Of a stretch of DNA of 64,000 nt, positions 1-64,000 are shown piece by piece (positions within the stretch are counted from its first letter, which is position 1; each line of letters starts with the position of its first letter). This stretch comes from Alphaproteobacteria bacterium (GTDB lineage Bacteria > Pseudomonadota > Alphaproteobacteria > Micropepsales > Micropepsaceae). A program made the position numbers and the translations under genes. The notes under the pieces are model-generated. The model had not been told where the DNA came from and did not search any database. It worked only from the letters and a program-made list of their open reading frames with translations. The DNA lies in assembly GCA_016783965.1 (NCBI GenBank), contig JADHVO010000007.1, forward strand, positions 62,001 through 126,000, in the 5' to 3' direction.

Positions 1-132
1 CTCGTGATCAAGGTCACGCCGAACGCACGCCTCGGCGGCGACATCGTCGAGTTGCGCGGCCGCATCCGCAACCAGGCCGGCGAGACCGCGCTCGGCGCCA
101 AGGGCCGGGTGCTGGTGACCGACCGGCTCTGA
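1..132 (+). CDS. C-terminal fragment of an unidentified protein (cut by window edge)
   Basis: An open frame enters from the left edge and ends at TGA 130-132, giving 43 residues with alternating polar and hydrophobic positions that look like beta strands (for example IVELRGRIRNQAG). The pattern would fit the last strands of a hotdog-fold thioesterase or dehydratase, but there is no diagnostic motif, so no function is assigned. It abuts the convergent glutathione peroxidase gene with no intergenic space. Confidence 0.5.
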   Translation, partial: LVIKVTPNARLGGDIVELRGRIRNQAGETALGAKGRVLVTDRL

Positions 133-615
133 CTATTTCGCCAGAGCCTTGTCGATTTCCGCGTTCATCGCCGCATCGTCCGGCGTGGTGCGCGGGCCGA
201 ACACGCAGGCGATCGAGCCATCCTTGTTGATCAGGTATTTGTGGAAGTTCCATTTGGGGGCCGCGTCTTCGCCCAGCTCGCCCGCGAGCCATTTGTACAT
301 CGGATGCGCGTTCGACCCGATCACGTCTTCCTTTGCCGTCATCGGGAAGTCGACGCCGAAGCGCGTCTCGCAGAAGGTCTTGATCTCGCCCTCCGTGCCC
401 GGCTCCTGCGCGCCGAAATTGTTCGCCGGCACCCCAAGCACGACGAGGCCCTTGCCCTTCTTGTCCTTCCAGAGTTGCTCCAGCCCGGCATATTGCGGCG
501 TCAGCCCGCACTGGCTCGCGACATTCACCACCAGCACCGCCTTGCCCTTGAACTGCGACATCGGCAGGTCGCCGCCTTCGATGCCCCTGAACTTGAAATC
601 GTGTGCCGTCGTCAT
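133..615 (-). CDS. Glutathione peroxidase (thiol peroxidase, Cys type)
   Basis: 160 residues, the usual length for bacterial glutathione peroxidases. The family signature NVASQCGLTPQY contains the peroxidatic Cys36 in place of the selenocysteine of animal enzymes; the downstream Gln region (VPANNFGAQEPG) and the WNFHKYL motif carrying the active-site Trp/Asn are present. It should reduce hydrogen or lipid peroxides in the cytosol using glutathione or thioredoxin. No signal peptide. The ATG is preceded by GGAGGA. It lies 34 bp downstream of the co-oriented LysE-type exporter gene, so the two may be co-transcribed. Confidence 0.93.
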   Translation of the reverse strand: MTTAHDFKFRGIEGGDLPMSQFKGKAVLVVNVASQCGLTPQYAGLEQLWKDKKGKGLVVLGVPANNFGAQEPGTEGEIKTFCETRFGVDFPMTAKEDVIGSNAHPMYKWLAGELGEDAAPKWNFHKYLINKDGSIACVFGPRTTPDDAAMNAEIDKALAK

Positions 616-649
616 GGCCGTCCTCCGGAAAGTCCGCCGCGATTAAAGG

Positions 650-1276
650 TCAGCGCCGCGACAGGAACAACCCCGCGCCCGCGGCCACCAGCACGCCCCC
701 CGTCACACCGTCCAGGGCGCGGGTGACGCTGCGGCGCCGGATCCAGTTGGCCAGCGGCGTCACCAGCACGGTCAGCATCCAGAACCATAACAGTCCCTCC
801 AGGGATAGGATGCTCGCGAGCAGCAGGCTGAAACCGACCACGTTCACATGCGGCGGAATGAACAGCGGCAACAGGCTGACATAGAACGCGCCGACCTTGG
901 GATTGAGGATGTTCGTGAGGAAGCCGCGCCGGATCCACGACCGCGTGCCGCCCGTTTCAGCGAACGCCGGCATGGCGGCATCGCCGCGGACCGCCGCCGC
1001 GATCATCTTCAGCCCCAGCCAGCCCATGTACAGCGCGCCGGCCACCCGCAGCGCGTTATAGGCAACCTGCGAAGCCGCGAGCAAAGCCCCCAGGCCCAGC
1101 GATACGACCAGCGCCCAGGTCAGACAGCCCAGTACCGTGCCCAGCCCTGCTTGTATCGCCCGCTTCGGCCCTTCGACCGCCGCGGTGCGCAGCACCAGGG
1201 CCGTGTCCAGTCCGGGCGTAATCACCAGCAGCGCCGCGGCCACGGTGAACCCGGCAATGGCGTGGAGAGCGTCCAT
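650..1276 (-). CDS. LysE/RhtB family amino-acid exporter
   Basis: 208 residues with about six hydrophobic segments. The N-terminal stretch with the TPGLDTALVLRTA motif and the GxxxG-rich second helix are typical of LysE/RhtB translocators, which export amino acids or related small molecules across the inner membrane using the proton gradient. The loop LTNILNPKVGAFYVSLLP is the family's conserved NPK segment after helix 3. The substrate cannot be told from sequence. It is the first gene of a short leftward pair with glutathione peroxidase and is divergent from the TipF-like gene. Confidence 0.88.
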   Translation of the reverse strand: MDALHAIAGFTVAAALLVITPGLDTALVLRTAAVEGPKRAIQAGLGTVLGCLTWALVVSLGLGALLAASQVAYNALRVAGALYMGWLGLKMIAAAVRGDAAMPAFAETGGTRSWIRRGFLTNILNPKVGAFYVSLLPLFIPPHVNVVGFSLLLASILSLEGLLWFWMLTVLVTPLANWIRRRSVTRALDGVTGGVLVAAGAGLFLSRR

Positions 1277-1387
1277 CTTTACCTCCTGTTAACGTCCGCA
1301 GTCTGACAGAGCAGCGATTTCCATGGTTAAGCATTTCGAAATGTGGGCCATGCAATTTTTGCCGGGTAGAACGCGAAGACCGATCTC

Positions 1388-2638
1388 ATGACGCGCGCCC
1401 TGATCGTAGTCACCTACCTGATGGCCTCGGCCACCGTCGGCACTGCCATGTTCATGGTATCCGGCATTCCGGTCGGCCTCCTGACCGGCGGTGTACTCGC
1501 CCTGGCGTGCTCGCAAATGCATGCCGCCTGGCGCCGCGGACGCGAGAAGCACATCACCGATCGCGAGATCACGGGCCTGAAGCGCGTCAGCTTCCAGTTC
1601 GAGCAGGCGCTTAACGACACGCGCTCCAGGATGGACGACATGTCAAAGGCGATCGAGGCCAAGCACAGCGCGCAGAACCGCAAGATTGTCGCCGAACTCC
1701 AGGTTCTCGAATCCCTGATGCGCGATTTTGCCAGCAAGGTCTCGCGCAACGCCGTGCAGCAGCCGGCCGCCGATCGTCCGGCGCCGCCGCGCCAGGGCAC
1801 CGTCGCGAGCTACGCCAATACGCTCGGCACCGACAGCGGAATGCTGGAAATCATTCGCTCCTCGCTCGAGCAGAACCGCGTCGATCTCTATCTCCAGCCG
1901 ATCGTTTCATTGCCGCAGCGCAAGCTCCGCTATTACGAGGCGCTGTCGCGCCTGCGATCAGAGGACGGCAAGGTCATCATGCCGGAGCAGTACATCAAGG
2001 TCGCCGCGCCGGCCGGCCTCATGTCCGTGGTCGACAACCTGCTGCTGTTCCGCTGCGTCCAGATCGTGCGCCGCCTGACGCCCAAGAATCGCGACATCGG
2101 GGTTTTCTGCAACATCTCCGGCGACACGCTGACCGACACCGAGTTCTTCCCGCAATTCCTCGAATACATGCACCACAACCGAGACCTCGCGGGTCACATC
2201 GTGTTCGAGTTCGCGCAGGACGCCGTCGCCCAGGCCGGTGCGCAAGGCGAGTCCAATCTCGCTTACCTGTCGAGCCTCGGCTTCGCGCTGTCGATGGACC
2301 ACGTCTCCTCGCTGGCGATCGATTTCATCAAGATGAAGAAGATGGGCTTCCGCCACTTCAAAGTGCGCGCCCACACGCTGACCAACGGTATGAGCGGCGC
2401 CAATGCGGCCGTCTCGGCAGAGGACTTCAAGAAACTGCTCGAGCGCAACGGCCTCAACCTGATCGCCGAGCGCGTCGAGGACGAGAAGACTGTCGTCCAG
2501 ATCCTGGACTACGGCGTCGATTATGCCCAGGGTTATCTCTTCGGAGAGCCGCGCGCCGTGCGCGAAGAGACGCTCAAGGCCGTCGACGCAACCCCGTCCC
2601 AGAACCAGACCGTGGTTCCGCTGCGCAAGATCGCCTGA
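1388..2638 (+). CDS. TipF-like EAL-domain protein, probably a c-di-GMP receptor
   Basis: 416 residues. Residues 1-45 form two hydrophobic helices, 55-120 a charged helical region with coiled-coil character, and 150-390 an EAL domain. Some EAL landmarks remain (QPIVS, YEAL at 183-186, NISGDTL, AERVED, QGYLFGEP), but loop 6, normally DDFGTGYSS, reads SMDHVSS and the first metal Glu motif is FEFAQD. This matches Caulobacter TipF, which has the same layout, binds c-di-GMP and helps assemble the flagellum. Loss of phosphodiesterase activity is inferred from the degenerate loop. No flagellar genes lie in the window, so the TipF name rests on architecture. Confidence 0.75.
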   Translation: MTRALIVVTYLMASATVGTAMFMVSGIPVGLLTGGVLALACSQMHAAWRRGREKHITDREITGLKRVSFQFEQALNDTRSRMDDMSKAIEAKHSAQNRKIVAELQVLESLMRDFASKVSRNAVQQPAADRPAPPRQGTVASYANTLGTDSGMLEIIRSSLEQNRVDLYLQPIVSLPQRKLRYYEALSRLRSEDGKVIMPEQYIKVAAPAGLMSVVDNLLLFRCVQIVRRLTPKNRDIGVFCNISGDTLTDTEFFPQFLEYMHHNRDLAGHIVFEFAQDAVAQAGAQGESNLAYLSSLGFALSMDHVSSLAIDFIKMKKMGFRHFKVRAHTLTNGMSGANAAVSAEDFKKLLERNGLNLIAERVEDEKTVVQILDYGVDYAQGYLFGEPRAVREETLKAVDATPSQNQTVVPLRKIA

Positions 2639-2691
2639 GCCGGCGAACTGGTCTCATTGACCCGCTGATGACGGCATGGCACGCGTCGGCC

Positions 2692-3528
2692 ATGAACGCG
2701 CCGACCCTGTTGACCAATCTCTCGACCATCGCCGGTGATTACGATGCTCTGGTCTGCGACGTCTGGGGCGTGCTCCACAACGGCGCCACCGCGTTCCCCG
2801 CCGCCTGCGCCGCGCTCAAGAATTTTCGCGACCGTCACGGACGCGTCATCCTTCTGTCGAACGCGCCGCGCCCCGGTTCCGATATCGAGGCGCAGTTCGG
2901 CCGCTTCGGTGTTCCGCTCGACTGCTATGACACCATCGTCACGTCGGGCGCCGCCGCGCGCGAGGATCTCGCCCGCCGCCACGGCGCGAAGATGTTCCAC
3001 CTGGGGCCTGACCGTGACGTGAACGTTTATGCCGGCCTGCCGCTTATCAAGGTCGCCACGCTCGACGAAGCAGACATTGTCCTTTGCACCGGCCCCTTCG
3101 ACGACGAGGTCGAAGGCCCGGACGACTACAGGCAACTCCTTGCCGACATGAAGGCCCGGGGCCTCACCTTCCTCTGCGCCAACCCCGACTACCAGGTCCA
3201 ACGTGGTGGCAAGCTCGTCTACTGCGCAGGCTCTCTGGCGCAGGCCTACGAAGCGATCGGCGGCGAAGTCGTCTACTACGGCAAGCCGCACCTGCCGATC
3301 TACGACCACGTCCGCGCCGTGGCGGGCGGCGCGCTCCGCTTCCTCGCCATCGGCGACGGCCTCAAGACCGATATCAAGGGCGCGAACGCCGCCAATCTCG
3401 ACGCGCTTTTCGTCGCCGACGGTGTCCATGGCGAGGACGTGCGCGAATTCACCGAAAAACACATGGCGGAGCTGTTCGAGCAGTACGGCGCCCACGCCCG
3501 CTATGCCACCCGCGCGCTGGTCTGGTAG
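2692..3528 (+). CDS. HAD superfamily class IIA phosphatase (TIGR01459-like)
   Basis: 278 residues. Motif I is CDVWGVLHNG (nucleophile Asp), motif II LLSNAPRPG, and the C-terminal motif is IGDGLKTDIKGANAA, which is the order seen in the class IIA HAD group related to NagD and pyridoxal phosphatases. It should hydrolyse a small phosphorylated metabolite; the substrate is unknown. An in-frame ATG lies 24 bp upstream at 2668, but family members start close to the sequence MNAPTLLTNLSTIA, so 2692 is preferred. It lies 53 bp downstream of the TipF-like gene and upstream of the MaoC gene and ribF, all on the same strand. Confidence 0.85.
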   Translation: MNAPTLLTNLSTIAGDYDALVCDVWGVLHNGATAFPAACAALKNFRDRHGRVILLSNAPRPGSDIEAQFGRFGVPLDCYDTIVTSGAAAREDLARRHGAKMFHLGPDRDVNVYAGLPLIKVATLDEADIVLCTGPFDDEVEGPDDYRQLLADMKARGLTFLCANPDYQVQRGGKLVYCAGSLAQAYEAIGGEVVYYGKPHLPIYDHVRAVAGGALRFLAIGDGLKTDIKGANAANLDALFVADGVHGEDVREFTEKHMAELFEQYGAHARYATRALVW

Positions 3529-3558
3529 AAAACCCGCAGCGCAATCACGGGAATCGCC

Positions 3559-3978
3559 ATGCCTTACTACATCGACGAACTGAAGCCCGGCACGTCCGAG
3601 AGCTTCACCAGGACCGTCACCGAATCCGACGTCGAGAAATTCGGCGAGGTCTCAGGCGACATGAATCCGGCGCATTTCGACGAGGAGTACGCAAAGACCA
3701 CGATGTTCAAGACCCGCATCGCGCACGGCGTGCTGTCGGCGTCCTACATCTCGACCGTGCTCGGCATGAAGATGCCCGGTCCGGGTACGATCTTCATGTC
3801 GCTCACCACCCGCTTCAAGGCGCCGGTCCGTATCGGCGACACCGTCACCGCCACCTGTACGGTGCGTGAAGTCGTGACCGACAAGCGCCGCGTCGCGTTC
3901 GACTGCGTCTGCAAGGTCGGCGACACGACGGTGATCGACGGCGAAGCCATGGTGATGGCCCCGGCCCGCCCGAAATGA
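3559..3978 (+). CDS. MaoC-family (R)-specific enoyl-CoA hydratase (PhaJ-like)
   Basis: 139 residues forming a single hotdog domain. The hydratase-2 motif is complete: DMNPAHFDEEYA supplies the catalytic Asp and His, followed by RIAHGVLSASYISTVLG. Such enzymes hydrate trans-2-enoyl-CoA to (R)-3-hydroxyacyl-CoA, linking beta-oxidation to polyhydroxyalkanoate precursors or to other acyl-CoA pathways. The length is that of PhaJ. A strong hairpin with a T-run follows immediately (3987-4009), so transcription probably ends here. Confidence 0.88.
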   Translation: MPYYIDELKPGTSESFTRTVTESDVEKFGEVSGDMNPAHFDEEYAKTTMFKTRIAHGVLSASYISTVLGMKMPGPGTIFMSLTTRFKAPVRIGDTVTATCTVREVVTDKRRVAFDCVCKVGDTTVIDGEAMVMAPARPK

Positions 3979-3986
3979 AAGCGTTC

Positions 3987-4009
3987 GCGCGCGAAGCGCG
4001 CAATTTTTT
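3987..4009 (+). terminator. Rho-independent terminator after the MaoC gene
   Basis: Perfect GCGCGC / GCGCGC stem with a GAA loop, followed by AATTTTTT, nine bases after the stop codon of the MaoC-family gene. Confidence 0.75.
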
Positions 4010-4011
4010 GG

Positions 4012-4068
4012 TACGCGGAGCCGCGGAGGAGCGAGATGCATCTCCGCGCCCCTGCGCCTCCGCGTGAA
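4012..4068. repeat. Solo copy of the ACGCGGAG/CTCCGCGT hairpin repeat
   Basis: Imperfect palindrome: the left arm begins TACGCGGAGCCGCGGAGGAG and the right arm ends CTCCGCGTGAAA, folding about the central TGCA at 4037-4040. The same arm sequence, in the same inverted arrangement, borders the GxxExxY gene at 5061-5496 and occurs alone at 13851-13909. It sits directly in front of ribF, between that gene and the terminator of the preceding gene. Confidence 0.75.
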
Positions 4069-4077
4069 ATTCCAAGG

Positions 4078-5022
4078 ATGAAGATTTTTCGCCACTATCG
4101 GGATGTATCGGACGCCTACAAAGGCGCCGTGGTGGCGGTCGGCAATTTCGACGGCGTGCACCGCGGCCACCAGGCGCTGATCGCGGAAGCCCGGCGCATG
4201 GCGGAGGAACGCGGTGCCTCGCTCGGAGTGCTGGCCTTCGAACCGCATCCGCAGGAGTTCTTCCGTCCCTCGCCGGAGAGCTTCCGCCTCACGCCTTTCC
4301 GCGCCAAGGCGCGCCTGATCGCGGAGCTCGGTGCCGATGTGATGTACGCGCTCGACTTCAACGCCGAGATGGCGGCGATGAGTGCGCAGGATTTCGTGAC
4401 CGACGTGCTGGTCGGCGCGCTCGGCATCGGCGCCATCGTCGTCGGCAGGGACTTCCAGTTCGGCAAGGGCAGGGCGGGCAACACCGCCATGCTCGCCTAC
4501 ATGGGCGAGGAAGAAGGCTTCGGCGTCACGCTGTTCGATCCGGTGATCGCACATGGCGACGACAAGATCTCCTCGACCGAAATCCGCGATGCGCTGAAGG
4601 CCGGCAAGCCGGACGTCGCCGCCCGCTTGCTCGGCCATTACTGGAGCGTCGAGGCCCGCGTCGAACATGGCGACAAGCGCGGCCGCACCATCGGCTATCC
4701 CACTGCGAACATGAAGCTGACCGACGTGCTGAAGCCGGCGTTCGGCGTCTACGCCGTGCGCGCGCACATCTTTGAGGAGGACGTGGTCGCCGCGACCTAC
4801 GGCGGCGTCGCCAATTTCGGCATCCGCCCGATGTTCGAGACGCCGGTCCCGCTGCTCGAAACCTTCCTGTTCGACTTCGCCGGCGATCTCTACAACAAGC
4901 ACATGCAGGTCGAACTCATCGCCTACCTCCGCCCCGAAGCAAAGTTCGACTCGATGGACGCGCTGATCGCCCAGATGAACGGCGATAGCGAACAAGCCCG
5001 CACGATCCTTCGACAACTCTAA
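4078..5022 (+). CDS. ribF: Bifunctional riboflavin kinase / FAD synthetase
   Basis: 314 residues. The N-terminal half is the FMN adenylyltransferase domain with VGNFDGVHRGHQ and, further on, SSTEIRDAL; the C-terminal half is the riboflavin kinase domain with RGRTIGYPTANM and YGGVANFG. The enzyme makes FMN from riboflavin and then FAD in the cytosol. A longer frame opens at 4036, but its extra 14 residues are a translation of the hairpin repeat and family members start at MKIFRHYRDV, so 4078 is chosen. The purine stretch before this ATG (CAAGG) is almost adjacent to it, an unusually short spacing, perhaps because the repeat displaced the original leader. Confidence 0.93.
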   Translation: MKIFRHYRDVSDAYKGAVVAVGNFDGVHRGHQALIAEARRMAEERGASLGVLAFEPHPQEFFRPSPESFRLTPFRAKARLIAELGADVMYALDFNAEMAAMSAQDFVTDVLVGALGIGAIVVGRDFQFGKGRAGNTAMLAYMGEEEGFGVTLFDPVIAHGDDKISSTEIRDALKAGKPDVAARLLGHYWSVEARVEHGDKRGRTIGYPTANMKLTDVLKPAFGVYAVRAHIFEEDVVAATYGGVANFGIRPMFETPVPLLETFLFDFAGDLYNKHMQVELIAYLRPEAKFDSMDALIAQMNGDSEQARTILRQL

Positions 5023-5060
5023 GTCATACTCTTCGCGTGCGGGGAGGTGGCGATGGATAT

Positions 5061-5087
5061 CTCACGCGGAGACGCGGAGTGCGCGGA
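5061..5087. repeat. Left inverted repeat of the GxxExxY unit
   Basis: Reads TCACGCGGAGACGCGGAG followed by TGCGCGGA. The reverse complement of the right copy (5471-5496) is TCACGCGGAGGCGCGGAG then ACGCGGA, so the two agree except for one substitution and a one-base gap or second mismatch. The repeat is inside the reading frame and encodes the N-terminal residues SRGDAECAE. Confidence 0.8.
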
Positions 5088-5470
5088 GCGCTCGCTGGAT
5101 GAAGTCACAGGTGCGATTGTCGATGCTTCCTGTCGACTGCACACTGCTCTTGGACCGGGCCTCCTTGAATCGGTCTACGAAGTCGTGTTGGCGCGCGATC
5201 TCGCGCGCCGGGGACTTTCGGTCGAGCGCCAGCGCGCGGTATCGTTCGAGTACGATGGACTCCGCTTCGACGACGGCTTTCCGCATTGATCTGTTGGTCG
5301 ACGACCGCGTCATTGTCGAAATTAAGTCGGTCGAGCAGATAGCGCCTGTGCACGCAAAGCAGGTGCTTACGTACTTGCGCCTCCTCAAGCTGCCGGTCGG
5401 CCTTCTCGTCAACTTTGGCCAGCCAACCCTCAAGGCCGGTCTCCAGCGGATCGTCAACAATCTCGCCCCG

Positions 5471-5496
5471 TCCGCGTCTCCGCGCCTCCGCGTGAA
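5471..5496. repeat. Right inverted repeat of the GxxExxY unit
   Basis: Contains TCTCCGCGCCTCCGCGTGAA, the inverse of the copy at 5061-5087. It encodes the C-terminal residues SASPRLRVN of the GxxExxY reading frame. Confidence 0.8.
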
Positions 5497-5715
5497 CCAC
5501 AAGCAGCCGGCGCCGCCGCCCATCGCCTAGGCTGGACCCTTAACCGGCCCCCTGTTAGAACCAACCCGCTTGATTTGCGGGCCTTATGTCAAATGCTTGA
5601 TTTCGCGGCCCTTTCGCGAATTCGCCACCCGGCTCCGCGCCGGGGGTAAGGCCTCACGCGCGGACGCCGGGCTCATGACGAACGCCCCACGCCACCCGCG
5701 AAAGACCTGCGAAGA

Positions 5716-8613
5716 ATGTCCAAGACCGATACCCCAACCGACGCGCGCGACTACCGCGCCACCGTGTTCCTGCCCGCGACCTCCTTCCCGATGAAGGCGG
5801 GCCTGCCCGAGGCCGAGCCCAAATGGCTCGCACGCTGGGAGCAGATGGACCTCTACGGCCGCATCCGCAGGCAGGCGAAGGGCCGCCCGCTCTTCGTGCT
5901 GCACGACGGCCCGCCCTATGCCAACGGCGAGATCCACTCCGGCACCGGCCTCAACAAGGTGCTGAAGGATATTGTCGTGCGCTCGCGCGGTTTCCTGGGT
6001 TTCGACGCGCCCTACATCCCGGGCTGGGACTGCCATGGCCTGCCGATCGAATGGAAGATCGAGGAGAAGTACCGCAAGGAAGGCAAGTCGAAGGACGACG
6101 TGCCGATCGACCAGTTGCGCAAGGACTGCCGCGACTTCGCCAACCACTGGATCGACGTCCAGCGCGCGCAGTTCAAGCGCTTGGGCTGCATGGGCCAGTG
6201 GGACAAGCCCTACACCACGATGGACTACCGTGCCGAGGCGGTGATCGCGCGCGAGCTCCACAAGTTCGTCGACAACAAGCTGCTCTATCGCGGCTTCCGC
6301 CCCGTGATGTGGTCGCCGGTCGAAAAGACTGCGCTCGCCGAGGCCGAGGTCGAGTATCATGAGAAGACCTCGCCAACGATCTACGTCAAATTCCCGGTGG
6401 TGAAGGGTGACAAGTCGCTCACCGGCGTCAGCATCGTCATCTGGACCACGACTCCGTGGACGATCCCCGGCAACCGCGCCATCGCCTATTCGCCGACGCT
6501 TGACTACGGTGTCTATGAAGTCACGGCCGCGGACGAGAAGTCGCTCGCCCAAGTCGGAGACAAGATCGCGCTCGCCGACGCATTGGCCGACCAGACCGCG
6601 AGAGACGCGAGGGTCACGCTCGTCCGCGCCGGAAATGCCGATGTAAAAGGCGCTGTCTGCGCCCATCCGCTGGTCGGCAAGGGCTACGAGTTCGATGTGC
6701 CTGTCCTTCCAGGCGATCACGTCACCGCCGACACCGGTACGGGCTTCGTGCATACCGCGCCAGGCCATGGCGAGGAAGACTTCGTCCTGATGACGGAGAC
6801 GTTCCCCGGCTACGCCGCAAACAACCCCGACGCCTTCAACGTCGTGAAGGAAGACGGCTCGTTCAACGCCCATGTTCCGTTGTTCGCCGGCAAGTTCATC
6901 CTGTCGCGCGACGGCAAGAAGGACGGCGACGCCAACAGGTCCGTCATCGCCGCACTGATCGAGGCTGGCCGCCTGCTTGCCCAGGGCACGCTGCGCCACC
7001 AGTACCCGCACTCCTGGCGCTCCAAGGCGCCGGTCATCTTCCGCGCCACGCCGCAATGGTTCGCCGCGATGGACAAGCCCATCGAAGCACAGGGTGGTGC
7101 CACGCTGCGCCAGCGCGCCATGCAGGCGATCGCCGACACCGGGTGGTTTCCGCCCTCGGGCGAGAACCGGATGGGCGGCATGGTGAAGGACCGCCCCGAC
7201 TGGGTGCTGTCGCGCCAGCGCGCCTGGGGCGTGCCGCTCGCGATCTTCGTCGAGAAGAAGACGCAGGACATCCTCAACGATCCTGACGTGAACAGGCGCA
7301 TCGGCGAAGCGTTCGAGGCCGAAGGCGCGGACGCCTGGTACAACTCGCCGCCGTCGCGGTTCCTCGGCAACGAGCGCGACCCGAACGATTTCGAGCAAGT
7401 GAAGGACATCCTCGACGTCTGGTTCGACTCCGGCTCGACCCACGTCTTCACGGTCGAAAATCCGCTCGATTCGTCGTGGCCGAAAAAGGATCACGCCGAT
7501 CTTTATCTCGAAGGCTCCGACCAGCATCGCGGCTGGTTCCAGTCGTCGCTGCTGGAGAGCTGCGCGACGCGCGGCCGCGCGCCCTACGATCAGGTGCTGA
7601 CCGCGGGCTTCGTGCTCGACCGCGAGGGCGACAAGATGTCGAAATCGGTCGGCAACGTGATCCTGCCGCAGACCATCGCCGACAAGAATGGCGCCGATAT
7701 CTTCCGCCTCTGGGTGGCGTCGTCCGACTTCACACAAGACCTGCGCATGGGCAACGACATCATCCAGTCGAACACCGATGCCTATCGCCGCCTGCGCAAC
7801 ACCATCCGCTTCATGCTGGCGAACCTCGACGGTTTCGATGAGAAGGAGCGTGTCGCACCGGTCGACATGCCGGAACTCGAGCGCTTCATTCTGGCGAAGC
7901 TCGCGGAGCTCGATGCGATCGTGCGCGAAAGCTACACGGTCTACGACTTCAACCGCGTCTACAACACCGTCTTCAGTTTCTGCACCAACGAGCTGTCGGC
8001 CTTCTATTTCGACATCCGCAAGGACTCGCTGTATTGCGATGCGAGGTCGGCGACGCGCCGGCGTGCCACGCGCACGGTGATCGACGAAGCGTTCCGCCGT
8101 GTCGTCACCTGGCTCGCGCCCATCCTCTGCTTCACCATGGAGGAAGCCTGGCTGCTCCGTTTCCCGGGCACAGATGAAAGCGTGCACCTGCAAACCTTCC
8201 CGGAAACGACGAAGGGCTGGGCCGACGAAGCGCTGATCGCCAAGTGGGACCGCATCCGCGTGCTCCGCCGCGTCGTCACGGGCGCGCTGGAGATTAAGCG
8301 CCGCGACAAAGTCATTGGCGCCAGCCTCGAAGCGCGCCCGGTGCTCTACGTGACCGACGCGAAGGACGCCGCGCTATTCGACGGCCTGGACCTCGGCGAG
8401 ATCGCGATCACCTCGCACGCGCGCGTCTCGACGCACGCCGCGCCGGACGATGCCTTTCGCCTGCCGGACGTCGCAGGCGCTGCGGTCGAATTCCATCACG
8501 CCGAAGGCGACAAGTGCGCCCGCTGCTGGATGATCCTGCCCGAAGTCGGCTCGCATCCGGAGCATCCAGACTTGTGCAACCGGTGTTCCGAGGCAGTCGA
8601 TGCGCTGGCTTGA
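5716..8613 (+). CDS. ileS: Isoleucyl-tRNA synthetase
   Basis: 965 residues, normal for bacterial IleRS. The class I HIGH-type motif is IHSGTGLNKVLKD (near residue 75) with PYANG before it; the KMSKS motif is DKMSKSVGNV; the C-terminal zinc site is CARCW...LCNRC. It charges tRNA-Ile with isoleucine in the cytosol, and the central region should hold the editing domain. It heads a rightward operon with lspA (overlapping by 14 bp), a DUF3035 lipoprotein gene and two M16 peptidase genes, an order common in alphaproteobacteria. Confidence 0.97.
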   Translation: MSKTDTPTDARDYRATVFLPATSFPMKAGLPEAEPKWLARWEQMDLYGRIRRQAKGRPLFVLHDGPPYANGEIHSGTGLNKVLKDIVVRSRGFLGFDAPYIPGWDCHGLPIEWKIEEKYRKEGKSKDDVPIDQLRKDCRDFANHWIDVQRAQFKRLGCMGQWDKPYTTMDYRAEAVIARELHKFVDNKLLYRGFRPVMWSPVEKTALAEAEVEYHEKTSPTIYVKFPVVKGDKSLTGVSIVIWTTTPWTIPGNRAIAYSPTLDYGVYEVTAADEKSLAQVGDKIALADALADQTARDARVTLVRAGNADVKGAVCAHPLVGKGYEFDVPVLPGDHVTADTGTGFVHTAPGHGEEDFVLMTETFPGYAANNPDAFNVVKEDGSFNAHVPLFAGKFILSRDGKKDGDANRSVIAALIEAGRLLAQGTLRHQYPHSWRSKAPVIFRATPQWFAAMDKPIEAQGGATLRQRAMQAIADTGWFPPSGENRMGGMVKDRPDWVLSRQRAWGVPLAIFVEKKTQDILNDPDVNRRIGEAFEAEGADAWYNSPPSRFLGNERDPNDFEQVKDILDVWFDSGSTHVFTVENPLDSSWPKKDHADLYLEGSDQHRGWFQSSLLESCATRGRAPYDQVLTAGFVLDREGDKMSKSVGNVILPQTIADKNGADIFRLWVASSDFTQDLRMGNDIIQSNTDAYRRLRNTIRFMLANLDGFDEKERVAPVDMPELERFILAKLAELDAIVRESYTVYDFNRVYNTVFSFCTNELSAFYFDIRKDSLYCDARSATRRRATRTVIDEAFRRVVTWLAPILCFTMEEAWLLRFPGTDESVHLQTFPETTKGWADEALIAKWDRIRVLRRVVTGALEIKRRDKVIGASLEARPVLYVTDAKDAALFDGLDLGEIAITSHARVSTHAAPDDAFRLPDVAGAAVEFHHAEGDKCARCWMILPEVGSHPEHPDLCNRCSEAVDALA

Positions 8614-9121
8614 AAGGCTGGGCATGACGCCGCGCGACTGGGGGCTGGCTGCGGCCGCCTTCGCGCTGACGCTCGATCAGGCGAGCAAGTTCGTCCTGCT
8701 CTACATCTTCGGCTTCAAGAACATGACCAGCGGTCAGGCCGTGGAAGTATTGCCGTTCTTTAACCTGATCATGGCGTGGAACCCGGGGATCAGTTACGGC
8801 CTGTTTCCCGCGCACAGCCGCACGGGCTCGCTGCTGCTGGTTTTCCTGTCTCTTTTGGCCGTAATCGGGCTCGGCTGGTGGCTGTGGAACGCGCCGCGAC
8901 GGGCGCTCGCGATCGGTCTCGGTCTTGTGATCGGCGGCGCCATCGGCAACAACCTGATCGATCGGCTGATTTACGGACGGGTCGCCGACTTCGTGCAGTT
9001 TTACGCGTTCAGCTATAGCTGGTATGTGTTCAACGTCGCTGACGCCGCGATTACGTTCGGCGTCATCGCGCTTCTCTACGACGCGCTGACGCGGCCGGAC
9101 ACGAAGACAGGACGAGCTTAG
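8600..9121 (+). CDS. lspA: Lipoprotein signal peptidase (signal peptidase II)
   Basis: 173 residues with four membrane helices. The catalytic aspartates are Asp121 in GNNLIDRLIYGRVADF and Asp148 in FNVADAAITFG; the AWNPGISYGLF motif is also present. It removes signal peptides from diacylglyceryl-modified prolipoproteins in the inner membrane. The start lies inside the end of ileS (14-bp overlap), suggesting translational coupling. The next gene encodes a predicted lipoprotein, a likely substrate. Confidence 0.95.
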   Translation: MRWLERLGMTPRDWGLAAAAFALTLDQASKFVLLYIFGFKNMTSGQAVEVLPFFNLIMAWNPGISYGLFPAHSRTGSLLLVFLSLLAVIGLGWWLWNAPRRALAIGLGLVIGGAIGNNLIDRLIYGRVADFVQFYAFSYSWYVFNVADAAITFGVIALLYDALTRPDTKTGRA

Positions 9122-9132
9122 GAGTTTTGCGC

Positions 9133-9735
9133 ATGCGCCGCGTTGTTACCCTCGCACTCATCGGTGGCCTCGCCGCGGGCCTGGGCGCCTGCGACTCGCT
9201 CAAGTCGTCGGCCGGCTTCGGCAAGGATTCGCCGGATGAGTTCGCCGTCGTGACCAAGGCGCCGCTCGTCATCCCGCCCGACTTCAACCTGCATCCGCCG
9301 GCGCCGGGCGCCGCCGCCGCCAACCAGGTCGAGCCGACCCAGGCGGCGCAGTCCGCGCTGTTCGCGGCCGATCCCGCCACGGTCGCCGCGTCGCTGCCCG
9401 CGAACATGAGCATGGGCGAGCGCTATCTCCTCGCCAACGCGCGAGTGCAGGATGCCGACCCCGGCATCCGCCAGCAGATTTCCGCCGACGCCGGCAACCT
9501 GCGCGGCTCCGACGACAGCTTCACGGACTCGCTGCTCTTCAGCGGCTCCTCCTCGACTCCACCGGGCTCGCTCCCGGTCGACGCGGACGCCGAAGCGCGC
9601 CGCCTGGAAGCGGCCCGCGCTGCCGGTGCGACGGCCGCTCCGCCGGCTCCGGCCGGCAGCGCCACGCCAGCGCCGTCCGCGCCGCCGCCTCCGCCGGAGA
9701 AGGCCGACGACAGCCCCTGGTATTGGCCGTTCTAG
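9133..9735 (+). CDS. DUF3035 family lipoprotein
   Basis: 200 residues. The signal sequence ends in a lipobox (GLGAC), so the mature protein should begin at that Cys and be lipid-anchored. The conserved family block SPDEFAVVTKAPLVIPPDF follows about 20 residues later; the C-terminal third is rich in Ala and Pro and ends in DSPWYWPF. The function is unknown. A TTG six bases upstream could also start translation, but GGAG at 9121-9124 is well spaced for ATG 9133. It lies between lspA and the M16 peptidase pair, a position it holds in many alphaproteobacteria. Confidence 0.85.
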   Translation: MRRVVTLALIGGLAAGLGACDSLKSSAGFGKDSPDEFAVVTKAPLVIPPDFNLHPPAPGAAAANQVEPTQAAQSALFAADPATVAASLPANMSMGERYLLANARVQDADPGIRQQISADAGNLRGSDDSFTDSLLFSGSSSTPPGSLPVDADAEARRLEAARAAGATAAPPAPAGSATPAPSAPPPPPEKADDSPWYWPF

Positions 9736-9784
9736 CCGGAGGCTCGGGAGGGGCCCATTTGACGTTCTCGCTTGAAAGCCGCCG

Positions 9785-11124
<1,340 letters not shown>

Positions 11125-11128
<4 letters not shown>

Positions 11129-12465
11129 AGAAGCTGATCCTCGCCGCCCTTTTCGCGCTCACCGCGTCGCCCACTCTCGCGGCCGCCACGCCGAAAGAGG
11201 TCAAGATCGGCGCCGGCGAGCAGGTGTGGTTCGAGGAAGACCACACGGTGCCGATGGTGGCGATCACCATCGCGCTGCCGGCCGGTTCCGCCTATGACCC
11301 GGCTGACAAGCCGGGCCTGGCCGCCTTCGCCGCGTACATGTTCAACGAAGGCGCCGGCAGCCTCTCCTCGCAGCAGTATCAGGCCGCGCTCGCCGACAAG
11401 GCGATCCAGCTCACCATGACGCCGGACCGCGACTACCTGCTGATCTCGGTCTCGACGCTGTCGTCCAACGCGAGGGAAGCGTTCCGCCTCGTTGCGCTCG
11501 CGCTCCAGCATCCGCACATGGATGCCGACGCGGTCGAGCGGGTTCGCGCCCAGATGCTGCAAAGCCTGCTCACGGACGCGCAGGACCCGCAGGACGTCGC
11601 GCAGGATCGCTTCTACGAAGTTTATTTCGGCAACCATCCCTATGCCCACAACATTGGCGGCACGGCCGCGGGCCTCAACGCGATCACGCAGGCCGATCTC
11701 GGGGCCTTCGTCCGCACCCACTGGGTGAAGGCCGGCGCCAAAATCTCCGTTGCCGGCGACATCGACGCGGCAACGCTTGCCGCGCTGCTGAAATCGGCCT
11801 TCGATCCGCTTCCTGCCACTTCGCCTGCGCCGATTCCGCCCGTCACCCACACCAGCGCCGGCGGCGTCAGCACGGTCGCGATGGACGTGCCGCAGCCGAC
11901 CGCGATCTTCGGCATGCCGGGCATGCTGCGCACCGATCCAGCCTATCTCGCCGGCTATGTCGCCAACTACATCGTGGGTGGAGGCGACTTCTCCTCGCGC
12001 CTGACCAACGAAGTGCGCACCAGGCGGGGCCTGACCTACGGCATCTCCACCACCTTCGGCGACTATCACAACGCGGGCTATGTCCTTGGACAGGTCGCCA
12101 CCCGCCGCGAGAGCATGGGCCAGTCGCTCGAGGTGATCCGCGCCACGCTCGCCGATTTCGCCGCACATGGTCCGACCGAGGCCGAACTCAACGACGCCAA
12201 GACCTATCTCACCGGCTCATATCCCCTGGCTTTCAGCTCCGACACCGGCATCTCGGCCCAGCTCAACACCTTCCAGCGAGCCGGCCTGCCGGTCGGCTAC
12301 GTGACCGGTCGCAACGCCCGCATCAACGCGCTGACGCTCGAGGATGTGCGTCGCGCCGCCGCCCGGCTGTTCGACCCCAAGCACATGACGGTCGTCATCG
12401 GCGGCAACATCGTGGTCGCAGCGACGCACCCGAAGCCACCCCGGAAACCGGCATCGCACAGTTGA
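11125..12465 (+). CDS. M16 family protein, non-catalytic partner, exported
   Basis: 446 residues. Signal peptide at residues 1-20 (MKKLILAALFALTASPTLAA). The position of the zinc motif reads LAAFAAYMFNEG with no HxxEH, so this subunit cannot bind zinc in the usual way. The second half keeps the glycine-rich and RxxRGLTYGI motif (TRRGLTYGI) used for substrate contact in this family. The start at 11125 overlaps the previous stop by 4 bp. It is inferred to be the structural or substrate-binding partner of the upstream peptidase. Confidence 0.88.
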
Positions 12466-12562
12466 GTTGTCAGAGTGGATGTCTCGCCGAGGCGACGGCT
12501 GAATTCTGCGAGTCTTCGGTGAGGGACCAGCGCCTCGCTGAAACACATGATAGGATGGCGTC

Positions 12563-13828
12563 ATGCCTCTTCCGTTCGAAATCTCCCTCGACCTCGCGCT
12601 CGGCGGCCCGGGCGCCATCCCGAAATCCTCCTACGATGCCGCGCTGAAGGAAGCCGGCGCCGCGCTCGCCTGGCTCAAAACCCAGAAGCTGGAGCTGTTC
12701 GACATCGTCGATCGGACCGACGACATCGCCGCGGCGCAGGCGGTCGCCGACCAGTGGAAGGACAACTCCTCCGACATCGCCGTGCTCGGCATCGGCGGCT
12801 CCAGCCTCGGTGGTCAGGCGTTGAAGGCCATCGCAAAGGCCGGCCACAAGCCGCGCGTCACCTTCCACGACAATCCCGATCCGTGGAGCTGGCAGCAGTC
12901 GATGGCCGGCTTCGACCTCAAGACCACCCGCTTCATCGTCATCAGCAAGTCCGGCGGCACCGCCGAGACCCTGTTCCAGGCAATCACCGCCGCCGATGCA
13001 ATCGAGAAAGCAGGCGGCGGCAAATACCTGAAGCACCACTTCGCCGCGATCACCGAACCGAAGAAGAGCGTACTCGCCGACTTCGCGGATTCGATGGGCG
13101 CGCCCAAGCTCGACCACCCGCTCGGCATCGGCGGCCGCTATTCGGTGCTGTCGATGGTCGGTGTCCTGCCCGCACTTCTCATGGACCTCGACGTCGTCAA
13201 GCTCCGCGCCGGTGCTAGGGCTGTACGTGACTCCGTCCTCAACGCACCCTCCGTCGCGCACGCCACGCCGGCGGCGGGCGCGGCGCTGCATCACGCACTG
13301 GCAAAGGAGGGCAAGCTCACCCACACCGTGATGTGGAACTATGCCGACCGCCTCAAGACGCTGGCCGCGTGGTGGCAGCAGCTCTGGGCCGAGAGCCTCG
13401 GCAAGGACGGCAAGGGCACGTCGCCCATTGGCGCCGTTGGGCCGGTCGATCAGCACAGCCAGCTCCAGCTCTTCCGCGATGGCCCGAACGACGCGCTCTA
13501 CACGGTCATCGCGCCCGACACGAAAGGGCAGGGGCTCGCCGCGCCCGCCGACCGCTCCAGGGCGCTCGGCCTCGACTATCTCGTTGGCAAGACGATGGGC
13601 GACCTCATCGCTGCCGAAGCCAAGGCGAGCGCCGAGACGCTCTCCCGCAACAGGCGCCCCGTGCGCCAGATTCGCCTGCCGGTCATCGACGAATATTCGA
13701 TCGGCGCCCTGATGATGCACTTCATGCTGGAGACGATCCTGATGGGCCGCCTGATGGGCGTCGACCCCTTCGACCAGCCCGGCGTCGAGGAAAGCAAGGT
13801 CCTCACCCGCAAGTACCTGGCCGAATAA
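12563..13828 (+). CDS. pgi: Glucose-6-phosphate isomerase
   Basis: 421 residues, shorter than the enterobacterial enzyme. Sugar-isomerase (SIS) motifs are clear: LGIGGSSLGGQAL in the N-terminal half, VISKSGGTAET, and GPVDQHSQLQLFRDGP near the active-site His/Glu region. It interconverts glucose-6-phosphate and fructose-6-phosphate in the cytosol. It sits 97 bp after the M16 pair. A solo hairpin repeat follows the stop. Confidence 0.93.
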   Translation: MPLPFEISLDLALGGPGAIPKSSYDAALKEAGAALAWLKTQKLELFDIVDRTDDIAAAQAVADQWKDNSSDIAVLGIGGSSLGGQALKAIAKAGHKPRVTFHDNPDPWSWQQSMAGFDLKTTRFIVISKSGGTAETLFQAITAADAIEKAGGGKYLKHHFAAITEPKKSVLADFADSMGAPKLDHPLGIGGRYSVLSMVGVLPALLMDLDVVKLRAGARAVRDSVLNAPSVAHATPAAGAALHHALAKEGKLTHTVMWNYADRLKTLAAWWQQLWAESLGKDGKGTSPIGAVGPVDQHSQLQLFRDGPNDALYTVIAPDTKGQGLAAPADRSRALGLDYLVGKTMGDLIAAEAKASAETLSRNRRPVRQIRLPVIDEYSIGALMMHFMLETILMGRLMGVDPFDQPGVEESKVLTRKYLAE

Positions 13829-13850
13829 CCCTTCGGCGTGCAGCGCCAAT

Positions 13851-13909
13851 TCTCACGCCGAGGTGCGGAGAACGCGGGCGTTTCTTGCCCTCCGCGGCCT
13901 CCGCGTGAA
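13851..13909. repeat. Solo copy of the ACGCGGAG/CTCCGCGT hairpin repeat
   Basis: The left arm TCTCACGCCGAGGTGCGGAG pairs imperfectly with the right arm CCTCCGCGGCCTCCGCGTGA across a loop near 13875-13888. It lies in the pgi-mutL gap. This is the third locus of the repeat that brackets the GxxExxY gene. Confidence 0.7.
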
Positions 13910-13967
13910 ACCCACTTTTCCACACCTCATTCCCGGCGCGATTTGATGCTCGCGCTATAGTCTTGGG

Positions 13968-15776
13968 ATGAAGATTCGCCGTCTTTCCGAAGGGACCGTG
14001 AACCGCATCGCCGCCGGCGAAGTGGTCGAACGTCCCGCGAGCGCGGTGAAGGAGCTGGCCGAGAACGCGCTGGACGCCGGCGCCACGCGCATCGACATCG
14101 CGACAGCGAACGGCGGCGCCGACCTCATCCTGGTCGAGGACAACGGTGAGGGCATGGAGGCCGATGACCTCACCCTCGCCGTCGAGCGCCATGCCACGTC
14201 GAAGCTGCGCGACGACGATCTCTCGCACATCGTCACCATGGGCTTCCGCGGCGAGGCGCTGCCCTCCATCGGCGCCGTCGCGCGCCTCTCCATCGCTAGT
14301 CGCACCAGGGCTGGCGAAGCTCACGAAATCAGGGTTGACGGCGGCATCCTCGCCGACCCGTCGCCCACGGGGTTCCGTGCCAGGGGCCAACACGGCACGC
14401 GCGTCGAAGTGCGCGAGATCTTCTTTGCCACGCCCGCACGCCTCAAATTCCTCAAATCCGCCCGCAGCGAGGACCTCGCCACGCTCGACGTCATCAAGCG
14501 TCTCGCCATGTCGCGTCCCGACGTGGCCTTTACGCTCACGGCGGACGGCCGCCGCGCGCTCGACCTGCCGGCAGAAACAGATCTCATCGGTTCCCAACTC
14601 AAGCGGCTTGCGCGCATCATGGGCAAGGACTTTGGCGACAACGCAGCGCCGGTGAGCGTTGGCCGCGAAGGCGTCGTCATCGCGGGCTTCGCAGGACTTC
14701 CGACTTACAACCGCGCCAATGCCCAGATGCAGTTCCTGTTCGTCAACGGCCGGCCGGTGCGCGACAAGCTGCTGATCGGCGCAGTGCGCGGTGCGTACGC
14801 CGACTTTCTCGCGCGCGACCGCCATCCGGCCCTGGCGCTGTTCCTCGAATGCGATCCGGCGTTCGTCGACGTCAACGTGCATCCGGCCAAGACCGAGGTC
14901 CGCTTCCGCGATGCCGGACTGGTCCGCGGACTGATCGTTTCTTCGCTCAAGCGCACGCTCGCCGACGCCGGCCACCGCGCCTCCACCACCGTCGCCGGCG
15001 CCGCGCTGGCCGCACTACGTCCGCAACAGCCCATGCACGCCCGCGCGACCTCAAATAGCGAAGCGGCAGGTCGCGCCGACCATTATAAGTCCTTCCACGA
15101 TCCGGGCCGCACCTTCTACGCGCCGCTGCTCGACAACGCCGCCGCCGCGCCCGCCGCCCGCGTCGAAGAGCAGCCCGCTGAGCCTCCACCGCCCGACCTC
15201 CCGCTCGGCGTCGCCCGCGCCCAGCTCCACGAAACCTACGTTGTCGCGCAAACCCCCGACGGCATCGTCATCGTCGACCAGCACGCCGCGCACGAACGCC
15301 TCGTCTATGAGCGCATGAAGAAGGCGCTCGCCGATGGGGGCATCGCGCGCCAGCCGCTGCTCATCCCCGAGATTGTCGAGCTCGATCCGGCCGAGGTCAC
15401 CCGCCTCGCCAACCGCGCCACCGAACTCGCCGAACTCGGCCTGGTGGTCGAGCCCTTCGGCCCCGACGCTGTCGCCGTGCGCGAGATGCCCGCCATGCTC
15501 GGCCAGGCCGACATCAAGGGCCTGGTCCGTGACCTTGCGGACGACATCGCCGAAACCGGCAACGCGCTCTCGTTGAAGGAACGTCTCGAAGACGTCGCCG
15601 GCACGCTCGCCTGCCACACCTCCGTCCGCGCCGGGCGCCGCCTCAGCGCGGAGGAGATGAACGCGCTGCTTCGCGAGATGGAAGCCACGCCGCACAGCGG
15701 CCAGTGCAATCACGGCCGCCCGACCTACGTCGAGCTCAAGCTCTCCGATATCGAGCGCCTGTTCGGCCGTCGCTGA
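13968..15776 (+). CDS. mutL: DNA mismatch repair protein MutL
   Basis: 602 residues. The N-terminal GHKL ATPase motifs are [28 protein letters not shown] and [10 protein letters not shown]. The C-terminal domain carries the endonuclease motif [12 protein letters not shown] near residue 437, plus ACHTSVRAG and CNHGRPTY. So this is a nicking-type MutL, as in bacteria lacking MutH, rather than the E. coli type. It links MutS mismatch recognition to strand removal. No mutS is in the window. Confidence 0.95.
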
Positions 15777-15913
15777 TCATCGTTCGTCGGAGCAACATTT
15801 CCTTAATCTAGATTTCCCCGTGGCGCCTTCGCGCCAATCCTTTGTTCATTACTTGCGGGCAACGTCGGAACGCTACCCGATTTTGGGGTGCGGTCGATCA
15901 GGGCGCGTTGCGC

Positions 15914-17023
15914 ATGTTGAAAAGCCTCCACCGGGAGCCGCGCAAGGCGCTGACGCAGCAAGAGCTGAATGCCGTGCTGCTTGGCCATGAGCGCATGCTG
16001 TCTTATCAACGCGGCGCCGCCAAAGCTGAGCTCGCGCGGACCAGGCTCGATGGCCTGAACCTGGCCAATCGTAACCTGGCGGAAGCGGATCTGTCCTTCG
16101 CATCGCTGGTCGGCGCCGTGGCGTTCGGCACCAATTTCGAACGCGCCAATCTGCATTGTACCGATCTGCGCGACACGGATTTCTCCTCGGCCCGGCTGAT
16201 GAAGGCGGACATGCGTGGTGCCTCGATGTGCGGGGCAAAACTCGCGTTCGCCAGGCTCGACGGCGCCGATCTGCGCGCGGCGACGGTCGCCTACAAGGGT
16301 CCGGCTGTGGCCAAGGAGGCGGAAGGCACGTTCCGCGTGGATTTCTCGAACGCATCCCTGAAGGGCGCGTCCTTCAGCCATGCGCGCCTCGAAGGCGTCA
16401 ACTTCAACGGCGCGATCCTCGAAGGCGCGAATTTCAAGAACGCCCGGTTGGCCAATGTCTCGTTCAGGAACGCGGTGCTGACTGGCGTGAACATCGCCGA
16501 CATGGGCCTGCCGCCGGAATCCTTCGAAGGCGCCATTCGCGGCATCGGCGACGAGGCGCTGGCCAGGAAGCACATCATCGCCGCGAAGCTCGAAGCGCAC
16601 GCGCTCTGCATCGCTAGCGCCGCGGCCAGAGGTGCCCCCGCAGTGCTTGACGACGAGGATTTGCGGCCGGTGCACAATCTTCTGGTTGGCAAGAGCCTGA
16701 CGGGTCTGACGCTCCGCCGCGCAGTGGCGCTGGGTCTCGACTTCTCGTACTGCCAGCTTCAGGGCGCGCGGTTCGACGGGGCCGATCTGCGTGAATGCGA
16801 TTTTTCTGGCGCCGACCTGCGTGGCGCGTCGTTCCGCGGCTGCAAGCTCGCGCATGCAAGATTTGAGAAGGCCGACCTGCGTTGCCTCCTGCTGCCGGAT
16901 GGCAAGCGGCTGACTCCCGATTTTGCCGGCGCCGATGTCGCGCGCTCACAGTTCTTCCACGCGGTCCTGGAGGACGGTCTCGCAGCGCTTGGTCTTGGAC
17001 AGGACGAAGCGGCAGCGGCGTGA
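15914..17023 (+). CDS. Pentapeptide-repeat protein (tandem paralogue 1)
   Basis: 369 residues, with two blocks of A(D/N)LxX-type pentapeptide repeats: about 48-180 (LDGLNLANRNLAEADL onward) and about 270-345. They are separated by a non-repeat helical insert. The N-terminal 45 residues resemble the neighbour gene product (LTQQELNAVLLGHERML versus LDQRQLAAALMSHTRYL), so ATG 15914 is preferred over an upstream TTG at 15842. Repeats like this fold into a right-handed quadrilateral beta-helix; the function is unknown. A TGGCGC/GCGCCA hairpin lies at 15821-15836 upstream. Confidence 0.82.
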   Translation: MLKSLHREPRKALTQQELNAVLLGHERMLSYQRGAAKAELARTRLDGLNLANRNLAEADLSFASLVGAVAFGTNFERANLHCTDLRDTDFSSARLMKADMRGASMCGAKLAFARLDGADLRAATVAYKGPAVAKEAEGTFRVDFSNASLKGASFSHARLEGVNFNGAILEGANFKNARLANVSFRNAVLTGVNIADMGLPPESFEGAIRGIGDEALARKHIIAAKLEAHALCIASAAARGAPAVLDDEDLRPVHNLLVGKSLTGLTLRRAVALGLDFSYCQLQGARFDGADLRECDFSGADLRGASFRGCKLAHARFEKADLRCLLLPDGKRLTPDFAGADVARSQFFHAVLEDGLAALGLGQDEAAAA

Positions 17024-17190
17024 GCCGCCGGCAAGATGGAAATGCGTGCCCATTTTGGGGGAATTGGAACTTTTTCCGATTTGGTGCTGATTGGAATTAT
17101 TCCAGCCCGGTTGATTCGGTGCGGATATGAAGCGGACCGGCCAGTGTTGCGTTCGGTCGTCCGGCAACGACACAGGTTCGGGGCCGTGAC
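17024..17190 (+). promoter_or_regulatory. AT-rich leader between the two pentapeptide-repeat genes
   Basis: A 167-bp gap, AT-rich compared with its surroundings. It contains ATTTTGGGG at 17052-17060, a 9-mer that also occurs upstream of paralogue 1 at 15880-15888, and a small dyad TGGAATTATTCCA. It probably holds the promoter of the second gene, but no confident -35/-10 pair is seen. Confidence 0.35.
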
Positions 17191-18354
17191 ATGGTAGATG
17201 ATGCCCACAAGCACTACGAGGCTAAGCGCAAGCCGCTTGACCAGCGGCAGCTGGCGGCCGCTTTGATGTCGCATACGCGCTACCTCGCCTCCCAGGGTGG
17301 CGTGCGCGCGCAACTGGCACACCATAATCTCGACGGTCTCAATCTCGCGAACCGCAATCTGACCGAAGCCGACTTCACAGGTTGCTCCCTGATCGGTGCC
17401 AACCTCTCCGGCTCCAATCTCGATCGGGCCAGTCTCTATTGCGCTGATCTCCGGGACGCGAATCTGCAATCGTCGCGCCTCACGCGGGCCGATCTGCGCG
17501 GCGCCTCCTTTGCGGGCGCGCGCCTTGCCTACGCGCAGCTCGACAACGCCGACATGCGCACCGCCACGATGATGTACATGCAATGGGGCGGCGATGTCGC
17601 GGTCGTGGGCGGCGAGCGCTCGAAAGCCAGCGGCAACCCCAAAGGGGTCGATTTTTCGAACTGCTCGCTCAAGAACGTCTCGTTCGGCAGTGCGAAGCTC
17701 GACGACGCCAACTTCTCCGGCGCCCTGCTCCAGGGCGCCAACTTCAAAGGCGCCAGGCTCGGGAAAGCCACGTTCAAAGGGGCAGTGTTGACCGGCGTGA
17801 AGGATCTGACGGTGCCGCCCGGAGCCATCGCCGGCGCTGTCCGCGACGTAACACCGGAGGCCGCCGCCAAATTCGATCAACTGAAAGCGCAGCTTGAGTC
17901 CCACCAGACCTGGGTGATGAGCGCGGGCGCCAACGGTGTCCGTGCCGTCCTCGATGGTGAGGACCTGCGCCCGCTGCGACAACTGTTCGTTAGCCGCACG
18001 CTCACGGGGCTGTCGGCACGCAATGCTGTCGCAATTGGCCTCGATTTCTCCGGCAGCCAATTGCAGGCCGCGAAATTCGACGGTGCTGACCTGCGTGATG
18101 CGAATTTCTCCAACGCTGATCTGCGCGGTGCGTCGTTTCGCGGTGCGAACCTGGCGCACGCTTGTTTCGACGGAGCCAATCTCAACCGCCTCAAACTCAA
18201 CAATGGCAGCGAAATGAAGCCAGATTTCTCCGGTGCGCAGGCCGCAGAGGTCCAGTTCCATCGCGCAACCCTCGGCGACCAGCTGGCCGAGCTGGGACTG
18301 TCTCTCCCGTCATTGCGTGACGCCGGCATCGTTGAGCCGTTTTTTGCGCCATGA
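17191..18354 (+). CDS. Pentapeptide-repeat protein (tandem paralogue 2)
   Basis: 387 residues, same layout as its upstream neighbour: a short N-terminal helix pair, a first block of pentapeptide repeats (LDGLNLANRNLTEADFTGCS onward), a helical insert around 235-285, and a second block ending near PDFSGAQAAEV. The long shared N-terminus and matching insert show a tandem duplication, but sequence drift is considerable, so it is not recent. No enzyme motif, signal peptide or membrane segment is seen; a cytosolic scaffold or binding role is possible but not supported directly. Confidence 0.82.
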   Translation: MVDDAHKHYEAKRKPLDQRQLAAALMSHTRYLASQGGVRAQLAHHNLDGLNLANRNLTEADFTGCSLIGANLSGSNLDRASLYCADLRDANLQSSRLTRADLRGASFAGARLAYAQLDNADMRTATMMYMQWGGDVAVVGGERSKASGNPKGVDFSNCSLKNVSFGSAKLDDANFSGALLQGANFKGARLGKATFKGAVLTGVKDLTVPPGAIAGAVRDVTPEAAAKFDQLKAQLESHQTWVMSAGANGVRAVLDGEDLRPLRQLFVSRTLTGLSARNAVAIGLDFSGSQLQAAKFDGADLRDANFSNADLRGASFRGANLAHACFDGANLNRLKLNNGSEMKPDFSGAQAAEVQFHRATLGDQLAELGLSLPSLRDAGIVEPFFAP

Positions 18355-18510
18355 ATTTTGGGTCGTAACGGGTACCCAGGGTTGGGCCACCATGCTGAAG
18401 AACCTCAATGAGGAGCAACGGCCAGTTTCTTTGGCGGTGAGGGATGAATCTCGACGTCCCCGGTGTCGGCGCGATCAATCGCTGAACGCCAAGGCTCGGC
18501 AAGGCCGCGC

Positions 18511-19149
18511 TCAGATATCGCGCGCAAAGCGCTTGATGCCGGGAATGCCGAGCGCCGCTTCGAAATCGGGCGCGGTCTTCTGCTCGGCAAAGGCAAAACC
18601 TGCTTTGGTGTAGGCGCGCTCGGCCGGATCGTTGCCCATGAAGAAGCTGATCTGCGCCCGCTTGAACCCTGCCTTGCGCGCGCGCTCGAGATCGGCGGCG
18701 AGCAGTCTCTCGACCAGCCCTCGGCCGCGATATTCGGGCAGGGTGGCGACATTCTCGATCGTCCAGGCATCGTCTTCGCTGGTCGCAGGCGAGACGATGA
18801 ACCGTCCGCGCGGCCAGAATTGGGCCTGCTCGTCGCGCGGGATGCCCATCCTGTCGCCGGCTTCCGTCATGGCCGCCATCGATGCCGAATAGACGCTGTC
18901 GTCCCCGAAGCCGCACAACGCGGACGCCACCACGCCGTCTACTTCGGCAACAAGGAAATGCGACCAGTGCCACCACGACACGGCCTTCGCGAGCGTCAGG
19001 CACTTGGCGAACTCGAAGCAGAACGTGTCGTTGCGCCGAAGCACGATCTCGAACCAGCCACGCTTGAGCTGGCTGCGCGAAGCGATCACGGATGCCCAGC
19101 CGAGGAACGCGCCGTCATCGGGCGTGGCGGAACGGATGATGGTTGCCAT
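18511..19149 (-). CDS. GNAT family N-acetyltransferase
   Basis: 212 residues. The acetyl-CoA binding signature is present as ATLPEYRGRGLVERLLAADL, followed by KAGFKRAQISFFMGNDPAERAY and TKAGFAF, the usual order of motif A and motif B. The acceptor substrate is unknown. The frame is open upstream, but ATG 19149 has AGAAGGA in good position and starts with the typical MATIIRSATPDD. A CCTCCCC/GGGGAGG hairpin at 19161-19179 lies in the leader and might influence expression. Confidence 0.85.
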   Translation of the reverse strand: MATIIRSATPDDGAFLGWASVIASRSQLKRGWFEIVLRRNDTFCFEFAKCLTLAKAVSWWHWSHFLVAEVDGVVASALCGFGDDSVYSASMAAMTEAGDRMGIPRDEQAQFWPRGRFIVSPATSEDDAWTIENVATLPEYRGRGLVERLLAADLERARKAGFKRAQISFFMGNDPAERAYTKAGFAFAEQKTAPDFEAALGIPGIKRFARDI

Positions 19150-19379
19150 GCATCCTTCTACCTCCCCGGAACGGGGAGGTGAAAGTCTGGCGCTGTTGCT
19201 GCGGCGCCTCTTGTGACCAGCAGCGAACCCTTCTAGTTTCCGGCAATCCAAAAGGATTGGTCCCACTTTGCTGGTCGGTCGTCTAAGGCATTAACTCCGT
19301 CCGTTGGCCCGCGCCCCCTGCGCCCTGGCCCGGACGATGATTCACGCCTTCTCCGATCCACGCAGTTTCCGGGACCACC

Positions 19380-20549
19380 ATGGCCTTCTTCGCAAATCGC
19401 ACTGTCAATCTGTTCAGCCTGCATTTCATCATCTTCTCCGCCGCCTTCCAGGGTGGGGGAGCGTTCTACTCCATCTATCTGGTCAAGAGCGGCCTCTCCA
19501 TCCCGCTGGCGCTCATCGCGCTCGGCGCGGTGCAGGCGGTGCGTTTCTGCATCCGGCCGCTGGTGCTGGTGTTCGCCAGCCGCTTCGGCCTTCGCCAGAC
19601 GCTGATCACCGGCACGATGCTGACGGCGGTGCAGTACCCTATCCTCGCAGAGATCGCCGGCATCGGCCCGGTGCTCTACGCCCTGATCGTCGTCACCGCG
19701 GTGTCCGACGTGTTCTACTGGTCGAGCTACCACGCGACGTTCGCCCGGCTCGGCGACGACGAGCATCGCGGCTCGCAGATCAGCGTCCAGATCGCCGGCA
19801 TGGCGCTGGTCGGCATCGTGAGCCCAATCCTGAGCGGTTGGCTGCTTGCCACCTTCGGTCCGCGCTTCGCGTTCAACTTCAGCGGGCTGATCGTGCTGCT
19901 CTCGGTGATCCCGATGCTCTGGACACCCAACACGCCGATCTTGCGTCACATCGAAGGCGGCTTTCGCGCCGCGCTCGGCGACACGCTGCTCCTTCAGTCG
20001 ATGGACGGCTTCGTGGCGGCCGGGATGGTGTTCATCTGGCAGATCACGCTCTTCCTGACTCTCGGCGGAAGCTATCTGAACTACGGCAGTGCGCTGGCGG
20101 TGGCTGCGCTCGCCGGCGCCGTCGCGGGCATGGTGCTCGGGCGCTTCATCGACATGGGCCATGGCGTACGCATGGTGTGGATCGGGGCAGGGTTCTATTG
20201 CGCGGTGGTGGTGCTGCGTGCGCTTGCCAGCGGCCATCCCTGGCTCGCCGTGATCGCGTCGGCGCTTGGGCCTTTCGGCACCGCACTCTATGTCCCGGTG
20301 ATGATGACCCCGGTCTACACCCGTGCGAAGGCATCGCCTTGCGTGCTGCGTTTCCACATCGTGATGGAGGGCGGCTGGGACACCGGCAGCGTCATCGGCA
20401 CGTTCCTCTCCGCCGCACTGATCGCGATGGGTTTGTCCCTCGGCAACGCCATGCTGCTGTCGCTTATCGGCACGGTCACCTGTCTGGTGGTCTTGCGACG
20501 ATACTTCCTCGCGCATCCATCGCAGCACCTCGCAACGGCGGAGGCGTGA
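19380..20549 (+). CDS. MFS transporter (tandem paralogue 1)
   Basis: 389 residues with about twelve hydrophobic segments and no soluble domain. Shared with the next gene are the start MAFFxNRTVNL, YWSSYHATFARLGDDEHRGS in the first half and the block GGWDTGS before the last helix pair. The fold and the loop pattern fit a major facilitator permease, but no substrate-specific motif is recognised. One base separates its stop from the next start, so the two are co-translated. Confidence 0.8.
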   Translation: MAFFANRTVNLFSLHFIIFSAAFQGGGAFYSIYLVKSGLSIPLALIALGAVQAVRFCIRPLVLVFASRFGLRQTLITGTMLTAVQYPILAEIAGIGPVLYALIVVTAVSDVFYWSSYHATFARLGDDEHRGSQISVQIAGMALVGIVSPILSGWLLATFGPRFAFNFSGLIVLLSVIPMLWTPNTPILRHIEGGFRAALGDTLLLQSMDGFVAAGMVFIWQITLFLTLGGSYLNYGSALAVAALAGAVAGMVLGRFIDMGHGVRMVWIGAGFYCAVVVLRALASGHPWLAVIASALGPFGTALYVPVMMTPVYTRAKASPCVLRFHIVMEGGWDTGSVIGTFLSAALIAMGLSLGNAMLLSLIGTVTCLVVLRRYFLAHPSQHLATAEA

Positions 20550-20550
20550 A

Positions 20551-21738
20551 ATGGCGTTCTTCTCCAACCGCACCGTCAACCTGCTGAACCTGCACTACAC
20601 TATCGGTACGATCGCCACGAGCGGCGGCGGCGCCTTCTTCATGGTGTATCTATACAAGTCGGGTATCGGTGTCGCCGGCGTCCTGCTCGCGCTCGCGGCG
20701 CTGTTCGCCTCGCGGCTCCTTATCCGAACCTTCCTGCTGCCGCTCGCCATCCGCATCGGCCTCCGGTGGTGCGTGATCGCGGGCTCCATCGCCATGGGCA
20801 TCTCCTATCCGTTCCTCGCACATGTCACGGGCGTGAACGCGAGCCTCTTGTGGCTGGTGCTGGTGAGCGCGGCGGCCGACTGCATCTACTGGCCGAGCTA
20901 CCACGCCTACTTTGCCGCGCTGGGCGACGAAGAACACCGCGGTAGCCAGCTGGGCCTGCGCGAAGCCATTGCCGCGGCCGTGGGCATCGCCAGCCCGCTG
21001 GTCGCCGGCTGGCTGCTGGTGACCTTCGGGCCGATCGCCGCGTTCTATCTGACCGGCGCGATTCAGGCCCTGGCCGCGATCCCGATCTTCTGGACGCCGG
21101 ACGTACCCGTTCCGCGCGTAGCGCCCGGCGCGTACCGTGCCGCGCTTTCCGGTGCTGCGCTTTTCGTCGGCGACGGCTTCGTGGCGGCGGCGTATTTCCT
21201 CGTCTGGCAGCTCGTGCTGTTTATCGCGCTCGGCAAGGACGTCATGGCCTTCGGCGGCGCGCTCGCCGTGGCGGCGTTGGTGGGTTCGGTGGCGGGCCTG
21301 TTCCTCGGCCGCCTGATCGACTCCGGCAAGGGCGCGCGCGCCGTGTGGATCTCCATCGGCGTGCTGGTTGCCGTGATCCTGATGCGCACCGCCGCACAGG
21401 GTCATCCGACGCTCGCGATCGTCGCTAACGCGCTTGGCGCCTTCGTCGGCTGCATCTATGTCCCGACGATGATGACCGCGGTCTACAACCAGGCGAAGCG
21501 TTCGCCCTGCGTTACCCGCTTCCACATCGCGGCGGAGGGTGGCTGGGACGTCGGCGTCTCGACAGGCCTCACGCTCGCCGCCGCGCTGGTGTGGCTGGGT
21601 GTGCCGCTTGCCTGGACGATCCTGCTCGCGCTGATCGGCGCGACGACGTCTTTCATCCTGCTGCACCGCTACTACCGCACGCACGCGTCCGAACTGGTCG
21701 ACGCGTCCGCTCAGCCGGAGGAAGCCGTGAAGATATGA
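20551..21738 (+). CDS. MFS transporter (tandem paralogue 2)
   Basis: 395 residues, twelve predicted helices, clearly paralogous to the gene just upstream (MAFFSNRTVNLLNLHYTIG; YWPSYHAYFAALGDEEHRGS; EGGWDVGVSTG). The close pairing may mean two related substrates or a heteromeric arrangement, but single-chain function is usual for the family. The 3' end overlaps the end of the convergent rsmD gene by 28 bp. Confidence 0.8.
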   Translation: MAFFSNRTVNLLNLHYTIGTIATSGGGAFFMVYLYKSGIGVAGVLLALAALFASRLLIRTFLLPLAIRIGLRWCVIAGSIAMGISYPFLAHVTGVNASLLWLVLVSAAADCIYWPSYHAYFAALGDEEHRGSQLGLREAIAAAVGIASPLVAGWLLVTFGPIAAFYLTGAIQALAAIPIFWTPDVPVPRVAPGAYRAALSGAALFVGDGFVAAAYFLVWQLVLFIALGKDVMAFGGALAVAALVGSVAGLFLGRLIDSGKGARAVWISIGVLVAVILMRTAAQGHPTLAIVANALGAFVGCIYVPTMMTAVYNQAKRSPCVTRFHIAAEGGWDVGVSTGLTLAAALVWLGVPLAWTILLALIGATTSFILLHRYYRTHASELVDASAQPEEAVKI

Positions 21739-22277
21739 ACCGCTGTCTCGCCGTAGGAGCGCCGGTCGAGCAGGCAATAGCCCTCCGCGTCCAGCGCTTC
21801 GTCGTTCGCAGTCTCGGCGACGGCGAGCGCGCCGGGCGTGAGCCATCCGCCCGCGCGCAGGCTCGCCAGCGCCGGCGCGGTCAGGTCCTTGCGATACGGT
21901 GCATCGAGGAGCGCGAGCGAGAACGGCCCGCCCGCACCCGCCGCCATCGGCCCCAGGTCACGCGCGTCGCGCCGCCAGATCTTCGTCGCGCCCGTCAGCC
22001 CCAGCGCCTCGACATTGGTGCGGATGAGCCCGCGGCTCTCCGCGCTGTCATCCACGAACAGCGCGAACGCCGCCCCGCGACTCAGCGCCTCCAGCCCCAG
22101 CGACCCCGTTCCCGCATACAGATCGATCACCTTCGCACCCTCGAGGTCGAACCCGCAGTCGTTGTGCGCCAGGATGTTGAAGATTGCTTGCCGCACCTTG
22201 TCCGATGTCGGTCGCACGCGATTGTCCGGCGGCTCCGCCAGCGCGCGCCCGCGGAACTGTCCGCCAGTGATCCTCAA
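21711..22277 (-). CDS. rsmD: 16S rRNA (guanine(966)-N2)-methyltransferase RsmD
   Basis: 188 residues. The family start MRITGGQFRGR and VRPTSDKVRQAIFNIL are unmistakable; the SAM site is VIDLYAGTGSLGLEAL. The catalytic motif reads LLDAPYRKDL where most family members have DPPY. The enzyme modifies small-subunit rRNA. The start codon is TTG at 22277-22275, provided together with its GAGGA ribosome-binding site by a 14-bp tandem repeat. Upstream copies of the same start all run into TGA after five codons. It is the last gene of a leftward operon with a GNAT gene and an oxidoreductase gene. Confidence 0.92.
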   Translation of the reverse strand: MRITGGQFRGRALAEPPDNRVRPTSDKVRQAIFNILAHNDCGFDLEGAKVIDLYAGTGSLGLEALSRGAAFALFVDDSAESRGLIRTNVEALGLTGATKIWRRDARDLGPMAAGAGGPFSLALLDAPYRKDLTAPALASLRAGGWLTPGALAVAETANDEALDAEGYCLLDRRSYGETAVHIFTASSG

Positions 22278-22320
22278 CGAGTGATCCTCAACGAGTGATC
22301 CTCAACGAGTGATCCTCACA
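22267..22320. repeat. 14-bp tandem repeat covering the rsmD start
   Basis: The unit GTGATCCTCAACGA occurs at 22267-22280, 22281-22294 and 22295-22308, followed by a partial copy GTGATCCTCACA at 22309-22320. Read on the minus strand, each unit contains GAGGA and a TTG (or, in the outermost copy, GTG) start. It lies between the stop of the GNAT gene and rsmD. Confidence 0.95.
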
Positions 22321-22719
22321 GGTCCTTCCGCATGAAGTGGCGCCGGTACTTGCCGCCACCGAACGCCATCTCGCCAAAGCAGGAATAGCCCATCGCCTCG
22401 TAGAACGGCCGCGCCTGCCAGCTCGCGGTGTAAAGCCATGCGTGCGTCGCACCGAGACGCCGTCCTTCCGCTTCCGCCATCTCCAGCATCGCGCGCCCGT
22501 GCCCCAGGCCGCGCAGAGAGTCGTCGATCCACACGGTCGACACATACAACGTATCCAGGAACACCCGCGCCGTGATGCCGCCGATCACCGCGCTGTCGTC
22601 GCCCCGCACCGACACCTGCACCGGAATCCAGTCCGGCGCGCCCATCGTGCGCACGTTGAACGCGGTGAGCCCGGCCTCGATCGCGTCGGCGACGTCCTTG
22701 CCGGGATCGAACGCGATCT

Positions 22720-22723
<4 letters not shown>
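22316..22723 (-). CDS. GNAT family N-acetyltransferase
   Basis: 135 residues. The acetyl-CoA motif is DDSLRGLGHGRAMLEMAEAE, followed by GATHAWLYTASWQARPFYEA, typical for small GNAT enzymes with a C-terminal FYExxGF-type block. Substrate unknown. The start is TTG at 22723-22721, overlapping the stop of the upstream oxidoreductase as TTGA, with GGAGGA placed just before it. Its own stop lies in a GTGA at the edge of the 14-bp repeat, which looks like the remains of a former overlap with rsmD. Confidence 0.85.
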
Positions 22724-23727
<1,004 letters not shown>

Positions 23728-23814
23728 GGCGTCCCTCGCATATCGTTGGCGCGAACCCTAACCGCCCGGTCACGCATGCGCGAGGGGCGCTGGCGAAGGC
23801 ACTCGGACGCAGCT

Positions 23815-25908
23815 ATGACGGCAGCAATGAAAGCCTTCTTGACCCTGCTGCTGGCGTTGTTTTTCGCGGACGCCGCGGCGGCCCAGATCGACGATCTGCC
23901 CAAGGTGCATGCGCGCCTGATCGCGGAGCACGACGCCGTCGCCCCCGGCGAGACCGTCACGGTCGCGTTCGAACAGGACATCCGCAAGGGCTGGCACACC
24001 TATTGGCTCAATCCCGGCGACGTCGGCCAGCCGACGCAACTCGCCTGGACGCTGCCCGCCGGATGGAAGAACGGCGACCTGCAATGGCCGTACCCGAAAC
24101 GCCTGCCGGTCGGCCCGTTCATGGATTACGGCTATGAGGGCAAGCCGTGGATCCTTACCACGCTCACCGCGCCTGCCGACGCGAAGCCGGGCGATGCGAT
24201 CACGCTGCACGCCAAGGGAAGCTGGCTGGTCTGCGCCGAAGTCTGCGTCCCGGAAGAAGGCGAGCTGACTCTCGCTCTCAAGATCGGCACGCCGTCCGCG
24301 ACCGACGCAAAGCTCGCCGCCGCCTTCGCCGACGCCCGCGCCAAACTCCCCACAGCCTCGCCGTGGCCGGCGACTTTCCACGTTGGCCGACAGTTCGATC
24401 TCTTCCTTGCTGCTAAACCTCTGTCGCAGGCGCATCCGACCAGCGTGCAGTTTTTCCCGACCGCCGACCGCACCATCATCGGCCCTGCTGAGCAGTTGAT
24501 CGGTTACACCGCCGACGGTGTCGTCCTGCGCCTCAAGCCCGATGTGAAAGCGAAAACGACGAAGACCCTCGACGGCGTCCTCGTTCTCACATCCTCGGAT
24601 GGCTCGACCCAGGCGCTGCAGATCAAGGCGACGCCGGGCGCCGTCCCGGTGGCGACGTTTGAATCCCTCGCGGCAAATAGCGCCGCAGAAGACACCGGCC
24701 TCCCGCTCGCCCTGGGTCTCGCCTTCCTCGGCGGCCTGATCCTCAACCTGATGCCCTGCGTGCTGCCGATCCTCGCGATGAAGGCCTTCGCGCTGTCCTC
24801 GCTCGCCGGCCGCGACCGTCCCGAAGCCGTGCGCGAAAGCCTTGCCTATGGTGTCGGCGCGATCCTCAGCTTCGCCGCGCTCGGCGGCCTGCTCGTCGCC
24901 CTGCGCGCCGGAGGACAGGCGATCGGCTGGGGCTTCCAGCTCCAGGAGCCTATCGTCGTCGCCGGCTTCGCGCTCCTGATGTTCGGCGTCGGCCTCAATC
25001 TTTCCGGGGTGTTCGAGGTCGCGGGCCTCGGCGGCGGCGACGCGCTCACCCGCGCCGGCGGAATCGCGGGCTCCTTCTTCACCGGCGTCCTCGCCGTGGC
25101 GGTCGCCGCGCCCTGCACCGCGCCCTTCATGGCCGCCGCCCTCGGCTATGCGCTCACGCAACCGGCGATCACAGCCATCGCCGTCTTCCTCGCCCTCGGC
25201 TTCGGCTTCGCGATCCCGTTCGTCCTGCTCGGCATCTCGCCCGCCTTCATGCGCCTCTTGCCCAAGCCCGGCGCGTGGATGATCTGGTTCAAGCAGGCGC
25301 TCGCCTTCGCGATGTACGGCACCGCCGCCTGGCTGGTGTGGGTGCTGGCGCAACAGGCCGGCGCCAATGCCGTTGCCGCGGTCCTCGCGGCGATGGTCGC
25401 TGCCGGTTTCGCCGCCTGGGTCTGGGGTCTCACCCGCCACTTCTCCGTCCGCGGCCGCGGTATCGGCGCCTTCGTTACCGCCCTGGCGATCGTCGCGGCG
25501 CTGTCCTGCCTCTGGTTCATCAAGCCCTCCGCGCAAGCCGCGGCAGCAGCAACCGTAAACGTCACCGGTCTCCCATCCGAGCCCTATTCGGAATCCCGTC
25601 TTGCCAGCCTGCGTGCCGAGAACCGTCCCGTGTTCGTCAACGCCACCGCCGCTTGGTGCATCACCTGTCTCGTCAACGACGAGGCCGCGCTCTCCGGCGC
25701 GCGCGTCCACGAAGCGTTCGCGAACAGGCACATCGCCTATTTGATCGCCGACTGGACTCGCCGCGACCCCGCCATCACCGCGCTGCTCGCGGCCCACGGC
25801 CGCTCCGGCGTGCCGCTCTACCTCTATTACGCGCCCGGCGCGGCGGAACCCAAGGTCCTGCCCCAGATTCTCACCGAAAACGAAGTCCTGGCCGCGCTCG
25901 GCCCATGA
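23815..25908 (+). CDS. DsbD-family protein-disulfide reductase (ScsB/DsbD-like)
   Basis: 697 residues. A signal peptide (about 1-24) is followed by a periplasmic DsbD-type N-terminal domain with the Cys pair in LVCAEVCVPEEGE. Next is an eight-helix CcdA/DsbD transmembrane domain with Cys motifs LNLMPCVLPILAMKAF and VAAPCTAPFMAAALGY, and last a thioredoxin-like domain with WCITC. The protein should carry electrons from cytosolic thioredoxin to periplasmic thiol proteins. The start is ATG 23815 or the in-frame ATG 23827. It is divergent from the oxidoreductase gene. Confidence 0.9.
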   Translation: MTAAMKAFLTLLLALFFADAAAAQIDDLPKVHARLIAEHDAVAPGETVTVAFEQDIRKGWHTYWLNPGDVGQPTQLAWTLPAGWKNGDLQWPYPKRLPVGPFMDYGYEGKPWILTTLTAPADAKPGDAITLHAKGSWLVCAEVCVPEEGELTLALKIGTPSATDAKLAAAFADARAKLPTASPWPATFHVGRQFDLFLAAKPLSQAHPTSVQFFPTADRTIIGPAEQLIGYTADGVVLRLKPDVKAKTTKTLDGVLVLTSSDGSTQALQIKATPGAVPVATFESLAANSAAEDTGLPLALGLAFLGGLILNLMPCVLPILAMKAFALSSLAGRDRPEAVRESLAYGVGAILSFAALGGLLVALRAGGQAIGWGFQLQEPIVVAGFALLMFGVGLNLSGVFEVAGLGGGDALTRAGGIAGSFFTGVLAVAVAAPCTAPFMAAALGYALTQPAITAIAVFLALGFGFAIPFVLLGISPAFMRLLPKPGAWMIWFKQALAFAMYGTAAWLVWVLAQQAGANAVAAVLAAMVAAGFAAWVWGLTRHFSVRGRGIGAFVTALAIVAALSCLWFIKPSAQAAAAATVNVTGLPSEPYSESRLASLRAENRPVFVNATAAWCITCLVNDEAALSGARVHEAFANRHIAYLIADWTRRDPAITALLAAHGRSGVPLYLYYAPGAAEPKVLPQILTENEVLAALGP

Positions 25909-25984
25909 ATTTCGCGCGACCGCTGTCGGCGATCCGCCGTCTCATGCGTCTTGTAAGGGTCACCAGCGAAACAGAGGTTCCAAA

Positions 25985-26464
25985 GTGGCCACGATCCGTC
26001 CCTTTCTTTGGTATGCCAAGGACGCCGAGGAAGCCGCCCACTTCTATTGCAGCCTGATTCCCAATTCGCGCGTCATCTCCGTCAGCGCGCTGCCCGCCGA
26101 AAGCCCCAGCGGTCCAGCCGGGTCGGTCAAGATCGTCGACTTCGAGCTCGAAGGCCGGCCGTTCCAGGCGATGACCGCCGGTCCGCTCGATCCGTTCAAC
26201 CACGCCATCTCCTTCGTGATCCAGTGCGACGACCAGGCCGAGATCGACCGTCTGTGGAACGGTCTCCAGGAAGGCGGCGGTTCTCCCGAACCCTGCGGCT
26301 GGCTCAAGGACCGTTATGGCGTCTCGTGGCAGATCGTGCCGCGCGTGCTGGAAGAGATGATGCGCGACAAGGACACCGTCCGGGCCAGGCGCACCGCCGA
26401 AGCCATGCTGAAGATGGGCAAGATCGACATCGCCACCCTCAAGCGCGCCTACGAAGGGATGTAA
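25985..26464 (+). CDS. VOC / PhnB-like family protein
   Basis: 159 residues, GTG start. The sequence begins TIRPFLWYAKDAEEAAHFYC and contains AISFVIQCDDQAEIDRLW and LKDRYGVSWQIVPRVL, the hallmarks of the 3-demethylubiquinone-methyltransferase-like (PhnB) branch of the vicinal oxygen chelate superfamily. These proteins are often misnamed as methyltransferases; the activity of most is unknown. It stands 76 bp after the DsbD-like gene, on the same strand. Confidence 0.85.
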   Translation: MATIRPFLWYAKDAEEAAHFYCSLIPNSRVISVSALPAESPSGPAGSVKIVDFELEGRPFQAMTAGPLDPFNHAISFVIQCDDQAEIDRLWNGLQEGGGSPEPCGWLKDRYGVSWQIVPRVLEEMMRDKDTVRARRTAEAMLKMGKIDIATLKRAYEGM

Positions 26465-26530
26465 GCTTTCGTGAGTTGCGGGACGGCGCGAAGCACCCGA
26501 CAGTGCGCCGTCCCCACTGAGCGCCACTCG

Positions 26531-27250
26531 ATGTTCGAGCCTGCGATCCTTCTCAAAGGCCCGTTCCGCATCGCCGATCTCGCCATCGAGCCCGCGGGTG
26601 CCGACTGGCAATCCAATCCCGATTACGACATCGCCGTCGCCGTCGAGTGGGAGACCCGCACCCGCCACGCCGCCGAACTCGGCGATCACCTGTGGGACGG
26701 TCTCTCCTACCGCGTCGCCAACGCCGATGCCTGGGACACCCGACGGCTCCATCTCGGTACGGTCAACTACCGCTACTTCGCCACCTATCGCCGCCTGCAC
26801 GAGACGCATCGCGCCCACGGCCTCGACCCGCTGCACCATCTGTCCATCGCCGCGCTGGTCCGTACGGCCGACGATTTCTACCTGTTCGGCCGCCGCCGCG
26901 TCCGCCGCAACATCGACCTGATCGGTGGCGGCGTTCAGCCCGACGAGATGACGGTGGCCAGCGGCGCCGACCTCGAGAAATGCCTGCTCAAGGAGCTGCG
27001 GGAAGAGACCGGTATCCCTGCCACTGCCGTTACCGAACTGACCGGTCTCGGCGTCGTGCTCTCGACCATCTCCAACGTCCTGATCATCGGCCACGTCACG
27101 CTGTCGCTGACCCGCGCGCAGGCCGCAGCCGCCTTCGCCGATCGCGAGGAAGACGAGATGGGCGAGCTGGAATGGGTACCCGCCGCCGGTATCAGGGACT
27201 ATCTGCGTGCGATGACCGACTACCGCGTGCTGGTCGCCGACCTCATCTGA
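26531..27250 (+). CDS. Nudix hydrolase family protein
   Basis: 239 residues. The C-terminal part has a Nudix box: LIGGGVQPDEMT, then LEKCLLKELREETGI, whose catalytic core REETGI is intact. The glycine-to-REE spacing is longer than the canonical box by several residues. The N-terminal 120 residues are specific to a subgroup and not recognised. Such enzymes hydrolyse nucleoside diphosphate derivatives; the substrate is not predicted. Its stop lies 3 bp from the end of the convergent OB-fold gene. Confidence 0.8.
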   Translation: MFEPAILLKGPFRIADLAIEPAGADWQSNPDYDIAVAVEWETRTRHAAELGDHLWDGLSYRVANADAWDTRRLHLGTVNYRYFATYRRLHETHRAHGLDPLHHLSIAALVRTADDFYLFGRRRVRRNIDLIGGGVQPDEMTVASGADLEKCLLKELREETGIPATAVTELTGLGVVLSTISNVLIIGHVTLSLTRAQAAAAFADREEDEMGELEWVPAAGIRDYLRAMTDYRVLVADLI

Positions 27251-27253
27251 CTG

Positions 27254-27625
27254 CTACTGCGCGACGCCGACCTGCTTGGGATTGGTGACGTTGATCTCGG
27301 GCTTGTTCTGATAGAGCTTGATGATGCCTGTCACCGCGATCGTCTTGCCGATCAGCGGGCTCACATCCGGTACGACGTCGTTGTCGTTCCTGTTCACATA
27401 CACCGTGAACGGATTGGCGGGATAGGTGCCGCCGATGTCCCACAACACGGCCTTTCGTGGGGTCTTGTGCACATTGGTCAGCACGCCGACCACAGTCACC
27501 GTCTCGCCGACATGCTGCGCAGCCTCCGACGCCTGGATCCGTACCGGTGCTGCTGGCGCGTCGGCGGCGAACGCAGGCATGGCGGCAGCAACGGCAAGCC
27601 CAAAAGCGAGCGCAGCGAAACGCAT
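27254..27625 (-). CDS. Exported OB-fold protein of unknown function
   Basis: 123 residues. A signal peptide of about 23 residues (ends MPAFAADAP) precedes a small beta-rich domain. Its segments GETVTVVGVLTNVHKTPRKA, FTVYVNR, LIGKTIAVTGIIKLYQNKPE and INVTNPKQV follow the strand order of nucleic-acid-binding-type OB folds. It is probably periplasmic. Homologues are often called DNA-binding from the fold alone, which says little about a secreted protein. The start ATG 27625 is chosen because it begins the signal peptide. Confidence 0.7.
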   Translation of the reverse strand: MRFAALAFGLAVAAAMPAFAADAPAAPVRIQASEAAQHVGETVTVVGVLTNVHKTPRKAVLWDIGGTYPANPFTVYVNRNDNDVVPDVSPLIGKTIAVTGIIKLYQNKPEINVTNPKQVGVAQ

Positions 27626-27912
27626 GAGAACGGTCCTGTGTGAATCTCGCACGACTCATACACGCCCGCCTCGCGCCCGTCAGCCTCCGCCGCAGTGGCT
27701 CACGCCGATCATGGCGGGATTGCGGCAAATGTCCCGATCACATCGTATTTCAGCGGCTTGCAAGGTATCCGGCGCATGGAAATATTCATCGAGTCGATTC
27801 AACAGAAGCGTTCTGCTTCGGAAAAAAGTCACCACAAGCCCAGATCTCCCGACACCTGCCGGACAACCCTGGATCTCCGTGACGTCCGTTGCGGAACAGA
27901 AAGGATTACGCC
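27626..27912. other. Intergenic region between divergent OB-fold and SPFH-like genes
   Basis: 287 bp with no convincing gene. It should contain both promoters. An AGAAAGGA ribosome-binding site lies just before the SPFH-like start. No repeat or stable hairpin with a T-run was seen. Confidence 0.5.
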
Positions 27913-28596
27913 ATGAGCGATTTCTTCGACTTTCTTGTTGCGCTGGGACTCTGGAATCTCCTCATCCTCGCGCTTGTCATTTCAATAGCGATTGTCGTCT
28001 ACCGTTCGATCCGCAACATCGGCCCGACCGAGGTCGGTCTCGTGCGGCGCCGCTTCAGCGCGAAGAAGCTGCCGGACGACAACCCGATCGCGTTCCATGG
28101 CGAGGCGGGCTATGAGGCCGAGCTCATGATGCCCGGCGTCCAGTTCAAGCTCTGGCCGCTCTACGACGTCACGCGCCACCCGATGGTGCAGATTCCCGCC
28201 GGCCAGATCGGCGTGGTGATCGCGCAGGTCGGCGCGCCGCTGCCGGTCGGTGCAAAGTCGGCCGCTTACAAGCCGGCCTTCGGCAACTTCCAGGATCACG
28301 GCGAGTCCTATCGCCTGGAGAAGGTCGGCCGCGCCGGCGCGGTGAAAACCGAAGCCGAAGGTCTCGCGGTGGCGAAGGGCCTCGAGGCCCAGCAGCTTGC
28401 CGTAGGCCGCGACCAGACCGCGCTGATCAACGCGATCCGCGCTCTGGCCGACGGCAGGCAGCGTTTCGTCCCCGAAACTCTGGCGCTGTCGGTCGGAGGC
28501 GAAGCTAGCGGCAGCCTGAACTCGCTGGTCCCCATGCTGATGCGCTGGCTCAACAAGCAGGCCGCCAACGACACCAGCGGCGACAAGTCGGCATAA
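27913..28596 (+). CDS. SPFH/flotillin-family protein with large internal deletion
   Basis: 227 residues. Residues 1-31 contain one membrane helix. Residues 33-125 match the N-terminal region of a flotillin-like SPFH family (NIGPTEVGLVRRRFSAKKLP, IPAGQIGVVIAQVGAPLP, GAKSAAYKPAFGNF). Residues from about 128 match the C-terminal tail of the same family (AEGLAVAKGLEAQQLAVG, RFVPETLAL, LMRWLN). From memory of the family, full-length members are several hundred residues longer, with the band-7 domain and coiled coil between these parts. The frame is intact across the joint near codon 126-132. Whether the short protein functions is unknown. Confidence 0.65.
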   Translation: MSDFFDFLVALGLWNLLILALVISIAIVVYRSIRNIGPTEVGLVRRRFSAKKLPDDNPIAFHGEAGYEAELMMPGVQFKLWPLYDVTRHPMVQIPAGQIGVVIAQVGAPLPVGAKSAAYKPAFGNFQDHGESYRLEKVGRAGAVKTEAEGLAVAKGLEAQQLAVGRDQTALINAIRALADGRQRFVPETLALSVGGEASGSLNSLVPMLMRWLNKQAANDTSGDKSA

Positions 28597-28612
28597 GCGA
28601 TTTGAAGGCGAG

Positions 28613-28642
28613 CGGGCGGTGAGCAATCTCCGCCCGTTTTTT
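28613..28642 (+). terminator. Rho-independent terminator after the SPFH-like gene
   Basis: Stem CGGGCGG / CCGCCCG with a 10-base loop, followed directly by six T residues, 16 bp after the stop. The convergent phhA gene ends shortly after. Confidence 0.85.
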
Positions 28643-28663
28643 CAACTCACCACAGGATAAGGG

Positions 28664-29533
28664 TTAAGCCGCGTGGCTCCCGCCGACATAGGTGTGTGTG
28701 CCGCGCGTGAAGATCTTGTCGCCTGGCAGCAAGTCGCCCGGCTTGAACGTCGCCCCGGTCGCAAGCTTCGCATACAGCGCGGCAAAGTCCTTGTAGGTCT
28801 CCGCAAACAGTTGGTCGAAGCTCTCGATCACGAAATAGCTCTCCTGGAAATCGTCGATGCGGTACTCGGTCCGCATCACGCGCTCCAGCTCGAAGCCGAT
28901 CCGGTTGGGGGAGGGGCTTTCGACCGAATAGATCGACTCCGTCCGGCTCGACGCGATCCCCGACCCGTACAGCCGCACGCCGTCGCCCGCGCGGATCAGC
29001 CCGAACTCCACGGTGTACCAATAGAGCCGCGCCAGGTTCTTCAGCGCATGGAATTCGTTCAGCGCCCGCATGCCGCCCTTGCCGTACGCCTCCATGTAGT
29101 CGGCGAACACCGGATGCGCGAGCATCGGCACGTGCCCGAACACGTCGTGGAAGACGTCCGGCTCTTCGAGATAATCCAGTTGCGACGGCGAGCGGATGAA
29201 CTGCCCCGCCGGGAAACGCCGGTTCGCGAGGTGATCGAAGAACACCTCATCCGGCACCAGCGAGGGCACTGCCACCACGCGCCAGCCGGTCTGTTTTTCC
29301 AATCGCTCCGACAGCCGTTCGAAATCGGGAATCCGGTCGTGCTCCAGGTGCAACTTCTGCAAGCCTGTGAGGAACTCGTCACACGCGCGTCCCGGCAGCA
29401 CCTTCGACTGCCGCTCGTACAGCGTCTTCCACACACCGTGCTCGGCCGCGCCATAGCGCTCCCAGTGCTGGTGAATGGTGTAGTCCGCCCGAATCTCCGG
29501 GTGCGATTCGCGCAATTGGTCGAGCGTCTGCAT
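28664..29533 (-). CDS. phhA: Phenylalanine 4-monooxygenase
   Basis: 289 residues, typical for bacterial phenylalanine hydroxylase. The iron ligands are in DVFHDVFGHVPML (two His) and WYTVEFGL (Glu); YGSGIASSRTESIYS and the C-terminal helix region follow the family order. The enzyme converts phenylalanine to tyrosine with tetrahydrobiopterin and oxygen. The frame is open upstream, but ATG 29533 starts the family-typical MQTLDQLRESHPEIR. It is divergent from the Leu/Phe/Val dehydrogenase gene, suggesting joint control of aromatic amino acid breakdown. Confidence 0.93.
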   Translation of the reverse strand: MQTLDQLRESHPEIRADYTIHQHWERYGAAEHGVWKTLYERQSKVLPGRACDEFLTGLQKLHLEHDRIPDFERLSERLEKQTGWRVVAVPSLVPDEVFFDHLANRRFPAGQFIRSPSQLDYLEEPDVFHDVFGHVPMLAHPVFADYMEAYGKGGMRALNEFHALKNLARLYWYTVEFGLIRAGDGVRLYGSGIASSRTESIYSVESPSPNRIGFELERVMRTEYRIDDFQESYFVIESFDQLFAETYKDFAALYAKLATGATFKPGDLLPGDKIFTRGTHTYVGGSHAA

Positions 29534-29643
29534 GGCTGAACCAGACAACGCGCCAACCCCGCTGTAAAGCGTTGCCGCACGCCGTTTTTTTATTGCCCGT
29601 CCTGCGCGCGGCTCGCACCAGTCTTGCGATCCGCGCGCCGAAA

Positions 29644-29662
29644 ATCGCAACCCCATTGCGGT
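29644..29662. promoter_or_regulatory. Possible operator between phhA and the amino acid dehydrogenase gene
   Basis: Perfect dyad CGCAA-CCCCA-TTGCG at 29646-29660, extended by one further pair, in the 184-bp divergent gap. It could bind a dimeric regulator of both genes; no regulator gene is adjacent. Confidence 0.3.
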
Positions 29663-29717
29663 TCTCAGGCGGTATGGTCCCGCAACTTCGTTCACGAAGC
29701 ACGGCACTGGCGATCCC

Positions 29718-30782
29718 ATGAACGTTTTCGAATCTCCCGACTTCGATCACCACGAGGCGGTCGCATTTTTCGACGACAAGAAGACGGGCCTCAGGGCCAT
29801 CATCGCCATCCACTCCACGGCCATGGGCCCGGCCTGCGGCGGCACGCGCATGTATCCCTATGCGACACCCGATGCCGCGCTCACCGACGCGCTGCGCCTC
29901 TCGCGGGGCATGTCCTACAAGAATGCCATCGCCGACCTGCCGCTCGGCGGAGGCAAGGCAGTGATCATAGGCAATCCCGCCGCTGACAAGTCCGACGCGA
30001 AGTTCGCTGCCTTCGCCGATGCCGTGAACAGCCTCGGCGGGCGCTACATCACCGCGATGGACGTCGGCATTCTGCCGCCCGACATGCCTGTCATTGCGCG
30101 CGGCACGAAGTTCATCGCGGGCTATGACCAGCCCGGCAAGGCAGGCGGAGACTCCGGCCCCGCCACCGCGCTCGGCGTCTTCGCGGGCCTCAAGGCCGCG
30201 GTGAAGCACCGCCTCGGCACCGACACGACCAGGGATCTGCGAGTCGCGATCCAGGGCCTCGGCAAGGTCGGCATGGGCCTCGCGAAACGCCTCCATGCCG
30301 AAGGCGCCAGGCTGATCGTCGCCGACACCAACATGGCCGCGGTCAGGGAAGCGGTCGAGACGCTGCACGCCACCGCCGCGACGCCGGATCAGATCGTCAC
30401 CGTCGAGTGCGACGTGCTCTCGCCCAACGCGCTTGGCGCCATCCTGAACGACCAGACCATCCCGCGCCTGCACGCCCGCGTCGTCGCCGGCGGAGCGAAC
30501 AACCAGCTCGCGCGCGACCACCACGGCGCCATGTTGCGTGACCGCGACATCCTCTACGCACCGGACTACGTCATCAACGGCGGCGGCATCATCCGCGTCG
30601 CAGCGCAGATAGAGAACTGGAGCGACGCCGAAGTCGAGCGCCGTGTCCTGGGCATCGCCGATACGCTCAGCGCCATCTTCGCCCGCGCCGCGCGCGACGG
30701 CGAACCCACCAACCACATCGCCGACCGCATGGCCGAAGAACGCATCGCCCAGGGCCGAAAGCCCGCGAAGGCGGCGGAATAA
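29718..30782 (+). CDS. Leu/Phe/Val (Glu-family) amino acid dehydrogenase
   Basis: 354 residues. The N-terminal substrate domain has GPACGGTRMYPY and MSYKNAIADLPLGGGKAVI, with the catalytic Lys in the latter; the Rossmann domain has RVAIQGLGKVGMGLA and NGGGIIRVAAQ. The length and motifs fit leucine/phenylalanine/valine dehydrogenases, which oxidatively deaminate the amino acid to its 2-oxo acid with NAD+. The exact substrate is uncertain; the divergent phhA gene favours a role in phenylalanine or branched-chain catabolism. Confidence 0.9.
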   Translation: MNVFESPDFDHHEAVAFFDDKKTGLRAIIAIHSTAMGPACGGTRMYPYATPDAALTDALRLSRGMSYKNAIADLPLGGGKAVIIGNPAADKSDAKFAAFADAVNSLGGRYITAMDVGILPPDMPVIARGTKFIAGYDQPGKAGGDSGPATALGVFAGLKAAVKHRLGTDTTRDLRVAIQGLGKVGMGLAKRLHAEGARLIVADTNMAAVREAVETLHATAATPDQIVTVECDVLSPNALGAILNDQTIPRLHARVVAGGANNQLARDHHGAMLRDRDILYAPDYVINGGGIIRVAAQIENWSDAEVERRVLGIADTLSAIFARAARDGEPTNHIADRMAEERIAQGRKPAKAAE

Positions 30783-30788
30783 CGAAAC

Positions 30789-30812
30789 GCCCTCTCCATT
30801 CAAGGAGAGGGC
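30789..30812. terminator. Hairpin between convergent genes
   Basis: GCCCTCTCC / GGAGAGGGC, a perfect 9-bp stem with a 6-base loop (ATTCAA), 7 bp after the dehydrogenase stop and before the end of the convergent small gene. There is no long T-run, so it may be a weak bidirectional terminator or a dispersed palindrome. Confidence 0.45.
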
Positions 30813-30843
30813 GAGTGTCGTAGCTCAGGTCTTGCGTGCGCGC

Positions 30844-31083
30844 TTAGTAGGTGTGCGGCACGGCGGCGTCGCCGCGCTTCACCTTCTTCTCAGCCGCCTT
30901 CACCGCCGGGTGATCCGCCGTGGGGGCGTCGGACTCGCGTTCCTTCGGCGCGCCAACGATGTGCTTGCCGCCCGAGAAGCTCGGAGGGTCGGACGCGGGG
31001 AACGAATCTTCCATCTGCTGGTCGACCTTCTCGTCCAGCATCTTCTTCATCGCGGGGGTCTTCTTGTCGTGTTTGACAGACAT
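30844..31083 (-). CDS. Small conserved protein with DSFPASDPPS motif
   Basis: 79 residues, very polar and Lys/Asp-rich, with no membrane segment. The motif EDSFPASDPPSFSGGK is recurrent in small proteobacterial proteins of unknown function. ATG 31083 is preceded by GGAGGA. The protein looks disordered. It lies leftward next to a DUF3096 gene, and both could be stress- or envelope-related, but no direct evidence for this is visible. Confidence 0.7.
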   Translation of the reverse strand: MSVKHDKKTPAMKKMLDEKVDQQMEDSFPASDPPSFSGGKHIVGAPKERESDAPTADHPAVKAAEKKVKRGDAAVPHTY

Positions 31084-31166
31084 GGGTGTCCTCCGTTCCC
31101 AGGCCGTTTCATTCGGCCTGAGTGTAGAAAACGGGTTCCCCCGGATGTTGGTTGCGTCAACCCGTC

Positions 31167-31328
31167 CTAATGGGTCAGGCGCGTGAGCAGACTGGGGAAC
31201 AACCCCATGACGCCGACAAGGATCAGATAGATCGCGATCAGATAGTTCAGGATGCGCGGCGCAATCAGGATGAGGATGCCGAAGACCAGGGCGATCAGGG
31301 GCTGAATCACGACGGTGTCGATATGCAT
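31167..31328 (-). CDS. DUF3096 small membrane protein
   Basis: 53 residues, nearly all hydrophobic, forming two membrane helices around IAPRILNYLIAIYLILVG. This matches the DUF3096 family of tiny inner-membrane proteins of unknown role. The start is set at ATG 31328 (MHIDTVVIQPL), the usual family beginning; an upstream in-frame ATG would add a charged nine-residue lead. Confidence 0.8.
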   Translation of the reverse strand: MHIDTVVIQPLIALVFGILILIAPRILNYLIAIYLILVGVMGLFPSLLTRLTH

Positions 31329-31486
31329 GGCACGGCCTTCTTTCAATCGCGGCAATTAACGCACGAAACCCGCGATTGGCCGCATGAATTCTATGGGGCG
31401 GAAATACGGCTTCAGGTAACGAACAAAGAGCAGGCGCTGGCGCAGCTTCGGGCCGATGTGGCACGCTCGCGCCAACGGAGGACGTC

Positions 31487-32398
31487 ATGGCCACGCGCGC
31501 ATCCCGCAAGGTCGAAGCCCAGGACCTGCATCTCGACCCCAGGACCATCACCATCGACCCGCTGACCCCGGTGATCGGAGCCGAGATCGGCGGCATCGAC
31601 CTGTCGAAGCCTATTGCGCCCGAGCAGGAAGCCGAACTCCGCGCCGCCCAGGCCGCCTATCACGTGCTGGTCTTCCGCGATCAGGTCATCACCAACGAGG
31701 ACCACAAGCGCTTCGCCCGGATGTGGGGCACCCGCCTGCACGTTCATCCCTATCACGTCGCCAGGGCGCTGCCGGAGCATGCTCGCGGCGGCGGCCACAA
31801 CGAGCACGACCCCGAGATCCTGGTCGTCAAGGCCGACCAGAAATCCCGGTTCGTCGCGGGCGAGGAATGGCACACCGATGTGAGCTGCGACGTCGAGCCG
31901 CCCATGGGCTCGATGCTGTACATCACGGAGACGCCGGAGATCGGCGGCGGCGACACGCTCTTCATCTCCGCCGTGCGTGCCTATGAGGCGCTATCGCCGA
32001 TGATGCAGGACATCGTCGGCCGCATGACCGCGGTCCATGACGGCGCCAAGCCCTATGTCGGCGGCTACGGCCAGACCCCGCCGGAAGGCGGCTGGCCCAA
32101 GACCACGCACCCGATGGTCATCACGATCCCGTGGTCGGGCAAGAAGGCGCTCTACGTGAACCGCGGCTTCGTCACCCGCATCCCGGAGCTGGCGCGCAAG
32201 GAAAGCGATGCCTTCCTCGAGCTCCTCTACGGCCACATCGAAGGCCATGTCGAATTCCAGTGCCGCGTGCGCTGGAAGCCCAACACACTGGTATTCTGGG
32301 ACAACTGGTCCACGCAGCATCACGCCGTCTGGGACTACTACCCCTATTCGCGCTACGGCCAGCGCGTCTCCATCGTCAACGGCCGCCCGGCGGCATAG
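31487..32398 (+). CDS. TauD/TfdA-family 2-oxoglutarate-dependent dioxygenase
   Basis: 303 residues. The iron-binding HxD pair is His129/Asp131 in EEWHTDVSCDVEPP, and the distal His is in DNWSTQHHAVWDYY with the 2-oxoglutarate-binding Arg (YSRYGQRVS) after it. Family members hydroxylate taurine, aryloxyalkanoates, alkyl sulfates and similar compounds, releasing succinate and CO2. The substrate is unknown. The gene starts a rightward run with a DUF1428 gene, adhC and an acyl-CoA ligase gene, so action on a small organic substrate that feeds these enzymes is possible. Confidence 0.88.
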   Translation: MATRASRKVEAQDLHLDPRTITIDPLTPVIGAEIGGIDLSKPIAPEQEAELRAAQAAYHVLVFRDQVITNEDHKRFARMWGTRLHVHPYHVARALPEHARGGGHNEHDPEILVVKADQKSRFVAGEEWHTDVSCDVEPPMGSMLYITETPEIGGGDTLFISAVRAYEALSPMMQDIVGRMTAVHDGAKPYVGGYGQTPPEGGWPKTTHPMVITIPWSGKKALYVNRGFVTRIPELARKESDAFLELLYGHIEGHVEFQCRVRWKPNTLVFWDNWSTQHHAVWDYYPYSRYGQRVSIVNGRPAA

Positions 32399-32409
32399 GT
32401 GAGCGAACC

Positions 32410-32783
32410 ATGTATGTCTGCGGTCTCGTGATCCCGGTGCCGGAGGACAAGATGGAGGCCTATCGCGCGTGGGCCGACAACGGCGCGCGCTTCTTCAAGG
32501 AATATGGCTGCCTGGAGATCGTGGAGAGTTGGGAGGACTTCGTGCCGGACGGCAGGCAGACCGACTTCCGCAGGGCCGTCGCGGCCAGGGAGGGCGAGAA
32601 GATCGTTTTCGCCTGGCAGGTGTGGCCGAACAAGGAGATGTTCGCAGCCGCCGAAGAGCAGATGCACAAGGATCCGCGCATGGACAGCGCGGGCGAGCCG
32701 CCCTTCGATGCCAAACGCCTTATCCTGGGCTGCTTCCAGCCGATCGTCGCGGTGGGCCGCCGCCAGCATCACGGAGAACCGAT

Positions 32784-32787
<4 letters not shown>
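32410..32787 (+). CDS. DUF1428 family protein
   Basis: 125 residues, starting [20 protein letters not shown] with the conserved [11 protein letters not shown] block and later MFDAKRL-like motif [15 protein letters not shown]. This is the YbaA-type DUF1428 family, a ferredoxin-like alpha/beta fold of unknown function. It follows the dioxygenase gene by 11 bp. Its stop overlaps the TTG start of adhC in the sequence TTGA, so these genes should be translated together. Confidence 0.85.
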
Positions 32788-33893
<1,106 letters not shown>

Positions 33894-33914
33894 GCCGCAG
33901 CCGGGGAGGGGCAT

Positions 33915-35555
33915 GTGCTGACGCAGAGCTACTTCAGCGCGACCAGCGACAAGCCGCTGGTCTACGAGACCATCGGCGCGTGCTTCGACCGCACCGCGGA
34001 CCATTTCGGCGACCGCGACGGCCTCATCGTGCGCCACCAGAACACCAGGTGGACCTATGCCGAATACCGCCGCGAGGTCGATCGCTTCGCGGCGGGCCTC
34101 ATCTCACTTGGCATCGGGAAAGGCGACCGCGTCGGCGTCTGGGCGCCCAATTGCTACGAATGGTGCCTCACCCAATTCGCCACCGCCAAGCTCGGCGCCA
34201 TACTGGTCTGCATCAACCCGGCCTATCGCATCTACGAGCTGGAATTCGCGCTCAACAAGTCCGGCTGCGTGGCGCTGGTCACCGCGCAGAAGTATCTCAC
34301 CAGCGACTATGCCGGCATGGTTGCGGAGCTGCGCGATGCCGGAAAACTCCCGTATCTGCAACGCGTCATCGCCATGGGTGAAACGCCTCCGCCCGGCATG
34401 CTCAAATTCGCCGAAATCAGCGCGCGCGGAGACGGCCACACCGCCCAACTCGCGGGCATCGCCAAGACCCTTTCCCCGGACGACGCGATCAACATCCAGT
34501 TCACCTCCGGCACCACCGGCCAGCCGAAGGGCGCCACGCTCAGCCACTTCAACATCCTGAACAACGGCCGCATCGTCGCCGAAGGCATGCGCTTCACCGA
34601 GCGCGACCGCCTCTGCATCCCGGTGCCGCTCTACCACTGCTTCGGCATGGTGATGAGCAATCTCGCCTGCATCAGCCATGGCGCCGCCGCCGTCTTCCCG
34701 AACGACGGCTTCGATGCCGTGAAGACGCTCGAAGCGGTCCAGGCCGAACGCTGCACCGCGCTGCACGGCGTGCCCACCATGTTCATCGCCGAGCTCGAGC
34801 ATCCGCGTTTCCACGAGTTCGATCTCGCCAGCCTGCGCACCGGCATCATGGCCGGCGCGCCGTGCCCCGTTGAGGTGATGAAGCGGGTCCAGAACGACAT
34901 GCACATGAAAGAGGTGCTGATCGCCTACGGCCAGACCGAGACCTCACCGGTCAACCACCAGACCACCAAGGACGATCCGCTCGACAAGCAGGTCGAGACC
35001 GTCGGCCGCCCCGGCCCGCATCTGGAGATCAAGCTGGTCGACGAGCTGGGTGCCGTCGTCCCCATCGGTCAGCCCGGCGAGATCTGCTGCCGCGGCTATT
35101 CGGTGATGCAGGGCTATTGGGACGAACCGGGCAAGACCGCCGACACCGTCGACAGCGCCGGCTGGCTGCACTCCGGCGACCTCGGCGTGATGGACGCCGA
35201 CGGCTACACCCGCATCGTCGGCCGGCTGAAGGACATGATCATCCGCGGCGGCGAGAACGTGTACCCTCGCGAGGTCGAGGAGTTCCTCTTCACCCATGTC
35301 GCGGTGGCCGAGGTGCAGGTCTTCGGCGTGCCCGACCGCAAATACGGCGAACAGGTCTGCGCCTGGATCAAGCTCCGCCCCGGGCACAGCCCGACCGAGG
35401 AAGACATCCGCACCTTCTGCAAGGACAAGATCGCCCACTTCAAGGTGCCGCGCTACGTCCGCTTCGTGGAGATCATCCCCATGACCGTCACCGGCAAGCC
35501 GCAGAAATTCAAAATGCGCGAAGCGATGGTGGCTGAGTTGCGACCCGACGGTTAG
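33915..35555 (+). CDS. AMP-forming acyl-CoA synthetase
   Basis: 546 residues, GTG start with a GGGGAGGGG ribosome-binding site. The AMP-binding motif is [58 protein letters not shown] and the C-terminal catalytic Lys in [11 protein letters not shown] are all in place. It activates a carboxylic acid, probably a medium- or long-chain fatty acid, to its CoA thioester. It lies 21 bp after adhC. With the oxidative cluster downstream it could complete a pathway from alcohol to acyl-CoA. Confidence 0.92.
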
Positions 35556-35562
35556 CCACAAC

Positions 35563-35662
35563 TGTCATGGCCCGCTGCTGCGGGCCACCCAGGTGACGTC
35601 TATACACATCTGGGAGGTTCGCGGCGCACCACCTGGATGGCCCGCTGCTGCAGGCCATGACA
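35563..35662. repeat. Pair of inverted REP-like palindromes
   Basis: Two 33-bp arms, 35563-35595 and 35630-35662, are inverted copies with about three mismatches, beginning TGTCATGGCC and ending GGCCATGACA. Each arm contains its own palindrome (TGGCCCGC-TGCT-GCGGGCCA in the left, one mismatch in the right). The 34-base centre includes TATACACATCT. It lies between the acyl-CoA ligase and nuclease genes, which converge here. Confidence 0.85.
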
Positions 35663-35676
35663 ACAAAGAGCGCGAG

Positions 35677-36636
35677 CTACTTCCCCTCCTTCGGCACCGG
35701 CACCGCCGCAATCGCGCGCAGCAAATCCGCCATGCGATAACCCGCCAGCGCCATCCGCCGCTCCGACACGTCCGCGACAAGCTTCGAATAGTCCGCGGTT
35801 ACCGCCGGCGCGCTCGCGTCGTTGGCCATGCCCGTCTTCAGGCTGGCCGGATAGGCGCGCGAGGCTGCCAGCGCGTGGCTCTCCGCCGCCCAGTGCGCGA
35901 AGTCGAACCGGTTGCCCGCACTGATCTCCGTCAGCGAAGCGCGCGGCAGCCGCTTCTCCAGATCGCCGGCGAGCGCGCGGATCGTCGCAGGATCGGCGCT
36001 CTTGTTCACGCGGTCGTCCCAGTACCAGTGCAGGCTCACCGTCGCCTTGACCTCCGGATCGAACACGTACTGCCGCGTTCCTTCCGCATCGCCCTGCGGA
36101 TAGGCCGCCGAATACAGCGTCGAGGTATGTAGCGGCTGATGGATGTCACCCGCGATGTGCATCACCCAGCACAGCGCCAGCGCGCGGTCCGCTACCGGCG
36201 CCAGCGGATCGGACGCCTCCAGGAACGCCAGCCGCAGCGCCTCGACCGCCTGACCCGATCCCGCCGCTTCCGGCGGCAGCGGCTTCGGCGCACCCGTGCC
36301 CGCCGTTCCCGTCGCATAATAGTGCCAGGTCGGATGATCGAACGGCGTCTGCCGCTGGTCGTCCGGCCAGCGCGCGCACTGCATCATCAGCCGCAGGATG
36401 CGCTCGTCGCCGGTCGAACGCTCCGCCGCCACCTGGAACGGCCCGTGGTCGGGATGGTGATCGAGCAGCGCGGCAATCGTCTCCGCTGCCGCATGATCGT
36501 GAGCGATCAGGTCGTCGAACGCGATCGCCGCCGTCAACATGTGCCCTGGCCGCGTCCACGCCGCCGCCGGAGAAGCGCCCATCACAGCAGCGCCAAGCAA
36601 CAACGCGCCCGCGGCGCACCGTGTGATCGAAGTCAT
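35677..36636 (-). CDS. S1/P1 nuclease family protein, exported
   Basis: 319 residues. A signal peptide of about 25 residues ends in PAAA, leaving a mature N-terminus WTRPGH, as in P1 nuclease where the terminal Trp binds zinc. Further zinc ligands appear in HPTWHYYA and in WVMHIAGDIHQPLHTS. The enzyme should cleave single-stranded nucleic acids or act as a phosphodiesterase/nucleotidase in the periplasm or outside the cell. It is leftward and convergent with the acyl-CoA ligase gene. Confidence 0.88.
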   Translation of the reverse strand: MTSITRCAAGALLLGAAVMGASPAAAWTRPGHMLTAAIAFDDLIAHDHAAAETIAALLDHHPDHGPFQVAAERSTGDERILRLMMQCARWPDDQRQTPFDHPTWHYYATGTAGTGAPKPLPPEAAGSGQAVEALRLAFLEASDPLAPVADRALALCWVMHIAGDIHQPLHTSTLYSAAYPQGDAEGTRQYVFDPEVKATVSLHWYWDDRVNKSADPATIRALAGDLEKRLPRASLTEISAGNRFDFAHWAAESHALAASRAYPASLKTGMANDASAPAVTADYSKLVADVSERRMALAGYRMADLLRAIAAVPVPKEGK

Positions 36637-36967
36637 GGTTGTCCTCTCGATAGCAAGTGGCCAAATCTGAGAGCCGACATTCGCATCCACGTGACAGCCC
36701 CGCGCACCTTGAACCGCCCTGCCGCCCCTCCCACATAGGAGCGAGGTACTGCGTCCAGGTCGGCCAACGCCTCGCCCGCCCGGACGGGCCCCCCACCACA
36801 TTTTTTGTGGTTCGAATACAAAAATGGCCAGTTCGTGAAAACGAATATCAAGATATTGCGGGTTCCTGATATTCACCACTACATCTAGATAGCCACACTT
36901 GCGGTCATTGATCTAAGTCAACGCCCGTTGACATCGGTTCGGGTAGCGGGCAGCGTGTCATCTGGAA
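36637..36967. promoter_or_regulatory. 331-bp divergent regulatory region between nuclease and TetR genes
   Basis: No gene is seen. The central part (about 36790-36900) is AT-rich and full of dyads: ACCACA-TTTTT-TGTGGT at 36793-36809, TTCGT-GAAA-ACGAA near 36833-36846, and GAATATCA / TGATATTC at 36843-36850 and 36867-36874. These could be operators for the TetR regulator. A TTGACA at 36928-36933 may be a -35 box, but no good -10 box follows. Confidence 0.45.
36908..36921 (+). promoter_or_regulatory. FNR/FixK-like binding site upstream of the TetR gene
   Basis: TTGATCTAAGTCAA fits TTGA-N6-TCAA, the core of FNR/FixK-family boxes, and differs from TTGAT-N4-ATCAA at one position. It is 46 bp before the TetR start codon. 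If used, it would tie the oxygen-dependent oxidation cluster to oxygen level. No FNR-type gene is in the window. Confidence 0.45.
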
Positions 36968-37555
36968 ATGACAAACGTCGTCGCCCTGGCCAACGACCGC
37001 GCGCCGCGCAAGCGCGACGCTGAGGCAACGCGCGCCGCGATCCTCGCCGCCGCCAAGGAGCACTTCGCCAGATCCGGTTATGACGGCACCTTCCTGCGCG
37101 GGATAGCCGCCGACGCCGGTGTCGATGCGGCGCTGATCAACCGCTATTTCGGCGGCAAGGACGGCCTGTTCCAGGCGGCGCTCAAGGACTCCATCGCGCC
37201 CGACGCGATCTCGCAGTGGTCGCGCGAGAGCTTCGCGCACGATGTCGCCACGATGATGGCCGGCCATGCGCACCAGCATGCCGAGCGTGCGCATTCGTTT
37301 CAGTTCCTGCTGCGCGCCGCGACCAGCCCGGTGACCGCACCGTTGCTGAACGTCGCGGTGCAGGAGCGTTTCATGGGCCCGATCCGCGACTGGATCGGCG
37401 GCGAGGATGCCGAAGCCCGCGCCCGCGTGCTCGCCTCGGTGTTCATCGGCCTTCTGGTCGAACGGCTCATCCGCGACGAACCGCTGGCAGGGCGCGAACG
37501 CGAGGTCTTTATCGAACGCACGGCGGCCGTGTTGCAGTCGCTTGTGGAAAAATAA
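36968..37555 (+). CDS. TetR/AcrR-family transcriptional regulator
   Basis: 195 residues. The N-terminal helix-turn-helix domain is ATRAAILAAAKEHFARSGYD followed by LRGIAADAGVDAALINRYFG, typical for TetR repressors; the C-terminal 120 residues form a ligand-binding helical domain of the kind common in regulators of fatty-acid and xenobiotic genes. It stands first in the rightward cluster (29 bp before the first diiron gene), so autoregulation and control of the P450 genes is likely. Confidence 0.9.
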   Translation: MTNVVALANDRAPRKRDAEATRAAILAAAKEHFARSGYDGTFLRGIAADAGVDAALINRYFGGKDGLFQAALKDSIAPDAISQWSRESFAHDVATMMAGHAHQHAERAHSFQFLLRAATSPVTAPLLNVAVQERFMGPIRDWIGGEDAEARARVLASVFIGLLVERLIRDEPLAGREREVFIERTAAVLQSLVEK

Positions 37556-37584
37556 CGCAACGGAATACAGGCGCGGAGGACATC

Positions 37585-38715
37585 ATGGCAGACGGAAACA
37601 TCACCAAGGACATTGTATATGAAGCCGTCGCTCCCGACGACTTCGAGTCGATGATCGAGCTCGACCGCTACGAGAAACGCTCGACCGCTTTCGACAAGAT
37701 CATCTCCGCCACCCACGATCACTTCTGGGATCCGCTCGACAAGAAGTACATCGACTTCGACGAGCCGTTCGACATCGAGCACGTGCAGATGATGCCCGAT
37801 GAGCAGATCTTCCAGCTCCAGATCCCGTATGTGCGCGATCACCTGGTGAAGACGGGCCAGAAGGTGAAGTTCGCCAACGAGATGCAGCTGTGGTCGTTCT
37901 CGTCGATCCTCCACGGCGAGCAGGGTGCGCTGAATCTTTCCGCCTCGCTCTGCCATGTGCTGAAGGACCAGGGCGCGCAGGAATACGCCGCCAACCAGAC
38001 GCGCGAGGAAGCGCGTCACGTCACGGCGTTCGCGAAATACATCAAGTCGCGCTGGGGGCGTCCCCGGCCCTGCGGCACGGTGCTGAAGGCGCTCCTGGTC
38101 GACATCATCTCCGCGCCGGAGGTCTACAAGAAGATCATCGGCATGCAGATGCTGGTCGAAGGCCTTGCGATGGGCGCGTTCGCGACCGGCTACAAGTACA
38201 ACCAGGACCCGCTGGCCAAGAAGCTGTTCCAGCTCGTGATGACGGATGAAGCCTTCCATCACAAGTTCGGAAAGATCTGGGCCGATCGCACCATCCCGCG
38301 CATGTCGGAAGACGAGCGCAATGTGGTGGAGGACTGGGCGGCGCACTGCTTCCAGTCGCTGGTGATGAACCTCGGTTCGCCGCAGCAGCAGGCGGAGATG
38401 TATGCCTCCTTCGGCCTCGACCCGCAGAAGGTCATCGCCGGCCTGATGGAGATTCGCTCCGAAGCCCGCACCCGCGAGCGCCTGCGCGAGTCGACCAACA
38501 TATTCCGTGTACTGATCAAAACGCTGGTCAAGGCCGGTCTGGTCACCGACCGTACCAAGCCGTTCTATGCCAACTACGTGGACATGGACGAGCTGAAGTC
38601 GGAAGGCGACCGCATGGTCGGCGACGACATCGCGGAGGAGGGCATCGCCTATCTCCAGACGATCAACTTCAAGGATCGTTCGAACGCCGCCGCGATCAGG
38701 ATCGCCGCGGAATAA
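37585..38715 (+). CDS. Ferritin-like diiron protein (paralogue 1 of the CYP153 cluster)
   Basis: 376 residues. Six ligands of a carboxylate-bridged diiron site can be read in order: Glu112 (LHGEQGAL), Glu142 and His145 (REEARHVTAF), Glu192 (MLVEGLAM), and Glu222 and His225 (TDEAFHHKFG). The two Glu-to-ExxH spacings are both exactly 30 residues, as in four-helix-bundle oxygenases, desaturases and R2-like proteins. So oxygen activation, not iron storage, is the likely chemistry. The substrate is unknown. GGAGGA precedes ATG 37585. No membrane segment. The paralogue at 42795 flanks the other side of the P450 genes. Confidence 0.82.
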   Translation: MADGNITKDIVYEAVAPDDFESMIELDRYEKRSTAFDKIISATHDHFWDPLDKKYIDFDEPFDIEHVQMMPDEQIFQLQIPYVRDHLVKTGQKVKFANEMQLWSFSSILHGEQGALNLSASLCHVLKDQGAQEYAANQTREEARHVTAFAKYIKSRWGRPRPCGTVLKALLVDIISAPEVYKKIIGMQMLVEGLAMGAFATGYKYNQDPLAKKLFQLVMTDEAFHHKFGKIWADRTIPRMSEDERNVVEDWAAHCFQSLVMNLGSPQQQAEMYASFGLDPQKVIAGLMEIRSEARTRERLRESTNIFRVLIKTLVKAGLVTDRTKPFYANYVDMDELKSEGDRMVGDDIAEEGIAYLQTINFKDRSNAAAIRIAAE

Positions 38716-38728
38716 CCTCTGACAGGTC

Positions 38729-38761
38729 GCGCGGGCCGCAGGTCGAAACCGCGGCCCGCGC
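38729..38761 (+). terminator. Strong intra-operon hairpin after the first diiron gene
   Basis: Perfect 11-bp stem GCGCGGGCCGC / GCGGCCCGCGC with an 11-base loop, then TTT. It may attenuate or stabilise the transcript between the diiron and ferredoxin genes rather than end transcription completely. Confidence 0.55.
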
Positions 38762-38784
38762 TTTCACATCTGAAACGGACACCA

Positions 38785-39108
38785 ATGCCCAAGATCAAAT
38801 ACATCGAGCACAACGGCAAGGAACATGTCGCGGACGTCCCCGAGGGCTGGTCCGTCATGGAAGGCGCCGTGAAGAACATGATCCCCGGAATCGACGCCGA
38901 CTGCGGCGGCGCCTGCGCCTGCGCCACCTGCCACGTCTTCGTCGACGATCCGGCGATGGCCGCGAAGATTCCGCCCAAGACCGACATGGAAGAGACCATG
39001 CTCGACTTCGCGCCGGAGATCGCGCCGAACAGCCGCCTCAGCTGTCAGATCAAGGTCACGAAAGAACTGGACGGTCTCGTCGTCCGCATGCCGCAAAGCC
39101 AGCACTAG
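38785..39108 (+). CDS. [2Fe-2S] ferredoxin, adrenodoxin/putidaredoxin type
   Basis: 107 residues. Cluster cysteines are Cys40, Cys46 and Cys49 in [14 protein letters not shown] and Cys87 in [10 protein letters not shown], the C-x5-C-x2-C...C spacing of P450-supporting ferredoxins. Acidic segments DDPAMAAK and [10 protein letters not shown] form the usual partner-binding surface. It should carry electrons to the two P450s encoded next. No ferredoxin reductase gene is in the window, so the reductase must be encoded elsewhere. Confidence 0.93.
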
Positions 39109-39133
39109 GACTTTGTATCGGGAGGATAGCGCC

Positions 39134-40417
39134 ATGAATGTCGCGGTTGGAACCCAGGAACAGGCCCGCAACGATGCCTATTCTCTGCCGCTGGAAAAGA
39201 TCGACCCGGCCAACGCCGATCGCTTCCAGAACGACACGATCTGGCCCTACTTCGAGCGCCTGCGCAGGGAAGCGCCCATCCACTACACCGCCGACAGCGC
39301 CTACGGCCCGTACTGGTCGGTGACGAAGTGGAACGACATCATGGCGGTGGACACCAACCACGAGGTGTTCTCCTCCGCCGACGGCATCGTCCTCGCCACG
39401 CTCGAATCCATCCGCGAGAACGAGAAGATCCGCGGGCCGCGCGACCGCAATGCCGGCGGCTTTATCTCGATGGACCCGCCGCACCATGGGCCCAAGCGCA
39501 AGACGGTCACACCGGTGGTCGCGCCAGACAATCTCGCCCGCATGGCGCCGCAGGTGCGCGAGCGCGCCGGTCTGATTCTCGACTCGCTCCCCATAGGGCA
39601 GGAGTTCGACTGGGTCGACAGGGTGTCGAAGGAGCTGACGGCGATGACGCTCGCCACTCTGTTCGACTTCCCGTTCGAGGACCGGCGCAAGCTGACCTAC
39701 TGGTCCGACATGTTCACCAACGCGCCGGGCCACGGTCCCGCGAGGAGCTGGGCGCACAAGAAGGAAGCGGCCGACGAGTGCTTCGGCGCTTTCGCCGATC
39801 TGTGGAACCAGCGCGTCAACGCCGAGCCGAGCTTCGACATGATCTCGATGCTGGCGCACAGCCCGGCGACCCGGAACATGGACCCGCGCGAGTACCAGGG
39901 CCACGTCGTGCTGCTCATCATCGGCGGCAACGACACCACCCGCAACACGATCAGCGGCAGCGTCTATGCGCTGAACAGGTTCCCGGAACAGTACGCGAAG
40001 CTGCGTGCCAACAACGGCCTCGTCACGTCGATGGTGTCTGAGACGATCCGCTGGCAGACGCCGCTGGCGCACATGCGCCGCACCGCTCTGCGCGACTTCG
40101 ATCTGAAGGGCCACAAGATCAAGGAAGGCGACAAGGTCGTGATGTGGTACGTCTCGGGCAACCGCGACGAAGATGTCATCGCCGATCCGAACGCTTACAT
40201 CATCGACCGCGAGCGGCCGCGCCAGCACCTGTCGTTCGGCTTCGGCATCCATCGCTGCGTCGGCAATCGCATCGCGGAACTCCAGCTCCAGATCATCTGG
40301 GAAGAGATCATGAAGCGCTTCCCCGACATCCGGGTGGCGGGCGAGCCGACACGCACGCACTCCTCTTTCGTCAAAGGCTATGAGACGCTGCCGGTCGTCA
40401 TTCCGGCGCGCAACTGA
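39134..40417 (+). CDS. Cytochrome P450, CYP153 type (copy A)
   Basis: 427 residues. Landmarks: FISMDPPHHGPKRK (C-helix), I-helix oxygen-activation motif GGNDTTRN (264-271), ExxR in SETIRWQTPLAHMRRT, and the heme-binding loop FGFGIHRCVGNR with Cys375. The sequence is that of the CYP153 family, soluble bacterial P450s known to hydroxylate the terminal carbon of alkanes, fatty acids and related chains. The start at ATG 39134 has GGAGGA upstream. The start of copy B follows 8 bp after its stop. Confidence 0.93.
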   Translation: MNVAVGTQEQARNDAYSLPLEKIDPANADRFQNDTIWPYFERLRREAPIHYTADSAYGPYWSVTKWNDIMAVDTNHEVFSSADGIVLATLESIRENEKIRGPRDRNAGGFISMDPPHHGPKRKTVTPVVAPDNLARMAPQVRERAGLILDSLPIGQEFDWVDRVSKELTAMTLATLFDFPFEDRRKLTYWSDMFTNAPGHGPARSWAHKKEAADECFGAFADLWNQRVNAEPSFDMISMLAHSPATRNMDPREYQGHVVLLIIGGNDTTRNTISGSVYALNRFPEQYAKLRANNGLVTSMVSETIRWQTPLAHMRRTALRDFDLKGHKIKEGDKVVMWYVSGNRDEDVIADPNAYIIDRERPRQHLSFGFGIHRCVGNRIAELQLQIIWEEIMKRFPDIRVAGEPTRTHSSFVKGYETLPVVIPARN

Positions 40418-40425
40418 GGTCAGCC

Positions 40426-41697
40426 ATGAACATTGCCGTCCTGAAGGAAGACATCAACGCCGCCCGCGACGCCGCCTACGCGCTGCCGCTCGACCAGATC
40501 AACGTCGCCCAGCCCATCCTGTTCCAGCAGAACGCGATGTGGCCCTACTTCGAGCGCCTGCGCCGGGAAGACCCGGTCCACTACTGCGCCCAAAGCGAGT
40601 TCGGCCCCTACTGGTCGATCACCAGGTACAACGACATCATGGCGGTCGATACCAACCATCAGGTGTTCTCGTCGGACTTCATGCTGGGCGGCATAACCAT
40701 CGGCGGCGGCCAGGCGAACGTCGATCCGCTGCCTATGTTCATCGCGATGGACCCTCCCAAGCACGATATCCAGCGCAAAGTCGTCACGCCGGTCGTGTCC
40801 CCCGCGAACCTGCAATATCTCGCGCCGCTGATCCGCGAGCGCGCCGCCAGGATCCTCGACGGCCTGCCGATCGGCGAGCCTTTCGACTGGGTCGACAAGG
40901 TCTCGATTGAACTCACCGCGATGACGCTCGCCACCCTGTTCGATCTGCCGCAGGAAGAACGCCGCAAGCTCGCCTATTGGTCCGACGTCGTGACCGCAGC
41001 GCCCGGCCAAGGCCTGATCGATACGATCGAGCAGAAGATGCAGGTGTTCCAGGAATATCACGCCCGCTTCACTGAGCTGTGGAACGAGCGCGTCAACGCC
41101 ACCGAGGTAAGGGGCGACCTGATCTCCATGCTCGCGCACAATCCGGCGACGCGGAACATGGAGCCGCGCGAGTACTTCGGCAACGTGGTGCTGCTCACCG
41201 TCGGCGGCAACGACACCACGCGCAACACCATCACCGGCTCGGTATTGGCGCTGAACCAGAACCCGGACCAGTACGACAAGCTGCGGGCCAATCCGGACCT
41301 GATCACGTCGATGGTGTCGGAGACGATCCGCTGGCAAACGCCGCTCGCGCACATGCGCCGCACGGCCAAGGAAGACATCGAGTTCCAGGGCAAGAAGATC
41401 AGGAAGGGCGACAAGGTCGTCATGTGGTACGTCTCGGGCAACCGCGACGACACCGTGATCGAGCGCCCGAACGACTACATCATCGACCGCGAGAATCCGC
41501 GCCGCCACATCTCGTTCGGCTTCGGCATCCACCGCTGCGTCGGCAACCGCCTGGCCGAACTCCAGCTCCAGATCATCTGGGAAGAAATCATGAAGCGCTT
41601 CCCGGTGATCGAGGTGGTGGCGGAGCCGAAGCGCAGCTACTCCACCTTCGTGAAGGGGTATGAGCGGCTGATGGTGGTTATCCCCAAGCGGGCATGA
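40426..41697 (+). CDS. Cytochrome P450, CYP153 type (copy B)
   Basis: 423 residues. Same landmarks as copy A: FIAMDPPKHDIQRKVV, GGNDTTRN, SETIRWQTPLAHMRRT and FGFGIHRCVGNR with Cys371. The region before the C-helix differs from copy A (DFMLGGITIGGGQANVDPLP versus a charged segment), which in CYP153 lies near the substrate entrance, so the two may differ in chain preference. Tandem with copy A and downstream of the ferredoxin gene. Confidence 0.93.
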   Translation: MNIAVLKEDINAARDAAYALPLDQINVAQPILFQQNAMWPYFERLRREDPVHYCAQSEFGPYWSITRYNDIMAVDTNHQVFSSDFMLGGITIGGGQANVDPLPMFIAMDPPKHDIQRKVVTPVVSPANLQYLAPLIRERAARILDGLPIGEPFDWVDKVSIELTAMTLATLFDLPQEERRKLAYWSDVVTAAPGQGLIDTIEQKMQVFQEYHARFTELWNERVNATEVRGDLISMLAHNPATRNMEPREYFGNVVLLTVGGNDTTRNTITGSVLALNQNPDQYDKLRANPDLITSMVSETIRWQTPLAHMRRTAKEDIEFQGKKIRKGDKVVMWYVSGNRDDTVIERPNDYIIDRENPRRHISFGFGIHRCVGNRLAELQLQIIWEEIMKRFPVIEVVAEPKRSYSTFVKGYERLMVVIPKRA

Positions 41698-41701
41698 AGT
41701 C

Positions 41702-42760
41702 ATGCAGCCCATCGACCTGACCTCCGTCGAGCATCTGCTGGAAGGTCATGTCGATGTGCGCCGGCGTCCCGGCAGCATCCAGCCGCTGCGCTATCCGGCG
41801 GCCGAGCACGAATACTACGACGTCTTCACGCGCTGGGTCGCTTCGACGCCCGCAGGCGTGCGCCTGCGTTTGCGCACGGACTCTTCGGTGCTTCAACTGA
41901 AGGTGCGCCAGCGCGCGGCCGCCTTCAACGACGCGCCGCGGGCGGCTGTCTGGCGCGTCTTCGTCGACGGTGATCCTCATGGCGAAGGTGCCGTCAGCGG
42001 CGGCGCATACCTGAAGGCCGACGGCTCGCTCCAGGGCGACGAACGCGCCGCGGTGAAGATCGAACTGCCGCGCTCCGACAACGAGGTGGAGGTCTGGCTG
42101 CCCCAGACCGCCACCGTCTCGATCGACGAGGTCGCCATCGCCGACGGTGCGCACTGGGCGCCGTGGCCGGATCATCGCCGGCGCCTCGTCTTCCACGGCA
42201 GTTCGATCACGCATTGCATGGAAGCGAACACCGCCGCCGGGGCCTGGCCGGCCGTCGCCGCGCGCCTCGCCGACCTGAACCACATCAACCTCGGCTGGGC
42301 CGGCTCCTGCCTGCTCTCCGGTCTTGCGGCCCGCATCATCCGCGACCAGAAGGCCGACGGCATTATCCTGAAGCTTGGCATCAACGTGCACGGCGAGGGT
42401 CTGCTCAAGGAGCGCACCTTCCTCGACAGCGCCCACAGCATGCTTTCGATCATCCGTGAGAAGCACGCAGCCACGCCGATCGTTGTGGTCTCGCCGATCT
42501 GGTCGCCGCCCCGCGAGGATGCCGGCGGCCAGGGCGGCCCATCGCTCAAGCGCATGCGCGAGCTGCTGCAAACCGTGGTCGCCGCGCGCCAGAAGAGCGG
42601 CGACGACCGCATCCGCTATCTCTGCGGCCTGGACCTGTTCGGTCCCGGGGACCGCGCCGACCTTCCGGACGAACTGCACCCGAACGCCGCCGGCTACGCC
42701 CGCATGGGTGAGCGGTTCCATAAATTGATGCTCGGCAGGGATGGCTTCCTGCTGGGTTGA
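41702..42760 (+). CDS. SGNH/GDSL-type hydrolase with N-terminal beta domain
   Basis: 352 residues. The C-terminal part is an SGNH hydrolase: FHGSSITHCMEA with the nucleophile Ser, LGWAGSCLL (block II Gly), KLGINVHGEG (block III Asn), and LPDELHPNAAGYARMG with the Asp-His pair. The N-terminal 155 residues are beta-rich and resemble the jelly-roll domain that precedes some carbohydrate esterases. No signal peptide is seen. It could remove an ester from the substrate or product of the P450s. It follows copy B by 4 bp. Confidence 0.82.
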   Translation: MQPIDLTSVEHLLEGHVDVRRRPGSIQPLRYPAAEHEYYDVFTRWVASTPAGVRLRLRTDSSVLQLKVRQRAAAFNDAPRAAVWRVFVDGDPHGEGAVSGGAYLKADGSLQGDERAAVKIELPRSDNEVEVWLPQTATVSIDEVAIADGAHWAPWPDHRRRLVFHGSSITHCMEANTAAGAWPAVAARLADLNHINLGWAGSCLLSGLAARIIRDQKADGIILKLGINVHGEGLLKERTFLDSAHSMLSIIREKHAATPIVVVSPIWSPPREDAGGQGGPSLKRMRELLQTVVAARQKSGDDRIRYLCGLDLFGPGDRADLPDELHPNAAGYARMGERFHKLMLGRDGFLLG

Positions 42761-42794
42761 ACACGCCATACAATAAGACGAACGGGAGAACGTC

Positions 42795-43919
42795 ATGGCC
42801 GACACCAACATCACCAAAGACCAGATGTACGGCGCGGTCGCGCCCAACGATTTCGAGTCGATGATCGAGCTCGACCGCTACGAACAGCGTTCGACCGCTT
42901 TCGACAAGATCATCTCCGCCACCCACGACCATTTCTGGGATCCGCTCGACAAGAAGTACATCGACTTCGACGAGCCGTTCGATCTCGAGAACGAGCCGAT
43001 GATGCCGGAAGACATGCAGCCGATGCTGAAGCTTCCCTACATCGCCGGGAAGCTGACGGACCCGAAGGAACGCATCCGCTTCATCAACTACATGCAGCTG
43101 TGGAATTTCTCCTCCATCCTGCACGGCGAGCAGGGCGCGTTGAATCTTTCGGCATCGCTCTGTCACGTGCTGAAGGACCAGGGCGCACAGGAATACGCCG
43201 CCAACCAGACCCGCGAGGAAGCGCGCCACGTCACGGCGTTCGCGAAGTACATCAAATCGCGCTGGGGCCGCCCGGTGCCCTGCGGTGCCGCGCTCAAGGC
43301 GCTCCTGATCGAGATCATCGAGAGCCCGGCCGTCTACAAGAAGATCATCGGCATGCAGATGCTGGTCGAAGGCCTCGCCATGGGCGCCTTCGCCAACGGC
43401 TTCCGCTACAACTGCGATCCGGTCGCGAAGAAGCTGTTCCAGCTCGTGATGACGGACGAGGCGTTCCACCACAAGTTCGGCAAGATCTGGGCCGACCGCA
43501 CGATCCCCAAGCTGACCGAAAGCGAGCGCAACATGGTGGAGGACTGGGCCGCCCACTGTGCGCAGTCGCTTCTCTTCAACAACGGCTCGCCGCAGCAGCA
43601 ACAGGTGATCTACAGCGAGTTCGGTCTCGATCCTGAGCGCGTGATCGCCGACATCATGGAGCGCCGCAAGAGCCGCGACCCGCAGCGCCGCTTCAAGGGT
43701 GAGACCAACATTTTCCGCGTCCTCATCAAGACGCTGCTGAACGCCGGCCTGATCACCGACCGCACCCGCGGGTTCTATGCCATGTACATCGACATGGACG
43801 AGCTCCAGGCCGAAGGCACGCGCATGGTCGGCGACGACATCGCGGAAGAGGGCATCCGGTACCTCCAGGCGATCAACTTCAAGGACCAGGGCCGCACGGT
43901 CTCGATCGCCGCGGAATAG
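42795..43919 (+). CDS. Ferritin-like diiron protein (paralogue 2 of the CYP153 cluster)
   Basis: 374 residues, colinear with the product of the gene at 37585: all six predicted iron ligands (Glu112, Glu142, His145, Glu192, Glu222, His225) are kept. Residues 1-63 and 99-160 are nearly identical to the paralogue, while 64-98 differ strongly (LENEPMMPEDMQPMLKLPY here). As ligands, surroundings and length are kept, both copies are expected to be active. The divergent stretch may set substrate or partner choice. A good GGGAGAA ribosome-binding site precedes ATG 42795. Confidence 0.82.
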   Translation: MADTNITKDQMYGAVAPNDFESMIELDRYEQRSTAFDKIISATHDHFWDPLDKKYIDFDEPFDLENEPMMPEDMQPMLKLPYIAGKLTDPKERIRFINYMQLWNFSSILHGEQGALNLSASLCHVLKDQGAQEYAANQTREEARHVTAFAKYIKSRWGRPVPCGAALKALLIEIIESPAVYKKIIGMQMLVEGLAMGAFANGFRYNCDPVAKKLFQLVMTDEAFHHKFGKIWADRTIPKLTESERNMVEDWAAHCAQSLLFNNGSPQQQQVIYSEFGLDPERVIADIMERRKSRDPQRRFKGETNIFRVLIKTLLNAGLITDRTRGFYAMYIDMDELQAEGTRMVGDDIAEEGIRYLQAINFKDQGRTVSIAAE

Positions 43920-43937
43920 TCGGGACAACGGGCATTG

Positions 43938-44813
43938 ATGAAACTCGGCGGCACATTCACTTTTCCCGGCACATCGATGACGGTGAACCGCATCGGTTAT
44001 GGCGCGATGCAGCTCCCGGGTCCGGGTGTCTACGGGCCCCCGAAGGACCACGCGACGGCAATTGCCGTGCTGCGCGAGGCCATCAGACTTGGCATCAACC
44101 ACATCGACACCAGCGACTTCTATGGCCCGCATGTCGCCAACCACCTGATCCGCGAGGCGCTGCATCCTTATCCGGATGATCTCGTCATCGTCACAAAGAT
44201 CGGTGGAAAGCGCGGCGCAGACAAATCCTGGAACCCGGCCTATTCGAAGGACGAGCTTATCAGCGCCGTCCATGACAATCTGCGGCACCTGAAGGTCGAC
44301 GCCATTGACGTCGTGAACCTCCGTCTCGGCGCCGGCCATGGTGCGGGCGTGCCGCCCTTCGAGGAGATGATGGAAACCGTCATCGACCTCAAGAGTCGGG
44401 GGCACATCAAGCACATCGGCCTCTCCAACGTGACGCCCGCGGAGTTTGCCAGGGGAAAGGCGATGACGCGCATCGTCTGCGTGCAGAACTGGTACAACGT
44501 CGCCAGGCGCGACGACGACGCTTTCATCGACGATCTCGTGAAACAGGGCGTTGCCTATGTTCCGTTCTTTCCGGTCGGCGGCTTCATGCCGCTCCAGTCC
44601 GATATACTTGCGAGAGTCGCCGCCCAGGTTGGCGCCACTGACCGGCAGGTCGCTCAAGCATGGCTGCTCCAGCGCGCGCCCAACATGCTGTTGATTACTG
44701 GAACCTCCTCTCTCGTGCACCTGGCCGAAAATGCTTCTGTTGCCGGCATAAACCTGCCGCCGGACGCCATCGCGGCGCTGAATTCCATCGCCCAGCCGAC
44801 ACCCGCCCACTAG
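43938..44813 (+). CDS. Aldo/keto reductase (YdbC/PdxI-like)
   Basis: 291 residues. Catalytic Asp/Tyr are in HIDTSDFYGPH and the Lys in VIVTKIGGKR. The usual catalytic-His strand reads IDVVNLRLG, lacking His as in the YdbC-type branch (PdxI pyridoxal reductase). Nucleotide-binding segments ITGTSSLVHLAENA fit NADP. It could reduce an aldehyde or ketone made by the cluster or work in reverse on alcohols. It is the last gene of the rightward cluster and starts 18 bp after the second diiron gene. Confidence 0.87.
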   Translation: MKLGGTFTFPGTSMTVNRIGYGAMQLPGPGVYGPPKDHATAIAVLREAIRLGINHIDTSDFYGPHVANHLIREALHPYPDDLVIVTKIGGKRGADKSWNPAYSKDELISAVHDNLRHLKVDAIDVVNLRLGAGHGAGVPPFEEMMETVIDLKSRGHIKHIGLSNVTPAEFARGKAMTRIVCVQNWYNVARRDDDAFIDDLVKQGVAYVPFFPVGGFMPLQSDILARVAAQVGATDRQVAQAWLLQRAPNMLLITGTSSLVHLAENASVAGINLPPDAIAALNSIAQPTPAH

Positions 44814-44947
44814 GGGCGGCGCGCGAACAGGCGTATGCTTGCTTGCATCGAAGGTTGCGAGGGCACTCGTGACCGACGGCGCGAGTTGGGCCGCCTGGCC
44901 ACGGGCGTTTACCGCCCTCGGACCGCAAAAGGTTCGGGAGATTCGTC

Positions 44948-45871
44948 ATGACCATCAGGAATCCCATCGAGTGGACGGGCGCGCAATTCGTGAGCGCCGC
45001 GCACGCGCTCAGCTCCGCCCACCACTCGCTGCAACACGTGCAGGACACCATCCATTCGCCGCCGCTCAGGGTACGTCACATCACCATCGCCGACGTCCGC
45101 GATGCGCTACGCAAGGGCTTCGAGGATTTCGAGGCGTACCGCAGCGACGTGCTGTTCGTGGGCATCGTCTATGCGGTCGTCGGCCTCATATTGGCGCGCG
45201 TGATTTTCCGCACCGACCTGATCCCGCTCCTGTTCCCGCTGGCCTCGGGCTTCGCCCTCATCGGGCCCTTTGCGGCTGTCGGACTATACGAGATGAGCCG
45301 CCTGCGGGAGCAGGGTGTCGAGGCCAACTGGTCGAACGGCTTTGACGTGTTCAGGGCGCCCGCGCTTGGCGCCATCATGGTGCTCGGCGGGCTGCTGATC
45401 GCCACGTTCCTCGCCTGGATGGTGGCGGCGTGGCTGATCTACCTGAACACCTTCGGCGATGCGCCGATCGACTCGCTGCCGCAGTTCATCCACGACGTAT
45501 TTCGCACCCAAGGCGGCCAGTCGATGATCGTCGTCGGGGTCGGGGTCGGTGCGCTGTTTGCGCTGTTCGCGATGGTCATCAGCATCATCTCGTTCCCCCT
45601 GCTGATCGACCGTGATGTTGGGCTCGACACGGCCATCGCCACCTCGATCCGCGCCGTGACGGCCAATCCCGGGCCGATGGTCGTCTGGGGGCTGATCGTG
45701 ACGGCCGCGCTGGTGGTCGGCTCGCTGCCGCTCTTCGTCGGCCTGGTCGTGGTCATCCCGGTGCTCGGCCATGCCACTTGGCATCTCTATCGCAAGATCG
45801 TGCCACGCGACGGCGAGAGCATGCTTGGGCAGCGCCAACGCATGGCGTCCGGCTTCGACGACGTGCATTAG
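44948..45871 (+). CDS. DUF2189 integral membrane protein
   Basis: 307 residues with about six membrane helices after a soluble N-terminal 70 residues. The conserved segment ADVRDALRKGFEDFEAYRSD before the first helix and the central GLYEMSRLREQG motif are those of the DUF2189 family, often annotated near cytochrome c oxidase but without a known function. Transcription appears to end at the hairpin between it and the convergent hemE gene. Confidence 0.85.
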   Translation: MTIRNPIEWTGAQFVSAAHALSSAHHSLQHVQDTIHSPPLRVRHITIADVRDALRKGFEDFEAYRSDVLFVGIVYAVVGLILARVIFRTDLIPLLFPLASGFALIGPFAAVGLYEMSRLREQGVEANWSNGFDVFRAPALGAIMVLGGLLIATFLAWMVAAWLIYLNTFGDAPIDSLPQFIHDVFRTQGGQSMIVVGVGVGALFALFAMVISIISFPLLIDRDVGLDTAIATSIRAVTANPGPMVVWGLIVTAALVVGSLPLFVGLVVVIPVLGHATWHLYRKIVPRDGESMLGQRQRMASGFDDVH

Positions 45872-45884
45872 GCGTGAAGGGAAT

Positions 45885-45915
45885 ACGGCCGGTTGGCCCC
45901 ACGGGCCGTTTCTTT
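45885..45915. terminator. Terminator hairpin between DUF2189 gene and hemE
   Basis: ACGGCC / GGCCGT stem with a 13-base loop followed by TTTCTTT on the plus strand; on the minus strand it lies just past the hemE stop. It may serve both convergent genes. Confidence 0.6.
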
Positions 45916-46928
45916 CAGCCTTTGACCACTTCGACCAGGCGGGCGATGTGCTCTGGCGGCGTGTGCTGAAGCACGCCGTGCCCAAGATTGAAGATGAAGG
46001 GCCTGCCCTTCATCGACGCCAGGATGCGGCGCGCCTCGGCTTCCATCGGCGCGCCGCCGACCATCAGCAGCATGGGATCGAGATTGCCCTGTGGCACGAC
46101 GCCGGGCGGCAAGATGACAGAGGCCATATCGGTCATGTGATCGATCGCCACGGCATCGACGCCCGTCTCTGCCGCGTAACGCGCGACATGCGAACCCGCG
46201 CCCCGCGGCAAGCCGATGATCGGGATGTTGGGATGCTTGGCCTTCACGGCCTTCACGATCCGCGCTGTCGGCGCAATTACTGCTACGTCGAACAGCGGCG
46301 CCGGCACCGCGCCGGCCCAGCTATCGAAGATCTTGAGCGCTTCGGCGCCGGCCTCCGCCTGGGCATTGAGATAGGCCGCCGTACTGTCCACCAACAGGTC
46401 CATGATCGAAGCGAACAACTTGGGTTCGCTCCACAGCATGCGACGGCAATTCTCGTACTCCGTCTTGCCGCGGCCTTCGATCATGTAGGTCGCAACCGTC
46501 CACGGCGCGCCCGCGAAGCCGATCAGCGTGACTTCAGGCGGCAGCGCCGCGCGCACGCCTTTGACCGTCTGCATGACCGGCGCCAGGATGTCCGCCGCGC
46601 GCGCGTCCGACAGCTTGGCCAGGCCGGCGGCATCGCGGATCGGCTCCAGCTGCGGCCCTTCGCCTGCGAGAAATTCGAGCTTCTGGCCGAGTGCATGCGG
46701 CACCAGCAGGATGTCCGCGAACAGGATGGCGCCATCCATGCCGAACCGGCGGATTGGCTGGAGCGTCACCTCCACCGCCAGCTCCGGATTCAGCGCAAGG
46801 TCTACGAAGCTCTTTGCCTTGGTCCGCAGGGCGCGATATTCGGGCAGGTAGCGCCCGGCCTGGCGCATCAGCCAGATCGGAGGCCGGGGCAGGGCCTCGC
46901 CGCGCAGGGCTTTGAGAAGGGGTTTCAT
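45915..46928 (-). CDS. hemE: Uroporphyrinogen decarboxylase
   Basis: 337 residues. The family signature PIWLMRQAGRYLPEYRALR, then IGFAGAPWTVATYMIEG and the C-terminal FNLGHGVLQHTPPEH are all present. It converts uroporphyrinogen III to coproporphyrinogen III in heme synthesis. An upstream in-frame Met would add seven residues; MKPLLKALRGE at 46928 is the usual beginning. The heme pathway matters here because the neighbouring cluster needs P450 heme, but the gene is on the opposite strand and probably independent. Confidence 0.95.
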   Translation of the reverse strand: MKPLLKALRGEALPRPPIWLMRQAGRYLPEYRALRTKAKSFVDLALNPELAVEVTLQPIRRFGMDGAILFADILLVPHALGQKLEFLAGEGPQLEPIRDAAGLAKLSDARAADILAPVMQTVKGVRAALPPEVTLIGFAGAPWTVATYMIEGRGKTEYENCRRMLWSEPKLFASIMDLLVDSTAAYLNAQAEAGAEALKIFDSWAGAVPAPLFDVAVIAPTARIVKAVKAKHPNIPIIGLPRGAGSHVARYAAETGVDAVAIDHMTDMASVILPPGVVPQGNLDPMLLMVGGAPMEAEARRILASMKGRPFIFNLGHGVLQHTPPEHIARLVEVVKG

Positions 46929-47040
46929 GGGCCGGGCGAGTGCTAACAAGCATGTGCAGGGGCGTCAACGCGGTTGCGCCATATTGATCCGCCACACTGG
47001 CGGTGCGACCGTTCCTCATTTGAAGCAAGGGGATTTTTTC

Positions 47041-47541
47041 ATGTTTCGATTCGTGACGCTTGCGTCTGCATTGTTGATCGGCACGGCCGCCCTCGGCGCG
47101 GCTGCGCCGCAAGGCCCTCTCGATACCGTCAAGGCGCTCTATGCCGCCGATGCGCCGTTCTACAAGAACACCGGCGAGGGTGTCATGGGTGACGACAAGG
47201 CCCGTGCGCGCTTTTTCTCCAAAGCCGTGCTGGCCGCGCTGAAGAAGGACGAAGCGGACGCCAACAAGCGCGGCGAGCCGCCGACCATCGAAGGCGACCC
47301 CTTCACAGACTCGCAGGAGCCGGGCACCAGGGATTTCAAGTACACACTGGTCTCGGCGACCGCGAACAAGGCGGTGGTGCGCGCGAATTTCGACCGCGGC
47401 GGTGGCAGCGGCCGCGAGGACGTCACCTATTCGCTCATACTGGAGGCCGGCCAGTGGCGCGTCGACGACATCGCCTACAAGCGGATAAGCGATCCCGTCG
47501 GTCCGGAGGAGAACCTGAGAAAGACACTGGGAATGAAATAG
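47041..47541 (+). CDS. Exported protein with DUF3828-like domain
   Basis: 166 residues. A signal peptide of about 20 residues (MFRFVTLASALLIGTAALGA) is followed by a small alpha/beta domain: FFSKAVLAALKKDEADANK, GDPFTDSQ, YTLVSATANKAVVRANFDRG and QWRVDDIAYKR. The pattern resembles secreted NTF2-like DUF3828 proteins of unknown function. It is divergent from hemE and lies 3 bp before an SDR gene, so the two are probably co-transcribed. Confidence 0.7.
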   Translation: MFRFVTLASALLIGTAALGAAAPQGPLDTVKALYAADAPFYKNTGEGVMGDDKARARFFSKAVLAALKKDEADANKRGEPPTIEGDPFTDSQEPGTRDFKYTLVSATANKAVVRANFDRGGGSGREDVTYSLILEAGQWRVDDIAYKRISDPVGPEENLRKTLGMK

Positions 47542-47544
47542 GGC

Positions 47545-48318
47545 ATGTATCTCGACAAATTCCGGTTGGATGGCCGCGTCGCGCTGGTGACTGGCGGCGC
47601 GAGCGGCATCGGCTACGCGACGGCGGAGGCGCTGGCCGAAGCCGGAGCGCGGGTCATCATTGCCGACTTGAAGAGCGACCATATTGACGCCGCGAGGGCG
47701 CGACTAAAGGTGAAGGGCTTCGACGTCGAAGGCACCGTGATGGATGTCACCGACTCCGCACGGGTCACCGCCGTCGCGGACGAGTTGATCGAGAGCCATG
47801 GCCGCATCGACGTCCTGGTGAACAATGCCGGTATCGCGCGCAGCATGACCGCCGCGGAGGACGTCACCGACGAGCACTGGCTGAACGTGCTGGACGTCAA
47901 TCTGAACGGCACGTTCTGGTGCGCCCGCGCCTTCGGCAAGCACATGCTGGCCGCGGGCAAAGGCGTGATCGTCAACGTCGGCTCGATGAGCGGCTTCATC
48001 GTCAACCGGCCGCAGGCGCAGAGCTACTACAACGCGTCGAAGGCGGCCGTGCATCATCTGACGCGCTCGCTGGCGGCCGAGTGGGCCTCGCGCGGCGTGC
48101 GGGTGAATGCGGTGGCGCCCACTTACATCGCGACGCCGATCAACGCGTTCGCGGACAAGTCCAGCGAGATGTACCGCCGCTGGATCGACGGCACACCGAT
48201 GGGTCGGCTGGGCGAGCCAGAGGAGATCGCGTCCGTCATCCTGTTCCTGGCATCGGACGCGTCGAGTCTCATGACCGGCAGCATCGTGCTGGCGGACGGC
48301 GGTTACAGCTGCTGGTAG
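47545..48318 (+). CDS. Short-chain dehydrogenase/reductase
   Basis: 257 residues. NAD(P) site VTGGASGIGYATAEAL, the acidic residue at the end of strand 2 (IIADL, favouring NAD), NNAGIA, catalytic Ser in NVGSMSGF, and YYNASKAAVHHL with the catalytic Tyr and Lys. The C-terminal motif ASDASSLMTGSIVLADGGYS fits classical SDRs. The substrate is unknown. Downstream lies an OsmC gene, 8 bp away. Confidence 0.92.
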   Translation: MYLDKFRLDGRVALVTGGASGIGYATAEALAEAGARVIIADLKSDHIDAARARLKVKGFDVEGTVMDVTDSARVTAVADELIESHGRIDVLVNNAGIARSMTAAEDVTDEHWLNVLDVNLNGTFWCARAFGKHMLAAGKGVIVNVGSMSGFIVNRPQAQSYYNASKAAVHHLTRSLAAEWASRGVRVNAVAPTYIATPINAFADKSSEMYRRWIDGTPMGRLGEPEEIASVILFLASDASSLMTGSIVLADGGYSCW

Positions 48319-48326
48319 GAGGAAAG

Positions 48327-48809
48327 ATGGCCGAGACCATTGGCGAAACGATCGTAATCGACGAGACGAAGGCCGGAAAATACCAGGTGCAGGTGAAGGC
48401 CGGTACCGCAACGTTCGTCGTCGACGAGCCAAAAGCGGCAGGCGGACTCGGCTCCGGACCGAACCCCTATGACCTGCTGAGCGCGGCGCTCGGCTCCTGC
48501 TCGCTCATGACGGTGCGCCAGTACGCCGATCTCAAGACGTGGCCGGTGACGCGCATCCGCGTGAAGGTCACGCACCACCGCGCCGGGCTGAACGGGCGCG
48601 ATGTGTTCGACCGCCAGATCGAGATTGAAGGGCCTATCGATGACGCACAGAAGGAACGCCTCAAGCAGATCGCCGAGCGCTGCCCGGTGCATCTGACCCT
48701 GACCAGGGGCTCGGACGTCCAAACGACGGTGATGCAGACGCCGATGGCCGCGCAGCCCACGACCCAGTGCGAGCACAAGGCCGCGATGGACGAGGCATGC
48801 GCGGACTAG
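48327..48809 (+). CDS. OsmC/Ohr-family protein
   Basis: 160 residues. The two conserved cysteines are in SAALGSCSLMTVRQYA and IAERCPVHLTLTRG, with the family's NPYDLLSAALG helix. Such proteins reduce organic hydroperoxides, though the OsmC subgroup with this motif often has unclear activity. The C-terminal tail carries an extra Cys-rich end ([14 protein letters not shown]). GGAGG precedes ATG 48327. Its stop overlaps that of the convergent VOC gene by 4 bp. Confidence 0.88.
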   Translation: MAETIGETIVIDETKAGKYQVQVKAGTATFVVDEPKAAGGLGSGPNPYDLLSAALGSCSLMTVRQYADLKTWPVTRIRVKVTHHRAGLNGRDVFDRQIEIEGPIDDAQKERLKQIAERCPVHLTLTRGSDVQTTVMQTPMAAQPTTQCEHKAAMDEACAD

Positions 48810-49195
48810 CGCGGCCGTCCGAAGAACAGAACGTAACCGTCCGGATCGATGACCTCGAAGCCACGTAATCCGTCATTCCTGTCCTGGAGCGTGCTGCTGA
48901 TCGCGGTGCCGCGGCTCGCGAGGTCGGCAGCAAGGGAGTCGGGGTCGGGCGTGTAGACATACGCATCCCACCGCAGCGATGGATGATGCTTGTTGTTTGG
49001 CATCGCCGTAACGCCATCCAGGGATTTCAGGAAAAGTTGCGCGCCATCGCGAACGATGATCGCGAAGAACGGTTCACCGGCCGGCTCCTGGAACGTGACG
49101 GCGAAGCCCGATCGGTCGCGATAGAAAGCGATCGATCGGGCGACATCGCTCACGATGAAGAACGGTGAGATGGCGGGCGTTGCCGGCCGCGTCAC
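48806..49195 (-). CDS. VOC family (glyoxalase/bleomycin-resistance fold) protein
   Basis: 129 residues. Segments [34 protein letters not shown] and [19 protein letters not shown] follow the beta-alpha-beta-beta-beta repeats of the VOC fold; a metal-ligand Glu is in FEVIDPDG. Function not predicted. The GTG start at 49195 overlaps the msrA stop (GTGA), so it is coupled to msrA. Confidence 0.85.
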
Positions 49196-49704
49196 TCCGC
49201 CGCCTGGCGCTTCGGCAGCACCCAGTTCGGGCGCGCGAAATGGCAGGTGTAGCCGTTCGGAATGCGCTCCAGGTAATCCTGGTGCTCCGGCTCGGCCTGC
49301 CAAAAATCGCCCACGGGTTCGACTTCCGTCACCACCTTGCCCGGCCACAGGCCCGAGGCATTGACGTCGGCGATGGTGTCCAGCGCCGTCTCTTTCTGCG
49401 CCTCGCTCGTATAGTAGATCGCCGAGCGGTAGCTCATCCCGATATCGTTGCCCTGGCGGTTCTTCGTCGTCGGGTCGTGGATCTGGAAGAAGAATTCCAG
49501 CAGCTTGCGATAGCTCAGTTTTGCCGGGTCGAAGATGATTTCGATACCCTCGGCGTGCGTGCCGTGGTTGCGATAGGTGGCGTTCTTCACATCGCCACCG
49601 GTGTAGCCCACACGGGTGGAGATCACGCCCGGCATCTTGCGGATGAGGTCCTGCATGCCCCAGAAGCAGCCGCCGGCGAGCACAGCGCGTTCGGTGGTCG
49701 ACAT
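49192..49704 (-). CDS. msrA: Peptide methionine (S)-S-oxide reductase
   Basis: 170 residues. The active-site motif [17 protein letters not shown] with the catalytic Cys, followed by [20 protein letters not shown], is diagnostic. It repairs oxidised methionine in proteins using thioredoxin. No signal peptide, so it is cytosolic. It overlaps the downstream VOC gene by 4 bp. Confidence 0.95.
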
Positions 49705-49762
49705 GAGAGAACTCCGGAATATTTCGCGCCGAGACTAGCACCTGGCGCGCACCGCGGTCACG

Positions 49763-51667
<1,905 letters not shown>

Positions 51668-51780
51668 GGCAAGGTCCCCTGGAAGCAAGCGGGCGCCAAG
51701 CTCGTCGCGAATGACGGCTGAACTGCGTCGGCCCCGTGTCGAACCGGTGGGAACCAATCACGCTCGCGCGAGATGTGTTG

Positions 51781-51826
51781 CGGGTGGGCTGAGCAGGGTT
51801 GGCGTGGCGGCTGCTCAGCCCACCCG
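51781..51826. repeat. Perfect 16-bp inverted repeat downstream of tRNA-Thr
   Basis: CGGGTGGGCTGAGCAG at 51781-51796 and its exact reverse complement at 51811-51826, with a 14-base loop. It lies just past the 3' end of the leftward tRNA-Thr gene and may act in transcript termination or 3' processing. There is no T-run on either strand. Confidence 0.85.
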
Positions 51827-51835
51827 CCAAAGACA

Positions 51836-51910
51836 TGGTGCCGGAGGAGAGAATTGAACTCTCGACCTACCCCTTACCAAGGGGTTGCGCTACCACTACG
51901 CTACTCCGGC
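51836..51910 (-). tRNA. tRNA-Thr (anticodon GGT)
   Basis: The full cloverleaf is visible on the minus strand: acceptor GCCGGAG / CTCCGGC, anticodon arm ACCCC-TTGGTAA-GGGGT giving anticodon GGT, T arm GAGAG-TTCAATT-CTCTC, discriminator A and an encoded CCA at 51836-51838. Confidence 0.93.
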
Positions 51911-51997
51911 TAACCGTGGTGTCTTTCCGGCTAAGTGCCCGAAAGGACGGCTGCTATAGCCAAACCGGGGTCAAAGGGAAAGAGGCGGCCAGCACCC

Positions 51998-52159
51998 ATG
52001 TCCAAGAAGGCGCCCGGCCGCGGCGAACGCCTTGCCGCGGCCTTGAGGGCCAATCTCAAGCGGCGGAAGGAGGCCCAGCGGGCAGCCGTCAAACCGGCCA
52101 AGCCGCACAGCGCTGAACCCCCTGTGGACAGCCTGAAATCGGCCAAGAAGCCGGGTTAA
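51998..52159 (+). CDS. Small basic conserved protein upstream of murA
   Basis: 53 residues, strongly basic ([20 protein letters not shown]), no membrane segment, C-terminal tail rich in Lys and Pro. A similar small basic reading frame before murA is seen in other alphaproteobacteria, but its role is unknown. The start is ATG 51998; an upstream in-frame ATG at 51935 would begin 25 bp past the divergent tRNA-Thr gene and lacks a clear ribosome-binding site. Confidence 0.6.
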
Positions 52160-52239
52160 CCGGGAGCCTTCGGCGCCGCTATCCGTTGGCATGCCGCCAC
52201 GCTACAAGGGGCCGTTCGGGCGAAGGCCCAAGAGGGTTC

Positions 52240-53520
52240 ATGGACAAGATTCGCGTACGGGGCGGCAACCGCCTCAAGGGTGAGATTCCGATCAGCGGCG
52301 CCAAGAATTCGGCGCTCAAGCTCATGGCTGCGTCGATCCTGACGTCCGACCCGGTGATGCTCACCAACATGCCGCGGCTTGCCGATATCGGCGCCATGGC
52401 GGACTTGCTGATGCAGTTCGGCGTGAACCTGAACATCCGCCGCGGGCAGGCGCTCGGCCAGACGGACACGATGCGGTTGCATGCCGAAAAGATCGATTCC
52501 GCCCTCGCACCGTACGACCTGGTGCGGAAGATGCGTGCGAGTTTCCAGGTGCTGGGTCCACTGCTCGCGCGGCACGGCGAAGCGAAGATCTCGCTTCCAG
52601 GCGGATGCGCCATCGGCGCACGGCCGGTCGACTTCCATATACAGGGCCTCGAGGCGTTGGGAGCGAAGATCCATCTTGAGGACGGCTATGTAGTTGCGAC
52701 CGTCAATGGCGGTCTGAAAGGCACAACGTTCACCGTGCCCCGTGCGTCCGTGGGCGCGACGGAAAACGTCATGACGGCTGCGGTGCTGGCCAAGGGCCGC
52801 ACGGTTCTGAAGAACGCCGCGCGAGAGCCTGAAACGGCCGACCTCGGCGCCTTCCTGAACGCGATGGGCGCGAAAATCACCGGCCTCGGTACCGGCGAGA
52901 TCGTCATCGACGGCGTCGACAGTCTGCATGGCACCGAGTACGCTGTGATGCCCGATCGCATCGAGACCGGCACCTATGCCATCGCCACCGCGCTCGCCGG
53001 CGGAGAAGTCGAACTCGTGGGCGCTCGTGTCGACTCGAACAACGCACTTTATCGTCTGCTGCGCAACGTCGGCACCGAGGTGACAGAGACCAATCGCGGC
53101 GTCGCGATCCATCGCAACGGCATCCGTCCGATCGGCGCGGATGTGGCGACTGATGTGTTCCCGGCCTTCCCGACCGACCTCCAGGCGCAATTCATGGCGC
53201 TGATGGCGGTGGCGGACGGGGTCTCGCACATCAAGGAAACCGTGTTCGAGAACCGGTTCATGCACGTGCCGGAGCTCGCACGCATGGGCGCCAACATCAA
53301 AGTCCACGGCGATACCGCGACGGTTACGGGTGTCGAGAGACTGCGCGGCGCGCAGGTGATGGCGACGGATTTGCGCGCATCAGTCAGCCTGGTTCTCGCA
53401 GGCCTGGTGGCCGATGGCGACACGGTAGTGAACCGCGTCTATCATCTGGATCGCGGCTTTGAGCGCCTGGAGGAGAAGTTCCAGGGCGTCGGCGCAGAGG
53501 TGGAACGCATTTCGGCATGA
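52240..53520 (+). CDS. murA: UDP-N-acetylglucosamine 1-carboxyvinyltransferase
   Basis: 426 residues. [17 protein letters not shown] near the N-terminus and the active-site loop [18 protein letters not shown], whose Cys binds phosphoenolpyruvate (and fosfomycin in sensitive enzymes), are both present. It makes the first committed precursor of peptidoglycan. An earlier in-frame ATG at 52186 is unlikely because the family starts MDKIRVRGG. It leads a long rightward gene block and its stop overlaps the next start (ATGA). Confidence 0.95.
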
Positions 53521-53954
53521 ACAGCGGTTTGACTTTGGCGGCGGAGGACGCGGCCGACCTGGAAATCATCTCGGCACGTTTGCAGGACGCGATCGCGCAG
53601 ATGAAGGACTTCGTCTATCTGCCGAAGAAGCGGCGCTTCGCAGCTCTGTTCAACCGGTTCGTCTGGGAGGCTGACAACAAGAGGGGCGACCTTCGCGTAC
53701 GCACCGGCCTGCATTTCGATGGCGTGTTGTCGGTCAAGTCGCACAAGCTGAAGCGCGGCGCACCCGATGCGGTGGTGTCGTTGCTGGCGATCCAGTTCTC
53801 GCCCAAGGGTAGCGAGGATCCCGGCGGCACGGTCGAGCTGGTGTTTGCCGGCGGCGGCGCGTTGCGCCTCGAGGTTGAGGTCTTGGATGCGGGTCTGACC
53901 GATCTGGCCGGTCCGTGGGCGGCAATGGGCCGCCCCGAACACGAAGAAACGTGA
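53517..53954 (+). CDS. DUF2948 family protein
   Basis: 145 residues, beta-rich ([62 protein letters not shown]). It matches the small DUF2948 family found between murA and hisD in alphaproteobacteria. No enzymatic motif. The start overlaps murA by 4 bp and hisD follows after 1 bp, so it is translated with both. Confidence 0.85.
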
Positions 53955-53955
53955 C

Positions 53956-55254
53956 ATGGCGCGCCGTCTCGATGCCCGCGCGCCGGACTTTGCGGCGCAG
54001 TTCGACGCACTTCTGAACGCCAAGCGCGAAGTGGAGAATGATGTCGCACAGACCGTGCGCGGCATCATCAAGGATGTTCGGGCGCGGGGTGACCACGCGT
54101 TGGTTGAGCTGACCAACAAGTTCGACCGTGCCGGTGTGACGTCGGCCACGCTGCGGCTGACTGATGCAGAGATCGGCGCAGCCGAAGCGCATTGCACCAA
54201 GGCGCAGCTGGATGCGCTCGACGTCGCCGCGGAACGGATCGAGAGCTATCACCGCCGTCAGTTGCCGACGGATGAATGGTTCACCGATCCAACCGGCGCC
54301 CAGCTAGGCTGGCGATGGACGTCGCTGGACAGTGTGGGTCTGTACGTGCCGGGCGGCACTGCGGCGTATCCGAGCTCCGTGCTGATGAACGCGGTGCCCG
54401 CGCGCGTCGCAGGCGTGAAGCGCATCGTGATGGTGACGCCGGCGAGCAACGGCAATATCACACCGCTCGTGCTAGCCGCCGCGAAGCGGGCAGGAGTCGC
54501 GGAGATTTATCGCGTTGGTGGCGCGCAGGCAGTGGCTGCGCTGGCCTATGGCACCAAGACCATTGCGGCCGTCGACAAGATCGTCGGCCCCGGCAACGCC
54601 TACGTCGCCGCGGCGAAGCGCGATGTGTTCGGCAAGGTGGGCATCGACTCCGTCGCCGGCCCGTCGGAAATCCTTGTGGTCGCGGACGGCAAGAACCGTC
54701 CCGACTGGATCGCCGCCGATCTGCTGAGCCAGGCGGAACACGACGCCTCCTCGCAAAGCATCCTGATCACCGACGACGCGGCCTTCGCCGCAAAGGTTGA
54801 AGACGCGGCCGAACACGCGTTGAAGCTCTTGCCGCGCGAGAAAATTGCGCGTGCGAGCTGGACGGACTATGGCGGCATCATCGTTGTAGCGAATCTGGAC
54901 GACGCCGCACCGCTGGTTGACGCCATCGCACCGGAGCATCTGGAAATCGCGACTGCCGATCCACAGACTTTCGCAGCCAAGGTGCGCCATGCCGGTGCAA
55001 TCTTTCTGGGTCGCCACACGCCGGAGGCAATGGGCGACTACATTGCCGGGCCGAACCACGTGTTGCCGACTTCGCGCACGGCGCGGTTCTCCTCCGGTCT
55101 CTCGGTGCTGGACTTCATGAAACGCACAACGCTGCTGCACTGCGAGCCCGCCACGGTCTCAAAGATCGGTCCTGACGCCATCGTGCTGGCGGAGGCAGAG
55201 GGCCTGGACGCCCATGCCCGCTCCATCGCGGCGCGCCTGAATCAGAGCAGATAG
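53956..55254 (+). CDS. hisD: Histidinol dehydrogenase
   Basis: 432 residues. [46 protein letters not shown], the catalytic IAPEHLEI and AGPNHVLPT are in the expected order. The zinc enzyme carries out the last two oxidation steps of histidine synthesis with NAD+. No other his genes are nearby; the location beside murA is typical for the class. Confidence 0.95.
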
Positions 55255-55255
55255 C

Positions 55256-55732
55256 GTGGCCGAGGACGCGTTCCGCCTCGCTGCCATCACGCTGGACGAA
55301 CGCTCCATCGTGCGGCGTACGCGCGAGATCGAGCAGGAGCGCGACATCGCGATCTATGACATCCTGGAAGCCAACAGCTTCAAGCCGGAAGGCTCGCACG
55401 GTGGACCGTACAAGCTGGTGCTCAGCGTGGAAGACAACCGGCTGGTGTTCGACGTCCAGCTGGAGGACGACACCCAGCATGGCAAGGTGATGCTGTCGCT
55501 GACGCCGCTGCGGCGCGTGATCAAGGACTATTTCCTGATCTGCGAGAGCTACTACAAGGCGATCCGCACTGCGCCGCCGTCGCAGATCGAGGCGCTCGAT
55601 ATGGGCCGCCGCGGCCTGCACAACGAAGGCTCCGACATCCTGATCGAACGCTTGAAGGGAAAAATCGCCGTCGACCACGACACGGCGCGCCGCCTTTTCA
55701 CTCTCATCTGCGTTCTGCACATGAAAGGCTGA
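55256..55732 (+). CDS. UPF0262 family protein
   Basis: 158 residues, GTG start one base after the hisD stop. [40 protein letters not shown] and [20 protein letters not shown] are the conserved blocks of UPF0262, a family confined mainly to alphaproteobacteria and of unknown function. It lies in the hisD-infA block, which suggests a housekeeping role. Confidence 0.9.
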
Positions 55733-55738
55733 CGCGCC

Positions 55739-56200
55739 ATGCGGGGGCCGAACGGGGAGGAGCTTCCGGGCGCCGTGCTGTTCGCCTGCACCATGAACTC
55801 GGTGCGCAGCGTGATGGCGTTCTCCATCATGAAATATCTGTATGGGAAGTTCGTCTATGTCGACTCGGCAGGTGTGCGCGCCGGCGAGCTCGACCCTATG
55901 GCCGTCGAGGTGATGGAGGAGATCGGCATCGCGATCGGCAAATACCGCCCCAAGACCTTCGAGGACATGGAGGATTCCTCCATGTTCGACCTCTGCATCA
56001 CGCTGTCGCCGGAGGCACAGCACCGCGCGGTCGACCTGGCCCATACCTCGGCCATCGACATCGAGTACTGGCCGACCATGGACCCGACCCTTGTCGAGGG
56101 CTCGCGCGACCAGCGGCTGGATGCCTACCGCACGACCCGCGACAACATCATGCGGCGGATCAAGACCAGATTCGCAGAGAAGCGGGCTTCAGATACCTGA
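55739..56200 (+). CDS. Low-molecular-weight protein phosphatase-like protein
   Basis: 153 residues. The P-loop Cys-x5-Arg appears as CTMNSVRSVMAFSI, and the C-terminal part has the acidic EYWPTMDPT, corresponding to the catalytic Asp-Pro loop of low-molecular-weight protein tyrosine phosphatases or arsenate reductases. The family in this gene block is usually annotated as a phosphatase; no activity is shown. It starts 6 bp after the UPF0262 gene. Confidence 0.85.
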   Translation: MRGPNGEELPGAVLFACTMNSVRSVMAFSIMKYLYGKFVYVDSAGVRAGELDPMAVEVMEEIGIAIGKYRPKTFEDMEDSSMFDLCITLSPEAQHRAVDLAHTSAIDIEYWPTMDPTLVEGSRDQRLDAYRTTRDNIMRRIKTRFAEKRASDT

Positions 56201-56276
56201 GCCGGAGGTGCGGGAACCTTGATTTTTGCGGGTTTCGGTGCCATTTCCCCCGCCCAGACAGCCTATTGAGGACGAA

Positions 56277-56495
56277 TTGGCAAAAGAAGAACTGCTCGAA
56301 TTTGAAGGCACGGTCAGCGAAAGGCTGCCCAACGCCACCTTCCGTGTCATGCTCCAGAACGGCCATGAGATCATCGCGCACACGGCCGGCAAGATGCGCA
56401 AGAACCGCATCAGCGTGCTGACCGGCGACAAGGTCATGGTGGAGATGACCCCCTATGACCTCACCAAGGGACGCATCACCTATCGCTTCAAGTAA
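56277..56495 (+). CDS. infA: Translation initiation factor IF-1
   Basis: 72 residues, exactly the IF-1 length, if translation begins at TTG 56277 with GAGGA nine bases before it. The S1-like OB fold is unmistakable: [40 protein letters not shown] and [19 protein letters not shown] longer upstream frame lacks a good start. A TTG codon starting a core translation factor suggests deliberately moderated expression. The 3' end overlaps maf by 41 bp. Confidence 0.95.
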
Positions 56496-57072
56496 ACCAT
56501 CGCTGGTCCTCGCCAGCGAGAGCCCACGGCGGCTCCAGCTGCTGGCGCAGGCGGGGATCGTGCCGGAGGCCGTCCGCGCTGCCGACATCGACGAAAGCAT
56601 CCACAGGAAAGAGGAACCCCGCGCCTACGCCGCCCGCGTGGCGGCGGAGAAGGTGCGAACGGTTGCGGCGCAATGGAGCGGTGCTCCGGCCGTGTTCCTG
56701 GCGGCCGACACGATCGTGGCGCTGGGCCGCCGTGTGCTGCCAAAGGCCGCCGACGGCGAGCAGGTGCGCGAATGCCTCGAAATGCTGTCGGGCCGGGCGC
56801 ATCGCGTGTTGACCGCGGTCGCAGCAGTCGGAACTGACAGAAAACTCCGCACACGGATGGTTGAGACACGTCTGTCTCTTGACAGGCTGGATGCGGCCGC
56901 CATCGGCGCTTATGTGCAGTGCGGCGAGGGTGTGGGAAAGGCCGGCGGCTATGCGGTGCAGGGTCGCGCCGAAATCTTCGTGCGCCGCCTGAGCGGTTCT
57001 TATTCCAATGTGGTCGGACTTCCCCTACGGGAGACGATGTCGCTGCTTCGGGCCGCCGGATATCCGTGTTAG
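56455..57072 (+). CDS. maf: Maf-family nucleoside triphosphate pyrophosphatase
   Basis: 205 residues. [19 protein letters not shown] and [18 protein letters not shown] (with the conserved Asp) are the Maf motifs; [20 protein letters not shown] and YSNVVGLPL complete the fold. These enzymes hydrolyse abnormal or modified nucleotides. The start at ATG 56455 gives a 41-bp overlap with infA; no later ATG, GTG or TTG precedes the first conserved residues, so the overlap is probably real. Confidence 0.9.
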
Positions 57073-57104
57073 CGTTTTCATGTCGCTATTGCCTGAGCAC
57101 CTGA

Positions 57105-58622
57105 ATGTCGAAAGACGTCCTGATCAACGCGGGGGCGGGGGAAATCCGCGTAGCCGTCGTCGAAGACGGCCGCCTCCAGGACCTGATGCTCGAACGCACC
57201 ATTGGGTTGGATGACGGCCCACGCAAGAAGAGCGACGGGCGCAGTGGCCACTCCCTGATCGGCAACATCATTCTGGGCCGCGTGCAGCGTGTACTGCCAG
57301 GCATGCAAGCCGCGTTTGTAGATGTGGGACTGGAGCGCGCGGGCTTTCTTGGCGCCCGGGAGGCGCGATGCCTCGCCGACCTGCCGGGCTATGACGAAGA
57401 CCGCGCGCCGAAGATCAGCGAATGCGTGCGCGAAGGCGAGGAGATCCTGGTCCAGGTGGTCAAAGACCCGATCGGCGACAAGGGGGCACGTCTCTCCGCC
57501 AATATCACCATCCCTGGGCGCCTGGCCGTGATGGTGCCGAACACGCCGGGCATCGCTCTGTCGCGGCGGATCGAGGAAGAGGGCGAGCGCGACCGGATGC
57601 TGAAGCTGGGCGAGGCGATGATCGCCCAGGGTGGCGACCGCCTCGTGCCCGGCGCCGGCTACATCTTGCGTACCGCGGCCAGCGAAGCGGCGCTCGCGGA
57701 CCTGAAGGAAGATGCTGAACGCTTGGCCGAAGCCTGGCGGCCCGTTCTGGCGCGTCGCCAGAGCGCCCGCGCGCCGGCGACGCTCTATCACGATCTCGAT
57801 CCCGTGGAACGCACCATGCGCGACACGGTGCGCAGCGATACCGGCCGGGTGATCATCGACGATGCGGCCGCGGTCGAAGCGGCGAAGGCTTATTGCCGCC
57901 GCGCAATGCCGGAAGCAGAGAGCAGGGTCGAGTTGTTCACGGGACCCGGCTCGCTGTTCGACGCGATCGAGGACGAGATCGAACGCCTGACAGTGCCGAA
58001 GGCCCCCCTGCCGTCGGGCGGCTGGATCACGGTCGAGGGCACAGAAGCGTTGACTGCCGTGGACGTGAACTCCGGCAGCTTTACGGCATCGACCGGCCTT
58101 GAAGAGACCAGTCTTCGGGTCAACCTGGAAGCCGCTGACGAGATCGGTCGCCAGGTCCGCCTGCGCGGCATCGGGGGACTGATCGTGGTGGACTTCATCC
58201 ACCTGAGCGAAGCAAAGAACATCGAGCGGGTGCTCGACACGCTGGCCGAGAGCCTGTCGAAGGATCACACGCCCATCCAGATCTCGCCGATGTCCGAGTT
58301 CGGCCTGGTCGAGATCACGCGCAAGCGCGTGCGCGATCCGCTGGTGAAGCTGATGAGCGAATGCTGCCGCTCCTGTTCCGGCCACGGCCGCAAGCGTACG
58401 AAGGACAGCGTTGCACTCGAGGTGATCCGCAGCATCGAGCGCACGGCAGCGGCAGCGCCGGGCAAGGCCATCAACGTCCGCGCCTCCGCCGAGGTCGTGC
58501 GCTGGCTGGAGGATCACGGCGACGAAGTGCGCACCGCCCTGGCACGCCGCGGTGCCGCGCGTGTTACGTTCGAGGCGAACGACGCGTTCGCCCGCGAGGG
58601 TTTCGATGTCACAACCACCTGA
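57105..58622 (+). CDS. rng: Ribonuclease E/G family protein
   Basis: 505 residues, RNase G-like length without the long C-terminal scaffold of RNase E. The S1 domain lies around 36-118 (IILGRVQRVLPGMQAAFVDV); catalytic acidic residues are in VDVNSGSFT and LIVVDFIHL, and the zinc link CCRSCSGHGRKR precedes the C-terminus. It should process 16S rRNA 5' ends and cleave mRNAs. It overlaps yacG by 17 bp. Confidence 0.93.
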   Translation: MSKDVLINAGAGEIRVAVVEDGRLQDLMLERTIGLDDGPRKKSDGRSGHSLIGNIILGRVQRVLPGMQAAFVDVGLERAGFLGAREARCLADLPGYDEDRAPKISECVREGEEILVQVVKDPIGDKGARLSANITIPGRLAVMVPNTPGIALSRRIEEEGERDRMLKLGEAMIAQGGDRLVPGAGYILRTAASEAALADLKEDAERLAEAWRPVLARRQSARAPATLYHDLDPVERTMRDTVRSDTGRVIIDDAAAVEAAKAYCRRAMPEAESRVELFTGPGSLFDAIEDEIERLTVPKAPLPSGGWITVEGTEALTAVDVNSGSFTASTGLEETSLRVNLEAADEIGRQVRLRGIGGLIVVDFIHLSEAKNIERVLDTLAESLSKDHTPIQISPMSEFGLVEITRKRVRDPLVKLMSECCRSCSGHGRKRTKDSVALEVIRSIERTAAAAPGKAINVRASAEVVRWLEDHGDEVRTALARRGAARVTFEANDAFAREGFDVTTT

Positions 58623-58803
58623 AGCGGGTATCTGCCCGGTCTGCGGGCGACTGCGCCATCCGAAACTTAGGCCTTTCTGCTCCAAACGCTGCGCCGACAT
58701 CGACCTGGGCAAGTGGCTGAAGGGCGAATATTCGATTCCGGGCGCGCCGGTGGACGAGGGCGACGAGACCCAGCGGCCCGACGAAGCCCCTGAAATCCAT
58801 TGA
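58606..58803 (+). CDS. yacG: DNA gyrase inhibitor YacG (zinc finger)
   Basis: 65 residues. The zinc motif CPVCGR...FCSKRCADIDLGKWL is diagnostic. In E. coli YacG binds GyrB and blocks DNA binding. The start at ATG 58606 lies within the end of rng and begins MSQPPEAGICPVCG. The C-terminal half is acidic and probably disordered, as is usual for the family. Confidence 0.92.
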   Translation: MSQPPEAGICPVCGRLRHPKLRPFCSKRCADIDLGKWLKGEYSIPGAPVDEGDETQRPDEAPEIH

Positions 58804-58814
58804 TTTTTCCCTGC

Positions 58815-58843
58815 TGGACAGGGCGGCGTGTCTCGCCTAAAAG
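58815..58843 (+). promoter_or_regulatory. Candidate promoter of tRNA-Phe
   Basis: TGGACA at 58815-58820 and TAAAAG at 58838-58843 with 17-bp spacing, placing transcription start a few bases before the tRNA 5' end at 58859. Both boxes are partial matches to the sigma-70 consensus. Confidence 0.45.
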
Positions 58844-58858
58844 ACGCGCCTTCCAGCG

Positions 58859-58934
58859 GCCCGGGTAGCTCAGTTGGTAGAGCAGCGGATTGAAAATCCG
58901 CGTGTCGGCAGTTCAATTCTGTCCCCGGGCACCA
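58859..58934 (+). tRNA. tRNA-Phe (anticodon GAA)
   Basis: Acceptor GCCCGGG / CCCGGGC, D arm GCTC-AGTTGGTA-GAGC, anticodon loop TTGAAAA giving GAA, discriminator A at 58931 and encoded CCA at 58932-58934. Its last 14 bases form part of the 18-bp direct repeat that recurs at 61996-62013. Confidence 0.95.
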
Positions 58935-58938
58935 TCTT
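58921..58938. repeat. Left attachment-site copy (tRNA-Phe 3' end)
   Basis: GTCCCCGGGCACCATCTT, spanning the end of the T arm, the acceptor 3' strand, CCA and four further bases. It is identical to 61996-62013 over 18 bases, with mismatches immediately outside on both sides. Confidence 0.85.
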
Positions 58939-59050
58939 TGCAATGCTCTCCAGATGCCCGTGCGATCTCACCCATTGAGATGCGGTGGCGCAAAAGTGCG
59001 CTTCCAGTCGCCATAACTAAGAAGCTCCGCATGCTTGGCAGAGCCAGCAA

Positions 59051-59078
59051 CAGCGCAACGCTACGCGTCATTGCGCTG
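59051..59078. promoter_or_regulatory. Dyad in the island, upstream of the formate dehydrogenase gene
   Basis: CAGCGCAA at 59051-59058 and TTGCGCTG at 59071-59078, a perfect 8-bp inverted repeat with a 12-base spacer, 115 bp before the start codon. It could be an operator or a leader hairpin. Confidence 0.35.
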
Positions 59079-59192
59079 TTTCAACTCGCGATCGCCGGGC
59101 AACTTGATCGGCGTCAACCCCGCGGCCGGCGCGGGGGTTACCAATCCGTGCGCCGAGAGTACGCGGATACTCGATCAAAAGGCTTCTGCACC

Positions 59193-61868
59193 ATGAGAAT
59201 AGCGCTGAATGGATTCGCGCTCGACGTGGAAGAAGGGTGCACGATTCTCGAAGTGGCCCATCGGGTCGGGGCGCGCATCCCCACCATTTGTTTCGACCAG
59301 AGACTGGCCCCGATCGGCAGCTGCCGGATCTGCTCTGTCGACGTCGAGGGAGAAACGCATGCACAAATCGCCTGCCGGACCAAGGTCCGCGCGGGCATGC
59401 GGATCACGACGGCGTCGCCCCGGATCGACGCCTTCCGGCGTCAGGTGCTGCGTTGGTTGGCGGCACACGTGCACCCAACCTCGCTCGAGGAAGAGCCCGA
59501 CAAGGAGTTGCATCGCCTCCTGCGTGAGTACGGGGTCGAGCCCGGCCTGAAGCGGCGGCGTGTACCGGTAGACCTGTCGCACCCGCACATCCGGGTAGAC
59601 ATGGCGCAATGCATAAGCTGCTTTCGCTGCGTGCGCATTTGCGAGGACCTGCAGGGCGAGTTCGTCTGGCATGCGCTGGATCGCGGGGACCAGCTGCGGA
59701 TCGTGCCCGACTCTGCAACAACCCTCCGCATGAGCTCGTGCGTCGGTTGCGGAGCCTGTGCGGACACTTGTCCATCGGGCGCGCTGACGGATCGCGGGCC
59801 AAGGCCGGTACCGACCATCGAGCGCTGGACGCGGACTGTATGCAGCTATTGCGGTGTTGGCTGCGAGATGAAAGCGGGGGTGAGCGCCGACAAGGTCGTC
59901 CGCGTGCGCCCGGTGCTCGATGCGGCCGTCAGCAAAGGCCACCTTTGTGTGAAGGGCCGCTATGCGCATGGGTTCACGCATGCAAGCGACCGGCTGACGC
60001 GCCCGCTTCTCAAGGCACAGGGTCGCTGGACCCCGGTGTCATGGGACGAGTCGCTGTCTCACAGTGCCTCTGAGTTTAAGCGGATTCTGGACATTTACGG
60101 GCCGGAATCCATCGGAGTCCTGGGCTCGGCGCGCGCGACCAACGAGGAGAACTATCTGGCCCAGAAGTTCGCTCGCGTCGTGCTTGGCACCAACAACGTC
60201 GATTGTTGTGCACGTGTCTGCCATACGCCGAGCGCCGCGGCGCTGAAGGCCATGCTCGGCACCGGGGCTGCCACGAACTCCTTCAGCGACATCGAGCATG
60301 CCCAGACAATTTTTGTGTTTGGCGCAAATCCCCTTGAGAACCATCCGATCGTGGGCGCCCGCATCCGGCACCAGGCCATGAAGCAGGGGGTCAATCTGAT
60401 CGTTGCGGACCCGCGGAGAACCGACCTCGCGCGCGTCGCCAAACTGCATTTGCAATTGCGGCCCGGGACCAACATTCCCCTGCTTAACGCAATTGCCAAT
60501 GTGATCGTCACCGAACGCCTCGAGGATCGGGCATTCACTTCCGAGCGCGTGACCGGCCTCGAGGAATTCAGGGCCTTCATTGCTCAGTGGTCGCCGGAGC
60601 GCGCCGCGGAAATCTGTGACGTGCCCCCCACCGATATCCGGATGGCGGCCCGGCTCTACGCAGGCGCCAAGCCATCGATGAGTTTCCACGGCTTGGGCCT
60701 GACCGAGCACACGCAGGGTACCGAGGGGGTCATGACCCTCATCAATCTGGCGTTGCTTACCGGCAATCTGGGCAAGCCCGGCACCGGCATCAATCCGTTG
60801 CGCGGGCAGAACAACGTTCAAGGCGCCGCGCAGATGGGCTGCGATCCCTCGATTCTTACGGGGTCGGTTGCCCTCGAAGAGGGAAGGCGATTGTTCGAGC
60901 AGACTTGGGGTGTCCCGGTCCCGCATCGGCGCGGTCTCAACCTGCTGCAGATGCTGGATGAAGCGTTGGCCGGCCGCCTGAAAGCACTGTGGATCATTGG
61001 GTACGACATTCTTGCCACGCTTCCGAACATGAATGTCACGCGAACTGCGCTCAAGAACCTCGAATTCATCGTGGTGCAAGACCTGTTCATGACCGAAACA
61101 GCGCGGGCGGCCGCGAACGTCGTTTTGCCTGCGGCATCCACCTTCGAGAAGGACGGCACCTTCATGAATGCGGAACGGCGGGTCCAGCGCGTGCGAAAAG
61201 CAGTCTCTCCTCCTGGCGAGGCCAAGACAGATTGGGAGATCATTTGTGCCCTCGCGGCGCGGATGGGCCATGAGGCGAAGTTTCGCTACTCCTCTGCACA
61301 GGACATCTGGGATGAGGTGCGGGCGGTGTGGCCCGACGTGGGAGGGATCAGTTATCGGCGTATTGAAGACGGTGGACTGCAATGGCCTTGTCGTTCCGAG
61401 ACGGACCCTGGACTCGAAATTCTTCATTCGACGGCCTTTGCCCGGGCGACGACGGCAAGTCTTGCACGCATCGCGTATGTGCCGTCGCCGGAATCCGTCT
61501 CGCCGGAGTACCCGCTTCTGCTGACGACCGGGCGCACTCTGTATCAGTTCAATGCCGGAACGATGACGGCACGAACGCCCACCAACCGGCTCAGGCCAAC
61601 CGACGTGCTGGATATGTCGCCGAACGACGCCAACGCATTGGGGATAGCAACCGGCGACCGGGTGCGGGTGCGCAGCCGCTACGGTCTCGCGCGAATGAGG
61701 GCAAAGGTCGTCGAGGCAATGCGTCCTGGTGAAGTCTTCGCGACCTTTCACAACCCTCGCGTCGCCCTGAACAAGCTGACAGGGCCGGCTCGCGATACGA
61801 TGGTTCAGTCACCGGAGTACAAGGTGACGGCCGTTCGAGTTGAAAAGGCTGTGTCCAGCAGGATCTAG
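59193..61868 (+). CDS. fdhF: Molybdenum/tungsten formate dehydrogenase, alpha subunit
   Basis: 891 residues. Residues 1-75: [2Fe-2S] domain with Cys33, Cys44, Cys47, Cys61. The His-Cys3 [4Fe-4S] site usual after it in FdsA/NuoG-type subunits is missing (80-115 has no Cys). Residues 138-195: two [4Fe-4S] clusters, CISCFRCVRIC and CVGCGACADTC. From 215: molybdopterin domain with CSYCGVGC...LCVKG, and DCCARVCHTPS giving Cys343 as metal ligand and His344. It oxidises formate (or reduces CO2) in the cytosol. ATG 59193 begins the 2Fe-2S fold; an upstream frame runs into the tRNA. No beta, gamma or accessory genes are adjacent. Confidence 0.9.
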   Translation: MRIALNGFALDVEEGCTILEVAHRVGARIPTICFDQRLAPIGSCRICSVDVEGETHAQIACRTKVRAGMRITTASPRIDAFRRQVLRWLAAHVHPTSLEEEPDKELHRLLREYGVEPGLKRRRVPVDLSHPHIRVDMAQCISCFRCVRICEDLQGEFVWHALDRGDQLRIVPDSATTLRMSSCVGCGACADTCPSGALTDRGPRPVPTIERWTRTVCSYCGVGCEMKAGVSADKVVRVRPVLDAAVSKGHLCVKGRYAHGFTHASDRLTRPLLKAQGRWTPVSWDESLSHSASEFKRILDIYGPESIGVLGSARATNEENYLAQKFARVVLGTNNVDCCARVCHTPSAAALKAMLGTGAATNSFSDIEHAQTIFVFGANPLENHPIVGARIRHQAMKQGVNLIVADPRRTDLARVAKLHLQLRPGTNIPLLNAIANVIVTERLEDRAFTSERVTGLEEFRAFIAQWSPERAAEICDVPPTDIRMAARLYAGAKPSMSFHGLGLTEHTQGTEGVMTLINLALLTGNLGKPGTGINPLRGQNNVQGAAQMGCDPSILTGSVALEEGRRLFEQTWGVPVPHRRGLNLLQMLDEALAGRLKALWIIGYDILATLPNMNVTRTALKNLEFIVVQDLFMTETARAAANVVLPAASTFEKDGTFMNAERRVQRVRKAVSPPGEAKTDWEIICALAARMGHEAKFRYSSAQDIWDEVRAVWPDVGGISYRRIEDGGLQWPCRSETDPGLEILHSTAFARATTASLARIAYVPSPESVSPEYPLLLTTGRTLYQFNAGTMTARTPTNRLRPTDVLDMSPNDANALGIATGDRVRVRSRYGLARMRAKVVEAMRPGEVFATFHNPRVALNKLTGPARDTMVQSPEYKVTAVRVEKAVSSRI

Positions 61869-61975
61869 AAACGAGGCAATACAGGTAATGTTCGGCGTCG
61901 CTTCGGAAGCGACTACATCGAAGAACGATCGGCTGCCGCAGACGACGCGGGGAAGACGAGGCGCAAGTGGATGTC

Positions 61976-62734
61976 TTACGTGCCGGCTGGCGGACGTCCC
62001 CGGGCACCATCTTCCCCCAGCTTCCACTTCGCCAGCCGCTCATAGTAGGGGCGCGCCGCATCGGCGATGGTTTTCAAGTTCACCGGCAGCTCTGGGGGCG
62101 CCAATTTCGCCTTGGTGACGAAGCCCGTCGATTGCTCGACTTGGTCGTACCACGCCGGCGCCCAGACGCCGTCGCTGGTGCGGCGCCCCTTCGGCCAGGA
62201 CAGCATGCGCTCCGTGAACGGAATTCCGATGGCTTCGCACAGTGCGCGCAGCATGAGTTCAGGCCCGGCGGAGATGTCGGCTGAGTCGATGACCGTCGGC
62301 GCGCGACCAAGGCGATCCGCTTCCTGGTCGAACAGCCGCGCCTGCTGCGGCACCCCGATGGCTTCAAGCGAGACCTGATCATGCTTCTCGCGATAGGAGG
62401 CGATGACGTCTTCAGGTCGCCGGATCAGGAAGACATTGGTGCATTCGGCCATCCAGTCCGTGTCGAACTCCGCCAGCATGTGGTGCGTCATGTGCTTCTG
62501 GTAGAAGACGGGTGTCGGGCATGGCCCGGCGAGCATCGCGGCGACTTGGCGCCAGTCGGTGGGCTGGCTCTTCAGCACCTCCTCGCGCATCGGGTGATTG
62601 AGCGCGGTGCCGGCAAGGAACGCCGCATAGAACGGCTCATCGACCACGGTGGTGTCGGGACGGTTCTCAAACGACCGCATCATCGCGGTCGAAATGTTGC
62701 GCGGGCCTGACCACATGGCGACGCGTAGTGTCAT
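61976..62734 (-). CDS. Sulfotransferase-like protein, 3' end altered by the island
   Basis: 252 residues. The N-terminal MWSGPRNISTAMMRSFENRP has the phosphosulfate-binding-loop pattern of sulfotransferase folds, and LIRRPEDVIASYREKH matches the 3'-phosphate-binding segment. The substrate is unknown. The start overlaps the aminotransferase stop (ATGA). The last residues RPPAGT come from inside the integrated element. Joining the sequence across the repeat would restore an end GARGQN with the stop inside the tRNA gene, probably the original C-terminus. Confidence 0.8.
   Translation of the reverse strand: MTLRVAMWSGPRNISTAMMRSFENRPDTTVVDEPFYAAFLAGTALNHPMREEVLKSQPTDWRQVAAMLAGPCPTPVFYQKHMTHHMLAEFDTDWMAECTNVFLIRRPEDVIASYREKHDQVSLEAIGVPQQARLFDQEADRLGRAPTVIDSADISAGPELMLRALCEAIGIPFTERMLSWPKGRRTSDGVWAPAWYDQVEQSTGFVTKAKLAPPELPVNLKTIADAARPYYERLAKWKLGEDGARGRPPAGT
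61996..62013. repeat. Right attachment-site copy
   Basis: GTCCCCGGGCACCATCTT, identical to the tRNA-Phe 3' end copy at 58921-58938. It lies within the last codons of the leftward sulfotransferase-like gene. Confidence 0.85.
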
Positions 62735-63645
62735 TGCCTGGCAGCCTCAGCGTCTTTCTGCGCTTCATAGGCAGCTTTGAGACGCGTGGTCATGGGGCCT
62801 GGCAATGAGGCGGGCAGCACGCGGCCATCGATCTCACGCACGGGCGTAAGTCCGCCGAAGGTGCCGGTGACGAAGGCCTCATCCGCGGTATGCGCGAGGT
62901 TGAGGGGGAACGCTCCCAGCTCGATCGGGATGCCCTGGAAGCGGCACAGATCGATCACGTTGCCGCGCGTAACGCCGTTGAAGCAGAATTCACCGGTCGA
63001 GGTGCGCACCACGCCGTCTTTCACCCAGAAGAAGTTGGTCGCGTTGCAGCTTGAGATGAACCCGTGCGGGTCGAGCATCAGCGCCTCGTCGGCGCCGGCC
63101 TTGATCGCCTCCAACAGCGCGGTAATCAGGTTCAACCGGCTGTGCGAATTCAGCCGCATGTCAAACATCTCCTTCGGCGTGCAGCGGATGGATGCGGTGG
63201 CGAGCGACAGGCCCTTGGTCGCGAGATCGGGACTTGGCACCTTCTTCTCCGCGACTATCACGATGGTGGGTCTGCCCAGCGCGTTGCGCGGGTCCTGGTT
63301 GGCGCCGCTCTTGGGACCGCGGGTCACCATCAAGCGGATATGCACCCCGTCTTCGAACCGGTTGGCCTTTAGCGTCCGCCGAATCGCGTCCACCAGCGCT
63401 TCTCGGCTCATCTGGATGTCGAGCGCGATGGCGGCCGCACCGTCGTACAGGCGGTCCATGTGCGCCTTGAGGAAGAGCAAGGCGCCCTTGTGGACGCGCA
63501 ATCCTTCCCACACGCCGTCGCCAACCACGAAGCCGCCATCGAACACGGAGACCTTGGCTTGGGCACGGGGCACCAGTTCGCCGTTCAGATAGATGAGAAC
63601 GGAGGCATTGGCGGGGTCGTCGACGAAGTCCTGGCTGCCGGCCAT
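62731..63645 (-). CDS. Class IV aminotransferase (branched-chain or D-amino acid type)
   Basis: 304 residues. Family motifs: LIYLNGELVPRAQAKVSVFD, the region with YxxExxR-like contacts (HIRLMVTRG), SRLNLITALLEAIKAGADEA around the PLP-binding Lys region, and FISSCNATNFFWVKDGVV. Strikingly, the usual Lys of class IV enzymes in this region should be checked: the segment reads MRLNSHSRLNLITALLEA. The start ATG 63645 shares one base with the preceding stop (TGATG). Its stop overlaps the sulfotransferase start. Confidence 0.82.
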   Translation of the reverse strand: MAGSQDFVDDPANASVLIYLNGELVPRAQAKVSVFDGGFVVGDGVWEGLRVHKGALLFLKAHMDRLYDGAAAIALDIQMSREALVDAIRRTLKANRFEDGVHIRLMVTRGPKSGANQDPRNALGRPTIVIVAEKKVPSPDLATKGLSLATASIRCTPKEMFDMRLNSHSRLNLITALLEAIKAGADEALMLDPHGFISSCNATNFFWVKDGVVRTSTGEFCFNGVTRGNVIDLCRFQGIPIELGAFPLNLAHTADEAFVTGTFGGLTPVREIDGRVLPASLPGPMTTRLKAAYEAQKDAEAARQ

Positions 63646-64000
63646 CAGACGAATTCCGGTACGCCGGCGAACGGCTGCTCGAGACTGTGCGAGGGCTGGG
63701 TGAACCAGCGCGGGCCGCGTTCTGTCATGTGGAAATGGTCTTCGAGCCGGATACCGAATGTGTCCGGGACCACAATCATGGGTTCGTTGGAGAAACACAT
63801 GCCTGGCGCCAGCACTGTGCGGTCGCCGCGCACCAGGTTCGGCGGCTCATGGATGTCGAGGCCGATGCCATGGCCTGTTCGATGCGGCAGGCCCGGCAAT
63901 CGATAGTCCGGGCCGAGGCCGGCGCGCGTGATCACGGCGCGCGCCGCAGCATCGACGCTCTCGCAGGGCGTGCCGAGTCTCGCCGCTTCAAAGGCAGCGG
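63645..64000 (-). CDS. M24 family (Xaa-Pro) peptidase, C-terminal part, cut by window edge
   Basis: The frame enters from the right edge and ends at TGA 63647-63645, giving 117 residues. LPHRTGHGIGLDIHEPPNL and MCFSNEPMIVVPDTFGIRLE carry the metal-binding His and Glu residues of M24 aminopeptidases and creatinase-like enzymes. The N-terminal domain is outside the window. It is the first visible gene of a leftward operon with the aminotransferase and sulfotransferase-like genes. Confidence 0.88.
   Translation of the reverse strand, partial: AAFEAARLGTPCESVDAAARAVITRAGLGPDYRLPGLPHRTGHGIGLDIHEPPNLVRGDRTVLAPGMCFSNEPMIVVPDTFGIRLEDHFHMTERGPRWFTQPSHSLEQPFAGVPEFV

Follow-up and report, generated by a model that had tools for sequence, protein, structure and literature searches.

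A 14-bp tandem array before rsmD as a probable duplication of the GNAT/rsmD stop/start junction

A 14-bp tandem array lies between a GNAT acetyltransferase gene and rsmD in the window, i.e. the whole 64,000-nt stretch of DNA analysed here. It is real and has expanded recently, and duplication of a stop/start junction accounts for it well. The best reading, as far as the sequence allows, is that the array would act as a self-made, miniature MIRU-like relay which renders the duplication tolerable.

The array and the genes that it joins

The earlier note had counted nearly four 14-bp units between the GNAT stop and rsmD, and TRF indeed reports 3.8 copies with a 100 % match and a score of 106 on the minus strand. 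The span is 22266-22318 and not, as given there, 22267-22320. On the minus strand the array reads as three TGAGGATCACTCGT units followed by TGAGGATCACT; approached from the GNAT end, the sequence runs CGG AAG GAC CTG, TGAGGATCACTCGT three times, and then TGAGGATCACTGGCGG onwards, the first TGA being the GNAT stop. Among the 52 rows returned by TRF for the window, the array stands top and the runner-up scores 56. Two arrays outscore it on the whole 336-kb contig (Table 1), and the top scores reached in simulated 336-kb contigs were 94 with a first-order and 72 with a fifth-order Markov model (20 runs each). A survey of 2.32 of the 4.29 Mb of the genome for exact tandem repeats (unit length 8-60 bp, total length 20 bp or more) found 21 repeats, i.e. 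14 with a period divisible by 3 and seven without, and among these seven the 14-bp array is both the longest and the one with the most copies. A search of the whole genome for a pair of the units, with up to two mismatches allowed, found none beyond the array.

Table 1. Features at the GNAT/rsmD junction (positions within the window) and higher-scoring arrays on the 336-kb contig
Feature	Position	Strand	Details
NADPH-dependent curcumin-reductase-like gene, before GNAT	22720..23727	-	NF058644, 5e-114, 380.9 bits, under the cut-off of 440
GNAT acetyltransferase gene	22316..22723	-	TTG 22723, TGA 22318-22316; Pfam PF00583 Acetyltransf_1, 6.5e-10
Mini-ORF 1	22302..22319	-	GTG AGG ATC ACT CGT TGA; GTG overlapping the stop of GNAT (GTGA, probably the ancestral junction)
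Array of 14-bp units	22266..22318	-	3 full units + 11 bp, exact (TRF)
Mini-ORF 2	22288..22305	-	TTG AGG ATC ACT CGT TGA; TTGA overlap with mini-ORF 1
Mini-ORF 3	22274..22291	-	TTG AGG ATC ACT CGT TGA; TTGA shared by its stop and the rsmD start
GAGGA, Shine-Dalgarno-like site for rsmD	22285..22289	-	In codons 1-3 of mini-ORF 3, 7 nt before TTG
rsmD, 16S rRNA m2G966 methyltransferase gene	21711..22277	-	TTG start, 188 aa; TIGR00095, 136.7 bits
Array of 21-bp units, on contig			Score 141, 83 % match (TRF)
Array of 30-bp units, on contig			Score 138, exact, 2.3 copies (TRF)

The RsmD assignment exceeds the curated TIGR00095 cut-off of 117.5 bits. As had been proposed, rsmD is opened only by the innermost TTG (22277-22275), with the GAGGA of the previous unit in front of it. 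This start is backed by homology: a search with RsmD matched 62 of the 69 genus genomes at E ≤ 0.001, with a weak match in G064, and (M/V/L)R(I/V) stands at the aligned place in all 61 loci that were read, including that of G003, whose start was extrapolated from a match beginning at residue 10. The start codon at this place is ATG in 41 loci, GTG in 13, TTG in six and CTG in one, i.e. G008, where GTG ATG precedes the CTG in frame. By eye, the reductase stop and the GNAT start share TTGA at 22720-22723 of the minus strand, and both junctions of the three-gene run reductase-GNAT-rsmD are built on NTGA overlaps.

Between the GNAT stop (TGA 22318-22316, overlapped by GTG 22319-22317) and rsmD lies a gap of 38 nt, filled by three 18-nt mini-ORFs that are joined through four-base overlaps. 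Translation from the outer starts gives V/L-R-I-T-R-stop, in agreement with the earlier observation that reading from the outermost start (V-R-I-T-R-stop) ends after five codons. With a GTGA junction and a period of 2 modulo 3, each copied start meets, five codons on, the TGA of the following copy, and every copy is thereby a five-codon mini-ORF, with its TGA overlapping the next start and GAGGA 7 nt before that start. For the GAGGA of rsmD, the computed anti-SD duplex is -5.6 kcal/mol at a spacing of 7; an anti-SD sequence was assumed for all duplex energies, a pattern search of the genome for the 3' end of its 16S rRNA having given no match.

The junction in relatives and in wider samples

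GNAT was found directly before rsmD in eight of the 61 genus loci (tblastn, E 1e-4, inside the fetched flanks), i.e. in G000, which is the genome bearing the array, in its sister species G019, and in G030, G014, G015, G008, G033 and G007. Half of these eight (G019, G030, G014 and G015) have a plain GTGA overlap without insertion, which supports the earlier suggestion that the outermost GTGA looks like the original junction. At the junction of G008 (GTGATGCTGCGC), GTGATG forms a GTGA overlap with a two-codon extension, and in G007 the junction reads GTGCGC with the GNAT frame running on (read by eye). Insertions at the GNAT/rsmD junction measure +42 in G000 and +14 in G033.

In a tree of the 61 RsmD proteins, G000 and G019 are sisters with a support of 99/90 and G033 is placed elsewhere; the three label changes given by the tree tool may equal one gain and two losses, and the well-supported branches force at least two changes. 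Most simply, the array would have arisen in the G000 lineage after the split from G019, as a lineage-specific duplication of the ancestral GTGA junction, and the G033 insertion would be a separate event.

The G033 insert agrees with the preceding 14 nt at nine of 14 positions and differs from them by five transitions, the pattern expected of an old tandem duplication; the rsmD start constrains all of the insert but the first 5 nt, and for these 5 nt the simulated chance of such agreement is 0.028. G033 looks like the carrier of a decayed 14-bp duplication at its GNAT/rsmD junction. At this place (G033:C37:99576-99605, L015) the new start is ATG, with TGAGGAT remaining from the old start. The SD duplexes of G000 and G033 are both -5.6 kcal/mol at a spacing of 7 nt, and those of G019, G030, G015, G008 and G007 are -3.5, -0.2, -3.5, -4.9 (measured to the CTG) and -3.3 kcal/mol, respectively. 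The duplex of G014 reaches -5.7 kcal/mol, but at a spacing of just 3 nt. Among the genus loci lacking GNAT there are many with stronger SD duplexes, down to -10.0 kcal/mol, without any duplication.

Larger samples were searched for a degenerate pattern, TGAGRRT before an AGR-type rsmD start, with periods of 11-20 allowed. Among the 96 genomes of the family sample, which also made up the order-level sample, there were three matches (G000, G033 and G044), all at rsmD and all with period 14, and the reversed-pattern control gave none in the same 96 genomes. The class sample of 385 genomes yielded five matches, four of them at rsmD, i.e. G000, G129 and G401 with period 14 and G234 with period 13; the fifth, in G404 (period 15), had no rsmD match. 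Counting G000, which is in both samples, once, there are six distinct rsmD cases, five with period 14 and one with period 13. By eye, the TGA of the first copy closes the preceding frame in G129 and G401; the preceding frame of G234 encloses the first copy. We rejected the clustering at period 14 as general evidence of recurrent duplication: 14 nt is also an ordinary distance from a TGAGG stop/SD to a start, and a five-codon mini-ORF is forced by period 14. For most of the cases besides G000 and G033, ordinary stop/SD fusion is an equally good explanation.

When the pattern was changed to CGN at codon 2 as a control, 12 matches were obtained in ten of the 96 genomes, with rsmD matched at none of these 12 places, and the reversed CGN pattern gave four matches in four genomes. 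Codon 2 of rsmD is a CG codon in 39 and an AG codon in 22 of the 61 genus loci. The occurrence in three of the 22 (AG) versus none of the 39 (CG) agrees weakly with SD creation.

A possible relay and its alternatives

We lean slightly towards an explanation in which the junction was duplicated and the resulting chain of mini-ORFs is tolerated. The 14 bp across an ancestral GNAT/rsmD GTGA overlap would have been duplicated in tandem, as the comparison with relatives supports, and then amplified by slippage. The chain of three five-codon mini-ORFs that this would have left can be read in the sequence: every TGA shares NTGA with the following start, for which each ORF supplies GAGGA at 7 nt. RsmD translation starts at the innermost TTG, which ribosomes may reach from GNAT in steps of termination-reinitiation through the mini-ORFs, by initiating de novo at GAGGA, or in both ways. 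Since the geometry makes every copy a complete stop-SD-start module, copies gained or lost would spare the rsmD start, and the repeat would be tolerated. Counted in support are the relatives with GTGA, the +14 of G033, the SD of -5.6 kcal/mol at 7 nt and the rank of the array among repeats with a period not divisible by 3. Counted against it are the equally strong SD duplex of G014 and the stronger ones at loci without duplication, the few unconstrained positions of the G033 insert, and the alternative of one gain and two losses in the tree. The relay geometry is automatic, given a GTGA junction and a period of 14, and is therefore no proof of selection; by the same reasoning on sequence, any tandem duplication at a GTGA junction with a period of 2 modulo 3 and no other stop would automatically make a relay.

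Working in E. coli, Huber et al. 2023 (PMC10666635) measured that reinitiation across a gap of 38 nt fell by 80-90 % in two gene pairs and was lost altogether in a third; for reinitiation at the overlap, it sufficed to fuse the last 15 nt of an upstream gene to a full reporter gene. The gap between GNAT and rsmD has the same 38 nt, and a direct handover between these two genes is therefore expected to be poor, unless it is bridged by the mini-ORFs. A relay through the array would require reinitiation after five-codon ORFs, the 15-nt result (PMC10666635) having concerned the fusion to a full reporter. Ribosomes should be lost over several successive rounds of reinitiation. TTG is, moreover, a weaker start than GTG.

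With regard to slippage, the earlier note had suggested that copy number could change both the distance and the coupling between the two genes. The distance does change. In silico, arrays in which the last copy is preceded by one to four units share the LRITGGQ start and the unit in front of it, so that a change in copy number shifts the frame of neither gene and leaves the rsmD start unaltered. The immediate start module of rsmD, i.e. the stop/start overlap with its SD, is the same at any count of at least two units, and an on/off switch by frame is therefore not expected. What copy number changes is only the 38-nt gap, the relay step count and the predicted RNA pairing. Slippage could alter coupling only through RNA folding or the count of relay steps, and the earlier idea of coupling, plausible as it is, is better put as a relay than as a frame or start switch.

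Predicted folding of the 105 nt around the array gave -43.2 kcal/mol (z -2.0; seven of 200 shuffles as low), and that of the array alone -21.5, as low as which came 11 of 500 shuffles. A special hairpin is not claimed, arrays of shuffled units folding as well in 113 of 500 cases.

The array might also be a neutral slippage product without effect, with rsmD initiated de novo at GAGGA-N7-TTG and the coupling to GNAT lost, which we regard as a serious possibility though not a probable one. The copies are exact, and so recent, the array is missing from the sister species G019, and GNAT precedes rsmD in so few of the genus loci that GNAT coupling is not conserved; on the other hand, a second +14 event at the GNAT/rsmD junction, that of G033, yields the same SD spacing. 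That copy number switches rsmD expression between cells, making the array a contingency locus, we consider improbable. While an exact short tandem repeat does lie at a translation start, and the predicted mean unpaired value of the rsmD SD is 0.2, 0.4 and 0.01 for two, three and four units and 0.0 for five to seven, the frame of GNAT and rsmD is unaffected by copy number, rsmD encodes a housekeeping RNA methyltransferase, and the shuffled-unit arrays fold equally well as often as stated above. A copy-number effect on the predicted pairing of the rsmD SD is accordingly given little weight.

Ordinary stop/SD fusion would place TGAGG 14 nt before the start and attribute the start likeness to the NTG-AGR of rsmD and not to duplication. 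It is quite likely for G044, where the match is just 7/14, for G129 and G401 (14 nt in all three) and for G234 (13 nt). As an account of the array it is very improbable, leaving the 53-bp exact array of G000 unexplained and being refuted there, and the fit of the G033 insert to its flank, with transitions only, also speaks against it. Tandem repeats can be misassembled, but an assembly artefact is scarcely credible here, given that 53 bp are short enough to be spanned by ordinary reads, that the contig measures 336 kb, and that the genome of 15 contigs is rated 100 % complete.

Returning to the duplicated junction and its relay, a broader claim can be attached to it: duplication of an NTGA junction with AGR as codon 2 would in one step provide an SD for the new start and a stop neutralising the old one, gene coupling would survive, rsmD output would depend on how many relay steps there are, and operon junctions would have in such duplication a general mutational route to ribosome-binding sites. 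We hold this broader claim to be rather unlikely. No description of a duplicated start junction making a ribosome site was found in the openly licensed PMC literature searched. If the relay works, it would offer a natural series for testing ribosome handover across several overlaps in a row, would show that a ribosome-binding site can come from tandem duplication while two genes stay coupled, and would explain a frame-breaking repeat on the start of a housekeeping gene.

Comparison with known systems and other repeats of the genome

Among known systems the array is nearest to MIRU, yet it is not a MIRU. A 2025 review (PMC12548453) describes MIRU of mycobacteria as apparently mobile repeats at start codons, with an internal ORF coupled at -4 nt to the gene, and their insertion as probably disturbing expression little. 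The likeness, i.e. a small ORF with a 4-nt overlap to the next gene, is one of arrangement only, there being three mini-ORFs and TTGA here. MIRU are dispersed at many loci, whereas the 14-bp array is at one locus and would have been made by duplicating the junction itself. The units of MIRU are tens of bp long, in contrast to the 14 bp with a five-codon ORF found here.

Each step of the array has an overlap and an SD-like site, as NTGA (-4 nt) overlapping gene pairs do (PMC6728339); such pairs have one overlap each, whereas the array has four in series across the 38-nt gap. The closeness of stop and start that marks a termination-reinitiation pair exists between successive mini-ORFs, but from GNAT directly to rsmD the distance is 38 nt. 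The TAACTGA heptamer repeats of Beggiatoaceae are likewise direct repeats immediately before start codons; however, they have little SD character (PMC4679880) and occur in many sets, whereas the array unit supplies both SD and start at one place. Phase-variable repeats of contingency loci share with the array a slippage-prone short tandem repeat at the start, and differ in that the copy number of the array shifts neither the GNAT nor the rsmD frame.

Two of the seven exact repeats with a period not divisible by three, the 14-bp array and the duplication described next, make a geometry of relay type; read by eye, the other five did not show it. An exact 11-bp duplication (G000:C1:239874-239895; L192, L280) straddles the ATG of another acetyltransferase (GNAT) gene (Pfam PF13302); its upper copy reads ATG AGT TGT GGA TGA, a four-codon mini-ORF whose stop overlaps the ATG of the gene. 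The one relative read for this PF13302 gene, G008 (L281), is without the 11-bp copy. Another exact 11-bp duplication, CCTGAACCGAA twice (G000:C8:118213-118234; L265), ends immediately before the ATG of a 171-codon ORF. Finally, within one of the first 20-kb pieces of the G000 contigs C1-C3 (L163-L165), a tandem array with a 207-bp unit, 12.9 copies and a 72 % match occupies positions 17266-19930 and is perhaps, as a guess, a repetitive surface protein gene.
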